Positions 1-64,000 of a DNA stretch of 64,000 bases are shown in pieces. Under the pieces are notes generated by a model that was not told where the DNA came from, did no database searches, and worked only from the letters and a program-made list of their open reading frames with translations. The translations under genes were made by a program, and so were the position numbers. Position 1 is the first letter of the stretch, and each line of letters opens with the position of its first letter. The stretch lies in assembly GCF_012027395.1 (NCBI RefSeq), contig NZ_SNUJ01000004.1:1-64000 (forward strand). Reading direction: 5' to 3'. This DNA is from Thermococcus sp. LS1. Its GTDB lineage: Archaea; Methanobacteriota_B; Thermococci; Thermococcales; Thermococcaceae.

Positions 1-322
1 CGGTTTTGACTTGATCGCCTTCTTTAACGAGTACTCTAAGAATTTTACCCGGCATTGGAGCAGTTACAACCCCCTCACCTGTTGGCGCTGGAGTCGGCGC
101 TGCTGGCGCCGGAACAGGAGCGGGAGCACTTGGAACGGAGGGAGCGCTGACGGTGGCCGGGGCAGCTGTCGGCCCGCTTATCGCGCTCAGATCTATTCCG
201 AGGCCCTTTGCCTCGACTTCGTAGCTCTTGTCCTCGAAGGAGACCTTAAAGCGGCCCATTCCAAGCTCTTCAACCTCGACCTCGTATTCAACACCATCAA
301 CGATGACCTTAACCTTCGCCAT
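1..322 (-). CDS. Biotin carboxyl carrier (gamma) subunit of methylmalonyl-CoA decarboxylase, partial
   Basis: This is the N-terminal 107 residues of a biotin carrier protein; the 3' end lies outside the window. A basic, beta-rich N-terminus (MAKVKVIVDGVEYEVEVEEL) is followed by an Ala/Pro-rich flexible linker at about residues 50-85. The biotinyl domain then begins (VTAPMPGKILRVLVKEGDQV). The window stops just before the expected AMKM biotinylation motif, so the modified lysine cannot be checked. In this enzyme family the subunit carries the carboxyl group between the carboxyltransferase and the membrane decarboxylase. It sits 2 bp downstream of the delta subunit and is part of the same minus-strand operon. 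Confidence 0.9.
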   Translation of the reverse strand, partial: MAKVKVIVDGVEYEVEVEELGMGRFKVSFEDKSYEVEAKGLGIDLSAISGPTAAPATVSAPSVPSAPAPVPAPAAPTPAPTGEGVVTAPMPGKILRVLVKEGDQVKT

Positions 323-324
323 CT

Positions 325-711
325 TTACCACTTCCCTATCTCGTAGTTGAAGTCCTCAACCTCTTCCATAGTTGTCTGGATGCCGTAGAGGCGCCATGAG
401 TCAGAAACCTTCCTCTTGAAGGGTAAAGGCCTCAGCTGGGCTGCCTTCTCGGCAGTATATGCTAAAATAGCTGCGGTAATAACTGCCAGATCTCTCGGCG
501 GTATCTCCGGCTTCGCTTCCTCAACTTTTGGTACTTCTTCGACCTTCGCCGGGATAGGAGCTTCCTTCGGAGTTTCCCTCTCGATAAGCTTCCTCTCGAG
601 CCAGCCGACGAAGTAGAGGACTAAAGCTAAAATGGTGAGGACGGCAAAGACCACCGTCACTCCGAGGACGGTTATGTTGAGGCCCTCCATGAACTCGGCC
701 ATTGTTACCAT
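325..711 (-). CDS. Methylmalonyl-CoA decarboxylase delta subunit (OadG-like)
   Basis: A 128-residue protein with one N-terminal membrane helix (about residues 10-35, LGVTVVFAVLTILALVLYF). A Pro/Lys/Glu-rich linker (about 45-70) and a short soluble tail follow. This is the layout of OadG/MmdD subunits, which anchor and stabilise the soluble carboxyltransferase on the membrane decarboxylase. The ATG at 711 is preceded by a GAGGTG Shine-Dalgarno sequence and lies 10 bp after the mmdA stop. Position between the alpha subunit and the biotin carrier supports the call more strongly than sequence, because these subunits are poorly conserved. Confidence 0.85.
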   Translation of the reverse strand: MVTMAEFMEGLNITVLGVTVVFAVLTILALVLYFVGWLERKLIERETPKEAPIPAKVEEVPKVEEAKPEIPPRDLAVITAAILAYTAEKAAQLRPLPFKRKVSDSWRLYGIQTTMEEVEDFNYEIGKW

Positions 712-721
712 GTCTCACACC

Positions 722-2290
722 TCACAGCGGTATGTTGCCGTGCTTCTTCGGCGGGAGTTTGACGCGCTTGCTTTCCATGGCCTCGAGGGCGAGGATTATC
801 TTTGCCCTCGTTTCGGCTGGGTCTATGACATCATCGATGTATCCTCTCGCGGCAGCTACATATGGGTTGGCAAACCTGTCCCTGTACTCCTGTATCTTCT
901 GCTGCCTGACCTCCTCAGGGTTCTCTGCCGCTGCAATTTCTTTTCTGAAGATGATATTGGCCGCTCCCTCTGGCCCCATAACGGCTATCTCCGCGGTCGG
1001 CCAGGCGAAGACGAAGTCGGCACCGAGGTGCTTGCTTCCCATTGCGAGGTAAGCGCCACCGTAGGCCTTCCTGAGAATGACGGTTACCATCGGGACGGTG
1101 GCCTCGGAGTAGGCGTAAAGGACCTTGGCTCCGTGCCTGATGATTCCACCATACTCCTGCTGGGTGCCCGGCAGGTAGCCGGGGACGTCGACAAGCGTGA
1201 CGATGGGTATGTTGAAGGCGTCGCAGGTTCTCACAAAGCGCGCTATCTTGTCGGAGCTGTCTATGTCAAGAACGCCCGCGAAGTAGTTGGGGTTGTTGGC
1301 AACTATACCAACCGTCTGTCCGTTCATCCTTCCGAAGCCGACGACGGCGTTTGGGGCGAAGTAGGGCAGAATCTCCAGGAAGTCCGGATTGCCGTTCTCA
1401 TCCCTATCAACTATCTCGTAGATGACCTGCCTGACGTCGTAGCCCTTGTTCGGGTCGTCCGGAACTATGGAGTACAGGCTCTCGGTCTTCCTGAATGGCA
1501 AATCGCTTGTCTTAACGCGCGGCGGCTTCTCCATATTGTTTGACGGCAGGTAGCTCATGAGACGCCTTATCAACGCTAGAACCTCTTCGTCGCTCTTTCC
1601 TATGAGGTGGGCCTGTCCGCTCTTTTGGGCGTGAACCATGGCTCCACCGAGCTGAATGGGCGTAACCTCGACGCCCGTGACAGCTTTAACGACCTGCGGG
1701 CCGGTGATGAACATGAAGCTCGACGGGTTGTCCACCATGAGGATGAAGTCTCCTATCGCCGGGCTGTAAACCGCTCCTCCGGCACAGGGACCCATAATTG
1801 CGGTGATCTGCGGCACAACACCGCTGAGAATCGTGTTCATCTTGAAGATCTCGCCGTAGCCCTTGAGGGAATCCACACCCTCCTGAATCCTTGCACCGCC
1901 GGAATCGTTGAGGCCTATTACCGGTGCTCCCGCTTCAAGGGCGAGCTCCATTATGCGCTTTATCTTGGCAGCGTGCATCTCGCCGAGGGAACCTCCCATG
2001 ACAGTGAAGTCCTGGGCATAGACGAAGACAAGCCTTCCATCGATGGTTCCATAGCCGGTGATGACACCATCCGCGGGCAGTTCCTTCTTGTCGAGACCGA
2101 ACTCTGTTCCTCTGTGCTTGACGAACATGCCGATCTCGACGAAGCTTCCCGGGTCGAGGAGCTTCTCGATCCTCTCGCGCGCTGTGAGCTTGCCTTTAGC
2201 GTGCTGCTTTTCGACGGCCTTTTCGCCGCCCATCTCAAGAATCTTCTTCCTCCGTTCGTACAGCTCGTTAACCTTTTCCTCCATGCTCAT
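722..2290 (-). CDS. mmdA: Methylmalonyl-CoA decarboxylase alpha subunit (carboxyltransferase)
   Basis: A 522-residue carboxyltransferase of the acyl-CoA carboxylase beta/PccB family, normal length for MmdA. It has the two crotonase-like halves: an N-half with GGSLGEMHAAKI and NDSGGARIQEGVDSL, and a C-half with VDVPGYLPGTQQEYGGIIRHGAK and MGPEGAANIIFRKE. These include the glycine-rich loops that form the oxyanion holes. It moves the carboxyl group from methylmalonyl-CoA to biotin on the gamma subunit. It is the first gene of the operon (alpha, delta, gamma). The ATG at 2290 has a GGGGGAG ribosome site. The same alpha subunit could also serve an acyl-CoA carboxylase; the adjacent OadG-like delta subunit favours the decarboxylase. 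Confidence 0.93.
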   Translation of the reverse strand: MSMEEKVNELYERRKKILEMGGEKAVEKQHAKGKLTARERIEKLLDPGSFVEIGMFVKHRGTEFGLDKKELPADGVITGYGTIDGRLVFVYAQDFTVMGGSLGEMHAAKIKRIMELALEAGAPVIGLNDSGGARIQEGVDSLKGYGEIFKMNTILSGVVPQITAIMGPCAGGAVYSPAIGDFILMVDNPSSFMFITGPQVVKAVTGVEVTPIQLGGAMVHAQKSGQAHLIGKSDEEVLALIRRLMSYLPSNNMEKPPRVKTSDLPFRKTESLYSIVPDDPNKGYDVRQVIYEIVDRDENGNPDFLEILPYFAPNAVVGFGRMNGQTVGIVANNPNYFAGVLDIDSSDKIARFVRTCDAFNIPIVTLVDVPGYLPGTQQEYGGIIRHGAKVLYAYSEATVPMVTVILRKAYGGAYLAMGSKHLGADFVFAWPTAEIAVMGPEGAANIIFRKEIAAAENPEEVRQQKIQEYRDRFANPYVAAARGYIDDVIDPAETRAKIILALEAMESKRVKLPPKKHGNIPL

Positions 2291-2335
2291 GAGAACTCCC
2301 CCTAACAGCTGAGAGTGTCTGGTGGTTGTAGTTTG

Positions 2336-2350
2336 TAAAGTTTAAAAGGG
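2336..2350 (-). promoter_or_regulatory. TATA box of the mmdA operon
   Basis: On the minus strand the sequence reads CCTTTTAAACTTT, centred about 53 bp upstream of the mmdA ATG at 2290. Thermococcales TATA elements typically contain TTTAAA or TTTATA. This predicts a start site near 2315-2318 and a leader of about 25 nt. Confidence 0.6.
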
Positions 2351-2439
2351 TTTTTACTCCACCGCGTGCTGGAAGGGTGATAAAATGTTCAAATGTTGAA
2401 AGCCGCAAAAGGAGTAGAGTAGAAAAGGGTAGAAAGAAT

Positions 2440-2871
2440 TCAGAGGTGCTGTATCGGAGTTTCTGCACCACAGGCCTCGCACTTGAGGAAGTGGAAGCGT
2501 CCTCTCTTGATGATCTTGGTATCTGGTGAGCCGCAGACCGGGCAGATAACGTAGTCCTTGAGGTACTTCTTCATCTTGTTGGCTATCAGGTAGGGTGTGA
2601 AGCGTCCCTGGAGGACAACCCTTCTTCCCTCGAGTGTTCCGGCCGTTGCCACCTCTCTCAGGATGAACTTGAGGAGATGGTTCGGGTCGCGGTTCATGGC
2701 CTCGGCTATGTCCATGAAGTTCTCGATTATAGTCCTGTTTCCGGCTATCGTGACTATGGCAGCGGGAACCTCAAACCTCGAGATGTGATGCTTAACGTTC
2801 TCGGGAAGCTCCTCGTAAGCCTTATCGAGTAAGCCTTCGAAATCGTAAAAGTCAACCTTCTTCTCGCTCAC
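2440..2871 (-). CDS. eif2b: Translation initiation factor aIF2, beta subunit
   Basis: A 143-residue aIF2-beta, the typical archaeal length. It has the N-terminal helix that binds the gamma subunit ([15 protein letters not shown]), the central domain ([25 protein letters not shown]), and a C-terminal zinc ribbon (CPVCGSPDT...[13 protein letters not shown]). With the alpha and gamma subunits it delivers initiator Met-tRNA to the small ribosomal subunit. I chose the GTG at 2871 because GGAGGTGAGG lies just upstream; the open frame extends to a GTG at 2886 inside that Shine-Dalgarno. It lies 68 bp downstream of mcm, in the gins23-mcm-aIF2beta order, but has its own TATA box. Confidence 0.95.
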
Positions 2872-2901
2872 TTTCCTCACCTCCACTTAAGGTATGCAGA
2901 G

Positions 2902-2914
2902 CCGTTTATAACCT
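2902..2914 (-). promoter_or_regulatory. TATA box of the aIF2-beta gene
   Basis: The minus strand reads AGGTTATAAACGG, about 35 bp upstream of the chosen GTG start at 2871. It would give a short leader of roughly 8-12 nt, so the gene may be expressed independently of the mcm operon. Confidence 0.5.
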
Positions 2915-2939
2915 TTTGGCGTGGGGAAAATGGAGAAAA

Positions 2940-5900
2940 TCAGAGCACCCTGTAGAAGCCGGCCCTCGGCTCGTATATCCTTGCGTCCCTCTTGAGGTCG
3001 CTGATGAGCTTCTTTACCTCGTTCTCCGTTCCAATTCCAGCCTGCTTCGCCGCTTCCACGACCTTGTCCTCCGGTGCGCCGAACTCGCCCTCACTCTCAA
3101 GGCTCTTGATGATGTCTATGAGCTTGTCAATCTTGTTTATCTTCTTGGAACTCTTGCCGACCTCGAGGATCGAAACGTCCAGCGTTCCCTCCTCGTCGGT
3201 CGCTATCTTTCTTATCATCTCCTCGATTATCTGTATCGCCGCTCTGGCGTCTTCCCTCGTCACGGTCTCGCTCAGGCGCATTCTCGCGTGGGCCTCGCTG
3301 AGACGTATGAGTGCCTCCAGCTGCCTCGCAGTAATCGGAATCGGCTGCACTCCCTCGTCCTCACCGCTCTTTCTGAAGCCCTTCCTCATGCGGACGTAGT
3401 AGCGCTTTATCTCGTCCATCGCCTCTTTGCTCAAAACCGGGTGGATGTTCTTCCTCGCATAGGCTATATACTTCTTGAGCAGGTCGTAGGGTATCTTGGG
3501 CGTTACTGCCTCGGCCTCTCCCCTCCTGACCTTAAGTATGTGCTCGGCTATAGATGCGTCTATCTTCTCGTCCGGTTCGTCCAGCAGGAGGAATATAAGG
3601 TCGAAACGGCTCAGCAGAGTCGGCGGGAGGTCGAGCTGCTCCGGGAGGGACTTGTGGCGGTTAAACCTGCCGTACTTCGGATTGGCAGCAGCTATAACTG
3701 TCGTTCTGGCGTTAAGTGTCGCTGTGATGCCCGCTTTGGAGATGCTGATTGTCTGCTGCTCGAGTGCCTCATGTATGGCACTCCTATCCCTGTCGCTCAT
3801 CTTGTCGAACTCGTCAATTAGGGCAAATCCGCCATCTGCGAGAACTAGGACACCTGCTTCCAGAACCCACGAACCTGTAAATTCGTCGCGGACGGCTGCG
3901 GCCGTGTTGTGGATGATGAAGCCATTGGCGATGAAGCTGTGGGAGCCCTCGACTGTTAGGTCGTAGACGTATTTGTAGGGGCTTTCAATAACTTCAATGT
4001 TCCTAACCTTCTCCCACAGGACGTCTGAATGTGCAATCTCCTCGAGGATTGAGAGCTTCGCTCTGATACGCTCCTCCTTTCCGGAAATCTCGCTGAGGGT
4101 CCAAACAATTTCTCTGTAAGTCGTTTCATCCCTCTCTTTGATGATCTTTGCCACTTTTACAAGGAGGTCATACGGAAGTGCCCTTGACCGTTTTCTCCTA
4201 AAGAGCTCGTAGAACTCGGCATAGGTCATCCCAAGCTCTTCGGGTTTAATCAGGTGTCCAATGTTGAGCCTAAGTTTGTTCGGTAACTCTATGGGAATCT
4301 TCGAGATATCGGTTCTCTCCTTTAGTCTTTCAACGACCCTTTGAAGCGCTCTCCGTGATATCGGTTTTCCTCTCTCTACCGCGCTTCCGAAGTTTGAGCC
4401 GTAGGCTTCTTCTATGCTTAGCCCGTAGAATTCTCTGATTTCCTTTATCAACCCTCCCACTTCGGGGACAACATCTACGTTAGTGTCTGTTTTAGATTCT
4501 TGCAGCGCCTTCACGAGTTTTTCAAGTTTCTCTGCTTTTTCTGGATGCTCCAAACCTATAAACGCGGCGAACTTGATGATGTTCTCCCCGTAAACCTTCA
4601 GTTCCCAGCGGTCGTGTTTTGAAACTACCTGCGTTCCATTGATCTCTGAGATTGCACCTGCCCCTCTGCGCCTTCTCAAGTGCGAGACGATTCCGAAGCG
4701 GAGGAGGGCAAGCTGGAGCTTTTTGGCGAGTCTCTCGCTGGTAGTATCAAGCTCGATGTACGAGGAGCCCTTTTCGCGTACAACGACCGTTCCGTCGCAG
4801 TCGAAGAGCCCTCGTATAAATGCCGCGAGAACTTCTTCTGGAGCAACCATCAGCTGTGGGGCAATGTCGAGGTGTGATGACTTTGGGGAGGGAGGAATGC
4901 CGAGCTTTTCAAGAAGATGGGCAACTATCTTTGAGTGGAACCTTACGGCTGGCACACGGTTACTCTGTCTGCTTTCCTTTGCCTCAATGTCGAACAGTTC
5001 CTTGGCGAGCGACTTGAACTTCTTCCTCATGGATTCACTGCCGTTGGAGAACCTTATTGAAACTCCCCATCCAGACTTTGAAACATCTCCATCTCCGGCA
5101 ATGAGTCCGGCGAAGTAGGCGAGCCTTTCGTCCACGTACTTGGGGAGTTTGATTCCAGTTCCAGCCTGCAGGGACACGCATTCAGGCTCTATCTCTTCCC
5201 AACTGGCCTCGGAGAGTTCGATCAGCTCACGAAGATGCTTCATTCTGATGTTGCCCCTGGCGTTTTGGCTGACCCAGTTGTAGTACACCGCGTCCTCACT
5301 AACCCCGAGTCTTTTTGCGAGTTCCCTCTTGGTTACTCCGAGGTTTTTGCAGGCTCTCTCAATCAGTTCCCTGACTTTATCCTTGATTCCGCATATGACA
5401 AGCTCATCAAGGTCGCTCAGCAATTCGAGGACTGTAATACGCTTTTTGGGAACTTCTATTCTGCGGACGGTGGCAACGTACGTGTCCGGTTTGATGTCTT
5501 CCGCCTTAATCCACTTGAGGGTGCCTTTTTCAATGGTTCTGAGCTTTGTTTCTGGGGTTAAGATAAGCTCTTTGCCGGTTGTTGTCTTTACTTTGATGAG
5601 TCTCTCAGGTGCTTTCAGCCGCCATACTCTGCTCAATGGGGCCTGTTCGGTGCGTCCTTTTTCTATCGAAACAGTTTCTCCGAGGAACGGCGAATACTCA
5701 ATCCCCTCAGAGTATTCAATGCTCCCACTCTCGCGCATCCAGCACTCCGTGAGGAGACCAATCTCAAGGGCACCGTCGTCGGTTACTACTATCGAATCGG
5801 GCGCAACACAGAGACCCGCCGCCGATGAGCTCTTACCGCTCGTATAAATCGCTCTCGGTGCCAAATTAGCAACATAACGGAGAATTTGGCTGTTGTGGAC

Positions 5901-8318
5901 GAAGATGTCGTTGGCTATGAAGTTGTGGTGCTCCGGCACCTGGAGGTCGTAGACCCACGGATGCTCTGGCTTGTATTCTCTGACCTCGACGACTCTGTCC
6001 CAGAAGATATCGGAGTCCGCAAGCAGTTCAAGTACTTTGAGCTTTTTGGGGACATCAGGCGACTTCTCTTTCAGTGTTTCAACGACGATTTTGAGCTTTT
6101 CCCTGCTGGGCAGCCTATCCCCCCGTTCATAGTGCAGGTAAGTGGAGCGGTTTATTCCTAGGTCCTTTTGTCTTAGTCCCGCTGATTCACGGAGTTCTCT
6201 GAGCAGCTTCGAGACGCCCGGAACAACATCAACGTTGGTGTTCAGTTTTATCCCGTTGGTAACCTTTGCGAGGAGTTTTGCCTTCTCCTCAACTCCAAAG
6301 CCGATGGTCTCTCCGAACTTTATGACATCTTTGCCCGTTATGACCAGGCGGTAGTACGTTTTTGCCTCCTTCATCTTTCCGTTTGTGGCTATGCTTCTTG
6401 TCGCGTGCAGCTGTGATTTTATTCCAAACCTCAAAAGAAGGTGCCGGACACCTCTCAGGAGTTCCAGCGATGCTGAAACCACTGTGATTTTTGGTCTGGC
6501 TCTATCAACTGTCCCCTCTGCGTCAAAGTAACCCTGAAGGAACGCCTTGATGTCCTCCAACCTTGCGGAGAATATCTGGGATGGTACTTTTTTCTTTGAA
6601 GAGTTCTCCGCGATTCCAAGACGTTTAAACAATCTGAAGAACTCAACGCTGCTCACGTAAACCTCTTTCGCCGATTTACCTCTATGAGGCTTTCTAATCG
6701 TTGGGTTAAGGTCGAGCTTTCTGAAGTATTCGTAGACTTTTTGAATCAGCTTTTCGTCGTTGTTCGTAAAGAATATCGTAGCGCTACCGTTTCTGTTCTG
6801 TGCGTAGCCCTCTCCGGCCAGTAGGCCGATAACATACCAGAACTCCTCGTCCGCAAATTCAGGAAGCTTTAACCTGCTCTTGGCAGTTTTGGGCTTTTCT
6901 ATCTCAATGTCCCAAAGCCTAGTAGGTTTCCCAGCAATCGGAATGATGCGTGGAACTGCTATAAAGTCGCTCGCTTTTAGTTCCTCAGCCTTCCTTGTCT
7001 TGAACTGCCCATTCTCAAAGACAAAGAATGGATGAGTCGGTGTTACCCTTATCTCCCTTCCGCTCGCGGTCCTTATGAGGAACATTCTCTCGGGCGCGGT
7101 TCTCTTCCAGGCTATGTTAGCCTTCACCTTTTTCACTTTGAGCGTCTTGGCATCTAGAGCGTAAAGCTCAAGGTCTATTGGAGCGTAGAAGCCGTCGTCA
7201 ACCCTGCCGAGGGTTCCCTCTTTTTTGGCTCTCTTAATTGCCCCCTCCACAAGCTCACCTATCTCCCCTAAGCTCCCGTCGGCCAGAACAACCTGGGTGT
7301 CATAATCAACGCACTTCGCAACACCCGGGTCTCCAACCAGCAGAACGTGGCTCTCTCCCCTCAGCTTCGTTCCGTCAGGGAGAACCCGCTGCACGCCACC
7401 GAAGAGCGCCAAAGCTATGCCCTTCTTCACGGTCTTGTGTCCCCAGATTGCCGGGGCTATCGAATCGACAATAGCATCAACGATGTCCTTTCTCTTTGCC
7501 AGCTCCCTTATCTTCTGCTCGTCCTCAGGAGTAATCTCAAGCTCCTCTATCTCCTTACTGAGCTGCTCGATGTGGTTGACCTCGAGAACCTTCTTGAATA
7601 TCGGCCGCTTATCCTTCTGCTCGAGAATTACGCGAAGTATTCCCGTGACGAGAACCCTGTCGCCTGGCAGGGCGGTATCAACGAGGTCGTCGAGGAGGAT
7701 TGCATCGACAAACCTCGGCATCTGGCCACCCTTGAGGCTCTCGGGTCTGTCCTGGAGGCGGAAGCTCTGGAAGTTGATGAACCTGCTCTTCTCGACGTCG
7801 AGCTCAACGTTTCTTGACCCACAGGCGTCGCACTTGCTCGGCTTGACTATGTTGTCGTAGGGCCTCTGCAGTCTTACCATCTCGTTGCCGCAGTCCTTAC
7901 AGACAAAGACGGCCTTCTCAACGAATGGCTTGACCTCGCTCACGCGCGTGATGATTCCATCAACCTGTATGAGCCTGTTTATGTGCTCGCTGCCGAGTTC
8001 TTTAACGAGGAGCGTCCTTGGAAGGTTGAAAAACCTCGCGTGAACCTTAAACTCCTCCTCCTTCAAAAGGGGAGGCTCGCGGAGGACTATCTGGATGGCA
8101 TCCTCGGCAGCCAAAATGCTATCTTCGGGGTTTTTGAGAAGTTCTTCCGCCAATTCGGGGTCAAAGGAGTTGAGGTGGGTCCAGTCTATCGAGAGAGAGC
8201 GCCTTGGGGTAACCGTGAGCAGGTCTTTAAGCTTGTTCAGATAAACCTCATTGCCGTTGTCATCGACGTACTCACGCAGAAATCTCGCGTACCTCTCTAT
8301 CATGTCCTCCCTGTCCAT
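2940..8318 (-). CDS. mcm: Replicative helicase MCM with two inteins
   Basis: A 1792-residue reading frame that reduces to a 683-residue MCM once two inteins (residues 336-809 and 837-1471) are removed. The extein has the N-terminal zinc finger (C140, C143, C163, C166) and Walker A GDPGVAKS, which intein 1 splits between K and S. Walker B is ALIDEFDKM, followed by the arginine finger region LLSRFDLIF and a C-terminal winged helix. MCM is the hexameric DNA-unwinding motor of archaeal replication, activated by GINS. The gene abuts gins23 (TGATG overlap at 8316-8320) and precedes aIF2-beta. Both inteins lie in the ATPase core, so the helicase is inactive until both splice. Confidence 0.96.
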   Translation of the reverse strand: MDREDMIERYARFLREYVDDNGNEVYLNKLKDLLTVTPRRSLSIDWTHLNSFDPELAEELLKNPEDSILAAEDAIQIVLREPPLLKEEEFKVHARFFNLPRTLLVKELGSEHINRLIQVDGIITRVSEVKPFVEKAVFVCKDCGNEMVRLQRPYDNIVKPSKCDACGSRNVELDVEKSRFINFQSFRLQDRPESLKGGQMPRFVDAILLDDLVDTALPGDRVLVTGILRVILEQKDKRPIFKKVLEVNHIEQLSKEIEELEITPEDEQKIRELAKRKDIVDAIVDSIAPAIWGHKTVKKGIALALFGGVQRVLPDGTKLRGESHVLLVGDPGVAKCVDYDTQVVLADGSLGEIGELVEGAIKRAKKEGTLGRVDDGFYAPIDLELYALDAKTLKVKKVKANIAWKRTAPERMFLIRTASGREIRVTPTHPFFVFENGQFKTRKAEELKASDFIAVPRIIPIAGKPTRLWDIEIEKPKTAKSRLKLPEFADEEFWYVIGLLAGEGYAQNRNGSATIFFTNNDEKLIQKVYEYFRKLDLNPTIRKPHRGKSAKEVYVSSVEFFRLFKRLGIAENSSKKKVPSQIFSARLEDIKAFLQGYFDAEGTVDRARPKITVVSASLELLRGVRHLLLRFGIKSQLHATRSIATNGKMKEAKTYYRLVITGKDVIKFGETIGFGVEEKAKLLAKVTNGIKLNTNVDVVPGVSKLLRELRESAGLRQKDLGINRSTYLHYERGDRLPSREKLKIVVETLKEKSPDVPKKLKVLELLADSDIFWDRVVEVREYKPEHPWVYDLQVPEHHNFIANDIFVHNSQILRYVANLAPRAIYTSGKSSSAAGLCVAPDSIVVTDDGALEIGLLTECWMRESGSIEYSEGIEYSPFLGETVSIEKGRTEQAPLSRVWRLKAPERLIKVKTTTGKELILTPETKLRTIEKGTLKWIKAEDIKPDTYVATVRRIEVPKKRITVLELLSDLDELVICGIKDKVRELIERACKNLGVTKRELAKRLGVSEDAVYYNWVSQNARGNIRMKHLRELIELSEASWEEIEPECVSLQAGTGIKLPKYVDERLAYFAGLIAGDGDVSKSGWGVSIRFSNGSESMRKKFKSLAKELFDIEAKESRQSNRVPAVRFHSKIVAHLLEKLGIPPSPKSSHLDIAPQLMVAPEEVLAAFIRGLFDCDGTVVVREKGSSYIELDTTSERLAKKLQLALLRFGIVSHLRRRRGAGAISEINGTQVVSKHDRWELKVYGENIIKFAAFIGLEHPEKAEKLEKLVKALQESKTDTNVDVVPEVGGLIKEIREFYGLSIEEAYGSNFGSAVERGKPISRRALQRVVERLKERTDISKIPIELPNKLRLNIGHLIKPEELGMTYAEFYELFRRKRSRALPYDLLVKVAKIIKERDETTYREIVWTLSEISGKEERIRAKLSILEEIAHSDVLWEKVRNIEVIESPYKYVYDLTVEGSHSFIANGFIIHNTAAAVRDEFTGSWVLEAGVLVLADGGFALIDEFDKMSDRDRSAIHEALEQQTISISKAGITATLNARTTVIAAANPKYGRFNRHKSLPEQLDLPPTLLSRFDLIFLLLDEPDEKIDASIAEHILKVRRGEAEAVTPKIPYDLLKKYIAYARKNIHPVLSKEAMDEIKRYYVRMRKGFRKSGEDEGVQPIPITARQLEALIRLSEAHARMRLSETVTREDARAAIQIIEEMIRKIATDEEGTLDVSILEVGKSSKKINKIDKLIDIIKSLESEGEFGAPEDKVVEAAKQAGIGTENEVKKLISDLKRDARIYEPRAGFYRVL
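3906..5810 (-). other. MCM intein 2 (635 residues, LAGLIDADG endonuclease, block B His missing)
   Basis: The intein runs from C837 (CVAPDSIVV) to N1471 (SFIANGFIIHN), with Thr as the +1 extein residue. It interrupts the extein SSSAAGL/TAAAVRD. The penultimate His and terminal Asn are present. Block B reads LTPETKL where T-P-x-H is normally found, so the catalytic His is replaced by Thr next to a Lys. Two DOD endonuclease motifs (FAGLIAGDGDV and IRGLFDCDGTV) keep their acidic residues. Helix-turn-helix-like segments (KRELAKRLGVSEDAVY and one nearer the C-terminus) probably aid DNA recognition. Confidence 0.93.
5892..7313 (-). other. MCM intein 1 (474 residues, LAGLIDADG endonuclease)
   Basis: The intein runs from C336 (CVDYDTQVVLADGS) to N809 (HHNFIANDIFVHN), with Ser as the +1 extein residue. 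It sits inside the Walker A lysine-serine junction of MCM (GDPGVAK/SQ). Block B is canonical (RVTPTHPFFV). The two endonuclease motifs are VIGLLAGEGYA and LQGYFDAEGTV, with Glu at the metal-binding position in both, which is compatible with activity. A helix-turn-helix segment (LRQKDLGINRSTYLHYERG) lies between the endonuclease and the C-terminal splicing blocks. Confidence 0.95.
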
Positions 8319-8812
8319 CAGCCCTCACCCAGCCACTCGTTTCTAATCTTCGACAGCTGCAGGTATATCCTCCTCTCCTCGGGGGAGAGTCTGGAGAGCA
8401 ACTCAAGGCTGTTCGGCCTCAGCATGACGGAGTTGAGTATCTTCTTGAAGCGTATAGCCTTGAGGTGCTCAAGCTTTTTCTTCAGGTTGGCCAGCTTGGT
8501 GAGCTTGACGTTTATAGTCTCGATGTTATCTCCGGCGTTCATTCTGACGTAGTTTTCGAGGTAATACATGTAGAACTCCGCCCTCTCGTAGAGGCCGGCC
8601 GGAAGGGGCATGAGGGGCTCGTTCTCCCTCTCCTCGGCTATTGCCCTGTCTATCTCGCCTATAACCTTGTCGGTCTCATCGATAACCTCCACGATCCTCG
8701 CTTCCCACAGCTCCTTCGCTTTCCAGTCCTCGATGAGCACTATATCGCCGGCGTTCCAGTCTCCGAAGGGGCGGAGGATTTTAACGGCTATTATTGCCCT
8801 CCCTGTGAACAT
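8318..8812 (-). CDS. gins23: DNA replication factor GINS, Gins23 subunit
   Basis: A 164-residue protein with a small beta-rich N-terminal domain (GRAIIAVKILRPFGDWNAGDIVLIEDW). A helical A-domain follows (YERAEFYMYYLENYVRMNAGD, then a long basic helix). This is the archaeal Gins23 layout. With Gins51 it forms the GINS tetramer that binds and activates MCM and recruits the GAN nuclease and the polymerases. It directly precedes mcm with a TGATG stop/start overlap, the standard Thermococcales arrangement. Starting at 8812 gives a GGGTGATG ribosome site a few bases upstream. Confidence 0.9.
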   Translation of the reverse strand: MFTGRAIIAVKILRPFGDWNAGDIVLIEDWKAKELWEARIVEVIDETDKVIGEIDRAIAEERENEPLMPLPAGLYERAEFYMYYLENYVRMNAGDNIETINVKLTKLANLKKKLEHLKAIRFKKILNSVMLRPNSLELLSRLSPEERRIYLQLSKIRNEWLGEG

Positions 8813-8920
8813 GACATCACCCTCTCGAATGTATGCCTACTCCCTTGGGTCTATTAACCTTATGGCTGTGGGTGGGTTAAGGCTATAAGCTCAGCCTCCC
8901 AAAATTAACCCGGTGGGAGC

Positions 8921-9433
8921 ATGCTGATAGGGATAATGAGCGACACCCACGATAACCTTCCGGCGGTAAGGAAGGCTGTGGAGTTCTTCAACGAGCAGAA
9001 CGTCGAGCTGGTGATTCACGCTGGCGACTACGTGGCGCCGTTCGTGGCGAGGGAGCTCAAGAAGCTCAAAGCCCCTCTTAAGGGAGTCTTCGGAAACAAC
9101 GATGGCGAGAAAAAGGGCCTCCACGAAGTGCTGGGAATAGCCGACGAGATACCTGAAATCGAGGCTGATGGTATGAAAATAGCGGTCACCCACGGTACGG
9201 ACGAGAGGATAGTGAGGGCCCTGGCGAGGAGCAGGCTCTACGACGTTGTAGTCGTTGGCCACACGCACCGCTATGAGATCAGGGAGGATGGCAGGACGAT
9301 ACTGATAAATCCCGGTGAGGTCTGCGGTTACATTACCGGCATTAAGAGCGTTGCACTGCTGGACACGAGGAAGAGGGAAGTCAGAATAGTGAACATTGAA
9401 ACGGGTGAACTGCTCGGGGTCATGAGTCTCTAG
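8921..9433 (+). CDS. YfcE/MJ0936-type metallophosphoesterase
   Basis: A 170-residue calcineurin-like phosphodiesterase with all metal-binding motifs intact. These are D8-x-H10 (IMSDTHDN), HAGDYV, GNNDG, VTHG and GHTHR. The family hydrolyses phosphodiesters with two Mn or Ni ions; the physiological substrate is not known. A GGTGGGAGC ribosome site precedes the ATG at 8921, and a weak TATA (GGCTATAAGC, about 8879-8888) lies upstream. It is divergent from gins23. Compare the catalytically stripped relative at 61078-61833. Confidence 0.88.
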   Translation: MLIGIMSDTHDNLPAVRKAVEFFNEQNVELVIHAGDYVAPFVARELKKLKAPLKGVFGNNDGEKKGLHEVLGIADEIPEIEADGMKIAVTHGTDERIVRALARSRLYDVVVVGHTHRYEIREDGRTILINPGEVCGYITGIKSVALLDTRKREVRIVNIETGELLGVMSL

Positions 9434-9434
9434 C

Positions 9435-9473
9435 GAGCGTCTCTAACGAACGTCTCTGACGAGCGCCTTTGAA
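9435..9473 (+). repeat. Three tandem 13-bp imperfect repeats after the phosphodiesterase stop
   Basis: Directly after the TAG at 9431-9433 are GAGCGTCTCTAAC, GAACGTCTCTGAC and GAGCGCCTTTGAA, three head-to-tail units of 13 bp. The sequence stays open in the frame of the upstream gene until a TGA at 9470, so this may be a duplicated former C-terminus. Confidence 0.7.
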
Positions 9474-9511
9474 GAACCTCTGGAGGATAGAATCAGGAGA
9501 ACAGCCTGGCG

Positions 9512-10366
9512 ATGAGTATGGAAGATGTTTTAGTTCCCCGGGAAAGGCACGATGCGGTGGTCTTAATAGGCGTGGACAGAGGGGAGAACGTCGAGTTCAT
9601 CAAGGTCTACGCGGTCAGCGAGGAGATAGCGAAAAAAACCCTGGAAGAGTTCTTCAACGCTAGGGGGCTCTTTCCCGGGGACTACCGCCTCGTCAGCCGC
9701 GGCCACGAGGAAGTCGGGGAGAGAAAGGTCATAACGACAAAGACGGAAGGCTCGCTCAGCGCCGCCCTCGCGAGGCTCGGCCTTAAGCTACTCTCGAACG
9801 GCGTCCTCTACCTGGAGAACATTGAGAGGCTCTATCAGTTCACCCTCGTCAGCGAGACCCTCTACGAGAGGATAGCCTCTGCAACTGCCACCAAGGAATC
9901 CCGGAGGGTCAAAATAGGGGGACCTGTGGACGAGCTTGAAGCCCTTTCTCTTGGACTCGATGCCGTTGTCGAGAACCTCCGTGGGGTTGAGCTGTCGGAG
10001 TTCCTCCCGGAAAATGCACTTCTCCTCAGGGAGCCGCCGGTTGAGAGAGTGGTCGAACTCCTGAGCGGAGAGAGGGATTACCCCCTCATCGTCGAGACTA
10101 AAGATTTGAAAAAATACGCACCTCTCGACTTCCCGGTGGTTCTAAGACTTCCACCCTTGACCGTTGAGGAGTTCACGGCGGAGCTTTCCCAACGGCTTGG
10201 CTTCGATGTCGATTCTCGACACTTCCTCAGCTATCCTCCCGAGAGGCTCAACCTTAGAAACGTTGAAGCCCTCGCAAAGCTCGTTAGGGCTCTGATGGAA
10301 AAGAAGGGGCTGAGCGAAAAAGATGCTCTGGAGCTCGCAGTGAGACTCAACCTCGGAGAGCTTTGA
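9512..10366 (+). CDS. Hypothetical protein, Thermococcales type
   Basis: A 284-residue acidic soluble protein that I do not recognise. There is no signal peptide or membrane helix. The N-terminal third is alpha/beta (AVVLIGVDRGENVEFIKVYAV). A middle segment is rich in Leu (LSAALARLGLKLLSNGVLYLENIERL). The C-terminal helical region (LNLRNVEALAKLVRALMEKKG) is vaguely like the lid of AAA+ proteins. No Walker A motif is present, so an ATPase role is not supported. The start could be the ATG at 9512 or at 9518. It ends convergently, overlapping the 3' end of the next gene by 20 bp. Confidence 0.75.
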   Translation: MSMEDVLVPRERHDAVVLIGVDRGENVEFIKVYAVSEEIAKKTLEEFFNARGLFPGDYRLVSRGHEEVGERKVITTKTEGSLSAALARLGLKLLSNGVLYLENIERLYQFTLVSETLYERIASATATKESRRVKIGGPVDELEALSLGLDAVVENLRGVELSEFLPENALLLREPPVERVVELLSGERDYPLIVETKDLKKYAPLDFPVVLRLPPLTVEEFTAELSQRLGFDVDSRHFLSYPPERLNLRNVEALAKLVRALMEKKGLSEKDALELAVRLNLGEL

Positions 10367-10937
10367 AGTAGCGAACCACCATGGCCTTGAACTCTGGGTT
10401 ATGTTTGCCCAGTGCGGCGTTTATTAGCTCTTTGAACTTCTCATCCTCAGCGAGATATCTTAAGAGCAGACCCTCGTCAACGCCCAGCTCTTCTAAGAAG
10501 TCTGTCCTCTTAAGAAACTCTGAGCGCTCTTTCACTTCATTTCTGAGCTCCTTCAGCCGCTCGAGGTATGGCCTAACCTTTTCCTCCCGCCTTTCAAACT
10601 CGAGCCAGTCTATCGCCAAGTGCTCGCTGATCAGGAGGTATCTCCCCGGGTCGGTGAGGTATTCGGCAACACCCTCCCCAAGCTTCGAGTGGAGTATCTT
10701 GAGCCTGAACTCCTCGATGGCCTTGTAGTCGTCGCTCAGGCGCTTCTTATCGACAATGTCGAGGCTCTCGAAGAGCGCTACGGCTGTTAAGTAGCACTTC
10801 ACCACGAAGGGGATTTCCGGGAGGGTGAGTGTTTCCTTTGAGACAGTTACCACTTTGCCGTTTCTTCTTTCCAACCTCTCAAGGAGCATCCCAAGGGGAT
10901 AACTTAGGCTCTTCAGGCAGAACTCCAGCTCGTCCAT
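10347..10937 (-). CDS. Hypothetical helical protein
   Basis: A 196-residue, highly charged and mostly helical protein (for example YLERLKELRNEVKERSEFLKR, which has coiled-coil character). It has no signal peptide, membrane segment or cofactor motif. I do not recognise the family. It is encoded alone on the minus strand between two plus-strand genes and overlaps the tail of the upstream hypothetical gene by 20 bp. Codon use is like its neighbours, which supports a real gene. Confidence 0.75.
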   Translation of the reverse strand: MDELEFCLKSLSYPLGMLLERLERRNGKVVTVSKETLTLPEIPFVVKCYLTAVALFESLDIVDKKRLSDDYKAIEEFRLKILHSKLGEGVAEYLTDPGRYLLISEHLAIDWLEFERREEKVRPYLERLKELRNEVKERSEFLKRTDFLEELGVDEGLLLRYLAEDEKFKELINAALGKHNPEFKAMVVRYFKALRG

Positions 10938-11024
10938 ACTTCCACCGTTGTGAATTCGGTTTTCAATTGTAAAAGCCTTTTGGGTGAAGCTTTTTAGCCC
11001 AAGCCGGGAATTTAGTCATGGTGA

Positions 11025-12904
<1,880 letters not shown>

Positions 12905-12914
12905 TTCCCTCACC

Positions 12915-13238
12915 TCACGACTGATAGACTTCAAGGGTATCTCCCTCTTTCGCTTTAGTACTTCCCTCGAGAATGAGTGCAGCCTTGTCTCCGTCGACGA
13001 CAAAATCCACAGCCTTTCTACCTTTCTCTATCCTGTAAATCACTGCGGCTTTCTTTCCCTTCACCTTGTAGCCGGGATAGATTACTCCTCTCTCCACGGT
13101 CCCCACGAGGGTTTCGCGTCCCATGATGTGGAAGACCTTCTCAACATGGAACTTTCCAACCGGCTTCCTTGAGACTATCTGAATTTCCTCACTGTCGGTT
13201 TCCTTCTTTCCACCGAACAGTCTGCTTAGGAATCCCAT
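12915..13238 (-). CDS. Small EF-Tu domain-2-like beta-barrel protein
   Basis: A 107-residue protein. A basic amphipathic N-terminus (MGFLSRLFGGKKETDSEE) is followed by a stretch resembling the second domain of translational GTPases (FHIMGRETLVGTVERGVIYPG, then KAALILEGSTKAKEGDTLEVY). No GTPase domain is present. Thermococcales carry such free-standing domain-2 proteins with no known job. The open frame extends to 13322 into the hydrogenase gene; the ATG at 13238, after GGGGGAGAGC, is the better start. It lies between the sulfhydrogenase alpha gene and the TatD-like gene, all on the minus strand. Confidence 0.75.
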   Translation of the reverse strand: MGFLSRLFGGKKETDSEEIQIVSRKPVGKFHVEKVFHIMGRETLVGTVERGVIYPGYKVKGKKAAVIYRIEKGRKAVDFVVDGDKAALILEGSTKAKEGDTLEVYQS

Positions 13239-13285
13239 GCTCTCCCCCGAAAGGGATTGAAGAGGAGAAATAAAAAGATTGCCGA

Positions 13286-14533
13286 TTAAAGCTTCACGAT
13301 GTGCACCGAGCAGGAAATGCATGGATCAAAGGCTCTAACCGTTTCCTCCAGCCTCTGGATGAGTGCCCCCTCGTCGGCCTCTCCGTAGAGTTCCCTCGCT
13401 TCCTTGAACAGGCTTGCCTCCATCATAGCGTGGTTTAAAGCCGTGGGCGTTATGATGTTCGAGTAGGCGATTTTGCCCTCAGAGTCAATGAGGTAGTGGT
13501 GTATTAGGACACCCCTCGGCGCTTCCACGTAGCCTATGCCCTCGCCTTCTTTGACTTCAACGGGAACGTTTTCCCCCTTTATGCCCTTGTCGAGGAGTTT
13601 CTTTGCTATCTCTCCCGCCCTTTCAAGCGCGTAGACGAGCTCTATGGCCTGAGCGAGGTTGTTGTAGCTGACGTAACCCGTGACGAGCTTTTCTCTGTGC
13701 TCCTCAAAGAGCCTCTTCGCTGTGGGCGTCAGCATCTCCGCCTTGAGCAGGAGCCTCGGCAGTGCGCCAACGAAGAAGGGCTCACCCTTATAGCGGCTCT
13801 GCTTTGCGAAGCTGTAAACCAGCGAGCGTTCCTCTATTCTCTCCATGTAGTGGAAAGAGCCATTCTCATCGGAAATCAGCTTGTCGCCCCATAGGTAGCC
13901 GTCCGTCGCGACGAAGTGTTCCGCCTTTTCACCGTAGGGCTCGAGCGAAGCGAATAGCCTCACCGCTCTCCTCGCGAGTCTCAGGAGGGCTTCACTCTCC
14001 CTCTCGATGTTTTCAAGTTCCTCAACCGTCGGATACCTGCCAAATCCACCGGGTTTAACGTTTATGCCGTGGATCTCCCTTCCTCCAATGAGTTCCCTTA
14101 TCCTGTTTCCAAATGCCTTTAGAGCTAATCCCTCCTTCACTAGCTCGCCGTGTTTGGTCGCCATTCTTATCGCGTCAGGATAGCCGAAAACGTCCGGAGC
14201 AACGAGCAGGTACAGGTGGAGTGCGTGGCTCTCCAGCAATTCACCAATGAGGCCGAGCTCTCTTAGCAGCTGGATTTCCTCCGAAACCTCAACTCCGAAG
14301 GCCCTCTCTATGCCCAGAACCGAGGCGACACTGTGTGAGAGGTAGCATATGGCGCATATCCTCGCTTCCAAGTCTGGAACGTCATAGTAATGCCTTCCCA
14401 AAGTCAGCAGCTCGAAGAAGCGCGGCCCTTCAACGATTTTGAGCCTGACGTCCTTAACTTCACCGTTCTCGACAACTATCTCGGCTTTGCCGTTGCCTTC
14501 AACTCTCGTGAACTCCCTCAACTCGATTATCAT
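13286..14533 (-). CDS. shyA: Sulfhydrogenase alpha subunit (NiFe large subunit)
   Basis: A 415-residue NiFe hydrogenase large subunit, close in size to Pyrococcus sulfhydrogenase II alpha. The four nickel ligands are visible: C60 and C63 (RICAICYLSH) and C405 and C408 (DPCISCSVHIVKL). The short tail after H411 is the peptide that the maturation endopeptidase removes. The enzyme is cytosolic and interconverts H2 and NAD(P)H, or reduces polysulfide. The ATG at 14533 overlaps the delta-subunit stop as ATGA; an in-frame GTG lies 9 bp upstream. It is the last gene of the beta-gamma-delta-alpha operon. Confidence 0.95.
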   Translation of the reverse strand: MIIELREFTRVEGNGKAEIVVENGEVKDVRLKIVEGPRFFELLTLGRHYYDVPDLEARICAICYLSHSVASVLGIERAFGVEVSEEIQLLRELGLIGELLESHALHLYLLVAPDVFGYPDAIRMATKHGELVKEGLALKAFGNRIRELIGGREIHGINVKPGGFGRYPTVEELENIERESEALLRLARRAVRLFASLEPYGEKAEHFVATDGYLWGDKLISDENGSFHYMERIEERSLVYSFAKQSRYKGEPFFVGALPRLLLKAEMLTPTAKRLFEEHREKLVTGYVSYNNLAQAIELVYALERAGEIAKKLLDKGIKGENVPVEVKEGEGIGYVEAPRGVLIHHYLIDSEGKIAYSNIITPTALNHAMMEASLFKEARELYGEADEGALIQRLEETVRAFDPCISCSVHIVKL

Positions 14534-15270
14534 GGCTCCCACCTCGCGAAGGTTTTGAACTTCCTGATGATGTAGTCGTCATCGTAGCCCAGATCCTTGA
14601 GTATCTCGTACTCGCTTGCAGGATTCACCTCGCCGGGCAACGGCCCGCGGCAGCCTATGCATCCCAGCCCGGAGCGTATACAAGCAGCGTTGCAGCCGCC
14701 GTAGGTTATCGGACCGAGGCAGGGGAGGCCCTTCTTCACGAGAACACACTCGTATTCGTTGAGCTTGCACTCGACGCAGACGGGGTAGTCTTTCTTTACC
14801 GGCTCAATGCCTTTGGCTATGTCTATCAGAACCTGATAGACCTCGTTTTTGTCGTAGGGACAGCCTGGGAGGGCAAAATCAACGGCGACGTACTCAACGA
14901 CGGGCTTCGAGTCCAGCGCCCTCATCGGGTTGCCCTCGTCTCCATAGACCCTCTTCAGCTTCTCCCTTATGCTCCCCTCGACGCTCGCCTGAACCGAGCC
15001 GTGCGTTGCGCAGGTTCCGAGGGCTATGAGGTAGTCGGAGTGGTTTCTTGCCTCCTTGAGGAGCGCCAGGTCGCGCTGGCTTGAGACCGTTCCGGTTACG
15101 AGGGCCACGTCGTAGTGGCTCCCCTCACTTAGGCTGGTCGCCATGTGGAACTCCGTTATCTCGTAGAACTCGAGCAGGTCAAACAGCTTCTCGTAGAGGA
15201 AGAGAATATTCAGCGCACAGCCGCCGCAGTCGGTAAGTTCGAAGACGGCCAACTTGAGCTTGTCCATCAT
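14530..15270 (-). CDS. shyD: Sulfhydrogenase delta subunit (NiFe small subunit)
   Basis: A 246-residue hydrogenase small subunit that carries the iron-sulfur relay next to the NiFe site. The proximal cluster ligands begin at ELTDCGGCALNIL and continue with LGTCATHGSV and FALPGCPYDK. The C-terminal half has the other cluster cysteines (CVECKLNEYEC, PCLGPITYGGCNAAC, GCIGCRGP). The ATG at 15270 overlaps the gamma stop (ATGA, 15267-15270). A second ATG at 15267 is possible. Longer upstream reading into the gamma gene is a frame artefact. Confidence 0.94.
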   Translation of the reverse strand: MMDKLKLAVFELTDCGGCALNILFLYEKLFDLLEFYEITEFHMATSLSEGSHYDVALVTGTVSSQRDLALLKEARNHSDYLIALGTCATHGSVQASVEGSIREKLKRVYGDEGNPMRALDSKPVVEYVAVDFALPGCPYDKNEVYQVLIDIAKGIEPVKKDYPVCVECKLNEYECVLVKKGLPCLGPITYGGCNAACIRSGLGCIGCRGPLPGEVNPASEYEILKDLGYDDDYIIRKFKTFARWEP

Positions 15271-16142
15271 ATCAACCCCCTCGTGGAGAGAGCATCCCAG
15301 TATGTGAAGACGGGGCCGTCCTTGCAGACGTACTTTATGGAGGTGCTCGTTCCCACTATACAGTGGCCGCACTTGCCTATTCCGCAGCGCATGCGCCTCT
15401 CGAGGGTCATGTATATCCTGCCTGGCGAGAGCTTCCTGTCTAGGAGCTCCTTGATGACGAAGCGGTACATAACCGGCGGTCCGCAGATGAGGGCATAGGT
15501 GTTGTCGACGTCGAACTCCTCCCCGCGGAAGAGGTCGGTAACGACACCCTTGCACACCCTGTCGGAGAAGCCCCGCTCGAGGTAGATGCACGAGGGGCTT
15601 TCGACCTCATAGGCGAGCTTTACGCTGCAGCCAACCGCGTCGCCGTGCTTCAGCAGGTGGATTATCTCGTCGCGGAAGAGTATGTCCTCGTAGGCTTTGG
15701 TGCCGTAGAGGAGCCAGACGTGCTCGTACTTTCCGGTATCTATCGCGTACCAGAGAACCGAGCGGAGGGGTGCCATACCGAGTCCACCGGCGACCAGGAT
15801 TAGACTCGAGCCCTCCATTTTCTCCATCGGGAAGCCGTTGCCGTAGGGCCCGCGGATGCCCACCACTTCTCCCTCTTTCATCTGGTGGATGAACTTGGTC
15901 ATTCTTCCGGCTTTTCTGATGCAGAGCTGAATGTATCCTTTTCTCGTTGGTGAGGAGCAGAGGCTTATGGGGAACTCACCGAAGCCCCGTATATCGACGA
16001 TGACGAACTGGCCGGGCTTGAATGTGAAGTGTTCGCCAATTTCCGGGTCTAAGAAGCGGAGCATGAAGAGCTTCTCCCTGGGTGTTAGGTCCTTCACTTC
16101 CAGAATGCGCGCATCGTAAGTTTGATATGGGTTCTCGCTCAT
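15267..16142 (-). CDS. shyC: Sulfhydrogenase gamma subunit (FAD/NAD(P)H, 2Fe-2S)
   Basis: A 291-residue ferredoxin-NADP reductase-like subunit. It has an N-terminal FAD domain (FKPGQFVIVDI, then FPISLCSSP) and an NAD(P)-binding domain starting at LVAGGLGMAPLRSVL. The C-terminal 2Fe-2S site is MRCGIGKCGHC followed by a Cys at YVCKDGP. It passes electrons between NAD(P)H and the iron-sulfur chain of the hydrogenase. The ATG at 16142 overlaps the beta stop by 4 bp. Confidence 0.95.
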   Translation of the reverse strand: MSENPYQTYDARILEVKDLTPREKLFMLRFLDPEIGEHFTFKPGQFVIVDIRGFGEFPISLCSSPTRKGYIQLCIRKAGRMTKFIHQMKEGEVVGIRGPYGNGFPMEKMEGSSLILVAGGLGMAPLRSVLWYAIDTGKYEHVWLLYGTKAYEDILFRDEIIHLLKHGDAVGCSVKLAYEVESPSCIYLERGFSDRVCKGVVTDLFRGEEFDVDNTYALICGPPVMYRFVIKELLDRKLSPGRIYMTLERRMRCGIGKCGHCIVGTSTSIKYVCKDGPVFTYWDALSTRGLI

Positions 16143-17143
16143 CTCAGCGACCCCCTAACCTCCTCAAGAACCTTGACGTGCTCTATCTTCGCTGGGCAGA
16201 ACTCGTCACACCTTCCACAACCTACGCAGTTGTAACCCGAGGAGGGATCGAAGTAGCTCTTGCAGTAGTATCTGTGCCTGAATCTGTCGAGTCTAGTTGG
16301 CCTGAAGTTGTGGCCTCCGGCAACCAGCCCATGGTTCTCCATAAAGCAGGAGTCGTAGCGTCTCTCTCTGACGGCGTCGTAGGCGCTGATCCATTTATCG
16401 CAGACCTCGTAGCAGCGGCAGGTAGGACAGACCATGTTGCAGTTGCCGCAGGCCAGGCATATCTCGGCGTACTCCTTCCAGACCGGGCTGTTGTAGGCCA
16501 AATCGAGCATGTCTGCGAGCCCTTCCTGCGGGATCTCCTTCTGGAACGCATTTGCGCGCCTCTCCTCGAACTCCTTGAAGTGCTTCAAGTCCTCGTCGGT
16601 CACCTCCTCGAAGAGCTCACCGTTCTCCCAGACTATCTCGTGGCCTCTCACGCTTCCTATCCTGACGAGCCAGCCGTCAGGAAGCTCGTGCAGGAATAGG
16701 TCAAAGCCGTCCATGGCAAAGTGCGTGCCGAGACTCTTGCAGAAGCAGTACTCGTCGGGCATGCAGCTTATCCCAACTATGAAGGTTTTCTCGCGCCTCG
16801 CCTTGTAGTACGGGTCGACGGGCTCGTCGAGGTAGACCTTATCGAGAATCTTGAGCCCGTGTATATCACAGGAGTGGAGGCCGAAGAGCACTATTGGCTC
16901 TGCATCGGTTCCGTTTTCCCAGCGCCCGTTCTTCAGACGAAGAATTTCGTCCCTCGGCCTTACGAAAAACTTCTTGGGAGGAAGCATAGTTCGGTTGTAG
17001 TCCAGGGCAACCTCCTCTGCCCTCTGAACCTCCTGGAAAGAATAGATGCTCCCCCTCTTCACGGGGGCGTAGATGCTACCCCATGCCTTAAGTGAGTTGA
17101 AGAATTTCTCAAAATTTTCCGAAGGCAATTTTATATATCTCAA
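16139..17143 (-). CDS. shyB: Sulfhydrogenase beta subunit (4Fe-4S ferredoxin-like)
   Basis: A 334-residue iron-sulfur subunit similar to the beta subunits of Pyrococcus sulfhydrogenases and to anaerobic sulfite reductase A. Two C-terminal 4Fe-4S motifs are seen: CLACGNCNMVCPTCRC and CVGCGRCDEFCPA. I chose the TTG at 17143 (MRYIKLPSENF) because GGTGAT lies 4 bp before it and the protein then starts as its relatives do. The GTG at 17152 is inside the Shine-Dalgarno region. It is the first gene of the operon and is divergent from the NuoE-like gene, with a SurR operator between them. Confidence 0.93.
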   Translation of the reverse strand: MRYIKLPSENFEKFFNSLKAWGSIYAPVKRGSIYSFQEVQRAEEVALDYNRTMLPPKKFFVRPRDEILRLKNGRWENGTDAEPIVLFGLHSCDIHGLKILDKVYLDEPVDPYYKARREKTFIVGISCMPDEYCFCKSLGTHFAMDGFDLFLHELPDGWLVRIGSVRGHEIVWENGELFEEVTDEDLKHFKEFEERRANAFQKEIPQEGLADMLDLAYNSPVWKEYAEICLACGNCNMVCPTCRCYEVCDKWISAYDAVRERRYDSCFMENHGLVAGGHNFRPTRLDRFRHRYYCKSYFDPSSGYNCVGCGRCDEFCPAKIEHVKVLEEVRGSLR

Positions 17144-17218
17144 GGGTATCACCAGCCCATATGGGGGTTACAATTTTATGTTTGTAAAGGTCTGATTTAA
17201 GAATTTTTCAAACAAATG

Positions 17219-17241
17219 GTTATTAACCCCTCGTTACAAAC
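17219..17241. promoter_or_regulatory. Double SurR operator GTTn3AACn5GTTn3AAC
   Basis: GTTATTAAC (17219-17227), five bases, then GTTACAAAC (17233-17241) give a perfect match to the extended SurR consensus known from Pyrococcus. SurR is the redox-switched regulator that activates hydrogenase operons without sulfur and releases DNA when sulfur is present. The site lies between the divergent sulfhydrogenase and NuoE-like operons. It is just upstream of the plus-strand TATA at 17256-17269, a position compatible with activating both. Confidence 0.85.
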
Positions 17242-17255
17242 TTGTACTTTAGTGC

Positions 17256-17269
17256 ACTTTTATAAGCGT
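17256..17269 (+). promoter_or_regulatory. TATA box of the Stn-like operon
   Basis: CACTTTTATAAGCG lies about 45 bp before the ATG at 17309 and 15 bp after the SurR operator. A start site near 17289 is predicted, leaving a leader of about 20 nt that contains GGGGGGAGGG. Confidence 0.7.
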
Positions 17270-17308
17270 TGAAGTAAAACTTTTTGTTAACCTTGTGGGG
17301 GGAGGGAA

Positions 17309-17776
17309 ATGAGCAATGTTGATGTGAGTTATCTTTCGGAGTATCATCCTGAGCCGAGCTCGCTGATACCCCTTCTCCAGCGGACGCAGGAGCGTTTTGG
17401 CTACCTTCCCCGGGAGGCCCTTGAAGAGATCGCGAGGTACCTCGGCGTGCCCCTGAGCAGGGTCTACGGTGTCGCTACCTTCTATGCCCAGTTCCGCTTT
17501 GAGCCCCTTGGGAAGTACGTCATTAAAATCTGCCACGGGACGGCCTGTCACGTTAACGGTGCCGTTAACATCGCACAGGCTCTCACGGAGGAGCTTGGTA
17601 TAGAGGAAGGGCAGACCACAGAGGACGGCCTCGTGACGCTTGAGCGCGTTGCCTGCCTCGGCTGCTGCAGTTTGGCACCGGTGATAATGATAAACGAGAA
17701 GGTCTTCGGCAAGCTCACGCCCGAGAAGGTCAGAAAGCTCGTGAAGAGCCTTAAGGAGGGGAAGCTCGATGTCTGA
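17309..17776 (+). CDS. NuoE-like 2Fe-2S subunit of an Stn/Hyd-type flavin oxidoreductase
   Basis: A 155-residue thioredoxin-fold 2Fe-2S protein of the NuoE/HymA family. The four cluster cysteines are in CHGTACHVNG and ACLGCCSLAP, and the N-terminal helical bundle is present (LIPLLQRTQERFGYLP). It pairs with a NuoF-like NADH subunit. The ATG at 17309 follows GGAGGGAA. The 3' end overlaps the next gene by 8 bp. It is the first gene of a three-gene operon under the SurR/TATA promoter. Confidence 0.93.
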   Translation: MSNVDVSYLSEYHPEPSSLIPLLQRTQERFGYLPREALEEIARYLGVPLSRVYGVATFYAQFRFEPLGKYVIKICHGTACHVNGAVNIAQALTEELGIEEGQTTEDGLVTLERVACLGCCSLAPVIMINEKVFGKLTPEKVRKLVKSLKEGKLDV

Positions 17777-19571
17777 GATCAAAGCCATAGCGGTTGGAAT
17801 GAACTCCTGCGGAATAGCGGCTGGTGCTAGGGAGACCTACGAGGCCATAAAGCAGGAGCTTGAGAAGAGAAACCTTGATGTTAAGCTCAAGATAGTCGGT
17901 TGCGTTGGGATGTGCTACCGCGAACCCCTCGTCGATATAATCACCGAGGACGAAATCATCACCTACGGCCACGTGACACCCAAAAAGGTGCCCAGGATCA
18001 TAGAGGAGCACGTAATCACTGGGAAACCTGTAGAGGAGTGGATAGTCAAGAGGGACTGGTGGGAGAACGGTGAGAGGAAAACGTGGGACATTGACGGGTA
18101 CTTCGCCAAGCAGAGGAAGATAGTGCTCGAAAACTCTGGCTACATCGATCCGGAAAACATAGATGAGTACATAGCCGTCGGCGGCTACGAAGCCCTCAAA
18201 AAGGCCCTTGAAATGGAACCCGAGGAGATAATCGAGATCATCATGAAGTCCGGCCTCAGGGGGAGGGGAGGAGCTGGCTTCCCGACCGGACTCAAATGGA
18301 AGTTCGCTAGGCAGGCGAAGGGCGATGAGAAGTACATCGTATGCAACGCCGACGAGGGCGACCCCGGTGCATTTATGGATAGGAACGTCCTTGAGGGAGA
18401 CCCCCATAGGGTTATAGAGGGTATGATTATCGGCGCCTACGCTATTGGAGCCAGTAAGGGCTTTATCTACGTCAGGGCTGAATATCCCCTAGCTATCCAC
18501 AGGCTCAGGATAGCCCTCAAGCAAGCGAGGGAGAGGGGCTTTCTGGGGGAGAACATCCTCGGAAGCGGCTTCTCATTCGACATCGAAATAAAGGAGGGTG
18601 CTGGAGCTTTCGTTTGCGGTGAGGAAACGGCTCTGATAGCTTCCATTGAGGGCAAGCGCGGAATGCCGAGGCCGAGACCGCCCTATCCAGCTCAAAAGGG
18701 CCTCTGGGGCAAGCCCACGAACATAAACAACGTCGAAACCTGGGCAAATGTGCCCTGGATAATAAAGCACGGCTGGGAGGCCTACGCCGCCATCGGCACC
18801 GAGAAGAGCAAGGGGACAAAGGTCTTCGCGCTCTCGGGCAAGATAAAGCACGGCGGAAACGTCGAGGTTCCGATGGGAATGACCCTGAGGGAAATACTCT
18901 ACGAGATAGGAGGCGGCACGAAGACTGGCAAGAGAATTAAGGCCGTCCAGCTCGGCGGCCCCTCCGGAGGCTGCATCCCAGAGGAGCTCTTTGACACGCC
19001 CGTGGATTACGAGAGCGTGAATGCGACCGGTGCGATAATGGGGAGCGGCGGAATGGTCGTCATGGACGAGGACACCTGTATGGTTGACGTCGCCAAGTTC
19101 TTCCTCGACTTCACAGTGAAAGAATCCTGCGGCAAGTGCACCTTCTGCAGGCTCGGTACCAAGAGGATGTGGGAAATCCTCGACAAGTTCACAAGGGGCG
19201 AGGGGACGCTGGAGGATCTGGAAAAGCTGGAGAAGCTTGCGTATCAGGTTAAGGCTGGCTCCCTTTGCGGCCTAGGTCAGACCGCGCCCAACCCGGTTCT
19301 GACGACGCTCCGCTACTTCAGGGACGAATACCTCGCCCACATCGAGGGCAGGTGTCCGGCCAAGGTGTGCAAGCCGCTCATCAAGTACGTAATAATCGCC
19401 GACAGGTGCACGGGCTGCACCGCCTGTGCGATATTCTGCCCTGTCAAGGCCATCCATGGCGAGAAGCTTAAGCCCCACGAGATAGACCAGGAGGCATGCA
19501 TAAAGTGCGGCACCTGCTACGGGGTCTGCCGGTTCAACGCGATTGAGATCGTCGACGCGGGGGGTGATTGA
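17769..19571 (+). CDS. NuoF-like NADH/FMN/Fe-S subunit with C-terminal ferredoxin domain
   Basis: A 600-residue protein with modules in this order. First is an N-terminal thioredoxin-like 2Fe-2S domain (C14, C45, C49). Next is the FMN/NADH core with GRGGAGFPTG at about 165-174, then the N3-type 4Fe-4S motif SCGKCTFC (C454, C457, C460). At the C-terminus are two 4Fe-4S motifs (CTGCTACAIFC and CIKCGTCYGVC). This is the layout of HymB/HydB/StnB subunits, larger than Complex I NuoF. It would bind NADH and hold the candidate bifurcating flavin. It overlaps the NuoE-like gene and ends 1 bp before the next start. Confidence 0.93.
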   Translation: MSEIKAIAVGMNSCGIAAGARETYEAIKQELEKRNLDVKLKIVGCVGMCYREPLVDIITEDEIITYGHVTPKKVPRIIEEHVITGKPVEEWIVKRDWWENGERKTWDIDGYFAKQRKIVLENSGYIDPENIDEYIAVGGYEALKKALEMEPEEIIEIIMKSGLRGRGGAGFPTGLKWKFARQAKGDEKYIVCNADEGDPGAFMDRNVLEGDPHRVIEGMIIGAYAIGASKGFIYVRAEYPLAIHRLRIALKQARERGFLGENILGSGFSFDIEIKEGAGAFVCGEETALIASIEGKRGMPRPRPPYPAQKGLWGKPTNINNVETWANVPWIIKHGWEAYAAIGTEKSKGTKVFALSGKIKHGGNVEVPMGMTLREILYEIGGGTKTGKRIKAVQLGGPSGGCIPEELFDTPVDYESVNATGAIMGSGGMVVMDEDTCMVDVAKFFLDFTVKESCGKCTFCRLGTKRMWEILDKFTRGEGTLEDLEKLEKLAYQVKAGSLCGLGQTAPNPVLTTLRYFRDEYLAHIEGRCPAKVCKPLIKYVIIADRCTGCTACAIFCPVKAIHGEKLKPHEIDQEACIKCGTCYGVCRFNAIEIVDAGGD

Positions 19572-19572
19572 G

Positions 19573-22428
19573 ATGGTTAAGATTAAAATCGACGGGAAGA
19601 CCTACGAAGTACCTCCCGAGAAGCCGCTCATCGAGTTCCTCAGGGAGCTCGGCCATCTGCCGGGCTTCTGCTACGGCTCGGAGATAGACCCCTACGGTTC
19701 GTGCAGGCTCTGCCTCGTGAAGACCCAGAGGGGAGTGACGACCTCGTGCACACTCAAGCCTATGGATGGCCTTGAAATAGAGACCTTCAGCGATGAAGTC
19801 ATCGAGATGAGGAGAACCGCCCTGGAGTTAATACTCTCCGACCACTACGGTGACTGTATCGGTCCGTGTCAGGAAGGCTGTCCTGCACACAGCGACGTAC
19901 AGGGCTACCTCGCTCTCATAGCGATGGGCAAGTACCACGAGGCCGTTAAGCTCATGAAGGAGAAGTACATCCTTCCGGCCGTTCTTGGGAGAGTTTGTCC
20001 GGCCTTCTGTGAGGACGCCTGCAGGAGGAACCTCGTTGATGAACCTCTGGCGATAAGGCAGCTCAAACGTTTTGCCGCTGATTACGACCTTGAGCACGGG
20101 CCCTGGATGCCGGAAATACCCACCTCAACCGGAAAGAGAGTGGCGGTGGTGGGTGGTGGGCCCGCGGGTCTCGCATGTGCCTACTACCTCAGGACGATGG
20201 GACATGAAGTTACTATCTTTGAGGCGATGCCGGAGCTCGGCGGCATGATGCGCTATGGCATTCCAACCTACAGGCTCCCGAGGGACGTGCTCGACAAGGA
20301 CATAGCGACGGTCATAAACACGGGGATAGAAGTGAGAACGAACACTGCCCTTGGGAGGGACATCACCTTAGAGGAGCTCAGGGAGAAGTATGATGCCGTC
20401 TTCCTCGGTGTCGGTGCGTGGAGAAGCAGGAAGATGGGCATTCCGGGGGAAGACCTCGACGGCGTCATGCACGGTATAGAGTTCCTGAGAAAGGTAAACA
20501 TGGGCGAGAAGGTCGAGCTCGGGGAGCGCGTTATAGTTGTCGGCGGTGGAAACACTGCCATGGACGTCGCTAGGACGGCACTGAGGCTCGGTGCAAAGGT
20601 TACCGTCGTCTACAGGCGCTCCAGGGCTGAAATGCCGGCCAACGAGCGCGAGGTGGAGGAGGCAGAGGAGGAAGGCGTCGAGTTCCTATTCCTGACGAAC
20701 CCGGTTAAGATACTCGGCGATGGCAGGGTCGAGGAGGTAGAGCTCATCAGAATGAAGCTTGGAGAGCCGGACGCGAGCGGAAGGAGGAGGCCGATCCCGA
20801 TAGAGGGCTCGAACTTCAGAGTTAAAGCGGACAACGTGATCCTGGCCATAGGCCAGTACTGCGACGAAGAGTTCTTAAAGGCCCTCGGCATCGAGGCAAG
20901 GCGCGGAAAGGCCATCGTTGACGACGTGACGCTCCAGACGAGCGTTCCAGGCGTCTTCGCTGGCGGCGACCTCGTTCTCGGCCCATCGACTGTCATAGAA
21001 AGCATAGCCACGGGCAGGAGAGCCGCGATAATGATAGACCTCTACCTCAAAGGCAAGCTTGAGAAGGCAAAAGCCGTTCTCACGGAGCCGGTAAAGCACG
21101 TGAAGGACGTAGTTGAGGACAAAGACCTTTATCGGGTTCTCTTCGACCTGAGGCCCTACAACCACTGGAAGAAGGTCACGGAGAAGGACTACGAGCATGT
21201 GGAGAGGAAGCCGAGGGCAAAGGTGAAGCTCCTCGATCCCGAAAAGCGGAGGAGAAGCTTTGAGGAAGTCGAACCCGCTTTGACCGAGGAGCAGGTGCTC
21301 AAGGAAGCAGAGCGGTGTATGAGCTGCGGCTGTATGGAGGTCTTCCGCTGCAAGCTGAGGGAATACGCAACGCTCTACGACGCGAAGCAGGATGCTTTCG
21401 AGGGAGAGCAGAACAAGTTTGAGCTTGATGAGAGCCACCCATGGATCACCCTTGACAACAACAAGTGCGTCCTCTGCGGCCAGTGCGTCAACTTCACCCA
21501 TGAGGTAGCCGGAGAAGGAGTCGTGGACTACCTCTTCAGGGGCTTCAAGACCATGATTTCACCGCCCCTCGGGGAGAAGCTCGGTGATATGGACGGGAGG
21601 TTCATAGGCGAGCTCATCGACATCTGCCCGGTTGGAGCGATTACAGAGAAGCTGCCCTTCATCAAGCCCGGCCCGTGGAAGACGAAAGCCGTTCCAACGG
21701 TCTGCAACGGCTGTTCCTTTGCCTGCGAGATGAATATAGAGGTCTACGACGGCATGCTCGTGAGGGCGTCGAGCAGAGCTGTTTCATGGAACCTGCACCT
21801 CTGCGACTACTGCCGCTTCGGAAGGCCCTGGGCCGAGGATCTGGCTCAGCCGCTCCTCAACGGGGAGCCCGTAAGCTGGGAGGAGGCCAAAAAGTTCCTT
21901 GCCGAGAAGAGCTATGCATTAATCCTGACGCCGGAGCTCACCAACGAGGAGATAGTCTTTTTCAAGGAGTTTGCTGAGAGGAAGGGCATCCCAATAGGTG
22001 CGATGGTCGAGGAAGGCCTCTCTACAGCAACCCTCGAGGACATCAGGAAGGCGAAACGCGTTCTCCTCAAGGCCGACGTTGAGAAGTTCCCGCTCCTCAA
22101 GATACTGCTGAAGGGCAAGGAAATCGTCGAGGAGGGCTATGATGTAGCCGTGCTCGAGGCCCCGGCTCAGCCGCTTGAAGTCCCAACGCTGATCCTGCAT
22201 GAAGGCGTCAACGCCGCTGGACTACTGAGAGCTGGGATAAAGGGCATTCCCCAGAGCGATGCCTACGTGGTAATAGGGAGGCCTAAGGGAGAGCTCAAAG
22301 GTGAAGTCTTAGTCCTTCCTGCTGGTCTGTGGGCGGAGAAAGCCGGAACGGTCACCAACGCCTTCAACATGGAGCTGAAGGTCGGAAGGGCTAGGGAGGG
22401 CTTCAGCCCGGTGGAGCTCTTCCAGTGA
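19573..22428 (+). CDS. Ferredoxin-GltD-NuoG-like fusion subunit (StnC-like)
   Basis: A 951-residue fusion. Residues 1-80 form a plant-type 2Fe-2S domain (C33, C44, C47, C59). Residues 85-170 are the cysteine-rich N-terminal domain of glutamate synthase small subunits (C95, C99, C103, C142, C146, C150). FAD (VVGGGPAGLACAYYL, about 192-206) and NADPH (VVGGGNTAMDVARTALRLGA) Rossmann folds follow. The last third is NuoG-like, with CVLCGQC, LIDICPVGAI and VCNGCSFAC, and has no molybdenum domain. The ATG at 19573 follows GGGTGATTGAG. The layout fits the NADP-handling subunit of Stn-type bifurcating transhydrogenases; function is inferred. Confidence 0.9.
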   Translation: MVKIKIDGKTYEVPPEKPLIEFLRELGHLPGFCYGSEIDPYGSCRLCLVKTQRGVTTSCTLKPMDGLEIETFSDEVIEMRRTALELILSDHYGDCIGPCQEGCPAHSDVQGYLALIAMGKYHEAVKLMKEKYILPAVLGRVCPAFCEDACRRNLVDEPLAIRQLKRFAADYDLEHGPWMPEIPTSTGKRVAVVGGGPAGLACAYYLRTMGHEVTIFEAMPELGGMMRYGIPTYRLPRDVLDKDIATVINTGIEVRTNTALGRDITLEELREKYDAVFLGVGAWRSRKMGIPGEDLDGVMHGIEFLRKVNMGEKVELGERVIVVGGGNTAMDVARTALRLGAKVTVVYRRSRAEMPANEREVEEAEEEGVEFLFLTNPVKILGDGRVEEVELIRMKLGEPDASGRRRPIPIEGSNFRVKADNVILAIGQYCDEEFLKALGIEARRGKAIVDDVTLQTSVPGVFAGGDLVLGPSTVIESIATGRRAAIMIDLYLKGKLEKAKAVLTEPVKHVKDVVEDKDLYRVLFDLRPYNHWKKVTEKDYEHVERKPRAKVKLLDPEKRRRSFEEVEPALTEEQVLKEAERCMSCGCMEVFRCKLREYATLYDAKQDAFEGEQNKFELDESHPWITLDNNKCVLCGQCVNFTHEVAGEGVVDYLFRGFKTMISPPLGEKLGDMDGRFIGELIDICPVGAITEKLPFIKPGPWKTKAVPTVCNGCSFACEMNIEVYDGMLVRASSRAVSWNLHLCDYCRFGRPWAEDLAQPLLNGEPVSWEEAKKFLAEKSYALILTPELTNEEIVFFKEFAERKGIPIGAMVEEGLSTATLEDIRKAKRVLLKADVEKFPLLKILLKGKEIVEEGYDVAVLEAPAQPLEVPTLILHEGVNAAGLLRAGIKGIPQSDAYVVIGRPKGELKGEVLVLPAGLWAEKAGTVTNAFNMELKVGRAREGFSPVELFQ

Positions 22429-22486
22429 CTTTTCTTTTACCTCTCTCCATGGATGATTGAAAAAAACGGAAATAACGATTGGAAGC
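22429..22486. terminator. T-rich convergent intergenic region
   Basis: Between two converging genes, the plus strand carries CTTTTCTTTTACC directly after the stop of the StnC-like gene. Oligo-T runs of this kind terminate archaeal transcription without needing a hairpin. Confidence 0.4.
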
Positions 22487-23389
22487 TCAAATAACCGCCG
22501 GAACCCCCGGGATTCTCGGGAAGGGCTGAACCTCCGCTATGTGCTCAGCCCCGACCATGTACCTGATGAGCCTCTCGATGCCTATGCCCGCTCCAGCGCT
22601 CGGCCTCAGGAGGCCCGCTTTGGCGACCTCGAGGTAGGGTCTGAAGGCGTCGAGGCTTATGCCTGCCTTCTTCATTTTTCTGACTATTACCTCGTACTCC
22701 CACTCCCTCTCGCCACCGCTGGAAACCTCTCCGTAGCCCTCCGGTAGGTAGAGGTCGTAGTTCCTGAAGTGGCCGGGCCTTTCGGGGTCCTCCCTGTCGT
22801 AGAACTCCCTCTCAATGTCCGTCACCCAGAAGGGCTCGTCCATGGCCTTACTGGCCTCGTCCTCGCTTCCAAACTCGGCCTTAATCTCCTCAAGGGTGAA
22901 GCGCTTGAAGGGCGGCCTTACCTTGGGTACTTCCCTCTCCAGTCCCCAGCTCCTAGCTTCCTTGAACAATCCGCTTATCAGCTCCTCTATGAGGCTCATG
23001 ACGTCGTCCATGCTCGCGTAGGCTATCTCGAAGTCAAGCTGCGTAAACTCGTAGGCGTGTCTGCCATCGTCGGCGCTTCTCCCTTCGAGCCTTATGTTCG
23101 GCGAGAGTATGAAGAGCCTGTCAATTCCCATAGCTACCGCCATCTGCTTGTGGAGTATCATGCTGTGGGTCAGCCTCAGCCTCTCGCCGTAGACCTCGAC
23201 TTCTGGCGGCTTTAGGGCCTCGCTAGCAGCAGGGTCTGGCCAGAGGGGATCGGTTATGGAGCTGAGCATCACCGGGAGCATCCACTTGAAGCCCTTGCCT
23301 ACCATGTATCTTGTCATATAGTCAATTACTCTCGTCTGGACTTCTATAACTGGTTCAATTTTTCGGGTCACAATTTGGAGAGCGTTCAT
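22487..23389 (-). CDS. Archaeal asparagine synthetase A-like (AsnRS/AspRS-derived)
   Basis: A 300-residue class II aminoacyl-tRNA synthetase catalytic core with no anticodon-binding domain. Motif 2 is at FILSPNIRLE...YEFTQLDFEIA and motif 3 at GAGIGIERLIRYM. Free-standing cores of this kind in Pyrococcus are asparagine synthetases (AS-AR) that make Asn from Asp, ammonia and ATP. The ATG at 23389 is placed after AGGTGATGAAA. An ATG at 23395 and a GTG at 23398 are alternatives. It is convergent with the Stn-like operon and divergent from the P-loop gene. Confidence 0.85.
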   Translation of the reverse strand: MNALQIVTRKIEPVIEVQTRVIDYMTRYMVGKGFKWMLPVMLSSITDPLWPDPAASEALKPPEVEVYGERLRLTHSMILHKQMAVAMGIDRLFILSPNIRLEGRSADDGRHAYEFTQLDFEIAYASMDDVMSLIEELISGLFKEARSWGLEREVPKVRPPFKRFTLEEIKAEFGSEDEASKAMDEPFWVTDIEREFYDREDPERPGHFRNYDLYLPEGYGEVSSGGEREWEYEVIVRKMKKAGISLDAFRPYLEVAKAGLLRPSAGAGIGIERLIRYMVGAEHIAEVQPFPRIPGVPAVI

Positions 23390-23588
23390 TTTCATCACCT
23401 GGCTTTTGTCAGTGATTTTTACCTTTATGTCTTTTGTGCAAGAAAAGTTGAATTTTGGACAAAATTAGACATAAAATACGGATTAATTTTGAACAAATGT
23501 CAGAAAATCACAATTTAATTGACGAAGAGGGGGACGAGTAAACGATAGCGTTATAATGCCCGAGGAGAACCCTATACGGTGGTAAAGC

Positions 23589-24182
23589 ATGGGCGTCTAC
23601 ATATTTACTCCTGAAGACCTCCTGCGCTACGGAACGATAACTGAGGAGCAGCTTGAAGTTCTGAAGAAAGCTCTCCTCGACAGAAAGGATGTTCTAATCG
23701 TTGGCTCCAGCAGGTCTGGAAAGACCAAGCTCGTCGAGGCTCTGATTCATCTAATCCCTGAAGACAGAAAAATCGCTGTAATAACGGCCTATGGGGAGTT
23801 CAAGCCGTTTAAGCCTAACATAGTAGTCATAGACACGCAGTTCGACTCAAGAAGCCTTGAGGCCCGCACCAAGGATGTCATCGAAAAGATAAAGCGCATA
23901 AACCCGGACTACATCGTCATAGACACCATCCACACCGTCCACGTGCCCACGATTCTGAGCGAGCTCCTTGATGACTACACCTTCATAGCGACCTCGCTGG
24001 CCATCTCTGGCGATATAATCGAGGAAGTCAAGCACTGGCTAAGGGCAAACAATGACGTCATGAGCAAGTTTGATATTGTGGTCGAACTTAAGAGGGACTT
24101 CAGAACTGGAACCAGAAAGATCAACAGGATATACGCTGTCAAAAAGTCGAGAGAAAAAGTGGAGCTCGAGCCGCTTCTTTAG
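23589..24182 (+). CDS. Small P-loop ATPase related to type II/IV secretion ATPases
   Basis: A 197-residue protein with Walker A GSSRSGKT (about residues 38-45) and a following ITAYGEFKPF stretch. A Walker B-like strand (YIVIDTIH) precedes LSELLDDYTFIATSLA. The arrangement recalls the C-terminal ATPase core of VirB11/PilB-type motors. However, the N-terminal domain is missing and the Walker B acid is unusual. No pilin or secretion genes are nearby. TATA-like GTTATAATG at about 23550-23558 precedes the start, which has GGTGGTAAAGC. The role is unknown. Confidence 0.75.
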   Translation: MGVYIFTPEDLLRYGTITEEQLEVLKKALLDRKDVLIVGSSRSGKTKLVEALIHLIPEDRKIAVITAYGEFKPFKPNIVVIDTQFDSRSLEARTKDVIEKIKRINPDYIVIDTIHTVHVPTILSELLDDYTFIATSLAISGDIIEEVKHWLRANNDVMSKFDIVVELKRDFRTGTRKINRIYAVKKSREKVELEPLL

Positions 24183-24184
24183 GC

Positions 24185-24946
24185 TTATTTCCTTATCCTT
24201 TTAAGGTCCTTGTGTATCTCTTCCTTCAGTTTGCGGTAGTATTCCATGGATAGATAGCCCCTTTTCCAGCCGGCGTAGAGAGTCACGTTGAACAGAACGG
24301 TTATCAGAACTGCTATCAGGAGGGAGTTTACAGTAACACCACCGATGGTCTTCTGGGTTCTCCGGAACATGCCGAGGGAAACATAGTCGTCCACCGTCAT
24401 GTGTCTCATAGGGAGGTTCTCAACCCTGATGGTGCCGTTCTCTGGAGTCAGCGAGAGCATGTGGTTCCATGTCACGACGTAGACTTTCACGTGGGTTCTC
24501 TTCTCGGTGCAGTCGGGGATGGTCTGCCCGTTCCAGAGGCAGCTCCCGTCGGGCTGCATCGTTGCCCATACATCGGTGTGCTCGTAGGTTTGGAGGTATA
24601 TACTGTTGTTGTCTGGGTAGACCTTCACGACCTCTATATCGTAAGTGTTCCCGCCGTAGACCAAGGAACGGAAGAAGCGGTAGAGCCTGTCGATTATCGT
24701 GTTGTGAAAATACTCGTCCTCCCATACGATGTAGTAGTAGATGTTGCCCTTTATGTCCACCATGTATAGAATTCCGTAAGGTTCATCTCCGGGGAAGGTG
24801 TGGATGATGGGGGTATACTCTTGAATCTTGGCGCTTTCCCATGGGAGGTAGCCCTCGAGGGAATATCCGCTAGTGTAGAGTCCAACACTCCAAAATATCA
24901 GAAGATTGATGAAAAGCCACAGTGCAATCCATCTTTTCTTTGCCAT
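24185..24946 (-). CDS. Hypothetical membrane protein with extracellular domain
   Basis: A 253-residue protein with an N-terminal membrane helix (WIALWLFINLLIFWSVGLY) and a second helix near the C-terminus (SLLIAVLITVLFNVTLYAG). The latter is followed by a basic cytoplasmic tail (EEIHKDLKRIRK). The loop of about 170 residues between them is Tyr/Asn-rich with one possible disulfide pair (SCLWNGQTIPDC), so it is probably extracellular. I do not recognise the family. It converges on the P-loop gene with only 2 bp between the ends. Confidence 0.75.
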   Translation of the reverse strand: MAKKRWIALWLFINLLIFWSVGLYTSGYSLEGYLPWESAKIQEYTPIIHTFPGDEPYGILYMVDIKGNIYYYIVWEDEYFHNTIIDRLYRFFRSLVYGGNTYDIEVVKVYPDNNSIYLQTYEHTDVWATMQPDGSCLWNGQTIPDCTEKRTHVKVYVVTWNHMLSLTPENGTIRVENLPMRHMTVDDYVSLGMFRRTQKTIGGVTVNSLLIAVLITVLFNVTLYAGWKRGYLSMEYYRKLKEEIHKDLKRIRK

Positions 24947-24977
24947 TATTTTTCACTGGAGAAATATAAAGGGAGCA

Positions 24978-26132
24978 TCAGGCCTTAAGCTTTTCTATGA
25001 CCATCCTCAGGTTGTCGAGCATCTCCCTTATGTCGTCGAATGTCATGTAGCCCATGTTTCCAATCCTGAAGGTCTTCTCGGCGACGCTTCCATAGCCCTT
25101 GGCGAGCTCAAAGCCCCTCTCGCGCATAGCGTTGTAGACGTCAACGCCCTTCATTCCCTCAGGAACGACGACGGCAGTGATGGTCGGGCTCTCGTAGCCT
25201 GGCTCGGCGAGGATTCCGAGGCCCATCTCCTTGACGCCCTCGCGTATCATCTCGCTCCTCTTCCTGTACATATCGAGCCAGGCCCCTTTGCCGCCCATCT
25301 TCTCGATTATCCTGAGGACGACGTTGAGGCCGAATATCTGTGGGAGCGGTGGGGTTGAGGGCGTTCCCTTCTTCTTCTCGTTGAACTTTTTGTAGAGCGG
25401 CAGATCAAAGTACCAGCCGCGCTCGGGCATCTTCTCGGCTATCTCAAAAACGCGCTCGCTGACGGCGGCGACGGCAAGACCGGGTGGGACGCCGAAGGCT
25501 TTCTGGCTGCTCGCGAAGATGAGGTCGATGTCCCACTTGTCGAACTTTATGTCCGCTCCGCCCATGGCAGAGACGGCATCGACGAAGAGCAGCTTGTCGT
25601 GCTCCTTGACGACCTTGGCAAGCTCTGGAAGCGGGTTGAGAACACCTGTGGAGGTCTCATTGTAGGTTATGGTGACGGCCTCGACGTCGGGGTTCTTCTT
25701 GAGGACTTCATCAAGCTCCTCTGGCTTGATGGCCTTTCCAGGCTCCTTTTCAAATACAATGGCTTCCCTTCCGTTGGCGTTGACGACGTCAGCAAAGCGC
25801 TTTCCAAACGCGCCAATGATCGTGACGAGAACTTTTCCACCGCGCGGAATGGTGTTTCTCACAGCGGCCTCCATAAAGCCCGTTCCAGAGCTCGGGAAGA
25901 GGATTATCTCGCCTTTATCGGCCTCAAGGAAGGCTTTGAGCCTGTTGAGGGTATCAACGTGAACTTCCTTTGCCTCAGACGAGCGGTGGCTGAACATCTG
26001 GACGCTCATTATCGCGAGAACCTCCGGGAAACAAGCAACAGGGCCGGCCGTGAAGAGCTTGTACTTCGGCTTGACTATCTCGTAGAGCTCCCTGTAAGCG
26101 TCCTCATACTGCATGTCGAACCTGAGCTCCAT
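24978..26132 (-). CDS. Alanine-glyoxylate/serine-pyruvate-type aminotransferase
   Basis: A 384-residue fold-type I, class V aminotransferase. The PLP lysine is in ASSQKAFGVPPG, preceded by the aspartate-containing strand LLFVDAVSAMGG. The N-terminal LFTAGPV and PSSGTGFMEAA loops bind cofactor phosphate. Pyrococcus relatives transfer amino groups between alanine or serine and glyoxylate. The open frame extends to 26273, but upstream codons fall in promoter-like AT-rich DNA. The ATG at 26132 after GAGGTGATGCTG gives the normal family length; an ATG at 26138 is possible. Confidence 0.9.
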   Translation of the reverse strand: MELRFDMQYEDAYRELYEIVKPKYKLFTAGPVACFPEVLAIMSVQMFSHRSSEAKEVHVDTLNRLKAFLEADKGEIILFPSSGTGFMEAAVRNTIPRGGKVLVTIIGAFGKRFADVVNANGREAIVFEKEPGKAIKPEELDEVLKKNPDVEAVTITYNETSTGVLNPLPELAKVVKEHDKLLFVDAVSAMGGADIKFDKWDIDLIFASSQKAFGVPPGLAVAAVSERVFEIAEKMPERGWYFDLPLYKKFNEKKKGTPSTPPLPQIFGLNVVLRIIEKMGGKGAWLDMYRKRSEMIREGVKEMGLGILAEPGYESPTITAVVVPEGMKGVDVYNAMRERGFELAKGYGSVAEKTFRIGNMGYMTFDDIREMLDNLRMVIEKLKA

Positions 26133-26255
26133 CAGCATCACCTCGGCGGAGGTTGGAGGGGAAATATAAAAAGGGTTCGTTAGTTCCTTCCCGTAACTTA
26201 TCGAAGCTATGTTCGTTTTGTAGGCAATAAAATGAAGAATTTTCGACCTGACCAA

Positions 26256-26268
26256 GACTTTTAAAAGC
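26256..26268 (+). promoter_or_regulatory. TATA box of the MFS transporter gene
   Basis: GACTTTTAAAAGC lies about 35 bp upstream of the ATG at 26297, predicting a leader of about 10 nt that includes AAGGTGGT. Confidence 0.55.
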
Positions 26269-26296
26269 TTCACACTAACGTTTAGAAGGTGGTTTG

Positions 26297-27463
26297 ATGG
26301 AGCGCAAACGCCTGGCTGGAATAATCCTGCTCATCATCTCCGCCTTCACCGGAACGATAGCTTTCCGCCTCGCGACTCCGGCGATAGCCTTCTACACGAG
26401 GGATATTCTCCAGGCCTCAATGCTCTCGGTCTCCATCGTTTCCATGTCATTTGTCCTGGCAAGGGCATTTTCGTCTGTTCTTGGTGGTCTCACCCTTGAG
26501 AGAGGCAGGAAGCTCGTTTACATCGGTGCGCTGGCCATGATGGGCAACGCTCTGGCGGTCCATCTCTACCCCCTCACGAGCACCTGGGTTCAGGTGGCCG
26601 GAATAAAGCTTCTCAACGGCTTCCTCAATGGATTGAGCTGGCCAATGGCCCAATTTGTCATAGCAGTGACTACGCCAAACGAGATAAGGGCAAGGGTCAC
26701 ATCGGTTTACTTCCTCTTTGGCAGTATAGCTTCACTCCTCGGCAACTACGTTTACGCCTACACCATTAACCTTGGCTTGTCCGGTCAGATGTGGATCGCC
26801 TCTGCATTCTTTGTATTCACCGGCGTGATAATGCTCCTTGCCTACTTCCTGCTCTACGGCTGGATAGTGCCCAAGAGAAAGAAAACGCCCGATGGGGAGA
26901 AGCCGAGCCTCAACCCAAAAAGGATTCTCATAATCGCGTCGCTGATGGCGATCATAGTTGCCTTCACCTCCGGTGAGATAACCTACATCTATGTTTCCGA
27001 AGCTTTGGGCATGGACAAAGCCAAAACAGCGACGCTTATCGGATGGGCAGGCTTTTTATCGGCACTCCTCAGCTACGTCATCTCCTGGCTCGCCGACGTC
27101 AGGAGCGAGAGAAGGATGGTTGTTCTGACGTCAGTTATGGCAGCGGTCTCTCCAATCCTCGCTGCCGTAAAGACTGCTCCGACAGTTTTTCTTGGCATAT
27201 TTATGGCCCTCTTCGCCTTCCAGAGCTTCAGACCGATTTCGAGGAAAGTCTTGGCTTCATACTATCGCTCTTCATTAGCTATAGGCGGTGTGAACGGAAT
27301 TCAGAACCTCTCGACTTTCGCAGGGGGAATGCTCTTCGGCCTGGCCTACTCGCTCGGGGAAATAAGCGTGGGCGTAACGTTGAACCTCGCCCTGCTTTCC
27401 TTCCTGCCGTTTTCACTGGCACTCCTCTGGGAGTCCGTTAAGCTTAAAGGGACTGGGGAGTAA
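26297..27463 (+). CDS. Major facilitator superfamily transporter
   Basis: A 388-residue membrane protein with about 12 predicted helices in two halves, separated by a basic cytoplasmic loop (VPKRKKTPDGEKPSLNPKR). A conserved-type loop between helices 2 and 3 (GGLTLERGRKLVYIG) matches the MFS A-motif region. The substrate cannot be deduced. The ATG at 26297 is preferred over the TTG one codon earlier, because it is correctly spaced from AAGGTGGT. It is divergent from the aminotransferase, and no partner gene is evident. Confidence 0.85.
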   Translation: MERKRLAGIILLIISAFTGTIAFRLATPAIAFYTRDILQASMLSVSIVSMSFVLARAFSSVLGGLTLERGRKLVYIGALAMMGNALAVHLYPLTSTWVQVAGIKLLNGFLNGLSWPMAQFVIAVTTPNEIRARVTSVYFLFGSIASLLGNYVYAYTINLGLSGQMWIASAFFVFTGVIMLLAYFLLYGWIVPKRKKTPDGEKPSLNPKRILIIASLMAIIVAFTSGEITYIYVSEALGMDKAKTATLIGWAGFLSALLSYVISWLADVRSERRMVVLTSVMAAVSPILAAVKTAPTVFLGIFMALFAFQSFRPISRKVLASYYRSSLAIGGVNGIQNLSTFAGGMLFGLAYSLGEISVGVTLNLALLSFLPFSLALLWESVKLKGTGE

Positions 27464-27484
27464 GATGGGGTGACGGGCTTTCCA

Positions 27485-27498
27485 AAACTTTTATAAGC
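27485..27498 (+). promoter_or_regulatory. TATA box of the L10e gene
   Basis: AAACTTTTATAAGC lies about 60 bp before the ATG at 27552. The leader carries a strong GGAGGTGAGAG ribosome site. Confidence 0.65.
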
Positions 27499-27551
27499 CA
27501 CTCCACTCGCCTAAGTTTAGGCTTAGCTTACGCTCATTTGGAGGTGAGAGT

Positions 27552-28100
27552 ATGGGACTGAGACCAGCCAAGATTGATAGGGACGTTGACAAGCCCGCTT
27601 ACACGAGGAGGGAATACATACGCGGTGCCCCCGGTCCGAAGATAACCATCTTCGACATGGGCAACCTTTCCGCTGAGTTCCAGTACGAGGTGAGCCTTCA
27701 CGCTGAGCAGGCCATGCAGATAAGGCAGAACGCCCTTGAGGCCATCCGTATACAAGTCAACAGGTACCTCCAGAAGAACGTCGGTAGGAGCAACTACCAC
27801 TTCAAGATAAGGGTCTACCCGTTCCAGGTTCTCCGTGAGAATCCGATGGCTACCGGAAGGAATGCAGATCGTTACGGTAACGGTATGCGCAGGCCCTTCG
27901 GAAAGCCAATCGGCCTTGCCGCTCGCGTTAAGAAGGATCAGAAGATACTCACCGTCTGGGTCAACGAGGGCCACCTCAAGTTCGCCCTCGAGGCCATGCG
28001 CAGGGCTGCCATGAAGCTCCCATACAGCGCCTACTACAGGATCTACGACAAGGAAGGCAACGACATTACCAGCAAGGTTCTCTCGACCATGAAACGCTGA
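27552..28100 (+). CDS. rpl10e: Large subunit ribosomal protein L10e (uL16)
   Basis: A 182-residue L10e/L16 family protein ([21 protein letters not shown] start, then [15 protein letters not shown] and [12 protein letters not shown]). It sits near the central protuberance and the tRNA acceptor ends on the large subunit. It is monocistronic here, with its own TATA box and a GC-rich inverted segment after the stop, separate from the main ribosomal operon 4 kb downstream. Confidence 0.96.
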
Positions 28101-28109
28101 CGCACAACG

Positions 28110-28156
28110 CTAAAGCGCAGCGCTGGAGCGCGGCGCTTCCCTTAACCTCTTTTCTG
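28110..28156 (+). terminator. GC-rich imperfect hairpin followed by pyrimidines after L10e
   Basis: AAGCGCAGCGCTGGAGCGCGGCGCTT can fold imperfectly and is followed by CCCTTAACCTCTTTTC. It is a plausible terminator for the monocistronic L10e transcript. Confidence 0.4.
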
Positions 28157-28225
28157 TTCCGTGAAGCTTTGCCATATATTCATAATGATTATTAACGATG
28201 CAACCCCACTTAGATTGGTGAGACG

Positions 28226-29368
28226 ATGGTAAGCTCTCACTTCAGGAACATTCTGCTCAAGCTCGGCATCCCTGAGGAGCGATTATCAGTCCTCGAGGGT
28301 AAGGGGGGCCTCGTCGAAGACGAGTTTGAGGGTATCAAATACGTCCGCTTCCGCGACTCCGCCAAAGGCTTCAGGCGTGGAACCATCGTCTTCGAGAACG
28401 GCGAGGTGGTTCTGGGCTTTCCCCACATAAAGCGCGTCGTCCAGCTTGAGAACGGGATAAGGCGCGTCTTCAAGAACAGGCCTTTCTACGTCGAGGAGAA
28501 GGTCGATGGATACAACGTTAGAGTCGTTAAAGTGGGAGATAAGGTTCTCGCCCTCACAAGAGGAGGCTTCGTCTGTCCCTTCACGACGGAGAGGGTTGAG
28601 GACTTCATAAATTTCGACTTCTTCAGAGACTACCCGAACCTCGTTCTGGCTGGGGAGATGGCCGGGCCTGAAAGCCCTTACCTCGTCGAAGGTCCGCCCT
28701 ACGTGAAGGAGGATATTCAGTTCTTCCTCTTTGACATCCAGGAGAAGGGGAGTGGGAAGAGCCTTTCCGTAGAGGAAAGGCTGAAGCTCGCTGAAGAATA
28801 TGGAATTCCCCACGTTGAAGTGTTCGGAGTTTATGATCGACGCCGCATTGACGACCTCTACGACCTCATTGAGAGGCTCCACCGCGAGAGAAGAGAAGGA
28901 ATCGTCATGAAGAGCCCCGACATGAAGAAGGTGGCGAAGTACGTAACGCCCTACGCTAACATCAACGACGTCAGGATAGGCTCGCACATATTCTTTGACC
29001 TGCCACACGGCTACTTCATGCAGCGGATTAAGCGCCTCGCTTTCTATCTAGCGGAGAAGCACATCAAGGGTGAGGAGTTCGATGAGTATGCCAAAGCCCT
29101 GGGGAAGGCACTGCTACGGCCCTTCGTTGAGAGCATCCACGAGGTGGCCAACGGCGGCGAGGTCGAGGAGGTCTTCACGGTGAGGGTCAAGAACATAACG
29201 ACCGCCCATAAAATGGTGACCCACTTCGAGAGGCTCGGAGTTAAGATCCATATCGAGGACATCGAGGACTTGAAGAACGGCTACTGGAGGATAACCTTCA
29301 AGCGAGTTTACCCAGATGCCACGCGCGAGATTAGAGAACTGTGGAACGGATTGGCTTTTGTGGACTGA
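28226..29368 (+). CDS. ATP-dependent RNA ligase (Rnl3 / Pab1020 type)
   Basis: A 380-residue nucleotidyltransferase. The adenylated lysine is K92 in motif I EEKVDGYNVR. Later motifs include LAGEMAGPESPY, the strand IQFFLFDIQ and motif V EGIVMKSPDMKK. Length and the C-terminal dimerisation region match the archaeal homodimeric RNA ligases, which circularise or join RNA 5'-phosphate and 3'-OH ends. The ATG at 28226 follows GGTGAGACG. It is alone in its transcript unit. Confidence 0.9.
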   Translation: MVSSHFRNILLKLGIPEERLSVLEGKGGLVEDEFEGIKYVRFRDSAKGFRRGTIVFENGEVVLGFPHIKRVVQLENGIRRVFKNRPFYVEEKVDGYNVRVVKVGDKVLALTRGGFVCPFTTERVEDFINFDFFRDYPNLVLAGEMAGPESPYLVEGPPYVKEDIQFFLFDIQEKGSGKSLSVEERLKLAEEYGIPHVEVFGVYDRRRIDDLYDLIERLHRERREGIVMKSPDMKKVAKYVTPYANINDVRIGSHIFFDLPHGYFMQRIKRLAFYLAEKHIKGEEFDEYAKALGKALLRPFVESIHEVANGGEVEEVFTVRVKNITTAHKMVTHFERLGVKIHIEDIEDLKNGYWRITFKRVYPDATREIRELWNGLAFVD

Positions 29369-29386
29369 GTTTCTCTCGCTTTGTTT

Positions 29387-29494
29387 TTGAGGCAGGCGTT
29401 CTCTATTAAAGCGCTGGGAATGATAATCGCCATTATGATAATCGCGGTTATCATCTCGTTGGCCGTTTTCATTTTTCGACGCACGATTATATAA
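29387..29494 (+). CDS. Possible 35-residue membrane peptide
   Basis: The open frame TTG...TAA could encode a single hydrophobic helix (MIIAIMIIAVIISLAVFIF) ending in RRTII, from a TTG at 29387 or an ATG at 29420. The composition is striking and protein-like. There is no good ribosome site at either start and no clear promoter, so it may be a relic. It lies 18 bp after the RNA ligase gene. Confidence 0.3.
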   Translation: MRQAFSIKALGMIIAIMIIAVIISLAVFIFRRTII

Positions 29495-29591
29495 TTGGAA
29501 TTCGAAAATCTGTGGATCCAAGAAGGGCCTTATAGCTCGAGAGTCTCGAAAGGCTTATTTCTCCTGGGGGAGAAGTTTGAGGAGTGGTGTG

Positions 29592-30595
29592 ATGTTCTTC
29601 AAGAAAAAGAAAAAGGAGGAAAAGCCGAAGAAGAGTTACGAGGAAATGCTAGAGGAATGGGCAAGGAAATACGGCCTGCCAAAAGAGTCTGTAAGACATC
29701 TTGCATCCCTATACAGCAACGCTAATGAAGGTCTCCTAAAAATACTGGCGAGGGCAGACCCCGAAGGGCGGCACGACAGGGTTTCAAAAGCCCTGGGAAC
29801 AAAGAAGATGCCTGAAGGATATATATAACCCACATAGAAAAAGCGGAGTATCAAAAACTGAGAGCTGAGCGAGATCCCCGCGCAGCAAGATTCCCAATAC
29901 TCCACGGATTACTTACCCTTGCATTAATCCACCACACCGGAAGCAGCATAGATTCCATAGGCGAGGCTGTCCGCGAGGCCCTGGACAACTGGGTAATACA
30001 AGATCTATATTATGATGACATAAAGAAAGATCCAGACTCATTCATAGAAGAACTAATAACACAGCTGGAGGATCGTCACCTGATAATAGATAAGGATTCT
30101 ACGAGGAGAAATTTGCAAAAGGCTCTCGAGTTGGCTATCAAGATAGTTGACAAGATGCCGCCTGACTTCAGAGACCCCGAAAAGGTACATGCAGTCAGCA
30201 AGGCAATATCCGGCGTGGCAGACGATCCTTTCCACATTCTCAAACAAGCGGGCATTGACATCGAGCCAGAACTTGAAGAGTTCCGGCAGTTCTTGGCGGA
30301 GATCAGCGGGAAGAAACCACCAGCACCGAAGTTCAAGCAGGTGGAGTTCCAGAACGCAAACCTCCCAGAAAGCCTCAAGCTCGAAGTCCTCTCCATCCTC
30401 AAAGCCTTGGAATTCGCGGACTACTCCGAGAGCGCGAAGGAAAAGGCCATTAAAAAGCTCACCTCGATGCTTGGGGAGCTCTCAAGGGAGAGGCTGACCC
30501 CGGAGAACCTCCAAAAAATTGGCCTCACAGCCTTCGCGGTTGAGATTATAAAGCGGGGTGAGTTTGACAGGGTGGAAGAGATAAAGAAACTCTGA
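29592..30595 (+). pseudogene. Hypothetical protein gene split by a frameshift in a TA repeat
   Basis: The first frame (29592-29828, 78 residues, MFFKKKKKEEKPKKSYEEML) ends at a TAA inside GGATATATATAACCC. The second frame is open from 29816 to the TGA at 30593-30595, with protein-like composition throughout. Removing one TA from the repeat joins them (EGYITHIEKAEYQ) into a continuous 333-residue, helical, charged protein with a Lys-rich N-terminus. I do not recognise the family. It may be a true mutation, a hypervariable dinucleotide tract, recoding, or a sequencing error. Confidence 0.7.
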
Positions 30596-30608
30596 GCATC
30601 ACTCCCGC

Positions 30609-30750
30609 TTAGAGCTCCATGAAGACCCTCTCCAGCACGGGGTCTGAGATTCTATACCTCCTGTTTCTTTCTCCACGTAACCTGACTTCACGAGGTTCTT
30701 AAGCAGGGCCGAGAAGTTGGAGTTGCTAGGAGCCAATCTTCCGGCACGTG
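30609..30750 (-). pseudogene. C-terminal remnant of an archaeal AAA ATPase with winged helix
   Basis: Minus-strand translation gives SNSNFSALLKNLVKSGYVEKE and, after a frame change within about 10 bases, RNRRYRISDPVLERVFMEL followed by TAA at 30609-30611. This matches the C-terminal winged-helix end of the abundant Thermococcales ATPases (typically ...LLRNLVxxGYVEK...YRIxDPVLRxVF). No P-loop part remains; upstream sequence passes into the repeat island. It is therefore a decayed gene end. Confidence 0.55.
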
Positions 30751-30762
30751 GGAATGGCACTA

Positions 30763-30799
30763 ACTTGCACCCCCACAAGTAACTTGCACCCCTGCAAGT
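30763..30799. repeat. Tandem pair of 18-bp palindromes
   Basis: ACTTGCACCCCCACAAGT (30763-30780) and ACTTGCACCCCTGCAAGT (30782-30799) are adjacent copies with a 19-bp period. Each is itself an inverted repeat; the second is perfect (ACTTGCA-CCCC-TGCAAGT). Confidence 0.8.
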
Positions 30800-30829
30800 T
30801 AGGCATCCTTCCGGTTGGGCACAAGGCAT

Positions 30830-30894
30830 CTTTGCACAAGCAAAGTTGGGGGTGTGGGGGCGTCAGCCCCCCAGCAACCTTTGCTTGTGCAAAG
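30830..30894. repeat. Perfect 16-bp inverted repeat around a G/C-rich inner stem
   Basis: CTTTGCACAAGCAAAG (30830-30845) is the exact reverse complement of CTTTGCTTGTGCAAAG (30879-30894). The 33-bp spacer can add an inner GTTG/CAAC and GGGGC-GTCA-GCCCC stem. RNA from either strand would form one long hairpin. No gene overlaps it. Confidence 0.85.
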
Positions 30895-31232
30895 CTTGAC
30901 CAAATGGTTCTGACACTATTTAATCGTCTTGGAGCAGTTCGTACGTGCTTTGTAATAGGGGGAGTTTTAGGGGGCTTTCTTGGGTGGAGTAGTCAATATT
31001 TGCTGGGTTTATCCCTTCCGCGCCCTTCGGGCGCTACTGAAAGTAAACCCATCTTAGAAAAATATCTGCTTAAGGAGGAAAGCCTCTAGAATTAGGGCAC
31101 CTGAAAAGCACGTACAAACTTTGATGAAACTTTGCGAAGGCAAAGTTTCCTTCCGTGGGGTGAAACCCCGCATCGGGGGTTTGAGAGTACAGGAAGCTTT
31201 TGGAAAAAGCTTCACCAAAAGTTCGTAGCTCT
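30846..31232 (+). repeat. Degenerate dispersed repeat, copy A
   Basis: Blocks here recur inverted at 50128-50545. They include GTGTGGGGGCGTCAGCCC, ACTTTGATGAAACTTTGC followed by GCAAAGTTTC, and TTTGAGAGTACAGGAA followed by AGCTTCACCAAAA. The order of blocks is the same in both copies, with different spacers. The stretch also has the hairpin GCGCCCTTCGGGCGC (31020-31034). No credible gene is present. Confidence 0.7.
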
Positions 31233-31338
31233 TAGTTGTAGTTATGCTCTGAATACGGAGGTTTTCAAGTCAGGTGCCAACGTTTTAAGTGAGAACCTGT
31301 CTTGGTTCTTTCTTTTGATGGGGTTTAGCTTGAAAAAA

Positions 31339-31355
31339 GACGCCCATAGGGCGTC
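31339..31355 (+). terminator. GACGCCC/GGGCGTC hairpin
   Basis: GACGCCCATAGGGCGTC is a 7-bp perfect stem with a 3-base loop, preceded by A6 and followed by A5. A near-identical hairpin (GACGCCCGAAGGGCGTC) sits at 50271-50287 in the second repeat island. Confidence 0.55.
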
Positions 31356-31456
31356 AAAAATGGTAAACCCCTCTTAAAGGGGTATTTTGGAGTCGAGGTT
31401 CTTTGTGTTAAATTCTCCGATAATAAAAAACCACCTGAGAATTGATATTTCAGTAA

Positions 31457-31520
31457 GGAGCTACCAACCTTGCTCAAACTTCGCGAAGGCGAACAAGCTT
31501 TTAGAAAAAGCTTGACCAAA
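31457..31520 (+). repeat. Degenerate dispersed repeat, partial copy B
   Basis: GAGCTACCAACCTTGCTCAA, then CTTCGCGAAGGCG and CAAGCTTTTAGAAAAAGCTT, repeat the blocks seen at 31116-31232 and, inverted, at 50128-50170 and 50391-50460, with substitutions. Confidence 0.6.
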
Positions 31521-31800
31521 AGAGTTCCCTTTCTGCCAAATTGACAGAGAATAAAAGTGTGCACTATTAAAGCAGCACTTTTAAATTAGGGTTTAATCCC
31601 TAAAATGAGTCATTGAAGAGGTTTCACATCCTTTTTGGCGTCCTTTGGACGCCTTGTGGGGGGTGAAACATTGTAAACTGCCATCTGAAGAGTAACCCTG
31701 CCGAAAATTGGCATTCCAAAATCTCACACAAATTTTCCGCCAGCGCTTGCGCAAGCAAGGGCTGATTGCAAAAATTTTGTACACCTCCAAACCCAAAAAA
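31521..31800. other. Gene-free AT-rich interval with nested hairpin
   Basis: No protein-like frame is seen. GGCGTCCTTTGGACGCC (31637-31653) is a perfect 7-bp hairpin. It is enclosed by GTTTCAC (31621-31627) and GTGAAAC (31663-31669), forming a nested structure related to the other island hairpins. Confidence 0.6.
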
Positions 31801-31817
31801 GGGTGGAAGGGTTCGAA

Positions 31818-31831
31818 AGCCTTTTAAATAG
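31818..31831 (+). promoter_or_regulatory. TATA box of the ribosomal superoperon
   Basis: AGCCTTTTAAATAG lies about 62 bp upstream of the ATG at 31887. Transcription would start near 31850, so any start codon before that point (an open frame begins at 31803) cannot be used. Confidence 0.65.
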
Positions 31832-31886
31832 TCTCCATAGACTTCCCCTCAGCTTTAGAGTACTCATAGCGAAGGATGACGGAAAA

Positions 31887-32657
31887 ATGGCCTGGCACAT
31901 CTTCATTCCCGATTCGCTCCTCGAAGAAACCGACGACCCGAAAATCAGGACGTACAAAGTTGGACAGATAGCCAGGGCGGCAGCGATATTCGGCGTCGAG
32001 CACATCTGGATTTACAGGGCCGGCGGGAAGGACGGAAGGTTCATCAAGCTCATCCTCGAGTACGCGGAAACGCCCCAGTACCTCAGGAAGAGGCTCTTCC
32101 CCCTCATGCCCGAACTCAAGTACGTTGGCGTGATTCCCCCGCTCAGAACGCCCCACCACAAGCTCAAGGGCAAGCCCAAGGTTGGAGAAATCCGTGAAGG
32201 CTTCGCCTTCAGGCGGGGGAAAAGGACGCTGGCGGACATCGGCCTCGACGAGCTCGCTTTGGTAGAGGGGGACGTTGAGGGGCGCGCAACGTTCAGAATT
32301 GTCTCAACGAGGCCGCTTAGGGTCATACCAGCGAAGCCAGAGGAGTACTGGGGATACAGGGTGCACCTCACGAAAAAGTCCTTAGCAAAAACACTTAAAA
32401 AGGCCGGGCTTGACTTGGCAATCGCCACCTCCAGGAAGGGGCAAGACATTCGAGACGTGAAGCTTCCCCCGCTCGAGGGGGAGGTCGGATTCATCTTCGG
32501 CTCACCGAGGAAGGGCGTGATGGAGCTCCTCGGCGAGGAGGATTATCCCTTTGATCTAATCCTCAACACCATTCCAAATCAGCGGACAGCTACCGTCCGC
32601 ACCGAGGAGGCCGTCTTGGCCACCCTTGCGGTGTTTAATCTCATAAGGAGGGATTGA
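31887..32657 (+). CDS. SPOUT-fold RNA methyltransferase leading the ribosomal operon
   Basis: A 256-residue protein of the archaeal/eukaryotic SPOUT family related to C9orf114 (DUF171). It has an N-terminal half with an inserted beta-barrel-like region ([22 protein letters not shown]). The C-terminal knot region is [17 protein letters not shown] and [23 protein letters not shown], the S-adenosylmethionine-binding part. The RNA target is not known. Its place directly before L3, one base after its stop, is conserved in Thermococcales and suggests a ribosome-related role. The ATG at 31887 is the first usable start after the predicted transcription start. Confidence 0.88.
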
Positions 32658-32658
32658 G

Positions 32659-33702
32659 ATGGGAAAAATACACAGGCCAAGGAGAGGTTCATTGGCTTAC
32701 TCCCCAAGAAAGAGGGCTAAGAGCATAGTCCCGAGAATCAGGAAGTGGCCGAAGGACAGCGAGGTCAGGATGCTCGGTTTCGCCGGCTACAAAGCTGGCA
32801 TGACCCACATCCTCATGATAGACGACAGGCCAGGGCTCACCAAGGGCAAGGAGATATTTATGCCGGTCACGGTAGTCGAGGTCCCGCCGCTCTTCGTCTA
32901 CGGCATCAGGGCCTACAGGCAGGGCTACCTCGGACTTGAAACTGCCACCGAGGTCTGGTTCCACGAGCTCAACGACTACGTCAAGAGGAGGATAAAGACC
33001 CTGCCGAAGGACTACAACGAGGAGGCCTTCCAGGCCAAGCTTGGCCAGCTTGAGGACCTCGTCAACGATGGCGAGATAGTTGACGTCAGACTGCTCGTCC
33101 ACACCCAGCCGTGGCTCATCAAGCTCAAGAAGAAGCCCGAGGTTATGGAGTACGCCATCGGTGGCGACGACGTCAAGGCCAAGTTTGACTACGCCAAGGA
33201 GAAGATAGGCAAGGAGCTCCGCGCGAGCGAGGTTCTCCACGAGGGAGAGCTCCTCGACGTCATAGCCGTCACCAAGGGCAAGGGAACCCAGGGCCCAGTC
33301 AAGAGGTGGGGAATAAAGATCCAGTTCCACAAGGCCCAGAGGGCTGGAAAGGGCAGGCACGTCGGTAACCTTGGTCCATGGCACCCGACCAGGGTCATGT
33401 GGACCGTTCCGCAGGCCGGTCAGATGGGCTTCCACCACAGGACTGAGTTCAACAAGAGGCTCATCGCCATAGGCGAGAACGGCAAGCTCAAGCTCGACGA
33501 GAAGAACGAGATAGAGATTACCCCGAAGGGAGGCTTCCCGCACTACGGCATCATAAGGAGCGACTTCCTCATGATACAGGGCACTATACCGGGTTCCTTC
33601 AAGAGGATAATCAGGGTCAGGCCGGCTATAAGGCCGCCGAAGAAGAAGCCGCCCGTTGAGAGGCCGCAGATAACCTACATCAGTAGGGAATCCAAGCAGT
33701 GA
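32659..33702 (+). CDS. rpl3p: Large subunit ribosomal protein L3
   Basis: A 347-residue archaeal L3 with the basic N-terminal extension ([20 protein letters not shown]) and the conserved [20 protein letters not shown] and [14 protein letters not shown] segments that reach toward the peptidyl transferase centre. It begins 1 bp after the SPOUT gene stop. It is the first ribosomal protein gene of the superoperon. Confidence 0.97.
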
Positions 33703-33712
33703 GGTGAGATAG

Positions 33713-34480
33713 ATGAAGGTTAAGGTTTTCAATCTCGAAGGCGAGCCAGTCGAGGAGATAGAGCTTCCAAAGGTCTTTGCCACTCCCTTCAGGCCCGACC
33801 TCATCAGGAGGGCTGTCATCGCCTCATGGACCCACAGGATTCAGCCCCAGGGTAGGGACCCGCTCGCTGGAAAGAGAAGGGTCACAGAGAACATCGGAAA
33901 GGGCCACGGAATGGCGAGAGTTGAGAGGATAAAGACCTCCCCGAGGTTTGCCGCCTTCGTCCCATTCGCGAGGGGCGGAAGGAGGACCCACCCGCCGAAG
34001 GTCGAGAAGATAATCTGGGAGGACATCAACAAGAAGGAGCGCAGGCTCGCCATCATGAGCGCCATAGCTGCCACCGCCAACTACGACCTCGTTAGGGCCA
34101 GAGGTCACATCGTTGACAACATTCCGCAGGTTCCGCTCGTTGTCGTCGACGACCTCGAGAAGGTCTTCAAGACCGCCCAGACTAGGGAGATCTTCAAGAA
34201 GCTCGGCGTCTGGGACGACATAGAGAGGGCCAAGAAGAACACCAAGATACGGGCCGGTAAGGGTAAGATGCGCGGAAGGCGCTACAAGAAGGCCAAGGGC
34301 CCGCTCATCGTTGTCGCCAAGAACGAGGGAATCGTCCAGGGAGCCAGGAACCACCCGGGTGTCGATGTCGTCACCGTCGAGAACCTCGGCGTCGAGCTGC
34401 TCGCTCCGGGTACCCACCCGGGAAGGCTCACCATCTGGACCAAGGGCGCTATAGAGAGGCTTAGGGAGATTTACGGGTGA
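33713..34480 (+). CDS. rpl4p: Large subunit ribosomal protein L4
   Basis: A 255-residue L4 of the archaeal/eukaryal type. The exit-tunnel loop is near residues 40-100 ([20 protein letters not shown] and [15 protein letters not shown]). The globular domain follows ([20 protein letters not shown]). It comes 10 bp after L3, preceded by GAGGTGAGATAG. Confidence 0.97.
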
Positions 34481-34486
34481 TGAGAG

Positions 34487-34747
34487 ATGGACCCATACAA
34501 GGTTATTATCAGGCCGGTCGTCACCGAGAAGGCCGTTGCCATGATCGAGAACGAGAACAAGCTCACCTTCATAGTTGACAGGCGCGCCACCAAGCAGGAC
34601 ATCAAGAGGGCCGTGGAAGCGATGTTCGACGTCAAGGTCGAGAAGGTCAATACCCTCATCACCATGAGGGGAGAGAAGAAGGCCTACGTGAAGCTCAAGC
34701 CTGAGTACAGCGCAAGTGAGATTGCTGCCAGGATAGGATTGTTCTGA
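34487..34747 (+). CDS. rpl23p: Large subunit ribosomal protein L23
   Basis: An 86-residue L23 ([20 protein letters not shown] start and [16 protein letters not shown]). It forms the rim of the exit tunnel and the main docking site for signal recognition particle and the Sec translocon. It lies 6 bp after L4. Confidence 0.97.
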
Positions 34748-34760
34748 CGGGGTGAGTGAG

Positions 34761-35480
34761 ATGGGAAAGAGTTTGATTCAACAGAGGAGAGGTAAGGGAA
34801 CCACGACCTTTAGGGCCCCCTCCCACAGGTACAGGGGTGCCGTCAGGTACGTTCCGCTCAACCTGACAAAGGAGAAGACCATCGTCGGTAAGGTCGTTGA
34901 GATACTCCACGACCCTGGAAGGACCGCTCCAGTGGCTCGCGTCAAGTTCGAGAATGGCATGGAGAAGCTCATTATCGCTCCCGAGGGAATCCTCGTCGGC
35001 GAGGAGATTGCCATAGGACCGAACGCTCCAATCAAGATAGGCAACACCCTCCCGCTTGCCATGATACCGGAGGGAAGCTACGTCTATGACATAGAGGGAG
35101 CCCCTGGAGACGGCGGTAAGTACGTTCGCGCTGGCGGTGCCTACGCCCTCGTCGTCAGCAGGGAGAAGGACAAGGTCATCGTCCAGCTTCCGAGCGGCGA
35201 GCTCAAGCAGTTCAACCCAATGTGCAGGGCTACCATTGGTGTCGTTGCCGGTGGCGGTAGGCTCGAGAAGCCCATAGTCAAGGCAGGAAAGGCATACTAC
35301 ATCGCCAAGGCAAGGAACAGGTTCTGGCCGAAGCCGAGGGGTGTCAAGATGAACGCCGTCAACCACCCACACGGTGGTAAGGAGCACCACATCGGCAGGC
35401 CGAGCACCGTTTCGCGTAGAGCTCCGCCCGGAAGGAAGGTTGGTCACATAGCCGCGAGAAGAACTGGTAGGAGGAAGTGA
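34761..35480 (+). CDS. rpl2p: Large subunit ribosomal protein L2
   Basis: A 239-residue L2 with the conserved C-terminal region that organises the peptidyl transferase centre ([19 protein letters not shown]). The frame is open from 34752. The ATG at 34761, after GGGGTGAGTGAG, is the correct start ([20 protein letters not shown]). Confidence 0.97.
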
Positions 35481-35482
35481 AG

Positions 35483-35884
35483 ATGGCGAGAAAGAAGGAG
35501 TTTAGGTATAGGGGTTACACCTTCGAGGAACTGCTCAACATGTCACTCGAGGACTTTGCTAAGCTCCTCCCTGGGAGGCAGAGGAGGAGCCTTAAGAGGG
35601 GCCTCAGCCCCGAGCAGAAGAAGCTCCTCAGGAAGATCAGGCTTGCTAAGAAGGGCAAGTACAACAAGCCCATCAGGACCCACAGCAGGGACATGGTCAT
35701 CCTTCCAGAGATGGTCGGCATGACCATTCACGTCTACAACGGAAAGGAGTTCGTTCCAGTCGAGATTAAGGAGGAAATGATAGGCCACTACCTCGGTGAG
35801 TTTGCTCTCACGAGGAAGATCGTCCAGCACGGCTCGCCTGGTGTCGGTGCAACCAGGTCATCGATGTTCGTGGCCATCAAGTGA
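35483..35884 (+). CDS. rps19p: Small subunit ribosomal protein S19
   Basis: A 133-residue S19 ([17 protein letters not shown] start; [15 protein letters not shown] and [20 protein letters not shown]). It lies in the small-subunit head near the A site. The ATG at 35483 is two bases after the L2 stop, with GGAGGAAGTGAAG as ribosome site. An in-frame GTG at 35477 overlaps L2 and is less likely. Confidence 0.97.
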
Positions 35885-35894
35885 GGTGGTTTAG

Positions 35895-36365
35895 ATGAGC
35901 AGGGGCAGGTTTTCCTACTCATTCCAAAATTTTGACCCCGAGAGGATGGCTCGTGCGAGCGGAAGGGACCTCAGGATTTCCCCGAAGCACAGCGTTGAGC
36001 TCCTGAGGGAGATAAAGGGCATGATGCTCAACGACGCACTCAAGTACCTTGACGACGTTATTGCCCTCAAGAGGCCGGTTCCAATGAGGCGCTTCAACGA
36101 CAGCCAGGGCCACAAGCCGGGCAAGGGCTTCGGTCCAGGTCGCTACCCAGTCAAGGTCGCCAAGGCCGTTAAGAAAGTCCTCCTCAACGCCAAGAACAAC
36201 GCAGAGCAGAAGGGCCTCGACCCAGACAGGCTCAAGATAATCCACGCTGCCGCCCACAGGGGACCAGTGCTCCGTGGATACATCCCGAGGGCCTTCGGAA
36301 GGGCCACACCGTTCAACGAGCAGACCACCCACATCGAGATAGTCGTTGAGGAGATTAGGAGGTGA
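35895..36365 (+). CDS. rpl22p: Large subunit ribosomal protein L22
   Basis: A 156-residue archaeal L22 ([20 protein letters not shown] start and [20 protein letters not shown] near the end). It lines the exit tunnel with a long beta hairpin. The gene is 10 bp after S19, and its last codons hold the Shine-Dalgarno for S3. Confidence 0.97.
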
Positions 36366-36370
36366 GACGT

Positions 36371-36997
36371 TTGGCGATCGAGAGATACTTCATCAAGGAA
36401 GGCGTTAGGGAGATGCTCATCGACGAGTACCTTGAGAAGGAGCTTAGGCGCGCCGGTTATAGTGGTATAGACATCAAGAAGACCCCGCTCGGAACCAAGG
36501 TCATCATCTTCGCCGCCAACCCCGGTTACGTCATCGGAAGGGGCGGTAGGCGCATTAGAGAGCTCACCAGGATCCTTGAGAGGCAGTTTGGCCTCGAGAA
36601 CCCGCAGATCGAGGTTGAGGAGATCAAGAACCCCTACCTCAACGCTAAGGTCCAGGCCGTCAGGCTCGCCCAGGCCCTTGAGAGGGGTGTCCACTTCAGG
36701 AGGGCTGCCTACGCTGCCATAAGGGCCATCATGAGGAACGGCGCCAGGGGTGTCGAGATAAGGCTCAGCGGCAAGCTCACCGGAGAGAGAGCCAAGAGCG
36801 TCAGGTTCTACCAGGGCTACCTTGCCAAGGTCGGAAACCCGGCCGAGACTCTCGTCAGCAAGGGCTATGCCCAGGCCCTGCTCAAGCTCGGCGTCATAGG
36901 TGTCAAGGTCTCCATCATGCCGCCCGACGCCAAGCTCCCGGACGAAATTGAGGTCATCGAGAAGCCCATCCAGGAGGAAGAGGTGAGTGAAGAATGA
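36371..36997 (+). CDS. rps3p: Small subunit ribosomal protein S3
   Basis: A 208-residue S3 with a KH domain ([20 protein letters not shown]) and the C-terminal domain ([19 protein letters not shown]). I chose the TTG at 36371 ([15 protein letters not shown]). It lies 6 bases after GGAGGTGA, and relatives start at the same Ala-Ile-Glu-Arg. The GTG at 36362 lies within the Shine-Dalgarno and would overlap L22. Confidence 0.94.
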
Positions 36998-37194
36998 AGC
37001 CGAGCGAGATTAGAGAGATGAGCATTGAGGAGATCGACAAGAAGATCAGGGAGCTCCGCCTCGAGCTTGCCAAGGAGAGGGGTGTGCTTACCATGGGGGC
37101 CTCTCTTGAGAACCCCATGGTCATCCGCAACATCAGGCGCGATATCGCGCGCCTGCTTACCATAAAGAAAGAGAAGCTTAGGGAGAAAAGGTGA
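36994..37194 (+). CDS. rpl29p: Large subunit ribosomal protein L29
   Basis: A 66-residue helical-hairpin L29 ([20 protein letters not shown]). It binds beside L23 at the exit tunnel. The ATG overlaps the S3 stop by 4 bp (ATGA). Confidence 0.97.
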
Positions 37195-37200
37195 TGGTTA

Positions 37201-37497
37201 GTGCCTAGGATTGTTAACCCTCTGGATGAGATGCTCTTTAAGGAGGTCCTGAAGGAGCAGCAGAGGATTAGAGTTTACATAGAGAAGGCCCGCTACGGAA
37301 AGCTTAAAACCATAATCGAGGGCATAGACGAGAAGGAGTTTGACCTCGAGGATATAGCCAAAAAGCTGAAGGCGAAGCTGGCATGCGGCGGAACGGTAAA
37401 GAAGGGAAGGATAGAGCTCCAGGGAGACCACAGAGAAAGGGTCAAGAAGTTGCTAGCAGACCTTGGATTTTCAGAGGACTTGATAGAAATCGAGTGA
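37201..37497 (+). CDS. Translation initiation factor aIF1 (SUI1)
   Basis: A 98-residue SUI1/eIF1 family protein with the conserved [19 protein letters not shown] segment. It binds the small subunit near the P site and helps select the start codon. The start is GTG at 37201, preceded by GGTGATGGTTA. It is embedded in the ribosomal operon between L29 and Rpp29, a Thermococcales arrangement. Confidence 0.95.
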
Positions 37498-37760
37498 CGG
37501 CGAAAAACATCCTCTGGCACGAGCTCATAGGGTTGAAAGCAAAAATTATAAGGGCATCTCATCCAGAGCTGGTTGGCATCGAGGGCTACGTCCTTGATGA
37601 GACGAGGAACACCCTCACCATATGTGGTGAGAGGGTCTGGGTTATCCCGAAGGACGTGGTGGAGCTCGAGTTTGAGGTTGGCGATAAAAGAATCCGGATC
37701 AACGGAAGGGAACTGATTGGAAGACCCGAGATGAGATTGAAGAAGAGGTGGAGACGATGA
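37494..37760 (+). CDS. rnp1: Ribonuclease P protein component 1 (Rpp29/Pop4)
   Basis: An 88-residue Sm-like barrel protein ([14 protein letters not shown], then [15 protein letters not shown]). It ends in the conserved basic tail [15 protein letters not shown]. It pairs with Rpp21 to form the specificity side of archaeal RNase P. I chose the GTG at 37494, which overlaps the SUI1 stop as GTGA. The frame is open up to 37383, and a longer 125-residue version would overlap SUI1 by 115 bp. Some databases use such a long form, so the N-terminus is uncertain. Confidence 0.88.
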
Positions 37761-38092
37761 GAGAGATTGGATTGAAGATTCAGCCTCCCGCTGAGAAGTG
37801 TGATGACCCGCACTGCCCCTGGCACGGGAACCTCAAGATACACGGCAGATACTTTGAGGGCATCGTCATCAGCGACAAGCCCAAGAGGACCGTTACCGTT
37901 GAGAGGCAGCACTACCACTACCTCAAGAAGTACGAGAGGTATGAGCTCAGGAGGAGCAGGATACACGCACACAACCCGCCGTGCATCAATGCCAAGCCCG
38001 GCGACAAGGTTCTCATTGCTGAGACCAGGCCGCTTAGCAAGACCAAGAGCTTCGTCGTCGTTGGCATACTCCAGAGGGCAGAGGAGAGGTGA
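37757..38092 (+). CDS. rps17p: Small subunit ribosomal protein S17
   Basis: A 111-residue archaeal S17 ([20 protein letters not shown] start; a zinc-like [10 protein letters not shown] and the [20 protein letters not shown] strand). It is an OB-fold protein of the small-subunit body. The ATG at 37757 after GAGGTGGAGACG overlaps the Rpp29 stop. Confidence 0.96.
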
Positions 38093-38097
38093 TAACC

Positions 38098-38523
38098 ATG
38101 GCGAAGAAGGGTGCAGGTGCTACGAGAGGTATTAGTCCCGTCAGGCCGACCCGCGCTCTGCCGATTGGCGCCTACCTCAAGGTCGCCGACAACAGCGGTG
38201 CCAAGCTCATCCAGATAATCGGTGTCGTTGGCTACAAGGGAACTAGGAGGAGGCTTGCCAGTGCCGGCGTCGGCGACATGGTCGTCGCCACCGTCAAGAA
38301 GGGAAGGCCGGACATAAGGCACCAGGTCGTTAGGGCAGTTGTTGTCAGGCAGAGGAAGGAGTACAGAAGGCTCGATGGCATGCGCGTTAAGTTCGAGGAC
38401 AACGCTGCTGCCATAGTCACCCCGGAGGGTGTTCCGAGGGGAACCGAGATCAGGGGTGCCATAGCTAGAGAGGCCGCCGAGAGGTGGGTTAGGCTCGGTA
38501 GCATAGCGAGCATTGTGTTGTGA
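38098..38523 (+). CDS. rpl14p: Large subunit ribosomal protein L14
   Basis: A 141-residue L14 ([58 protein letters not shown]). It sits at the subunit interface and contacts aIF6 and GTPase factors. The ATG at 38098 follows GAGAGGTGATAACC. Confidence 0.97.
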
Positions 38524-38530
38524 GGTGAGA

Positions 38531-38899
38531 ATGATGAAGTTGGATACCAAGCAGCCGAGGAAGCAGAGGAAGTTCCTCTACAACGCTCCCCTTCACCTTA
38601 GGAGCAAGATAATGAGCGCCACCCTGAGCAAGGAGCTCAGGCAGAAGTACGGCGTGAGGAGCCTTCCGATAAGGGAGGGCGACAAGGTCAAAATCATGCG
38701 CGGCGACTACAAGGGCAAGGAAGGAAAGGTCGTTGAGGTCAACCTCAAGAGGTACAGGATCTACGTCGAGGGCGTTACCCAGAAGAAGGTCGACGGTACC
38801 GAGGTCTTCTACCCGGTTCACCCGTCGAACGTTATGATAGTCGAGCTCAACCTCGAGGACGAGGAGAGGGAGAAGATAATTGAGAGGAGGGCTGGTTGA
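38531..38899 (+). CDS. rpl24p: Large subunit ribosomal protein L24
   Basis: A 122-residue archaeal L24 with a KOW motif ([20 protein letters not shown]). It is an early assembly initiator near the exit tunnel. Two consecutive ATGs (38531 and 38534) follow TGAGGTGAGA. It shares a TGATG junction with S4e. Confidence 0.97.
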
Positions 38900-39630
38900 T
38901 GGCGAGGAAAGGCGCTAAGAGGCACCTTAAGAGGCTTGCCGCTCCAAATCAGTGGTATATTGAGAGGAAGGCCTACAAGTGGGCTGTTAGGCCGAGACCC
39001 GGCCCGCACAGCATGAAGACCTCCATTCCGCTGCTCTACATCGTCAGGGACTACCTTGGCTATGCCAAGACCGCTCGCGAGGCCAGGAAGATACTCAACG
39101 AGGGCAGGATACTCGTTGACGGCCGCGTTAGGAAGGACTACAAGTTCCCGGTCGGTATAATGGACGTCGTTTCCATCCCCGAGACTGGTGAGCACTACAG
39201 GGTTCTTCCGAACAGGATTGGCAAGCTCATACTCCACCCGATAACTGAGAAGGAGGCTAACATAAAGCCGCTCAGGATCAGCAACAAGAGGATGGTCAAG
39301 GGAGCCAAGGTTCAGCTCAACCTTCACGACGGAAGCAATCACCTCGTTGCCCTCAGCGAGAAGGACAGGTTCATGACCGCCTACACTGTTCTCATGAAGG
39401 TTCCGGAGAGGGAGATAATCGAGGTCATCCCATTCGAGGTCGGTGCCTACGTCTTCGTTACCCAGGGTAAGAACGTCGCAAGGAAAGGTAAGGTCGTCGA
39501 GGTCAGGCAGTTCCCGATGGGATGGCCGGATGTCGTCACCATCGAGGACGAGAACGGCGAGCTCTTCGACACCCTGAAGGAGTACGCCTTCGTGGTTGGA
39601 AAGGACAAGCCGGAGATTTCCCTTCCGTGA
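38899..39630 (+). CDS. rps4e: Small subunit ribosomal protein S4e
   Basis: A 243-residue S4e, a protein absent from bacteria. It has an S4-type RNA-binding segment ([20 protein letters not shown]) and a C-terminal KOW region ([20 protein letters not shown]). The ATG shares its A with the L24 stop (TGATG). Confidence 0.97.
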
Positions 39631-39641
39631 GGTGAGATGAG

Positions 39642-40193
39642 ATGCAGATCAACAGAGAGGCCATACTTGCTGACTGGGAAGCTCACCCCATGAGGAAGCC
39701 CAGGATTGCGAAGGTCACCATCAACATTGGAGTTGGCGAGAGCGGTGAGAGGCTTACCAAGGCCGAGACCATGCTCGAGCAGCTCGTCGGCCAGAAGCCG
39801 ATAAGGAGGCGCGCGAAGCAGACCAACAAGGACTTCGGAATCAGGCGCGGCGAGCCTATCGCTGTGAAGGTCACCCTCAGGGGCAAGAAGGCTGAGGAGA
39901 TGCTCAGGAGGCTCCTCGCTGCGGTTGACAACAAGCTCAAGGCGAGCAACTTTGACGAGCACGGCAACTTCTGCTTTGGTATAGACGAGCACATCAACAT
40001 CCCGGGCGTCGAGTACGACCCTGAGATAGGCATCTTTGGTATGGACGTCTGCGTTACCCTTGAGAGGCCTGGATTCAGGGTTGCCAAGAGGAGGAGGCAG
40101 AGGAAGAAGATACCGAACAGGCACAAGCTGACCAAGGAAGAGGGTATCGTCTTCGCTATGGAGGAGTTTAACGTCCAGGTGGAGGGATTGTGA
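39642..40193 (+). CDS. rpl5p: Large subunit ribosomal protein L5
   Basis: A 183-residue L5 ([39 protein letters not shown]-like region; [20 protein letters not shown]). It binds 5S rRNA and contacts S13 across the subunit interface. The start follows GAGGTGAGATGAG. Confidence 0.97.
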
Positions 40194-40194
40194 G

Positions 40195-40365
40195 ATGGCG
40201 AAGGCTGACTACAACAAGAGGAAGCCGAGGAAGTTTGGAAAGGGCGCCAGGAGATGCGTCCGCTGCGGACAGTACGGCCCAATCATCAGGATCCATGGCT
40301 TGATGCTCTGCAGGCACTGCTTTAGAGAGATAGCCCCCAAGCTGGGCTTTAAGAAGTACGAGTGA
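40195..40365 (+). CDS. rps14p: Small subunit ribosomal protein S14 (zinc type)
   Basis: A short gene of 56 residues ([20 protein letters not shown] start) with two zinc-binding pairs, CVRCG and CRHC, ending LGFKKYE. It is a small-subunit head protein. The ATG at 40195 is one base after the L5 stop, and the gap to S8 is 11 bp with GAGGTGAGAG. Confidence 0.96.
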
Positions 40366-40376
40366 GGTGAGAGGAG

Positions 40377-40769
40377 ATGACTTTGCTTGACCCGCTGGCT
40401 AACGCTCTCTCCCACATAACCAACAGCGAGAGGGTCGGAAAGAAGGAGGTTTACATAAAGCCCGCTTCCAAGCTCATTGGAGAGGTCCTCAGGGTTATGC
40501 AGGAGAACGGCTACATAGGTGAGTTCGAGTTCATCGACGACGGAAGGGCCGGCATCTACAGGGTGCAGCTCATAGGCAAGATAAACAAGGCCGGTGCGAT
40601 AAAGCCAAGGTTCCCGGTCAAGGCGAGGGAGTACGAGGCCTGGGAGAAGAGGTTCCTTCCGGCCTTCGAGTTCGGTATCCTCATCGTCTCGACCTCCCAG
40701 GGCGTCATGACCCACAAAGAGGCCATAGAGAAGGGAATCGGCGGAAGGCTGATAGCCTACGTCTACTGA
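40377..40769 (+). CDS. rps8p: Small subunit ribosomal protein S8
   Basis: A 130-residue S8 ([20 protein letters not shown] start; [20 protein letters not shown] near the end). It is a central-domain rRNA binder needed for small-subunit assembly. Confidence 0.97.
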
Positions 40770-40779
40770 GGTGAGAGAG

Positions 40780-41334
40780 ATGCCGATAGATGCGTGGGTA
40801 AGGGAAGAGGTTGAGATTCCAGAGGGAGTCGAGGTCACCATTGAGAGGAACGTCGTCAAGGTCAAGGGCCCGAAGGGCGAGCTCGAGAGGGAGCTCAAGT
40901 ACCCGGGCGTTCAGATATTCACCGAGGACGGTAAGGTTGTCATTTACAAGGAGTTCCCGAGGAAGAAGGACATCGCCATAGCGAGGACCTTTAAGGCCCA
41001 CATAGCCAACATGATCAAGGGCGTCACCGAGGGCTTCACTTACAAGCTCAAGGTCGTCTACAGTCACTTCCCGATGACCGTCAAGGTTCAGGGTGACGAG
41101 GTCGTCATCGAGAACTTCCTCGGTGAGAAGAACCCGAGGAGGGCCAAGATACTGCCCGGTGTTACCGTCAAGGTCATGGGTTCAGAGGTCATCGTCGAGG
41201 GCATTGATAAGGAGGCAGTTGGTCAGACCGCCGCAAACATCGAGCAGGCCACCAGGATAACCAAGTGGGATAGGAGAGTCTTCCAGGACGGTATCTACAT
41301 AGTTGAGAAGGCGGGTAAGCCGATAAAGTTCTGA
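40780..41334 (+). CDS. rpl6p: Large subunit ribosomal protein L6
   Basis: A 184-residue L6 with its two tandem alpha/beta domains ([37 protein letters not shown]). It lies near the sarcin-ricin loop and the factor-binding site. The ATG at 40780 follows GAGGTGAGAGAG; an open-frame extension to 40771 is not a real start. Confidence 0.97.
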
Positions 41335-41344
41335 GGTGTGAGAA

Positions 41345-41725
41345 ATGAACGAGAAAGCGAGACTCCTTAGGATTAGGGCCAGGCTCAAGAGGAAGAAGCC
41401 CAGGTTCCTCAGGCAGGAGTGGTGGCGCTATCCGAAGTTCAAGAACGACCCCAAGTGGCGCAGGCCTAAGGGTATTGACAGCAAGATGAGGCTCAAGAAG
41501 AAGGGTAAGGCCCGCTCACCGAGCATAGGCTGGAGCTCACCGAGGCTCGTCCGTGGGCTCCACCCGAGCGGCTACGAGGAAGTCCTCGTCCACAACGTCA
41601 AGGAGCTTGAAGCAATTGACCCGACCAGGCAGGCTGCCAGGATAGCGAGGACCGTCGGCGCGAGGAAGAGAGAGATGATACTTGCTAGGGCCAAGGAGCT
41701 TGGTGTGAAGGTACTCAACCCGTGA
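41345..41725 (+). CDS. rpl32e: Large subunit ribosomal protein L32e
   Basis: A 126-residue L32e, an archaeal/eukaryal protein ([40 protein letters not shown]). It is strongly basic, and its start follows GAGGTGTGAGAA. Confidence 0.97.
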
Positions 41726-41735
41726 GGTGAGACTG

Positions 41736-42182
41736 ATGCTCAAGATGCAGAGAAGGATTGCCGCTGACATTTTGAAGTGCGGTGAGAACAGGGTCTGGAT
41801 TGACCCTGAGAGGATTGATGACGTCGCCGCTGCCATCACGAGGGAGGACATAAAGAGGCTCATCAACGATGGCGTCATAAAGAAGAAGCCCATCAAGGGC
41901 CAGAGTAGGGCTAGGGCGAGGGCCTACCAGGAGGCCAGGAAGAAGGGCCGCCACAGGGGCCCGGGAAGCAGGAAGGGTAAGAAGACCGCCAGGATGGGCA
42001 AGAAGGAGCGCTGGATGATGACCATCAGGGCCCTCAGGAAGGAGCTCAGGAAGCTCAAGGCCGAGGGCAAGATAGACGAGCACACCTACAGGAGGCTCTA
42101 CATCAGGGCCAAGGGTGGTCAGTTCAAGAACAAGAGGCAGCTCTACCTGTTCATGCAGGAGCACGGCATACTGAAGGAGTGA
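41736..42182 (+). CDS. rpl19e: Large subunit ribosomal protein L19e
   Basis: A 148-residue L19e ([40 protein letters not shown]). It forms an archaeal/eukaryal intersubunit bridge. The ATG at 41736 follows GAGGTGAGACTG. Confidence 0.97.
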
Positions 42183-42192
42183 GGTGAGAGAG

Positions 42193-42798
42193 ATGGCGCA
42201 CGGACCGAGGTATAGGGTTCCCTTCAGGAGGAGGAGAGAGGGTAAGACTAACTATCACAAGAGGCTCGCTCTCCTTAAGTCGGGCAAGCCGAGGCTTGTC
42301 GTGAGGAAGAGCCTCAACCACCACATCGCCCAGATAGTGGTTTACGATCCAAAGGGTGACAAGACCCTCGTTTCGGCTCACACCAGGGAGCTTATGAGGG
42401 ACTTCGGCTGGAAGGGCCACGGTGGCAACACGCCAAGCGCTTACCTGCTTGGCCTGCTCATCGGTTACAAGGCCAAGAAGGCCGGCATTGAAGAGGCCAT
42501 ACTTGACATAGGCCTCCACCCGCCGACCAGAGGCTCGAGCGTCTTCGCCGTCCTCAAGGGAGCCGTCGATGCTGGCTTGAACGTCCCGCACAGCGAGGAG
42601 ATCTACCCGGAGGACTACAGGATAACCGGCGAGCACATCGCCAACTACGCCAGGACCCTCAAGGAGGAGGACGAGACCCTCTACAGGAAGCAGTTCGGTG
42701 GCTATCTCGTTAAGGGCCTCGAGCCCGAAAAGCTCCCAGAGCACTTTGAGGAGGTCAAGGCGAGAATAATCGAAAAGTTTGAGGAGGCGAGAGAATGA
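42193..42798 (+). CDS. rpl18p: Large subunit ribosomal protein L18
   Basis: A 201-residue archaeal L18 ([40 protein letters not shown]). It binds 5S rRNA together with L5. The start follows GAGGTGAGAGAG. The stop overlaps the S5 ATG (ATGA). Confidence 0.97.
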
Positions 42799-43502
42799 GC
42801 GACCCGAGGGAGATCGCCCAGAGGGTTTTGGAGGAGTGGCAGCCGAGGACCAAGCTCGGTATGCTCGTCAAGGAGGGCCAGATAACTGACATTCACGAGA
42901 TATTCCGCAAGGGCTACCAGATTAAGGAGCCCGAGATAGTTGACGTGCTCCTTCCTGAGGTTAACCTCAGGGAGAACCAGGAAGTGCTCGACATCGCTCT
43001 GACGGTTAGGATGACCGACAGCGGTAGGAGGATTCGCTTCCGCGTTCTTGCCGCTGTGGGCAACAGGGATGGCTATGTCGGCCTTGGAATCGGCCACGGT
43101 AAGGAGGTCGGAATAGCCATCAGGAAGGCCATCAACTACGCCAAGATGAACATCATTGAGATAAAGCGCGGCTGTGGAAGCTGGGAGTGCAGGTGCAGGA
43201 GGCCACACTCAATTCCGTTCGCCGTCGAGGGCAAGGAGGGAAGCGTCCGCGTCAAGCTCATGCCCGGACCGCGTGGCCTTGGACTGGTCATCGGTGACGT
43301 TGGAAAGAAGATACTCAGCCTCGCTGGCGTTCAGGACGTCTGGTCCCAGACCCTCGGTGAGACGAGGACCACCGTTAACTTCGCCAAGGCAGTCTTCAAC
43401 GCGCTTTACAACACCAACAGGGTTGCAATCAAGCCGGAGATGGTTGAGAAGTACGGCATCGTCGTTGGAAGGGAGATGGCAGCCAACTTTGAGCTGGAGT
43501 GA
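42795..43502 (+). CDS. rps5p: Small subunit ribosomal protein S5
   Basis: A 235-residue archaeal S5 ([40 protein letters not shown] with a cysteine cluster typical of archaeal/eukaryal members). It acts near the decoding centre and mRNA entry channel. Confidence 0.97.
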
Positions 43503-43513
43503 GGTGAGAGAGA

Positions 43514-43981
43514 ATGGCAAAGCTTGCACTCATCAGGCTTAGGAGCGGAATCAGGGCGAGGGGAGAAGTGAGAGACACCCTCGCTATGCTCCGCCTCCAC
43601 AGGATCAACCACCTAGTCCTCATCGACGACACCCCGAGCTACAAGGGCATGGTTCAGAAGGTCAAGGACTACATCACCTGGGGCGAGATAGATGCGGAAA
43701 CCTTGGCCAAGCTCATCAGGAAGAGGGGCAGGCTCATAGGCAACAAGCCGGTTACCGATGAGTATGTCAAGGAGAAGCTCGGAATGAGCATAGAGGAGTT
43801 CGCCAAAAAGGTCGTCGAGGGCGAGATGAAGCTCACTGACCTCCCGAACATCAAGCCCGTCTTCAGGCTCCACCCACCGAGGGGCGGTCTCAAGGGAAGC
43901 AAGAAGCGCTCATTCAAGGAAGGCGGAGCCCTCGGTTACCGCGGCGAGAAGATTAACGAGCTCATTGAGAGAATGCTCTGA
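43514..43981 (+). CDS. rpl30p: Large subunit ribosomal protein L30
   Basis: A 155-residue archaeal L30 with the conserved N-terminal [20 protein letters not shown]. The C-terminal extension ending [20 protein letters not shown] is absent from the 60-residue bacterial form. Confidence 0.97.
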
Positions 43982-43992
43982 GGTGGCGAGAG

Positions 43993-44439
43993 ATGATTAG
44001 GAGAAGGAAGAAGGTTAGGAAGCTCCGCGGAAGTCACACTCACGGATGGGGCTGCAAGAAGAAGCACCGTGGCGGTGGAAGCAAAGGCGGTAAGGGAATG
44101 GCTGGAACTGGAAAGAGGAAAAACACCAAGTGGACCTGGACCATCAAGTATGCCCCGGACCACCTCGGCAAGAGGGGCTTCCACAGGCCGAAGGCTGTTC
44201 AGTACACCCCGCAGACCGTAAACCTGAGCTTCCTCGACGAGAACCTCGACGAGCTCATGCAAATGGGCATCGCCTACGAGGAAGGTGGAAAGATAATCGT
44301 CGATACCACTCAGCTCGGCGTTGACAAGGTTCTCGGCTCAGGAAAGCTCACCAGGGCCATAGTCGTTAAGGCCTACTACGTCACCCCCAAGGCCGAGGAG
44401 AAGATTAAGGCCGCTGGCGGCGAGGTTCTCCTCGCCTGA
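43993..44439 (+). CDS. rpl15p: Large subunit ribosomal protein L15
   Basis: A 148-residue L15 ([40 protein letters not shown], the Gly-rich extended tail that penetrates the rRNA). It is the last ribosomal gene before secY; T-rich DNA (TTTTCCTTTAATTT) after its stop may reduce read-through. Confidence 0.97.
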
Positions 44440-44474
44440 TTTTCCTTTAATTTAACTTCTGGCGGGTGTTAATC

Positions 44475-45920
44475 ATGGGATTAAGGAACGTAGTGTTCGC
44501 GATAGAGAGGTACTTCCCTGAAGTTGAAAGGCCCAAGAGGCACGTCCCACTCAAGGAGAAGTTCATGTGGACAGGCATTGTTCTGCTACTGTACTTTATC
44601 CTCGCCGAGATTCCGCTCTATGGAATCCCAGCGCAGATTCAGGACTACTTCGCCACGCTCAGATTCGTTCTCGCCGGTAGGAGCGGTTCTCTTCTGACCC
44701 TTGGTATCGGTCCAATTGTCACCGCTAGTATTATCATGCAGCTTCTCGTCGGTTCCGACATAGTTCACCTTGATCTCTCAAACCATGAGGATAGGAGGTT
44801 TTATCAAGCGGCTCAAAAGCTCTTCGCGGTATTCATGAGCTTCTTTGAGGCCGCCATATACGTCTTTGCAGGAGCGTTCGGTAAGGTTGATATGGGTCTC
44901 GGTGCGTTCCAGACGGTCCAAACTCCAGGAGGTGCGGTTTACATAGGCATAGGGCTCGCCATACTGATACTCCTCCAGCTGGGATTTGCCTCGGTGATGC
45001 TCATCCTTCTCGATGAGCTTGTCAGTAAGTGGGGTATAGGTAGTGGTATCAGCCTCTTCATCGCCGCGGGAGTTTCACAGACAGTTATTGTTAAGGCCCT
45101 CAACCCAATGACCACTACCGAATACATCGACCCACTAACAGGCGGACCTACAATAGCCGGTGCCATACCTGCGTTCATCCAGCACCTGTTCTACGGTGAC
45201 GTTACGGGAGCTTTGTACAGAGGCGCGCTACCGGACATGATGGATCTGCTGGCAACCATAGTTGTATTCCTAGTCGTCGTCTATCTCGAGAGCATGCGCG
45301 TTGAGATCCCGCTCAGCTACGGAAGGGTTACCGTTCGCGGAAGGTACCCGATAAGGTTCATGTACGTCAGCAACATTCCGATAATCCTGACGTTTGCCCT
45401 CTACGCCAACATACAGCTCTGGGCCAGGCTCCTTAACAACTTCGGCTACACCTGGCTTGGAACCTTCGATGCCAATGGATACCCCATAAGTGGATTCGTT
45501 ACCTATCTCTACCCACCAAGGGACATCTACCACGTCATAGCAGATCCAACAAGGGCACTCGTTTACGCCCTGATGACGATATTCTGGGCGATAATCTTCG
45601 GTTTCCTGTGGGTTGAGCTCACCGGCCTAGACGCCAAGAGCATAGCCAGGCAGCTCCAGAGCGCTGGACTTCAGATTCCAGGGTTCAGGAGGGACCCGAG
45701 GATACTCGAGAGGGTTCTCAACAGGTACATACCCTATGTTACCTTCTTGGGTTCATTCACCCTGGCGCTTGTTGCAGTGCTGGCAGACTTCCTTGGAGCG
45801 CTCGGTACTGGAACAGGAATCCTCCTTACCGTCGGTATACTCTACAGGTTCTACGAGGAGATAGCCAGAGAGCAGGCCACGGAAATGTTCCCAGCTTTGA
45901 GGAAGTTCTTCTCCAAGTGA
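44475..45920 (+). CDS. secY: Preprotein translocase subunit SecY
   Basis: A 481-residue, roughly ten-helix channel protein. The plug/first-helix region is [20 protein letters not shown], and the conserved cytoplasmic loop is [19 protein letters not shown]. It forms the Sec channel for export and membrane insertion. The ATG at 44475 after GGCGGGTGTTAATC is preferred over an in-frame GTG at 44466. SecY follows the ribosomal genes, as in most archaea. Confidence 0.97.
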
Positions 45921-45942
45921 ACCCTTTCCTTTCTTTACAAAA

Positions 45943-45952
45943 CCTTTTAAAC
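45943..45952 (+). promoter_or_regulatory. TATA box upstream of adkA
   Basis: CCTTTTAAAC lies about 45 bp before the adkA start, with T-rich DNA (CCTTTCCTTTCTTT) before it that may end the secY transcript. Confidence 0.55.
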
Positions 45953-45995
45953 CCGGTTCGATTACTTCTTCCAGAAACCTCCTTGGGTGAGCATG

Positions 45996-46586
45996 ATGCC
46001 GTTTGTGGTCATGATAACAGGAATCCCTGGCGTAGGAAAGAGCACCATAACCAGGCTGGCTCTCCGGAAGACCAGAGCTAAGTTCAAGCTGGTCAACTTT
46101 GGGGATCTGATGTTCGAAGAAGCCCTGAAGGCCGGCCTGGTGAAGCACAGGGACGAGATGAGGAAGCTCAATCCGAACGTTCAGAAGGGGCTCCAGATGA
46201 AAGCGGCAAGAAGAATCGTTGAGATGTCAAAGACCGAGCCAATACTCCTCGATACCCATGCCACAATAAGAACTCCTGTGGGCTACCTGCTCGGCTTTCC
46301 CAAGGAGGTTATAGAGGTCATAAACCCCAACTTCATAGTCATAATCGAGGCGGCTCCAAGCGAGATACTCGGTAGGAGGCTTAGGGACCTCAAGCGCGAT
46401 AGGGACGTTGAAACTGAGGAGCAGATACAGAGGCACCAGGACCTGAACCGCGCCGCGGCGGTTAGTTACGCGATGCACTCCAACGCGCTTATAAAGATAA
46501 TCGAGAACCATGAGGATAAGGGCCTTGAAGAGGCCGTCCACGAGCTTGTTGAAGTACTGGATTTGGCGGTGGGAGAGTATGATTGA
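45996..46586 (+). CDS. adkA: Adenylate kinase, archaeal type
   Basis: A 196-residue archaeal AdkA with P-loop [15 protein letters not shown] at the N-terminus and [11 protein letters not shown]-like nucleotide contacts ([15 protein letters not shown]). It interconverts ATP + AMP and 2 ADP. Two adjacent ATGs (45993 and 45996) follow GGGTGAGC; spacing favours 45996. It overlaps the next gene by 8 bp. Confidence 0.95.
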
Positions 46587-47106
46587 GGGTATATACATAT
46601 TCCTTGACACCCTGTTCGGGCCAATGATAACGTCGTACCACCCGATATGGGTAGTTACCGTGTCGGGAATAATACTTGGTACGTTCTTCACCCTGATTAA
46701 CTACGCCTTGGTTGATCAGGAGAAGGTTAAGCTGCTCCAGAAGAAGAGCAAGGAGTTCCAGAAGAAGTACAAGGAGGCCCAGGCCTCCAAGGATGAGAAG
46801 AAGCTCAGGAAGCTCCAGCAGGAGCAGATGGAGCTCATGAAGCTCCAGAGCGAGGTCATGAAGGACACGATGTTCAAGGTCACGCTTCTGACGATGCCGA
46901 TATTCTGGATATTCTTCAGCTGGCTCAGGAGATGGTACGTTGAGGTCGGTATAGCTAAGTCACCGTTCGACTTCTTCCTCTTCGACTGGTTCCACGGGCT
47001 CTATCACTCTGGCCTTCCAGCCAACGAGCTTGGTTACATCGGCTGGTACATCATGACCTCCATGATAACGGGTTACATCCTTAGGAAGCTCCTCGACATG
47101 GGTTAA
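46579..47106 (+). CDS. EMC3/TMCO1-like (DUF106) membrane insertase of the YidC superfamily
   Basis: A 175-residue membrane protein with three hydrophobic segments. These are [40 protein letters not shown] and [21 protein letters not shown] long charged coiled-coil (about 50-95, [20 protein letters not shown]) follows the first helix. This three-helix plus cytosolic coil layout is that of archaeal YidC-like DUF106 proteins, which assist membrane protein insertion at the ribosome. Context next to secY and ribosomal genes agrees. The start at 46579 overlaps the adkA end. Confidence 0.9.
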
Positions 47107-47148
47107 ATTTAAAAACGTTTGACAAAAAGGGGTTGCGAGGTGAGAGAA

Positions 47149-47421
47149 ATGAAGCCAATGTACAGGTCAAGGTCATGGAGAAGGAAGTACGTCAGGACTC
47201 CGGGCGGAAGGACGGTCATACACTTTGAGAGGAAGAAGCCAAAGATTGCACACTGCGCCATGTGCGGCAGGCCGCTCAACGGCGTCCCGCGCGGCAGGCC
47301 GAGCGAGCTCAGGAAGCTCCCGAAGACCAAGAAGAGGCCAGAGAGGCCCTACCCGAACCTCTGCCCGAGCTGCATGAGGAAGGTTATAAAGGCCCAGATT
47401 AGGGCTGGAATTTCCCTCTGA
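47149..47421 (+). CDS. rpl34e: Large subunit ribosomal protein L34e
   Basis: A 90-residue L34e ([20 protein letters not shown]) with a zinc-binding arrangement CAMCG...CPSCMRK. The ATG at 47149 follows GAGGTGAGAGAA. A TATA-like ATTTAAAAAC (about 47106-47115) suggests a promoter for L34e, cmk and L14e. Confidence 0.96.
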
Positions 47422-47430
47422 GGTGCGAAC

Positions 47431-48024
47431 ATGCCCAGGGGCTGCCTCGTCATAACCGTCAGCGGCCTAGCCGGTTCAGGAACGACCACTCTGTGCAGGA
47501 ATCTCGCCAAGCACTACGGCTTCAAGCACATCTACGCCGGCTTAATCTTCCGCCAGATGGCCAAGGAGATGGGCATGACCCTCCAGGAGTTCCAGGAGTA
47601 TGCCGAGCTTCATCCCGAGATCGACAGGGAGGTTGACAGGAGGCAGGTTGAGGCAGCCAAGGAGTGCAACGTCGTTATTGAAGGCCGCCTTGCAGGCTGG
47701 ATGGTTAAGGACGCTGACCTTAAGATATGGCTCGACGCTCCGATAATGGAGCGCGCCAGACGTGTCGCCCGCAGGGAGGGCATAACCGTAGAGGAGGCCT
47801 TCGTGCAGATAGCCGAGCGCGAGAAGGGCAACAGGAAAAGGTATTTAAACCTCTACGGTATTGACATCGACGACAAGTCGATTTATGACTTGATAATCAA
47901 CACCGCTAAATGGGGTCCCGATGGGGTCTTCGCGATTGTGAAGGCCGCCATCGACCACCTTTACCCCGACGGTGACGCGGGGTCGGGCGTTAGCCCGGGC
48001 AACAAAAAGAAGGAGGTGGGATGA
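47431..48024 (+). CDS. cmk: Cytidylate kinase
   Basis: A 197-residue archaeal CMP kinase (LVITVSGLAGSGTTTLCRNL). The P-loop has Thr at the position where Lys is usual, a feature normal for archaeal cytidylate kinases. The NMP-binding region is IYAGLIFRQMAKEMG and the lid region VARREGITVEEAF. It phosphorylates CMP/dCMP. The C-terminal tail (GDAGSGVSPGNKKKEVG) looks like an extension. The gene abuts L14e directly. Confidence 0.94.
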   Translation: MPRGCLVITVSGLAGSGTTTLCRNLAKHYGFKHIYAGLIFRQMAKEMGMTLQEFQEYAELHPEIDREVDRRQVEAAKECNVVIEGRLAGWMVKDADLKIWLDAPIMERARRVARREGITVEEAFVQIAEREKGNRKRYLNLYGIDIDDKSIYDLIINTAKWGPDGVFAIVKAAIDHLYPDGDAGSGVSPGNKKKEVG

Positions 48025-48276
48025 ATGCCAGCCATTGAGGTTGGAAGAATAGCCGTTATCATTGCAGGAAGGAGGGCTGGCCAGAAGGTCGTCGTCGTTG
48101 ACGTCATCGACAAGAACTTCGTCCTCGTTACCGGCGCTGGCCTCAACAAGGTCAAGCGCAGGAGGATGAACGTCAAGCACCTCGAGCCCCTCCCAGAGAG
48201 GGTCAACATCGAGAGGGGCGCTGACGACGAGGCCGTTAAGGCCGCCCTTGAGCAGGCTGGAATCAGCCTCGAGTGA
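48025..48276 (+). CDS. rpl14e: Large subunit ribosomal protein L14e
   Basis: An 83-residue L14e with KOW-like strands ([35 protein letters not shown]). The ATG follows the cmk TGA without a gap. GGAGGTGGG, in the last cmk codons, is the ribosome site. Confidence 0.96.
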
Positions 48277-48284
48277 AATCCCTG

Positions 48285-48305
48285 GAGGCCATTTGGCCTC
48301 TTTTT
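48285..48305 (+). terminator. Hairpin plus T5 terminator after L14e
   Basis: GAGGCC-ATTT-GGCCTC is followed directly by TTTTT, nine bases after the L14e stop. It closes the L34e-cmk-L14e unit before the separately promoted dehydrogenase gene. Confidence 0.7.
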
Positions 48306-48316
48306 AACTTCTCAAC

Positions 48317-48326
48317 ACTTTTAAGG
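48317..48326 (+). promoter_or_regulatory. TATA box of the SDR gene
   Basis: ACTTTTAAGG lies about 35 bp before the ATG at 48357, giving a short leader of roughly 8-10 nt with GGTGATGGC. Confidence 0.55.
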
Positions 48327-48356
48327 TCCTTCTCTGGAGACTCTTTTGGTGATGGC

Positions 48357-49064
48357 ATGAAAACTGCACTTATAACAGGTGCGACCGGCGGCATTGGGAG
48401 GCTTCTGGTGGAGGCTCTCGTTGGGAGGGACTACCGGGTTATAGGCGTTGCGAGAAATGAAGAGAGATTAAAGAAACTCCAATCGTTGGGTAACTTTGAC
48501 TATATCGTGGCAGATCTGCGGGAGAGAAACGTCCCTAAAGTTATTAGAAGTGAGTTGAGAAACCTCGGTGTTGAGAGGCTCGACGTTCTCATAAACAACG
48601 CAGGCTTTGGTATACTGAAGCCCCTGGTAGAGCAGAGCGAAGAGGAGCTGGAAGAGATTTTCAGGGTGAACACAATAGCCCCAGTGGCTCTCACACGTGA
48701 GCTCTTGGACTTAATCCCTCGGGATGGCAAGGTTGTGATGGTTTTGAGCGGTGTGGTTTTCGTGAACGTGAGGGACCTTCCCTCCTACGGTGCCTCAAAG
48801 GCGGCCCTTCACTATCTCTCAGTTAATCTAGAGCACGAGCTTGAGAAGAAGGGAATAACGCTCATCCGGGTTTATCCCAAGCAGGTCTCCACACCCTTTT
48901 GGAACGACAGGGTTCCACAGGGGGCACTACACCCTAAGGATGTCGTCAGTGCAATCATCACCGCCATCGAAAAGAACAAGCGCGAGGTCTTCATTCCGAG
49001 TTATCTTAAGCTCGTGAAGTACCTCCCCCGTTGGCCTGTCTTCAACTACCGCTTCAAGTTCTGA
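48357..49064 (+). CDS. Short-chain dehydrogenase/reductase
   Basis: A 235-residue classical SDR. It has the dinucleotide motif TGATGGIG, the NNAGFG motif and the catalytic YGASK, with Ser provided near VLSGVVFVN. It is an NAD(P)-dependent oxidoreductase with unknown substrate. The open frame begins at 48273, but the promoter and terminator upstream place the start at the ATG at 48357. Confidence 0.9.
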   Translation: MKTALITGATGGIGRLLVEALVGRDYRVIGVARNEERLKKLQSLGNFDYIVADLRERNVPKVIRSELRNLGVERLDVLINNAGFGILKPLVEQSEEELEEIFRVNTIAPVALTRELLDLIPRDGKVVMVLSGVVFVNVRDLPSYGASKAALHYLSVNLEHELEKKGITLIRVYPKQVSTPFWNDRVPQGALHPKDVVSAIITAIEKNKREVFIPSYLKLVKYLPRWPVFNYRFKF

Positions 49065-49070
49065 GGGCAG

Positions 49071-49081
49071 GTTTATAAAGC
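49071..49081 (+). promoter_or_regulatory. TATA box of cbf5
   Basis: GTTTATAAAGC lies 45-55 bp before the cbf5 ATG and just after the SDR stop. Confidence 0.65.
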
Positions 49082-49124
49082 GCGAACTCGAGGTTACCAC
49101 GATAACGCTCATCGGGTGATGCTC

Positions 49125-50129
49125 ATGGCGAGGGACGAAGTGAGGAGAATCCTTCCAGCCGATATAAAGCGCGAGGTTCTGATAAAGGACGAGAAGGCTG
49201 AGACAAACCCCAAGTGGGGCTTTCCGCCCGAGAAGAGGCCAATGGAAATGCACATGCAGTTCGGCATAATCAACCTCGACAAGCCTCCAGGCCCTACAAG
49301 CCACGAGGTAGTTGCTTGGGTTAAGAAGCTCTTCAACCTTAACAAAGCCGGTCACGGCGGAACCCTTGATCCCAAGGTGAGCGGAGTCCTGCCGGTTGCC
49401 CTCGAGAGGGCCACAAGGGTGGTTCAGGCGCTGCTTCCAGCGGGTAAGGAGTACGTTGCTCTGATGCACCTCCACGGCGAGGTCCCGGAGGACAAAATCT
49501 ACGCCGTCATGAAGGAGTTTGAGGGGGAAATAATCCAGAGGCCACCCCTGAGAAGTGCCGTTAAGAGAAGGCTGAGGACGAGAAAGGTCTACTACATTGA
49601 GATCCTTGAGATAGACGGCAAAGACGTGCTCTTCAGGGTCGGTGTTGAGGCTGGAACATACATCCGTTCGCTCATCCACCATATTGGCCTTGCCCTCGGT
49701 GTTGGTGCCCACATGGCCGAGCTGCGCCGTACCAGAAGCGGCCCCTTCAAGGAGGATGAAACCCTGGTAACCCTCCACGACCTTGTTGATTACTATCACT
49801 TCTGGAAGGAGGATGGCATTGAGGAATACTTCAGGAAGGCGATACAGCCGATGGAGAAGGCCGTTGAACATCTGCCGAAGGTCTGGATTAGAGATTCGGC
49901 CGTTGCGGCAGTAACGCACGGTGCTGACTTAGCCGTTCCGGGAATAGTCAAGGTTCACAAGGGCATCAAGAAGGGCGATTTAGTTGCTGTGATGACCCTC
50001 AAGGATGAACTCGTTGCCCTCGGTAAGGCCACCATGACGAGCGGTGAGATGCTCCAGAAGAGCAAGGGAATAGCGGTTGATGTTGATAAGGTCTTCATGC
50101 CTAGGGACTGGTATCCAAAGCTGTGGTAG
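49125..50129 (+). CDS. cbf5: rRNA pseudouridine synthase Cbf5 (TruB family)
   Basis: A 334-residue Cbf5, the catalytic subunit of H/ACA ribonucleoproteins. The catalytic aspartate is D82 in GHGGTLDPKVSGVLP. The TruB core continues through RPPLRSAVKRRLRTRK and GTYIRSLIHHIG. The C-terminal PUA domain (about 250-334, HGADLAVPGIVKVHKGIKKG) binds guide RNA ACA. The ATG at 49125 follows GGGTGATGCTC. It is the last gene before the second repeat island. Confidence 0.96.
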   Translation: MARDEVRRILPADIKREVLIKDEKAETNPKWGFPPEKRPMEMHMQFGIINLDKPPGPTSHEVVAWVKKLFNLNKAGHGGTLDPKVSGVLPVALERATRVVQALLPAGKEYVALMHLHGEVPEDKIYAVMKEFEGEIIQRPPLRSAVKRRLRTRKVYYIEILEIDGKDVLFRVGVEAGTYIRSLIHHIGLALGVGAHMAELRRTRSGPFKEDETLVTLHDLVDYYHFWKEDGIEEYFRKAIQPMEKAVEHLPKVWIRDSAVAAVTHGADLAVPGIVKVHKGIKKGDLVAVMTLKDELVALGKATMTSGEMLQKSKGIAVDVDKVFMPRDWYPKLW

Positions 50130-50545
50130 AAACTTTGCGGGGCAAAGTTTCATCAAAGTTGGTAGCTCCTTCCCAAAGTTTCTTTTTTTGAGTGGTTCCT
50201 TAATCAATAGGATTGTTTGAAAGGGAAAACTAAGTTAAATACTCTTTTGCCGAAGGTTTAGCTCTAAAAAGACGCCCGAAGGGCGTCAAAAGAAAAGCAA
50301 ACCTATACAAAAGGGCCCCTACAAAAGGATTCTCACTTAAAACGTCGGGCCTTAAGTTGGGAAACCAGCCCTTCAGGGATAACGCAATGAGGAGCTACAA
50401 TTTTTTGGTGAAGCTCTTTCCCAAAGTTTCCTGTACTCTCAAAGCCCCACTCCGGGGGTTTGTCCCATGAACCCTGTTTTCTTCTAAACCTTCGGAGGGC
50501 TAACGCCCCCACGCCCCTGAAACTTTGGTTGCACAAGTAACGGTT
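50128..50545 (-). repeat. Degenerate dispersed repeat, copy C (inverted relative to copy A)
   Basis: Read on the minus strand this region repeats, in the same order, blocks of 30846-31232: GCGTGGGGGCGTTAGCCC, then TTTGAGAGTACAGGAAAC with AGCTTCACCAAAA, then AACTTTGATGAAACTTTGC. It contains the hairpin GACGCCCGAAGGGCGTC (50271-50287). No credible gene is present; the open frames are short and out of character. Confidence 0.7.
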
Positions 50546-50724
50546 GTTTGTGTTCATTTGTTCACTCTTTTACTTTGCCTTCTTTCGTCTCGTTTTCTCC
50601 CCAATACTACGGTTGGAAATTGAAAATTCTACGAAAAAAAAACAGAACTAATTATAACTCATAATTAGAAAAGTTTTTAAGGATTTTGACATTGGATTTG
50701 GTGATAATCTCCGGAGGTGCCTCC
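50546..50724. promoter_or_regulatory. AT-rich promoter region of the halocin-like gene with inverted repeat
   Basis: CTAATTAT-AACTC-ATAATTAG (50648-50668) is a perfect 8-bp inverted repeat. It lies immediately upstream of a TATA box (AGTTTTTAAGG, 50672-50682). It is placed like an operator over the BRE. Transcription would begin near 50705. The ribosome site CCGGAGGTG precedes the GTG at 50725. Confidence 0.6.
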
Positions 50725-51753
50725 GTGGAAGGCCGGGTCAAGAAGGTTGGTGCTGTCTTCTTGCTTGCCCTGCTGTTGAGTCTCCAGTTCGGAATTGTCC
50801 AGGAGACTAAGGCTTTGACGGAGAACGCCACGAGCATAACCTTCCGCAGGGCTGTGGTTGCTTGGTATGATGAGAGGGGCCGGCTTCAGATGAACGTCAT
50901 TTGGGTGAATAAGACCATAGACTTCGCAAACTTGACTAACACTTCCTGCCCCTGCCACAACTCAAGTTCCTGCACTTCCAACTTGACCACCAATGTAAAC
51001 GTCTCGGTGGTCACGCTTTACAACATGACGGAAAAGCACGAGCAATTGCTTTTCCTTGGGATTAACTTCTACAATGAATCATTTAACTACACGATGTACG
51101 CCCTTGTTTACAAGGCTGAGAGGAGCCAATACAACTTTACACTGGTTACGAGGATTCTTACAGATAAAATCCATGGTGGTTACTGGATTTATCTCACCAC
51201 AATGAACATTGCTCCCAATGACGAGGGCAGAGTTGTTCCCGTTGGAGACACGATTATTACTGCCGACAACTTGACCCTTTCGGAGTACTACTGGACTCTT
51301 AACAAGGTTCTCATGAAGCTTAGGCGCGGAGACGAGACGAACTGGGTTTGGGGCAGAACTGCCTATGAGCTGAGACACTTATCACACTTAGTGCGGCTCA
51401 AACTTTCAGAATATGATCAATACCGGACAATAGGGGTAAGTGTTAGTATGGACTCATTGACTGCATGTGAATTTATGCTAAACCCCTTAATCTACATAAA
51501 GTTCATATGTACCCAGCCAGAGGCCCCTTCATGGGTTATAGTAGGAGCCTGCTGTGCCTCATTATATGCAATAGTCATTGGATGCACTGCAGCTTGTGTA
51601 CTGTCTGGAGGAGCTGCGTGTATAGCTTGTATCGCAGGGGGAGTCTTTGGATCATGGGCTTCACTCTCAGGATGCTATGGATACTGTCCATCAATGCAAG
51701 TATGTGTTTATGCACTTGGGTTTATTAAGGTTAAATGTGGAACATTGTGGTAG
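50725..51753 (+). CDS. Secreted precursor with C-terminal 10-cysteine halocin C8-like domain
   Basis: A 342-residue protein. A signal peptide (residues 1-30, KKVGAVFLLALLLSLQFGIV) is followed by a domain of about 230 residues with about a dozen N-x-S/T sequons. The end is a hydrophobic, Gly/Ala-rich segment with ten cysteines (276, 277, 287, 291, 299, 302, 317, 321, 327, 338). The cysteine count, size (about 70 residues), GC-x-x-AC spacing and position resemble halocin C8, whose propeptide is the immunity protein. The GTG at 50725 has GGAGGTG upstream; earlier starts precede the predicted transcript. The C-terminal part is AT-richer from about 51400. The role as a bacteriocin is inferred. Confidence 0.65.
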   Translation: MEGRVKKVGAVFLLALLLSLQFGIVQETKALTENATSITFRRAVVAWYDERGRLQMNVIWVNKTIDFANLTNTSCPCHNSSSCTSNLTTNVNVSVVTLYNMTEKHEQLLFLGINFYNESFNYTMYALVYKAERSQYNFTLVTRILTDKIHGGYWIYLTTMNIAPNDEGRVVPVGDTIITADNLTLSEYYWTLNKVLMKLRRGDETNWVWGRTAYELRHLSHLVRLKLSEYDQYRTIGVSVSMDSLTACEFMLNPLIYIKFICTQPEAPSWVIVGACCASLYAIVIGCTAACVLSGGAACIACIAGGVFGSWASLSGCYGYCPSMQVCVYALGFIKVKCGTLW

Positions 51754-51764
51754 GGTGGTAAAGC

Positions 51765-52043
51765 ATGTCTTGGATGGAGTATGGTGCATACGCGGCGATA
51801 ATTGGTGGGCTTATCTACCTCTTTCTACTTTTTGCCTTCAGGGATTCTTTCGCAGGCCGTAGCAGGATTTCGTGGGCAATTCAACTGGAGATGGCGGTTT
51901 TCATGGTGCTTACGGGCTTCATAGTCTGGGGAATCCGCAGTGGGAACATTCCGTTTTACGTGATGGGTGCGGTCGGATGGATATGGCTTGCGGTGGTTAT
52001 AGTGACGGTTTTGCTGTGGTTGGGGAGCGGTTCAAAGGTATAA
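51765..52043 (+). CDS. Small three-helix membrane protein downstream of the halocin-like gene
   Basis: A 92-residue protein with three hydrophobic segments: YGAYAAIIGGLIYLFLLFAF, WAIQLEMAVFMVLTGFIVWG and YVMGAVGWIWLAVVIVTVLL. It starts 12 bp after the precursor stop with GGTGGTAAAGC as ribosome site, so the two are co-transcribed. I do not recognise a family. A role in immunity or export for the upstream product is possible from context only. Confidence 0.7.
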   Translation: MSWMEYGAYAAIIGGLIYLFLLFAFRDSFAGRSRISWAIQLEMAVFMVLTGFIVWGIRSGNIPFYVMGAVGWIWLAVVIVTVLLWLGSGSKV

Positions 52044-52073
52044 CTGGCTGAAACCTCTTGGACATGACTTACC

Positions 52074-52081
52074 TTTATAAA
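52074..52081 (+). promoter_or_regulatory. TATA box for a leaderless methyltransferase mRNA
   Basis: TTTATAAA is centred about 26 bp before the ATG at 52103. The usual archaeal spacing puts transcription start at, or within a few bases of, the start codon. No Shine-Dalgarno precedes the ATG. Confidence 0.65.
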
Positions 52082-52102
52082 CCCCTTTTCTTATCCCTGC
52101 AC

Positions 52103-52690
52103 ATGAGCCACTACTACTCCGAAGAGCCAAACGTTCCCCTCAAGACAAAGACCATTGAGGTCTGCCTTAGGGGTCACTGCTTTAAATTCATAACGGCCAG
52201 TGGAGTCTTCTCCTTCGGGAAACTCGACAGAGGAACGGAACTGCTCATAGAGAGTATGATACTTGACGGGAACTGGCGTGTCCTCGACCTCGGTTGCGGC
52301 TACGGTGCGATAGGGATCGTTGCCTCTCGTTTTGTTGAATACGTCGTCATGACCGACGTGAACAGACGGGCGGTAAGCATAGCGAGGAAAAATTTAAAAA
52401 TCAACAACGTTAGAAACGCCGAGGTTAGGTGGGGAAGCCTCTATGAGCCCGTCAGGGGCGAAAAGTTCGACACAATCATCACTAACCCCCCGGTGCACGC
52501 GGGAAAGGAAATCCTGAGGGAAATAGTTATAAATGCTCCCCGGCATCTCAACGATGGAGGCCTCCTGCAACTTGTTATCAAGACAAAGCAGGGGGCAAAA
52601 TATATTAAGGGTTTAATGGAGGAGCACTTCACCGAAGTGAGAGAGCTGGCAAAGGGGAGCGGTTACCGCGTGTATGCCGGGATCGCCTAG
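52103..52690 (+). CDS. Class I methyltransferase, RsmC/MTS type
   Basis: A 195-residue small methyltransferase. SAM-binding motif I is VLDLGCGYGAIGIV, the acidic end of motif II is VVMTDVNRRAV, and the catalytic IITNPPVHAG (N-P-P-x) indicates N-methylation of an exocyclic base amine. The short RsmC-like form suggests rRNA guanine N2 methylation, but the target is unproven. The start at 52103 is probably leaderless. Its last 15 bases (to 52690) overlap the tRNA-Ser gene. Confidence 0.88.
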   Translation: MSHYYSEEPNVPLKTKTIEVCLRGHCFKFITASGVFSFGKLDRGTELLIESMILDGNWRVLDLGCGYGAIGIVASRFVEYVVMTDVNRRAVSIARKNLKINNVRNAEVRWGSLYEPVRGEKFDTIITNPPVHAGKEILREIVINAPRHLNDGGLLQLVIKTKQGAKYIKGLMEEHFTEVRELAKGSGYRVYAGIA

Positions 52691-52762
52691 CCTGGGATGG
52701 CGCGGGCCTTGAGAGCCCGTGTCCGTATGGACACCGGGGTTCAAATCCCCGTCCCGGCGCCA
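52676..52762 (+). tRNA. tRNA-Ser (UGA)
   Basis: An 87-nt type II tRNA with acceptor GCCGGGA/TCCCGGC, anticodon stem CGGGC/GCCCG with loop CTTGAGA (anticodon TGA), and variable arm TGTCCGTATGGACA. The T arm is CGGGG-TTCAAAT-CCCCG, and CCA is encoded. The acceptor and first bases of the D arm overlap the end of the methyltransferase gene. No TATA is seen at the usual distance, so it may be read from the upstream promoter. Confidence 0.95.
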
Positions 52763-52801
52763 AAATCCTCTCTGAAGGATTGATATGGAGGTGTATTCGT
52801 A

Positions 52802-53251
52802 ATGACGGACAACTTCAGACACATCGTCCGTGTAGCGGGAGTTGATTTGGACGGAAATAAGCAGCTGAGATGGGCCCTTACGGGCATCAAGGGCATAGGG
52901 ATAAACTTCGCTACCATAGTGCTCAGGGTTGCAGGGATTGACCCGTACATGAAGACCGGTTACCTGACCGACGAGCAGGTCAAGAAGATTGAGGAGATCC
53001 TCGAGGATCCGGTCGCCCACGGAATCCCGACTTGGGCAGTCAACAGGCCGAAGGACTATGAGACCGGTAAGGACATGCACCTTATCACCGCCAAGCTCGT
53101 CATGGCCTGGCGTGAGGACATCAACAGGCTCAGGAGAATCAGGGCTTACCGCGGCATAAGGCACGAGCTCGGACTGCCGCTCAGGGGACAGAGAACTAGG
53201 TCGAACTTCAGGCACGGTACCACCGTCGGCGTGAGAAGGAGAAAGAAGTGA
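52802..53251 (+). CDS. rps13p: Small subunit ribosomal protein S13
   Basis: A 149-residue archaeal S13 ([40 protein letters not shown]). It lies in the small-subunit head and contacts tRNA and L5. It is the first protein gene of the S13-S4-S11-RpoD cluster. The ATG follows GGAGGTGTATTCGTA. Confidence 0.97.
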
Positions 53252-53261
53252 GGTGGTGTAA

Positions 53262-53804
53262 ATGGGAGACCCTAAGAGGCAGAGGAAGAAGTACGAGACT
53301 CCCTCTCACCCGTGGATTAAGGAGAGGCTTGACAGAGAGCGCGTGCTCATGAAGAAGTACGCCCTCAAGAACAAGAAGGAACTCTGGCGCCACGAGACCC
53401 AGCTCAAGGAGTTCAGGCGTAGGGCCAGGCACCTCCTTGCGGCGAGGGGCAAGCAGGCTGAGATCGAGAGGGTCCAGCTCCTCCAGAGGCTCAACAGGCT
53501 CGGCCTTCTTCCGGCCGATGCCGTCTTGGATGACGTTCTCTCCCTTACCGTTGAGGACGTCCTCGACAGGCGCCTTCAGACCATTGTCTTCAAGAAGGGA
53601 CTCGCCAGGACCATCAGGCAGGCCAGGCAGCTCATAGTCCACGGCCACATCGAGGTCAACGGCCAGATAATCCGCTCTCCGGGCTACCTCGTCCTCAAGG
53701 AGGAGGAAGACACCATAACCTACTCCAAGACCTCTCCTTTCGCGAAGGAGAGCCACCCCGAGAGAATGGTTATCGAACAGGCTAAGCAGGGTGAGGCCTC
53801 ATGA
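53262..53804 (+). CDS. rps4p: Small subunit ribosomal protein S4
   Basis: A 180-residue S4 with an S4 RNA-binding domain ([20 protein letters not shown]). It is a primary binder of the 5' domain of 16S rRNA. Its stop overlaps the S11 start (ATGA at 53801-53804). Confidence 0.97.
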
Positions 53805-54220
53805 GCGAGGAGCAGCAGGTTGTTAACCTTAAGAAGAAGGAGAAGTGGGGCGTTGCCCACATCTACTCCTCCTACAACAACACCATCATCCACATCACCG
53901 ACCTCACCGGGGCCGAGACCGTCTCCAGGTGGAGCGGTGGTATGGTCGTTAAGGCTGACAGGGACGAGCCCTCGCCCTACGCGGCTATGATAGCCGCCAA
54001 GAGGGCCGCCGAGGAGGCCATGGAGAAGGGCTTCGTCGGTGTTCACATCAAGGTCCGCGCCCCTGGAGGAAGCAAGAGCAAGACCCCAGGCCCGGGTGCC
54101 CAGGCAGCCATCAGGGCCCTCGCTAGGGCAGGTCTGAGGATAGGAAGGGTTGAGGACGTCACCCCGATTCCGCACGACGGCACCAGGCCAAAGGGCGGAA
54201 GAAGGGGTAGGCGTGTCTGA
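53801..54220 (+). CDS. rps11p: Small subunit ribosomal protein S11
   Basis: A 139-residue S11 ([40 protein letters not shown]). It forms the small-subunit platform near the E site. Confidence 0.97.
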
Positions 54221-54249
54221 CCCCTACAACTTCTTTTTTGGTGATGCAA

Positions 54250-55032
54250 ATGGAGCCAAAGTTTCGCATTCTTGAGAAAAGGGAGGATTCGATTAAGTTC
54301 ATCGTTGAGGGAATTGATGTTCCCTTCGCCAACGCCCTCAGGAGAACCATCTTGGCCGAGGTTCCGACCTTTGCGGTTGACGAGGTTGAGTTCTTCGAGA
54401 ACGATTCCGCCCTGTTTGACGAGATAATTGCCCACAGGCTGGCCATGATTCCGCTCACCACTCCGGTGGAGAGGTTCTCCCTCGATGCCCTCGAGCTTGA
54501 CGATTACACCGTTACCCTCTCTCTCGAGGCAGAGGGGCCGGGTATGGTCTACTCCGGTGACCTCAAGAGCGACGACGAGGGAGTTAAGCCGGCCAACCCG
54601 AACATACCGATAGTCAAGCTGGCCGAAGGTCAGAAGCTCACGCTGAACGCTTATGCCAAGCTTGGTCGCGGAAAGGACCACGCCAAGTGGCAGCCGGGCT
54701 TCGTCTACTACAAGTATCTCACGAAGATCCACGTGAGCAAAGATGTTCCAGACTGGGAGGAGCTCAAGGCTTTAGCTGAGAAACGCGGTCTGCCCGTTGA
54801 GGAGACCGACGAGGAGCTCGTCATAACCACCACGAAGGCTTTCTACCTTCCGAGAAAGTTTGAGCCGTACGAGGGCGATAAGATTAGGGAAGAGGTAGTG
54901 CCCAATACGTTCGTCTTTACTGTGGAAAGCAATGGAGAGCTCCCCGTTGAGGAAATCGTCACCATAGCCCTCAAAATCCTCATGAGGAAGAGCGATAGAT
55001 TTATAAGCGAACTCCATAAATTAGCGGACTGA
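54250..55032 (+). CDS. rpoD: DNA-directed RNA polymerase subunit D
   Basis: A 260-residue Rpo3/RpoD, the archaeal counterpart of bacterial alpha and eukaryal Rpb3. The start is [19 protein letters not shown], followed by [20 protein letters not shown]. It has no ferredoxin-like cysteine quartet, which fits Thermococcales. With RpoL it nucleates polymerase assembly. ATGs at 54244 and 54250 follow GGTGATG. The tRNA-Leu gene begins 1 bp after its stop and uses a TATA within its last codons. Confidence 0.94.
54998..55008 (+). promoter_or_regulatory. TATA box for tRNA-Leu(CAG) inside rpoD
   Basis: GATTTATAAGC lies within the C-terminal coding sequence of rpoD, about 30 bp before the tRNA 5' end at 55034. 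Confidence 0.6.
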
Positions 55033-55033
55033 C

Positions 55034-55121
55034 GCGGGGGTTGCCGAGCCTGGTCAAAGGCGCGGGATTCAGGGTCCCGTCCCGCAGGGGTTCCGGGGTT
55101 CAAATCCCCGCCCCCGCACCA
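55034..55121 (+). tRNA. tRNA-Leu (CAG)
   Basis: An 88-nt type II tRNA with acceptor GCGGGGG/CCCCCGC, anticodon stem CGGGA/TCCCG with loop TTCAGGG (anticodon CAG), a long variable arm, T arm CGGGG-TTCAAAT-CCCCG, and encoded CCA. It begins one base after the rpoD stop. Confidence 0.95.
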
Positions 55122-55174
55122 TAATTCACGTTCACCCCGTCCCTCGGTGCGAGAATTGTGAAGGAGGAATGCTC

Positions 55175-55537
55175 ATGAAGAGAACCGGTCCAACCGACAT
55201 CAATCTGAGGAGGCTCATCCGCTACCTCAGAAAGAAGTCGAACGAGGAAGGAGTTAAGATATGGAAGGACATCGCCTGGCGTCTTGAGAGGCCTAGGAGG
55301 CAGAGGGCTGAAGTGAACGTCAGCAAGATCAACCGCTACACCAAGGAGGGCGACACTGTCATCGTCCCGGGAAGCGTTCTTGGAGCCGGAAAGCTCGAGC
55401 ACAAGGTCGTCGTTGCTGCCTGGAAGTTTAGTGAGACTGCTAAGAAGAAGATAATCGAGGCCGGTGGAGAGGCCATCACGATTGAGGAGCTCATTGAGAG
55501 AAACCCGAAGGGAAGTGGAGTAATCATAATGGAGTGA
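55175..55537 (+). CDS. rpl18e: Large subunit ribosomal protein L18e
   Basis: A 120-residue L18e ([40 protein letters not shown]). The ATG at 55175 lies 7 bp after GGAGG. An in-frame ATG at 55169 is too close to it. Confidence 0.95.
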
Positions 55538-55543
55538 TGGGCC

Positions 55544-55972
55544 ATGAGGATTATTAACGCTGAAGGACTCATACTTGGAAGGCTCGCCTCGAAGGTCGCT
55601 AAGATGCTCCTTGAGGGCGAGGAAGTGGTCATAGTTAACGCCGAGAAGGCCATCATCACCGGCAACAGAGAGGACATCTTCGCCAAGTACAAGCAGAGGA
55701 CCGAGCTGAGAACCAGGACCAACCCAAGGAAGGGTCCGTTCTACCCCAAGAGGAGCGACGAGATAGTCAGGAGAACAGTCAGGGGCATGCTCCCCTGGAA
55801 GACCGACCGCGGAAGGAAGGCCTTCAAGAGGCTCAAGGTCTACGTTGGAATTCCGAAGGAGTTCGAGGGCAAGGAGCTTGAGACCATAAGCGAGGCCCAC
55901 ATGTCGAGACTTGCCACACCCAAGTACGTTACCGTTGGCGAGGTCGCCAAGTTCCTCGGTGGAAAGTTCTGA
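55544..55972 (+). CDS. rpl13p: Large subunit ribosomal protein L13
   Basis: A 142-residue archaeal L13 ([40 protein letters not shown]). It precedes S9, a pairing conserved in all domains. Confidence 0.97.
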
Positions 55973-55983
55973 GGTGAGAGAAG

Positions 55984-56391
55984 ATGAGGGTCATCCAGAC
56001 TGCTGGAAAGAGGAAGACGGCCGTTGCGAGGGCCACCATTAGGGAAGGAAAGGGTCGCGTCAGGATCAACCACAAGCCGGTTGAGATAATCGAGCCAGAA
56101 ATTGCGCGCTTCACCATTATGGAGCCCCTCGTCCTTGCCGGCGAGGAGATCGTCAGCAAGGTCGACATCGACGTCAAGGTCGAGGGCGGCGGTTTCATGG
56201 GTCAGGCAGAGGCTGCCCGCGTTGCCATTGCCAGGGCCCTCGTGGAGTGGACAAACGACATGAACCTCAAGGAAAAGTTTATGAAGTACGACAGGACAAT
56301 GCTCGTCGGAGACAGCAGGAGAACCGAGCCGCACAAGCCCAACCGCTCCACTAAGGGTCCGAGAGCCAAGAGGCAGAAGTCCTACCGCTGA
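55984..56391 (+). CDS. rps9p: Small subunit ribosomal protein S9
   Basis: A 135-residue S9 ([20 protein letters not shown]). It ends in the basic tail RAKRQKSYR that reaches the P-site tRNA anticodon. Confidence 0.97.
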
Positions 56392-56424
56392 CCCCTTTAA
56401 TATTCATTTGAGAAGGTGATACGG

Positions 56425-56622
56425 GTGATAGTCCCCGTCAGGTGCTTCACGTGTGGGAAGGTAATAGGCGACAAATACTATGAGTTTAAGGCCCGCGTTG
56501 AGAAGGGCGAGGATCCCGAGAAGGTCCTAGATGACCTCGGGATCGAGAGGTACTGCTGCAGGAGAACCCTGCTGAGCCACGTCGAGCTCATCGACCAGGT
56601 AATGGTTTACAGGGTATACTGA
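56425..56622 (+). CDS. rpoN: DNA-directed RNA polymerase subunit N
   Basis: A 65-residue Rpo10/RpoN zinc-bundle protein ([20 protein letters not shown]). It has the signature CFTCG near the N-terminus and CC at RYCCRR. It bridges the D/L platform of RNA polymerase. The start is the GTG at 56425, after AAGGTGATACGG; an upstream in-frame GTG at 56416 lies within the ribosome site. Confidence 0.96.
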
Positions 56623-56639
56623 AAAAACCGCATTTCTGG

Positions 56640-56717
56640 GGGGCCGTGGGGTAGCTTGGTCTATCCTCCCGGCTTGGGGTGCCGGAGACCCGGGTTCAAA
56701 TCCCGGCGGCCCCACCA
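56640..56717 (+). tRNA. tRNA-Pro (GGG)
   Basis: A 78-nt tRNA with acceptor GGGGCCG/CGGCCCC, anticodon stem CCGGC/GCCGG with loop TTGGGGT (anticodon GGG), T arm CCGGG-TTCAAAT-CCCGG, and encoded CCA. It is intronless and embedded between rpoN and rpoK. Confidence 0.95.
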
Positions 56718-56738
56718 AAATTTGCACGGGTGGTTGGA

Positions 56739-56912
56739 ATGTTTAAGTACACGAGGTTTGAAAGGGCGAGGATTGTGGGGGCGAGGGCCCTCCAGATAGC
56801 GATGGGTGCGCCCATACTCATAGACGTCCCGGAAGGAATCACGCCGCTCGATGCCGCGCTGCTTGAGTTCGAGAAGGGCATAATACCGCTCACCGTAATA
56901 AGGCCGAGCTGA
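56739..56912 (+). CDS. rpoK: DNA-directed RNA polymerase subunit K
   Basis: A 57-residue Rpo6/RpoK, counterpart of bacterial omega ([40 protein letters not shown]). It stabilises the largest subunit. The ATG at 56739 follows GGGTGGTTGGA. Longer readings run back into the tRNA. Confidence 0.95.
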
Positions 56913-56918
56913 TGAGAG

Positions 56919-57944
56919 ATGACGGTGATAGAGAACGTAATCGGCAGGGTCGCGGTGCTCAAGGGCGGGAAGTACTCCGTTGAGGTAGACGTTATTACGA
57001 GCTCGGGCTTTGGAAGATTCGCGGCTCCGATAGACGAGAACCCGAGCCTCTACATAGCTGAGGCTCACAGAGCCGTCAGCGAGGTTGATGAGATTATAGG
57101 GCCCGAGCTGATAGGCTTCGACGCCACGGAGCAGGAGCTCATAGATAGTTACCTCTGGGAGATAGACGGAACCGAGGACTTTAGCCACATTGGTGCCAAC
57201 ACCGCTCTTGCCGTTTCAATAGCAGTTGCCAAAGCCGCGGCGAGCGTCAAGAGGATGCCCCTCTACAGCTACATCGGAGGAACTTTCACCACTGAACTGC
57301 CCGTTCCGATCCTCGAGATAGCCAGCGGTGAGGACTTTGACTACTACGTTATGGTTCGTGACCTCATGGAGATAACCGACGTGGTCGATGCGGCCACAAA
57401 GGTGCTTGAGAATGCTGAGGGCAGCACTGTTGAGGCTCTGTCAAAAGCCACCGAAAAAGCTGGTGATGAGCTTGGCCTTGAGGTGGCGCTCGGTCTCGTC
57501 CAGAAGAGGCCAATGGAGACCGAAGAATTGCTCTCAATCGTCGAGGACAACAACGTAGCCTACATAAAGCCTATCGGCGACGAAGAGCTGTTCCTCGAGC
57601 TAATAGCTGGCACCCACGAGGTGTTCGTGGACGGTGAGCACCTCTTCCGCGAGAAAGACATACTCGACAGGCGCTACTACAATGCGCTGTCTATAAAGCC
57701 TATCAATCTGGGCACGCTCACCGACTTATACAACCTTGTGAACGACGCGAAGTCGGAGAGGATTACTCCGATCCTCGCGGAGGCTCTCTACGAGTCCTCC
57801 GACGAGGCTCTGGCCCACCTTGCGGTGGGTTTGAGATGTCCGGCGATGGTGCTCCGGAAAGACTCCATCGCCAAGCTGAACGAGCTGATAAGAATCGCCG
57901 AAGATTTGGGCGAAAGGGGTAGGATAATAACCTTTGAAGGATGA
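56919..57944 (+). CDS. Enolase-like protein lacking catalytic residues
   Basis: A 341-residue protein with the enolase fold, about 90 residues shorter than true enolases (near 430). The N-terminal domain resembles enolase (SSGFGRFAAPIDENP; EQELIDSYLWEIDGTEDFSH; GANTALAVSIAVAKAAA). The barrel has lost or shortened segments. The C-terminal KPINLGTLTDLYNLV keeps the catalytic-Lys strand. However, the usual SHRSGETED loop is replaced by AEALYESSDEA, and the second Lys region by RCPAMVLRKDS. An enolase gene between rpoK and S2 is a conserved archaeal arrangement. Here the product is probably a non-glycolytic relative. Confidence 0.8.
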   Translation: MTVIENVIGRVAVLKGGKYSVEVDVITSSGFGRFAAPIDENPSLYIAEAHRAVSEVDEIIGPELIGFDATEQELIDSYLWEIDGTEDFSHIGANTALAVSIAVAKAAASVKRMPLYSYIGGTFTTELPVPILEIASGEDFDYYVMVRDLMEITDVVDAATKVLENAEGSTVEALSKATEKAGDELGLEVALGLVQKRPMETEELLSIVEDNNVAYIKPIGDEELFLELIAGTHEVFVDGEHLFREKDILDRRYYNALSIKPINLGTLTDLYNLVNDAKSERITPILAEALYESSDEALAHLAVGLRCPAMVLRKDSIAKLNELIRIAEDLGERGRIITFEG

Positions 57945-57958
57945 AGGAGGTGTGAAAA

Positions 57959-58564
57959 ATGGAGGAATACCTCGTTCCACTCGACCAGTACCTTGCTGCC
58001 GGTGTCCACATCGGAACCCAGCAGAAGACCCAGGACATGAAGAAGTTCATCTACCGCGTTAGGCAGGACGGCCTCTACGTCCTTGACGTCAGGAAGACTG
58101 ACGAGAGGCTTAGGGTTGCCGGCAAGTTCCTCGCCAAGTTCGACCCGGAGGGCATCCTTGCTGTGAGCGTCAGGCTCTACGGCCAGAAGCCGGTCAAGAA
58201 GTTCGGCGAGGTCACCGGAGCCAGAGCCATACCGGGCCGTTTCCTTCCGGGAACCATGACCAACCCGCAGGTCAAGAACTTCTTCGAGCCGGACGTTCTC
58301 ATAGTCACTGACCCGAGGGCAGATCACCAGGCCATGAAGGAGGCCATTGAGATAGGGGTTCCGATCGTTGCCCTCGTTGACACCGAGAACTTCCTCAGCT
58401 ACGTTGATGTCGCCATCCCAACTAACAACAAGGGTAGGAAGGCCCTCGCGCTCATCTACTGGATCCTCGCTAGGGAGATACTCTACAACAGGAAGGAGAT
58501 AGAGAGCAGGGAGGACTTCAAGGTTCCGGTTGAGGACTTCGAGATGCGCATAGTCAGAACCTGA
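57959..58564 (+). CDS. rps2p: Small subunit ribosomal protein S2
   Basis: A 201-residue archaeal S2 ([40 protein letters not shown]). It is shorter than bacterial S2, lacking the coiled-coil insertion. The start follows GAAGGAGGTGTGAAAA. Confidence 0.97.
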
Positions 58565-58567
58565 GGG

Positions 58568-58580
58568 CAAAGCTTTTTAA
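58568..58580 (+). promoter_or_regulatory. TATA box of tRNA-Leu(UAA)
   Basis: AAAGCTTTTTAAT lies about 30 bp upstream of the tRNA 5' end at 58605. Confidence 0.55.
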
Positions 58581-58604
58581 TTTGCCTAATTTACTCTCCC
58601 TCGC

Positions 58605-58692
58605 GCGGGGGTGCCCGAGCCTGGCCAAAGGGGGCGGACTTAAGATCCGCTGCCGTAGGGCTGCGCGGGTTCGAATCCCGTCCCCCGCACCA
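58605..58692 (+). tRNA. tRNA-Leu (UAA)
   Basis: An 88-nt type II tRNA with acceptor GCGGGGG/CCCCCGC and anticodon stem GCGGA/TCCGC with loop CTTAAGA (anticodon TAA). The variable arm is TGCCGTAGGGCTG, the T arm GCGGG-TTCGAAT-CCCGT, and CCA is encoded. Confidence 0.95.
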
Positions 58693-58694
58693 AA

Positions 58695-58707
58695 GCTTTA
58701 AAAGTGA
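58695..58707 (+). promoter_or_regulatory. TATA box of the L40e gene
   Basis: AAGCTTTAAAAGT lies directly after the tRNA, about 50 bp before the L40e ATG. Confidence 0.5.
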
Positions 58708-58750
58708 GAATGAATAGGTGTGTTGGATTCAAGATCATGGGGTGATTACG

Positions 58751-58909
58751 ATGGCGAGATTCCCGGAGGCTGAGGCTAGGATATTTAGGAAGTACATCTG
58801 CATGCGCTGCGGTGCCACTAATCCGTGGAAGGCAAAGAAGTGCAGGAAGTGCGGCTACAAGGGCCTTCGCCCGAAGGCTAGGGAGCCGCGCGGTGGAATG
58901 GGACGCTGA
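58751..58909 (+). CDS. rpl40e: Large subunit ribosomal protein L40e
   Basis: A 52-residue zinc-finger protein ([39 protein letters not shown]) with two CxxC pairs. In eukaryotes L40 is fused to ubiquitin; here it stands alone. The start follows GGGGTGATTACG. Confidence 0.95.
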
Positions 58910-58935
58910 GGGCTTTAGCCCTCTTGTATTTCTCC
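58908..58935 (+). terminator. Hairpin terminator overlapping the L40e stop
   Basis: GAGGGC-TTTA-GCCCTC (58908-58923) begins within the L40e stop codon and is followed by TTGTATTTCT. It closes the S13-L40e region. Confidence 0.6.
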
Positions 58936-59007
58936 ATTTGGAGCTTTTCTTCGATATTTCATTGGCACTAGATGCCAGGGAGATTTGAGAAATTTTGAGG
59001 AAAGCAT

Positions 59008-59334
59008 TTATTCCTTGAGTTTCAAGAGCATCTGCTCGAGAAAAGCTATCCCCTCTTTAAGGAGCTTCTCCCCCTCTGGTGTGAGCCTGTAGTACTTCCT
59101 TGAGGGCTTCCCGGTTTCGCTCTCCTGCCATTCCGCTGTTACGTAGCCGTCCTTCTCCAGCTTGTAGAGGACAACGTATGAGCTAACGGTTGCTGGCTCG
59201 AAATTAAACGCCTCTTTTATCCTTTCCTTCAGCTCGTAGGCGTACATTGGCCTCTCTCTGAGCAGGCGGAGGATGTAGAGCCACAGAACCTCTTTGGTAA
59301 TCTTATTTTTGAGTCTCTCCATGGGGCTCGTCAT
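59008..59334 (-). CDS. PadR-family transcriptional regulator
   Basis: A 108-residue winged-helix repressor. The domain is LYILRLLRERPMYAYELKER, then YVVLYKLEKDGYVTAEWQES and GKPSRKYYRLTPEGEKLL, followed by a C-terminal dimerisation helix. This is the compact PadR type. Its TATA region is a tandem 12-bp repeat and may be an autoregulatory operator. It is divergent from the FUN14 gene. The ligand and targets are unknown. Confidence 0.9.
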   Translation of the reverse strand: MTSPMERLKNKITKEVLWLYILRLLRERPMYAYELKERIKEAFNFEPATVSSYVVLYKLEKDGYVTAEWQESETGKPSRKYYRLTPEGEKLLKEGIAFLEQMLLKLKE

Positions 59335-59347
59335 GTTCCCACTCCCA

Positions 59348-59423
59348 AACTTTTATGAAAACTTTTATGATCTACAAATATTTTGAAGCCGTTTAATTTA
59401 AACGTTTTGGGCAAAAACGTTTT
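59348..59423. promoter_or_regulatory. Divergent control region with direct and inverted repeats
   Basis: AACTTTTATGA is repeated at 59349-59359 and 59360-59370; on the minus strand these give two overlapping TCATAAAAGTTT TATA-like boxes for padR. Toward the FUN14 gene, AAACGTTTT occurs at 59400-59408 and 59415-59423, each part of a near-palindromic AAAACGTTTT. Either set could be the PadR operator. Confidence 0.6.
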
Positions 59424-59458
59424 ATCTTCCATTGATGTAGGTGTCAGTGGTGGTGTGA

Positions 59459-59758
59459 ATGGATTTGAACTTAAATGCTATGATTGGGGATATGGGTGTC
59501 GGTGGAATAGCAGGATTCCTGACCGGATTTGCCATCAAGAAGGTCATGAAGTTGGCGATGGCTTTAATAGGCGCCTACCTGCTCAGCCTCTTCTGGCTTC
59601 AGCAGAAGGGAGTGATAACAATAAACACTGACAAGCTCTTCAACCTCACGGGGGACCTAACGGCTCAGATAGCGTCCCTTGGCCAGAAAGCCCTTGGGAT
59701 TCTGCCGGGAACCGGTGCATTCATAGCTGGCTTCTATCTCGGCTTCAGTAAAGGTTAA
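59459..59758 (+). CDS. FUN14-domain membrane protein
   Basis: A 99-residue protein with FUN14 features. It has a Gly-rich first helix (MGVGGIAGFLTGFAIKKVMK), a second helix (MALIGAYLLSLFWLQQKGVI), a polar stretch, and a third helix (GILPGTGAFIAGFYLGFSKG). The function in prokaryotes is unknown; the eukaryotic relative is a mitochondrial outer-membrane protein. The start follows GGTGGTGTGA. It is probably controlled from the repeat-rich region shared with padR. Confidence 0.85.
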   Translation: MDLNLNAMIGDMGVGGIAGFLTGFAIKKVMKLAMALIGAYLLSLFWLQQKGVITINTDKLFNLTGDLTAQIASLGQKALGILPGTGAFIAGFYLGFSKG

Positions 59759-59783
59759 ATTCTCCACTCCTATCTTTTTATCC

Positions 59784-61106
59784 ATGAGCTATGAGCGCCG
59801 CGTTCTCCTGAGACATTCACTGGCGTCGATAATTGCCCTGGGACTGACGGGAATCAGCAGATTTCTCTACAGTGTAATCGTCTCCAGGAGATTTGGTGTT
59901 GAAGAGCTCGGTCGGGCAAACTCCCTGATTTCGCAGGCCTTCTTTCTGGCGATTCCCCTGAGCTTCTTTGCGGTTGCCCTCGGGAAGTATGCATCGGAGT
60001 TCCTTGGAAGTAACAGAGAGGAGGCCATTCGTTCAATCACGCTTCCCTCTTTTCTTCTTCCGTTGGCTGGTCTTCTGTTGCTTCCGTTTAACGTTTACCT
60101 CTCCCTTCTGGCGGTCTTTAGAGGGGTACAGCTTACTCTAAGGAACTTCCTCTATGGCATCCACCGCGGTGAGCACTACGCCTATTTAATAACACTCGCC
60201 TTTTTGGGCTTCATGACAGGCTTTTTGGTTCATGATGTCTTTGCTCCCTACTTGCTCTTTCTTGGGCTTATCTCCGCTTTTGCCCTTGTCTACTTGGTGA
60301 AATTTAACCTCCTAGGAAGGCCCAGAAAGCGTGAACTTAAGCTTCTCCTATCCTACTCGTCCTTTGCATTCCTCGGCACGCTTTCGGGCGTGTTTCTCAT
60401 TCAGGGACCTTACTTCATGAGCGAATACCTGGCAGGGGCTGAAGTGGCGGGAAAAGTCTCTGCGGTTCTCTCGGCTGCATTCCTGCTCACTTACCTTCCC
60501 CAGGTGCTTCAGTCTGCGATAATGCCTCTCTTTTCCTATAAGTATGGAAGGAATGAGAATGAGTATGTCAGGCTTCTCGCCGAGAAGACAACGAGGCTTT
60601 TAATTCTAGCAACCGGCTCGGCAATATTTGCTCTCATGCTCCTTGGTAGGGAGGTTCTCTCCTTCTTTTTCAGCTTTGATGTAGGCCCGGCTTTTTACCT
60701 TGCCCTGATGGCGATGGAGGTTTACATTTCTTACAACCCGAGCATAGTTGCTCTCAACTCGACGGCCTACGTGAGAAATGGGACGATTGTTGCACTCCTT
60801 GGTGGTGTTACTTCCCTCCTCTCGTGGCTTTATCTGATACCTCTCTTCGGTTCGATCGGCGTTATGCTCGGCCTTCTCCTGGGGTACTGGGTTATACTCA
60901 TTGGCTCTGCCCACTACTCCCACAAACTGCTCGGAATTTCTTGGGGGATATACAGCCCCCTCATCGTTGCCCTTGCCCTCCAGTTGCTGATCTTCCTGTC
61001 AAAAACGGTATTCCTAATTGGATTCCTCACTTTCTTAGCCTATGAAAGAAAAGATGTTAAAGAGGCCCTGAATCTGCTTAAATCTTTCCGTGGTAGAGAA
61101 TCCTGA
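59784..61106 (+). CDS. Polysaccharide/lipid-linked oligosaccharide flippase (Wzx/MATE-like)
   Basis: A 440-residue membrane protein with about 12-14 helices. It starts with the typical SLASIIALGLTGISRFLYSV followed by SRRFGVEELGRANSLISQAF. This is the signature region of the polysaccharide biosynthesis (RfbX) family, which flips lipid-linked glycans for the cell surface. No glycosyltransferase is adjacent. Its last 29 bp overlap the convergent phosphoesterase-like gene. Confidence 0.88.
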   Translation: MSYERRVLLRHSLASIIALGLTGISRFLYSVIVSRRFGVEELGRANSLISQAFFLAIPLSFFAVALGKYASEFLGSNREEAIRSITLPSFLLPLAGLLLLPFNVYLSLLAVFRGVQLTLRNFLYGIHRGEHYAYLITLAFLGFMTGFLVHDVFAPYLLFLGLISAFALVYLVKFNLLGRPRKRELKLLLSYSSFAFLGTLSGVFLIQGPYFMSEYLAGAEVAGKVSAVLSAAFLLTYLPQVLQSAIMPLFSYKYGRNENEYVRLLAEKTTRLLILATGSAIFALMLLGREVLSFFFSFDVGPAFYLALMAMEVYISYNPSIVALNSTAYVRNGTIVALLGGVTSLLSWLYLIPLFGSIGVMLGLLLGYWVILIGSAHYSHKLLGISWGIYSPLIVALALQLLIFLSKTVFLIGFLTFLAYERKDVKEALNLLKSFRGRES

Positions 61107-61833
61107 TGAGCTCCTCTGGGAGGCCTTCCTTCTTTATCCTCTCCTCAATGAGCTTCTTATCATAGTCTACCTCTATGAATTTGGTGTGAAGTGTATCGAC
61201 GTCAACAAGGGCGAAAGTTGCCTTGTGCTCCTTTCCCGGTGGGAAGCCCACGCTCCCTGGGCAGACGACTCTGCCGTATCTTGTCATGGCATTCACTGGG
61301 TACTTTGGTGAGGCAACAAGGAGTATCTCGTAGTCCTTGACGGGCCTCATTATGGATTCATAATAGCTCGTCGGCTGGTCTGGAAGAACTACCCCTTCGA
61401 ACGGGTTCAGGGGACTTCCATAGACTCCGAAGACGTCGTTCTTGCCGATCCTGTCCACAAGGTATATCGGCAGGTCGCGGATGAACTCCCTTCCCTCGTG
61501 ACCGAGTACCTCCCATGTGTGCTTGAGGGCCGCTTTTATGTGAGCGGGGATATCAAGCCTATCGATGTAGTCCGGCCCTTCCGCGTGGGAATCGCTCGCC
61601 GCTATTATCTGGTCGAACTCGCCGCGGATGACCTTGACGGTGTCCTTCTTTATGAGGTCATCTAGAGTGTCAAGGACTTCCCTTGGATACGGGAAGAGTC
61701 CAATGATGTTTCCGAGGATGTAGTACTTCTCAATCTCATACCCTTCCTCTTTAAGCTCTTCAATCCTCTCAAGAGCCTTGGCAAGTGCTGGAAGGTTGCC
61801 ATTGATGTTTGCCAGAACAGCCACGTAGACCAT
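61078..61833 (-). CDS. Metallophosphoesterase-fold protein with lost metal ligands
   Basis: A 251-residue protein aligned end to end with YfcE/YmdB-like phosphoesterases, but with every visible metal-ligand motif changed. S-D-x-H is A-N9-I-N11 (VAVLANINGNLPAL), GD is GN42 (ILGNIIGLFPYP) and GNHD is G71-E-F-D. The GHTH region is ASPK (LLVASPKYP) and the VHGSP His is Tyr (VYGSPLNP). The structural PGSVGFPPG is kept. It is probably a non-catalytic binding or regulatory protein. The ATG at 61833 after GGAGGTGGTGACC is preferred to an upstream start at 61848. Confidence 0.85.
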   Translation of the reverse strand: MVYVAVLANINGNLPALAKALERIEELKEEGYEIEKYYILGNIIGLFPYPREVLDTLDDLIKKDTVKVIRGEFDQIIAASDSHAEGPDYIDRLDIPAHIKAALKHTWEVLGHEGREFIRDLPIYLVDRIGKNDVFGVYGSPLNPFEGVVLPDQPTSYYESIMRPVKDYEILLVASPKYPVNAMTRYGRVVCPGSVGFPPGKEHKATFALVDVDTLHTKFIEVDYDKKLIEERIKKEGLPEELIRILYHGKI

Positions 61834-61907
61834 GGTCACCACCTCCAACTTTTTTCTTACTCGAATTAACTAAAAATCAGGAAAATATTTAAAGGTTTCG
61901 GAAGGGT

Positions 61908-61991
61908 TCAGAGGAGGAAGCGCTTTTTCTTCTTACGTCTTCTCTCAGCGTTTATACTTGCTATGTAAAGCAGGAGGACGTCCTCCACCAT
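61908..61991 (-). CDS. 27-residue basic small protein
   Basis: A short gene with a strong ribosome site GGAGGTGAGAGC before the ATG at 61991. It encodes MVEDVLLLYIASINAERRRK followed by KKKRFLL. A hydrophobic N-half is followed by a cluster of nine Arg/Lys residues, so it may associate with membrane or RNA. No relative is recognised. It lies about 75 bp upstream of the phosphoesterase-like gene on the same strand. Confidence 0.5.
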   Translation of the reverse strand: MVEDVLLLYIASINAERRRKKKKRFLL

Positions 61992-62246
61992 GCTCTCACC
62001 TCCTCTAGCTTTTTGTCTCGCAAAGTTTGATCAGGTGTTAGCCAGTAAAAGCGGGACTGAATTGAGTTTGCATGTCTTTGTAAGTCTGGAGTATGTGGAT
62101 TTAACTCCAAATTGAGTGAGTGGACGGTTTCTATGAGTGAAACACTATAAGACTTGCAATTGAGGAGTAAACTCGCTGAACGACGGTCATTCTAAAAGCG
62201 ACATGCGAACTCTGATAAAACTCTGATCGGCAGAAGTTTAGTGTGC
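61992..62246. other. Intergenic stretch without recognisable gene
   Basis: About 255 bp of unremarkable sequence. It contains CTCGCAAAGTTTGATCA and GCGAACTCTGATAAAACTC, which are faintly like the AAACTTTGC blocks of the two repeat islands. No open frame, tRNA or clear promoter is seen. Confidence 0.4.
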
Positions 62247-62324
62247 TGGCGGACCGGCGGGGATTTGAACCCCGGACCTGCGGCTTAGGAGGCCGCCGCC
62301 CTATCCTAGCTAGGCTACCGGTCC
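62247..62324 (-). tRNA. tRNA-Arg (CCU)
   Basis: A 78-nt tRNA with acceptor GGACCGG/CCGGTCC, anticodon stem GCGGC/GCCGC with loop CTCCTAA (anticodon CCT), T arm CGGGG-TTCAAAT-CCCCG, and encoded CCA. Its promoter is the palindromic TTTAAA at 62356-62361. Confidence 0.95.
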
Positions 62325-62350
62325 ACTGCCCGCTATTCCCTCAAAGGGAA

Positions 62351-62365
62351 GGGTATTTAAAGTTT
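62351..62365. promoter_or_regulatory. Bidirectional TATA element for tRNA-Arg and the Lrp gene
   Basis: GGGTATTTAAAGTTT contains the palindrome TTTAAA. It lies 32-37 bp from the tRNA-Arg 5' end on one side and 31-36 bp from the Lrp ATG on the other. No second TATA is seen in this gap. Confidence 0.55.
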
Positions 62366-62391
62366 ACGGTCTATTCTCTCCGGTGGTGAGG

Positions 62392-62844
62392 ATGGTGGAT
62401 GAACTCGACCTCAGGATACTTTCCCTGCTCCAGCAAAATGCTCGTCTCTCCTACCGTGAGATAGCACGCGAGCTTAAAATTGCCGTTGGTACTGTCTACA
62501 ACCGGATTAAGCGCATGGAGGAAGAAGGGATAATAAAAGGATTTGCGCCAATCCTCGATTACGAGAAGCTCGGCTTCGGCCTTACGACCGTCATCGGGGT
62601 GAAAGCTCAGGGGCGGAAAATCACCGAAATTGAGAGGCAGATTGCCGAAAACGACAGGGTGATAATGGTCTACGACATAACCGGTGAGTTCGATATTGTG
62701 GTTATCGCCAAGTTCAAAGACAGGGCTGATATGAACCGCTTTGTTAAGTGGCTCCTCTCGCTGGACGGTGTGGAAAAAACGAACACGAGCGTCGCCATGC
62801 AGGTGGTGAAAGAAGACCTGAGGCTCAAACTAACGGAGGACTAG
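62392..62844 (+). CDS. Lrp/AsnC-family transcriptional regulator
   Basis: A 150-residue Lrp-like regulator with an N-terminal helix-turn-helix (LSYREIARELKIAVGTVYNR) and a C-terminal RAM ligand-binding domain (MVYDITGEFDIVVIAKF). The effector is unknown. The ATG at 62392 follows GGTGGTGAGG. It overlaps the end of the next, convergent gene by 15 bp. Confidence 0.92.
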   Translation: MVDELDLRILSLLQQNARLSYREIARELKIAVGTVYNRIKRMEEEGIIKGFAPILDYEKLGFGLTTVIGVKAQGRKITEIERQIAENDRVIMVYDITGEFDIVVIAKFKDRADMNRFVKWLLSLDGVEKTNTSVAMQVVKEDLRLKLTED

Positions 62845-63156
62845 GACTTCGTCCATGAAGCGCTTTGCGAAGTCATCGAGGCTTTCCACTGGAAGTCTAA
62901 CCTCTTTTCCGTTTACAGTCCCCTCGAATATCAGGCTCCTGGCCGTTATCTCCCTTATTCTCTCAAAGTCGGAGTTCTCGGCTATCGTGCTTTCGAGAAC
63001 CTTGCTGAATTCATCCTCATTGACGGTTTTCACGACTCCCTCAATGACTATCTCTTTTTCGCACTCTTCGATGCTGCAGTGGAATGTGAAAGGGAGGCCG
63101 GGCTCGACCTCCACGGGAATCGTTAAGCCATCGACGTTGTAGATTAAAACCTTCAT
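62830..63156 (-). CDS. Hypothetical protein downstream of gfcR
   Basis: A 108-residue soluble acidic protein that I do not recognise. The N-terminal part is beta-rich (MKVLIYNVDGLTIPVEVEPG) with two cysteines in FHCSIEECEKE, followed by FERIREITARSLIFEGTVNG. It starts 5 bp after the gfcR stop with GGAGTGATC upstream, so it is translated from the gfcR transcript. Confidence 0.75.
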   Translation of the reverse strand: MKVLIYNVDGLTIPVEVEPGLPFTFHCSIEECEKEIVIEGVVKTVNEDEFSKVLESTIAENSDFERIREITARSLIFEGTVNGKEVRLPVESLDDFAKRFMDEVLVLR

Positions 63157-63161
63157 TTAGA

Positions 63162-63878
63162 TCACTCCAGCCTTATGAGGCTCTCCACTGGAATGTTGTA
63201 CTCCTCCTTCAGGCGGTCTATGATGTCCCCGACACTTATGAGGAAAAACATGCCGACTGGTTTCGCTCCTGCCTGCCTGCACATCTCCAGGAGTGCCCTC
63301 TGGGTCTCGCCGCTCCTAATGACATCATCGACTATGAGGACATTTTCGCCCTTCTTGAGTGCCCACTGTGGCAGATAGAGCGTCGTAACGCTTCCCGAAG
63401 CGCTTGGGACGTAGCTGACCTCGTAGAACTTCTCGACGCCGACTTCCTTCTTCTTCTTGGCGTATACGACGTCGACGTTAAGCTCCCTCGCGACGTGAAC
63501 ACCAAGTGCTATTCCATCGGTTGCAGCAGTGAGAACCTTGTCCACGTTTTTGTCCATGTACCTACTTGCAACGTCCTCCGCTATAAGGCTCATCAGGGCC
63601 GTGTCGCTAAGGACTGGCATGTTGTCGAAGAAGCCGTACTCATCGAATTTTATCCTCCTTCTAACTTCCTCCTCAATGTTTATGTAGGGAAGCAGCAGCT
63701 CCAGGAGCTCTCTTGTTCTTTCAGCGCTCGGAAGGACCTTTCCCCTGACGTATCTGTTGAGGACTGTAATGGGGAGGCCCGTTATCTTAGAGAGCTCCTC
63801 GTAGGTGTAATTTTTCTTAAGCAGTCTGAGCACCCTGACAAGCCTGAGCTTTTCCTGAACCGACTTTAGCTGACTCAT
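63162..63878 (-). CDS. gfcR: GfcR-type transcriptional regulator (HTH plus phosphoribosyltransferase)
   Basis: A 238-residue protein. The N-terminal helix-turn-helix is TYEELSKITGLPITVLNRYV. A type I phosphoribosyltransferase domain carries the PRPP loop NVLIVDDVIRSGETQ. In haloarchaea GfcR binds DNA and controls sugar catabolism genes; in Thermococcales the target is unknown. The ATG at 63878 lies after GGAGGTGAGAGA; an open frame to 63899 is within the leader. It is transcribed with the small gene at 62830-63156. Confidence 0.9.
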   Translation of the reverse strand: MSQLKSVQEKLRLVRVLRLLKKNYTYEELSKITGLPITVLNRYVRGKVLPSAERTRELLELLLPYINIEEEVRRRIKFDEYGFFDNMPVLSDTALMSLIAEDVASRYMDKNVDKVLTAATDGIALGVHVARELNVDVVYAKKKKEVGVEKFYEVSYVPSASGSVTTLYLPQWALKKGENVLIVDDVIRSGETQRALLEMCRQAGAKPVGMFFLISVGDIIDRLKEEYNIPVESLIRLE

Positions 63879-63914
63879 TCTCTCACCTCCGGTGGCCAAA
63901 AATTAACAAGAAAA

Positions 63915-63928
63915 TGTATAAATATGTT
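63915..63928 (-). promoter_or_regulatory. TATA box of gfcR
   Basis: The minus strand reads ACATATTTATACAT about 40-50 bp upstream of the gfcR ATG at 63878, just after the stop codon of the partial gene upstream. Confidence 0.6.
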
Positions 63929-63932
63929 TCGG

Positions 63933-64000
63933 TTACTCACCTGTGTTCACAACTTTCCTGCGGTAATCTTCTATGACGTCCCTATACTCTCTGAGGAGGA
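63933..64000 (-). CDS. C-terminal end of an unidentified protein, partial
   Basis: A minus-strand frame enters from the right edge and reads LLREYRDVIEDYRRKVVNTG, then Glu and a TAA at 63933-63935. Charged helical content suggests a real C-terminus. Only about 21 codons are visible, so the identity is unknown. Confidence 0.45.
   Translation of the reverse strand, partial: LLREYRDVIEDYRRKVVNTGE

Follow-up and report, generated by a model that had tools for sequence, protein, structure and literature searches.

A metallophosphoesterase-like protein of Thermococcus without its metal ligands, apparently maintained by selection behind a promoter with a Phr-type operator

The DNA analysed here, referred to as the window, is a stretch of 64,000 nucleotides from Thermococcus sp. 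LS1 which carries, on the minus strand at 61078-61833, an intact open reading frame for a protein of 251 amino acids that we call the pseudo-phosphoesterase. The frame opens with an ATG at 61833, closes with a stop codon at 61078-61080, contains no internal stop and has an alternative upstream TTG at 61848. Ahead of it, on the same strand, lie a Shine-Dalgarno-like GGAGGTG (61840-61846), a 24-bp Phr-type operator, TTTTAGTTAATTCGAGTAAGAAAA (61852-61875), at the expected transcription start, and a TATA-box-like TTTAAATA (61886-61893); the first and the last of these were read in the sequence, and G-rich stretches similar to the first occur upstream of the orthologs. A second, very short open reading frame, coding for a putative 27-aa microprotein (61908-61991, minus strand), lies 74 nt ahead of the pseudo-phosphoesterase ATG, and a tRNA-Arg(CCT) gene (62247-62324, minus strand) separates it from the gene of an Lrp-type regulator. 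Elsewhere in the window, an MCM-like reading frame of 1792 aa (2940-8318, minus strand) appears, by eye from its translation, to hold two inteins.

On the other side, a convergent flippase gene (59784-61106) adjoins the pseudo-phosphoesterase gene in 35 of the 48 compared loci. The 3' ends of the two genes overlap by 29 bases in the window (61078-61106), and the convergent pairing recurs in other genera, not always with an overlap. A functional link between them was considered and rejected because the presence of the two genes does not track: the flippase was not found in several genomes bearing the pseudo-phosphoesterase gene (e.g. G005, G007, G008 and G012), and it was found without that gene in several others (G004, G011, G023, G027 and G047).

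The initial annotation had described the product as a metallophosphoesterase fold in which all the metal-binding motifs were altered. Compared with its nearest intact relative, the protein reads NIN for DIH, GN for GD, GEFD for GNHD, YG for HG and ASPK for GHTH, while the PGSVG loop is unchanged; the last D of GEFD corresponds to a retained residue of GNHD that is not a ligand. These motif assignments follow the general motifs of the superfamily, positioned through the alignment with the paralogs. In an alignment of 63 distinct full-length ortholog sequences (out of 76 retrieved rows) and 8 intact paralogs, the canonical residue occupies none of the 504 ortholog cells at the eight ligand or proton-donor positions, versus all 64 paralog cells, i.e. 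the ligand positions are replaced in 63/63 orthologs and intact in 8/8 paralogs. The two-metal ligand motifs D-x-H, GD, GNH(D), H and GH-x-H of calcineurin-like enzymes (PF00149, PF12850) are thus absent from all 63 orthologs, and orthologs with normal motifs, which would have contradicted the initial description, do not occur among the 63 sequences. The intact frame and the preserved PGSVG loop, read in the translation, bear out that description as well. Whether the altered residues are also fixed depends on the position: the replacements at 9 (N), 42 (N), 138 (Y) and 175 (S) are invariant, as is the retained D at 74, but positions 11 (N/A), 72 (E/K/Q/R), 73 (F/Y/L) and 177 (K/R) vary. Judged from these alignments, every predicted metal ligand has been replaced, several of the replacements being fixed.

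Such a protein appears to be a maintained pseudoenzyme and not a relic. The median dN/dS is 0.071 (5-95%: 0.026-0.144) over the 324 usable of 1953 ortholog pairs, 73 of the 251 positions are invariant in the 63 orthologs, and both values indicate strong purifying selection. Within six segments picked by the analyst around the former motifs, 28 of 55 positions are invariant, compared with 45 of 196 in the rest of the protein (Fisher p 1.6e-4). That the protein is kept by selection in a non-catalytic role, as had been proposed, is therefore well supported by the fixed replacements, the low dN/dS and the higher conservation of the former motif segments. On these grounds the old pocket probably retains a use, though not in two-metal hydrolysis. 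Its presumed former active-site residues N9, N13, N42, R70, D74, Y138 and S175 are invariant in the 63 orthologs, position 177 being K or R.

Profile searches place the protein just outside the recognized families. Against PF00149 (Metallophos) it scores 19.5 bits, under the cut-off of 21.5, no family of Pfam or NCBIfam was matched at E<=0.001, and the PHROGs search gave no match; all 16 members of its alignment (A1) nevertheless match PF00149 at E<=1, the best E of 4.9e-05 belonging to an ortholog. Descent from the calcineurin-like superfamily is indicated by a significant alignment to intact members along most of its length. The nearest of these that was found is a 235-aa paralog encoded elsewhere in the genome of the window (G000:C3:51828-52535), with 28% identity in the search and 26% in the alignment (E 1.3e-15 from the window query), which also matches 1NNW and 2GJU, the two PDB entries recovered with the window protein, at E 1.2e-16 and 5.2e-16. 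The nearest solved relative of this paralog is 3RQZ, and a further one (E 2.1e-11) is 3QFM, presumably the streptococcal asymmetric Ap4A hydrolase SapH/Spr1479. The catalytically intact relative indicated earlier for comparison, at 8921-9433 of the window, is indeed a YfcE-type phosphodiesterase (170 aa, TIGR00040) with its motifs in place, but the 235-aa paralog is the closer one.

The two PDB entries match residues 1-249 of the window protein at E 2.1e-134 (1NNW) and 7.5e-131 (2GJU), and both are labelled hypothetical. We take them to be chains from P. furiosus and P. horikoshii, respectively, and their high similarity over the whole length, together with the same altered motifs, places them in the ortholog group. 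The protein is thus already known through two solved ortholog structures, and its regulation is the new part. A literature search by PDB identifiers and locus names found no functional study of the 1NNW or 2GJU orthologs, nor a paper on an archaeal metallophosphoesterase pseudoenzyme with lost metal ligands. One article includes 1NNW among the structures that it examined for knotting at an interface, with no function given (PMC5209716). Our own structure prediction, from 16 sequences, reached a pLDDT of 40, too low to read a fold.

The distribution of the dead form was surveyed in 115 genomes of the class, 94 of them in a family (f1) inferred to be Thermococcaceae. Orthologs with at least 60% identity occur in 73 of these 94 genomes, 69 of them at full length, three split over two frames and one cut short (G039). 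No ortholog was found in the remaining 21 genomes of the family, at least six of which are less than 83% complete, nor in any of the 21 class genomes outside the family. The gene is dispensable, since 21 of the 94 genomes are without a detected ortholog and three carry a split one. The split copies (G003, G057 and G110; L081, L080 and L079) consist of overlapping frames in assemblies that are 99-100% complete, and reflect either recent decay or sequencing error. A search of contigs with the single protein, reaching close relatives only, recovered 16 loci, assigned to Thermococcus (13), Thermococcaceae (2) and Thermococcales (1). The 235-aa intact paralog or its dead relative was matched at E<=1e-10 in 101 of the 115 genomes. 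For six of these (G038, G042, G044, G051, G102 and G106) the best E shows a match to the dead relative alone, leaving 95 genomes with the intact paralog, some of them in families f2 and f3, where no dead form was found. A tree was built from 33 rows; its 16 dead sequences form one side of a branch of 2.08 changes per column with support of 100/99, and all 17 rows outside this group keep the motifs. Because the tree was flagged for long branches, it gives no firm answer as to the closest intact group.

Ortholog upstream regions share a layout in which TTTAAATA, or a similar box, is followed by TTTTAGT-N8-GTNANNAAA and then by a ribosome-binding site. Wherever an operator is present (64 upstreams), the centre of the TATA-like element lies 20-28 nt ahead of its GTNA core. 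The window site matches the pattern TTTTAGTN8GTNANNAAA without mismatch; among 65 distinct ortholog upstreams 60 do so, four have one mismatch, and the pattern is absent in one (L086), versus at least four mismatches in 8/8 paralog upstreams. This pattern was derived from these same promoters, and was widened after viewing sites in G000, the genome of the window. A separate matrix was therefore built from five sites of hsp20 and AAA+ genes alone, with 6500 dinucleotide shuffles as background. Its median score on the 65 ortholog upstreams is 18.2; 46 of them exceed the 99.9% point (14.8), 15 exceed the shuffle maximum (19.5), and 19 fall under the 99.9% point, while the eight paralogs score at most 0.0 and six other promoters of the window at most 1.6. 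The operator of the window scores 16.5, the top value in the 64 kb, the next (10.8) being the same place read on the other strand. Once up to three mismatches are allowed, the window holds no fewer matches to the first pattern than shuffles would give (2 vs 1.36 expected), and only the exact match is informative.

At genome scale, the widened pattern at up to one mismatch was found 12 times in G000, versus 3 for the reversed control. Six of the G000 sites are exact, one belonging to hsp20 and one to the pseudo-phosphoesterase gene. The exact pattern occurs 23 times in seven further genomes, versus 2 for the reversed control: six sites stand at the pseudo-phosphoesterase gene, four belong to CDC48-like AAA+ genes (with a palindromic site counted once per strand), two are at hsp20, a third faces away from it, five are divergent from a CBS-like gene, one precedes an MTA-phosphorylase-like gene and one a ferritin-like gene, and three have no evident gene. 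Several exact or near sites, in G000 as in the further genomes, likewise have no evident gene behind them, and one genome (G012) has no exact site, its operator copy carrying one mismatch. Gene identities rest on Pfam for hsp20 of G000, the AAA+ gene of G085 and the ferritin-like protein, and were assigned by eye for the others. As separate observations, an exact site of G000 (C2:146609-146632, L098) is divergent from the gene of a 392-397-aa CBS-domain-like protein (by eye), an arrangement that recurs in five other genomes (L132, L121, L134, L129 and L136), and the ferritin-like gene (PF00210) is immediately preceded by its site at G108:C1:1331734-1331757 (L142).

The genome of the window also encodes, at about position 23189 of G000:C1, an ArsR-type protein that matches PDB 2P4W, which we take to be Phr, at E 8.4e-74. 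Two reports describe a Phr consensus with TTTA at -10, TGGTAA over the start site and AAAA at +10 (PMC9133787; PMC6316755). The sites of the pseudo-phosphoesterase gene agree with these elements in order and spacing, the copy of the window having GAGTAA as the core instead of TGGTAA. The promoter can be said, by its sequence, to carry a Phr-type operator, and we infer control of the gene by Phr because the sites match the published description and the genome also codes for a Phr homolog. According to a heat-shock study of 2023, every known Phr target went up apart from PF1292, and PF1291 is not named there (PMC10746257). If 1NNW is PF1291, as is probable, PF1292 would be its neighbour. The pseudo-phosphoesterase gene may already be on the two published lists of Phr targets. 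One speculative idea, which depends on this numbering, is that PF1292 did not rise because its signal on older arrays was an antisense one from the convergent pseudo-phosphoesterase gene.

The microprotein frame has a good ribosome-binding site and a conserved M[IV]ED, after which come a hydrophobic stretch and a tail rich in lysine. Homologs were detected with this short query (E<=0.01) in 29 of the 115 genomes of the class, and 29/29 precede the pseudo-phosphoesterase gene on its own strand, in one case at a distance of about 1 kb. When 66 upstreams were scanned with a regular expression, 31 contained it; genus g3, taken to be Pyrococcus, contributed none of these. The two genes need not be co-transcribed, since the operator promoter sits between them, and the predicted frame is best regarded as a possible companion of the pseudo-phosphoesterase.

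The explanation that we prefer, with moderate confidence, is that of a non-hydrolysing binding protein, derepressed by heat stress from a Phr-repressed promoter, whose remodelled pocket holds a ligand or a partner. As the metal ligands are lost, the protein is preserved and the switch looks to be of heat-shock type, it works probably by binding, not by cutting. During normal growth Phr, bound on the transcription start, would hold the gene low; under heat stress the gene would be derepressed alongside hsp20 and the CDC48-like AAA+ ATPase; and the product would then act without hydrolysis, the pocket of the former active site holding its ligand or partner. The simplest ligand would be a small phosphorylated compound similar to those bound by the phosphodiesterase relatives. 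This step from a conserved pocket to a phospho-ligand is the weakest one. By analogy with the superfamily, N9, N13, N42, R70, D74, Y138, S175 and residue 177 would line a single pocket; reading it as anion-binding is weakened because positions 11, 72, 73 and 177 vary and 1NNW has Met at 177. Nucleotide sensing, the particular role offered in the initial annotation, is possible but unsupported, the pointers to it being ApaH/YfcE-like kinship and the heat-shock-type promoter. Its fullest version, a heat-shock module in which a dead relative of an Ap4A-hydrolase-like enzyme senses a stress nucleotide uncut and signals via, or together with, the linked 27-aa microprotein (its head acidic and hydrophobic, its tail lysine-rich), strikes us as very unlikely.

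Different scenarios might nonetheless account for the preserved protein. The former catalytic face could be an interaction surface, making the product a protein-protein scaffold whose heat-shock promoter would suggest a partner in protein quality control; the linked microprotein might be another. Aromatic residues that never vary (F47, Y49, W107, Y157, Y158 and Y186), an insertion at residues 85-94 that is absent from the eight paralogs and largely conserved up to residue 91, and the linkage of every detected microprotein homolog to the gene all speak for this tentative possibility, but the microprotein was found in no g3 upstream and in fewer than half of the upstreams scanned. It is quite unlikely that the protein is a new catalyst, metal-independent or differently metallated: H112, R115, E116, D127 and D74 are invariant in the 63 orthologs and could serve as catalytic residues, but no new cluster of metal ligands is evident from the sequence, and to our knowledge such a catalyst has no precedent in the calcineurin-like superfamily. 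That the gene is a decaying pseudogene, open by chance in this genome, would fit the 21 genomes without an ortholog and the three with a split one; it is hardly credible in view of the median dN/dS, the 73 invariant positions and the identical replacements fixed at four positions.

A further scenario concerns the promoter and not the protein. The operator-like sequence could serve another regulator that shares AT-rich half sites, the gene then not being heat-regulated. Pseudo-phosphoesterase sites mostly end in GTAAGAAAA or GTTAGAAAA, those of hsp20 and AAA+ genes in GTAACCAAA, GTAACTAAA, GTAAAGAAA or GTAAAAAAA, and 19 of the 65 upstreams stay under the 99.9% point of the hsp20/AAA+ matrix. 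Yet the half sites, their spacing and their placement between TATA box and start codon are identical to those of the hsp20 and AAA+ sites, whose matrix recognises the other 46 upstreams, and we consider this scenario unlikely. A Phr-repressed binding protein remains our preferred reading. The operator of heat-shock type, conserved as it is, suggests under which condition one might seek the function of two solved orthologs for which none has been found, and the occurrence of the dead protein and its intact paralog in one cell offers a convenient pair for probing the purpose of a dead phosphoesterase pocket.

Among known proteins, 1NNW and 2GJU share with the window protein the pattern N-I-x, GN, RGxxD, YGSP, ASPxY and PGSxG, but both have Ala instead of Asn at position 11, and at position 177 Met in 1NNW, which is outside the 63 aligned orthologs, and Arg in 2GJU stand against Lys in the window protein. 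The 235-aa paralog has the same order of motifs and a similar length; unlike the pseudo-phosphoesterase, it keeps its ligands, shows no Phr-type operator in the 8 upstreams and ranges more widely, into two other families of the class. The YfcE-type phosphodiesterase of the window shares the superfamily and differs in its intact motifs. In Vps29 and the B-subunits of eukaryotic DNA polymerases, a former catalytic face has turned into an interaction surface. Vps29 and other non-catalytic calcineurin-like proteins have likewise lost their metal ligands, in a fold that is presumably related; they are eukaryotic scaffolds, unlike the archaeal pseudo-phosphoesterase. With respect to the Phr regulon, the product stands apart, as it is not a chaperone, a protease or a known solute enzyme, whereas its gene resembles those of hsp20 and the AAA+ ATPase in the sequence, spacing and place of the operator.
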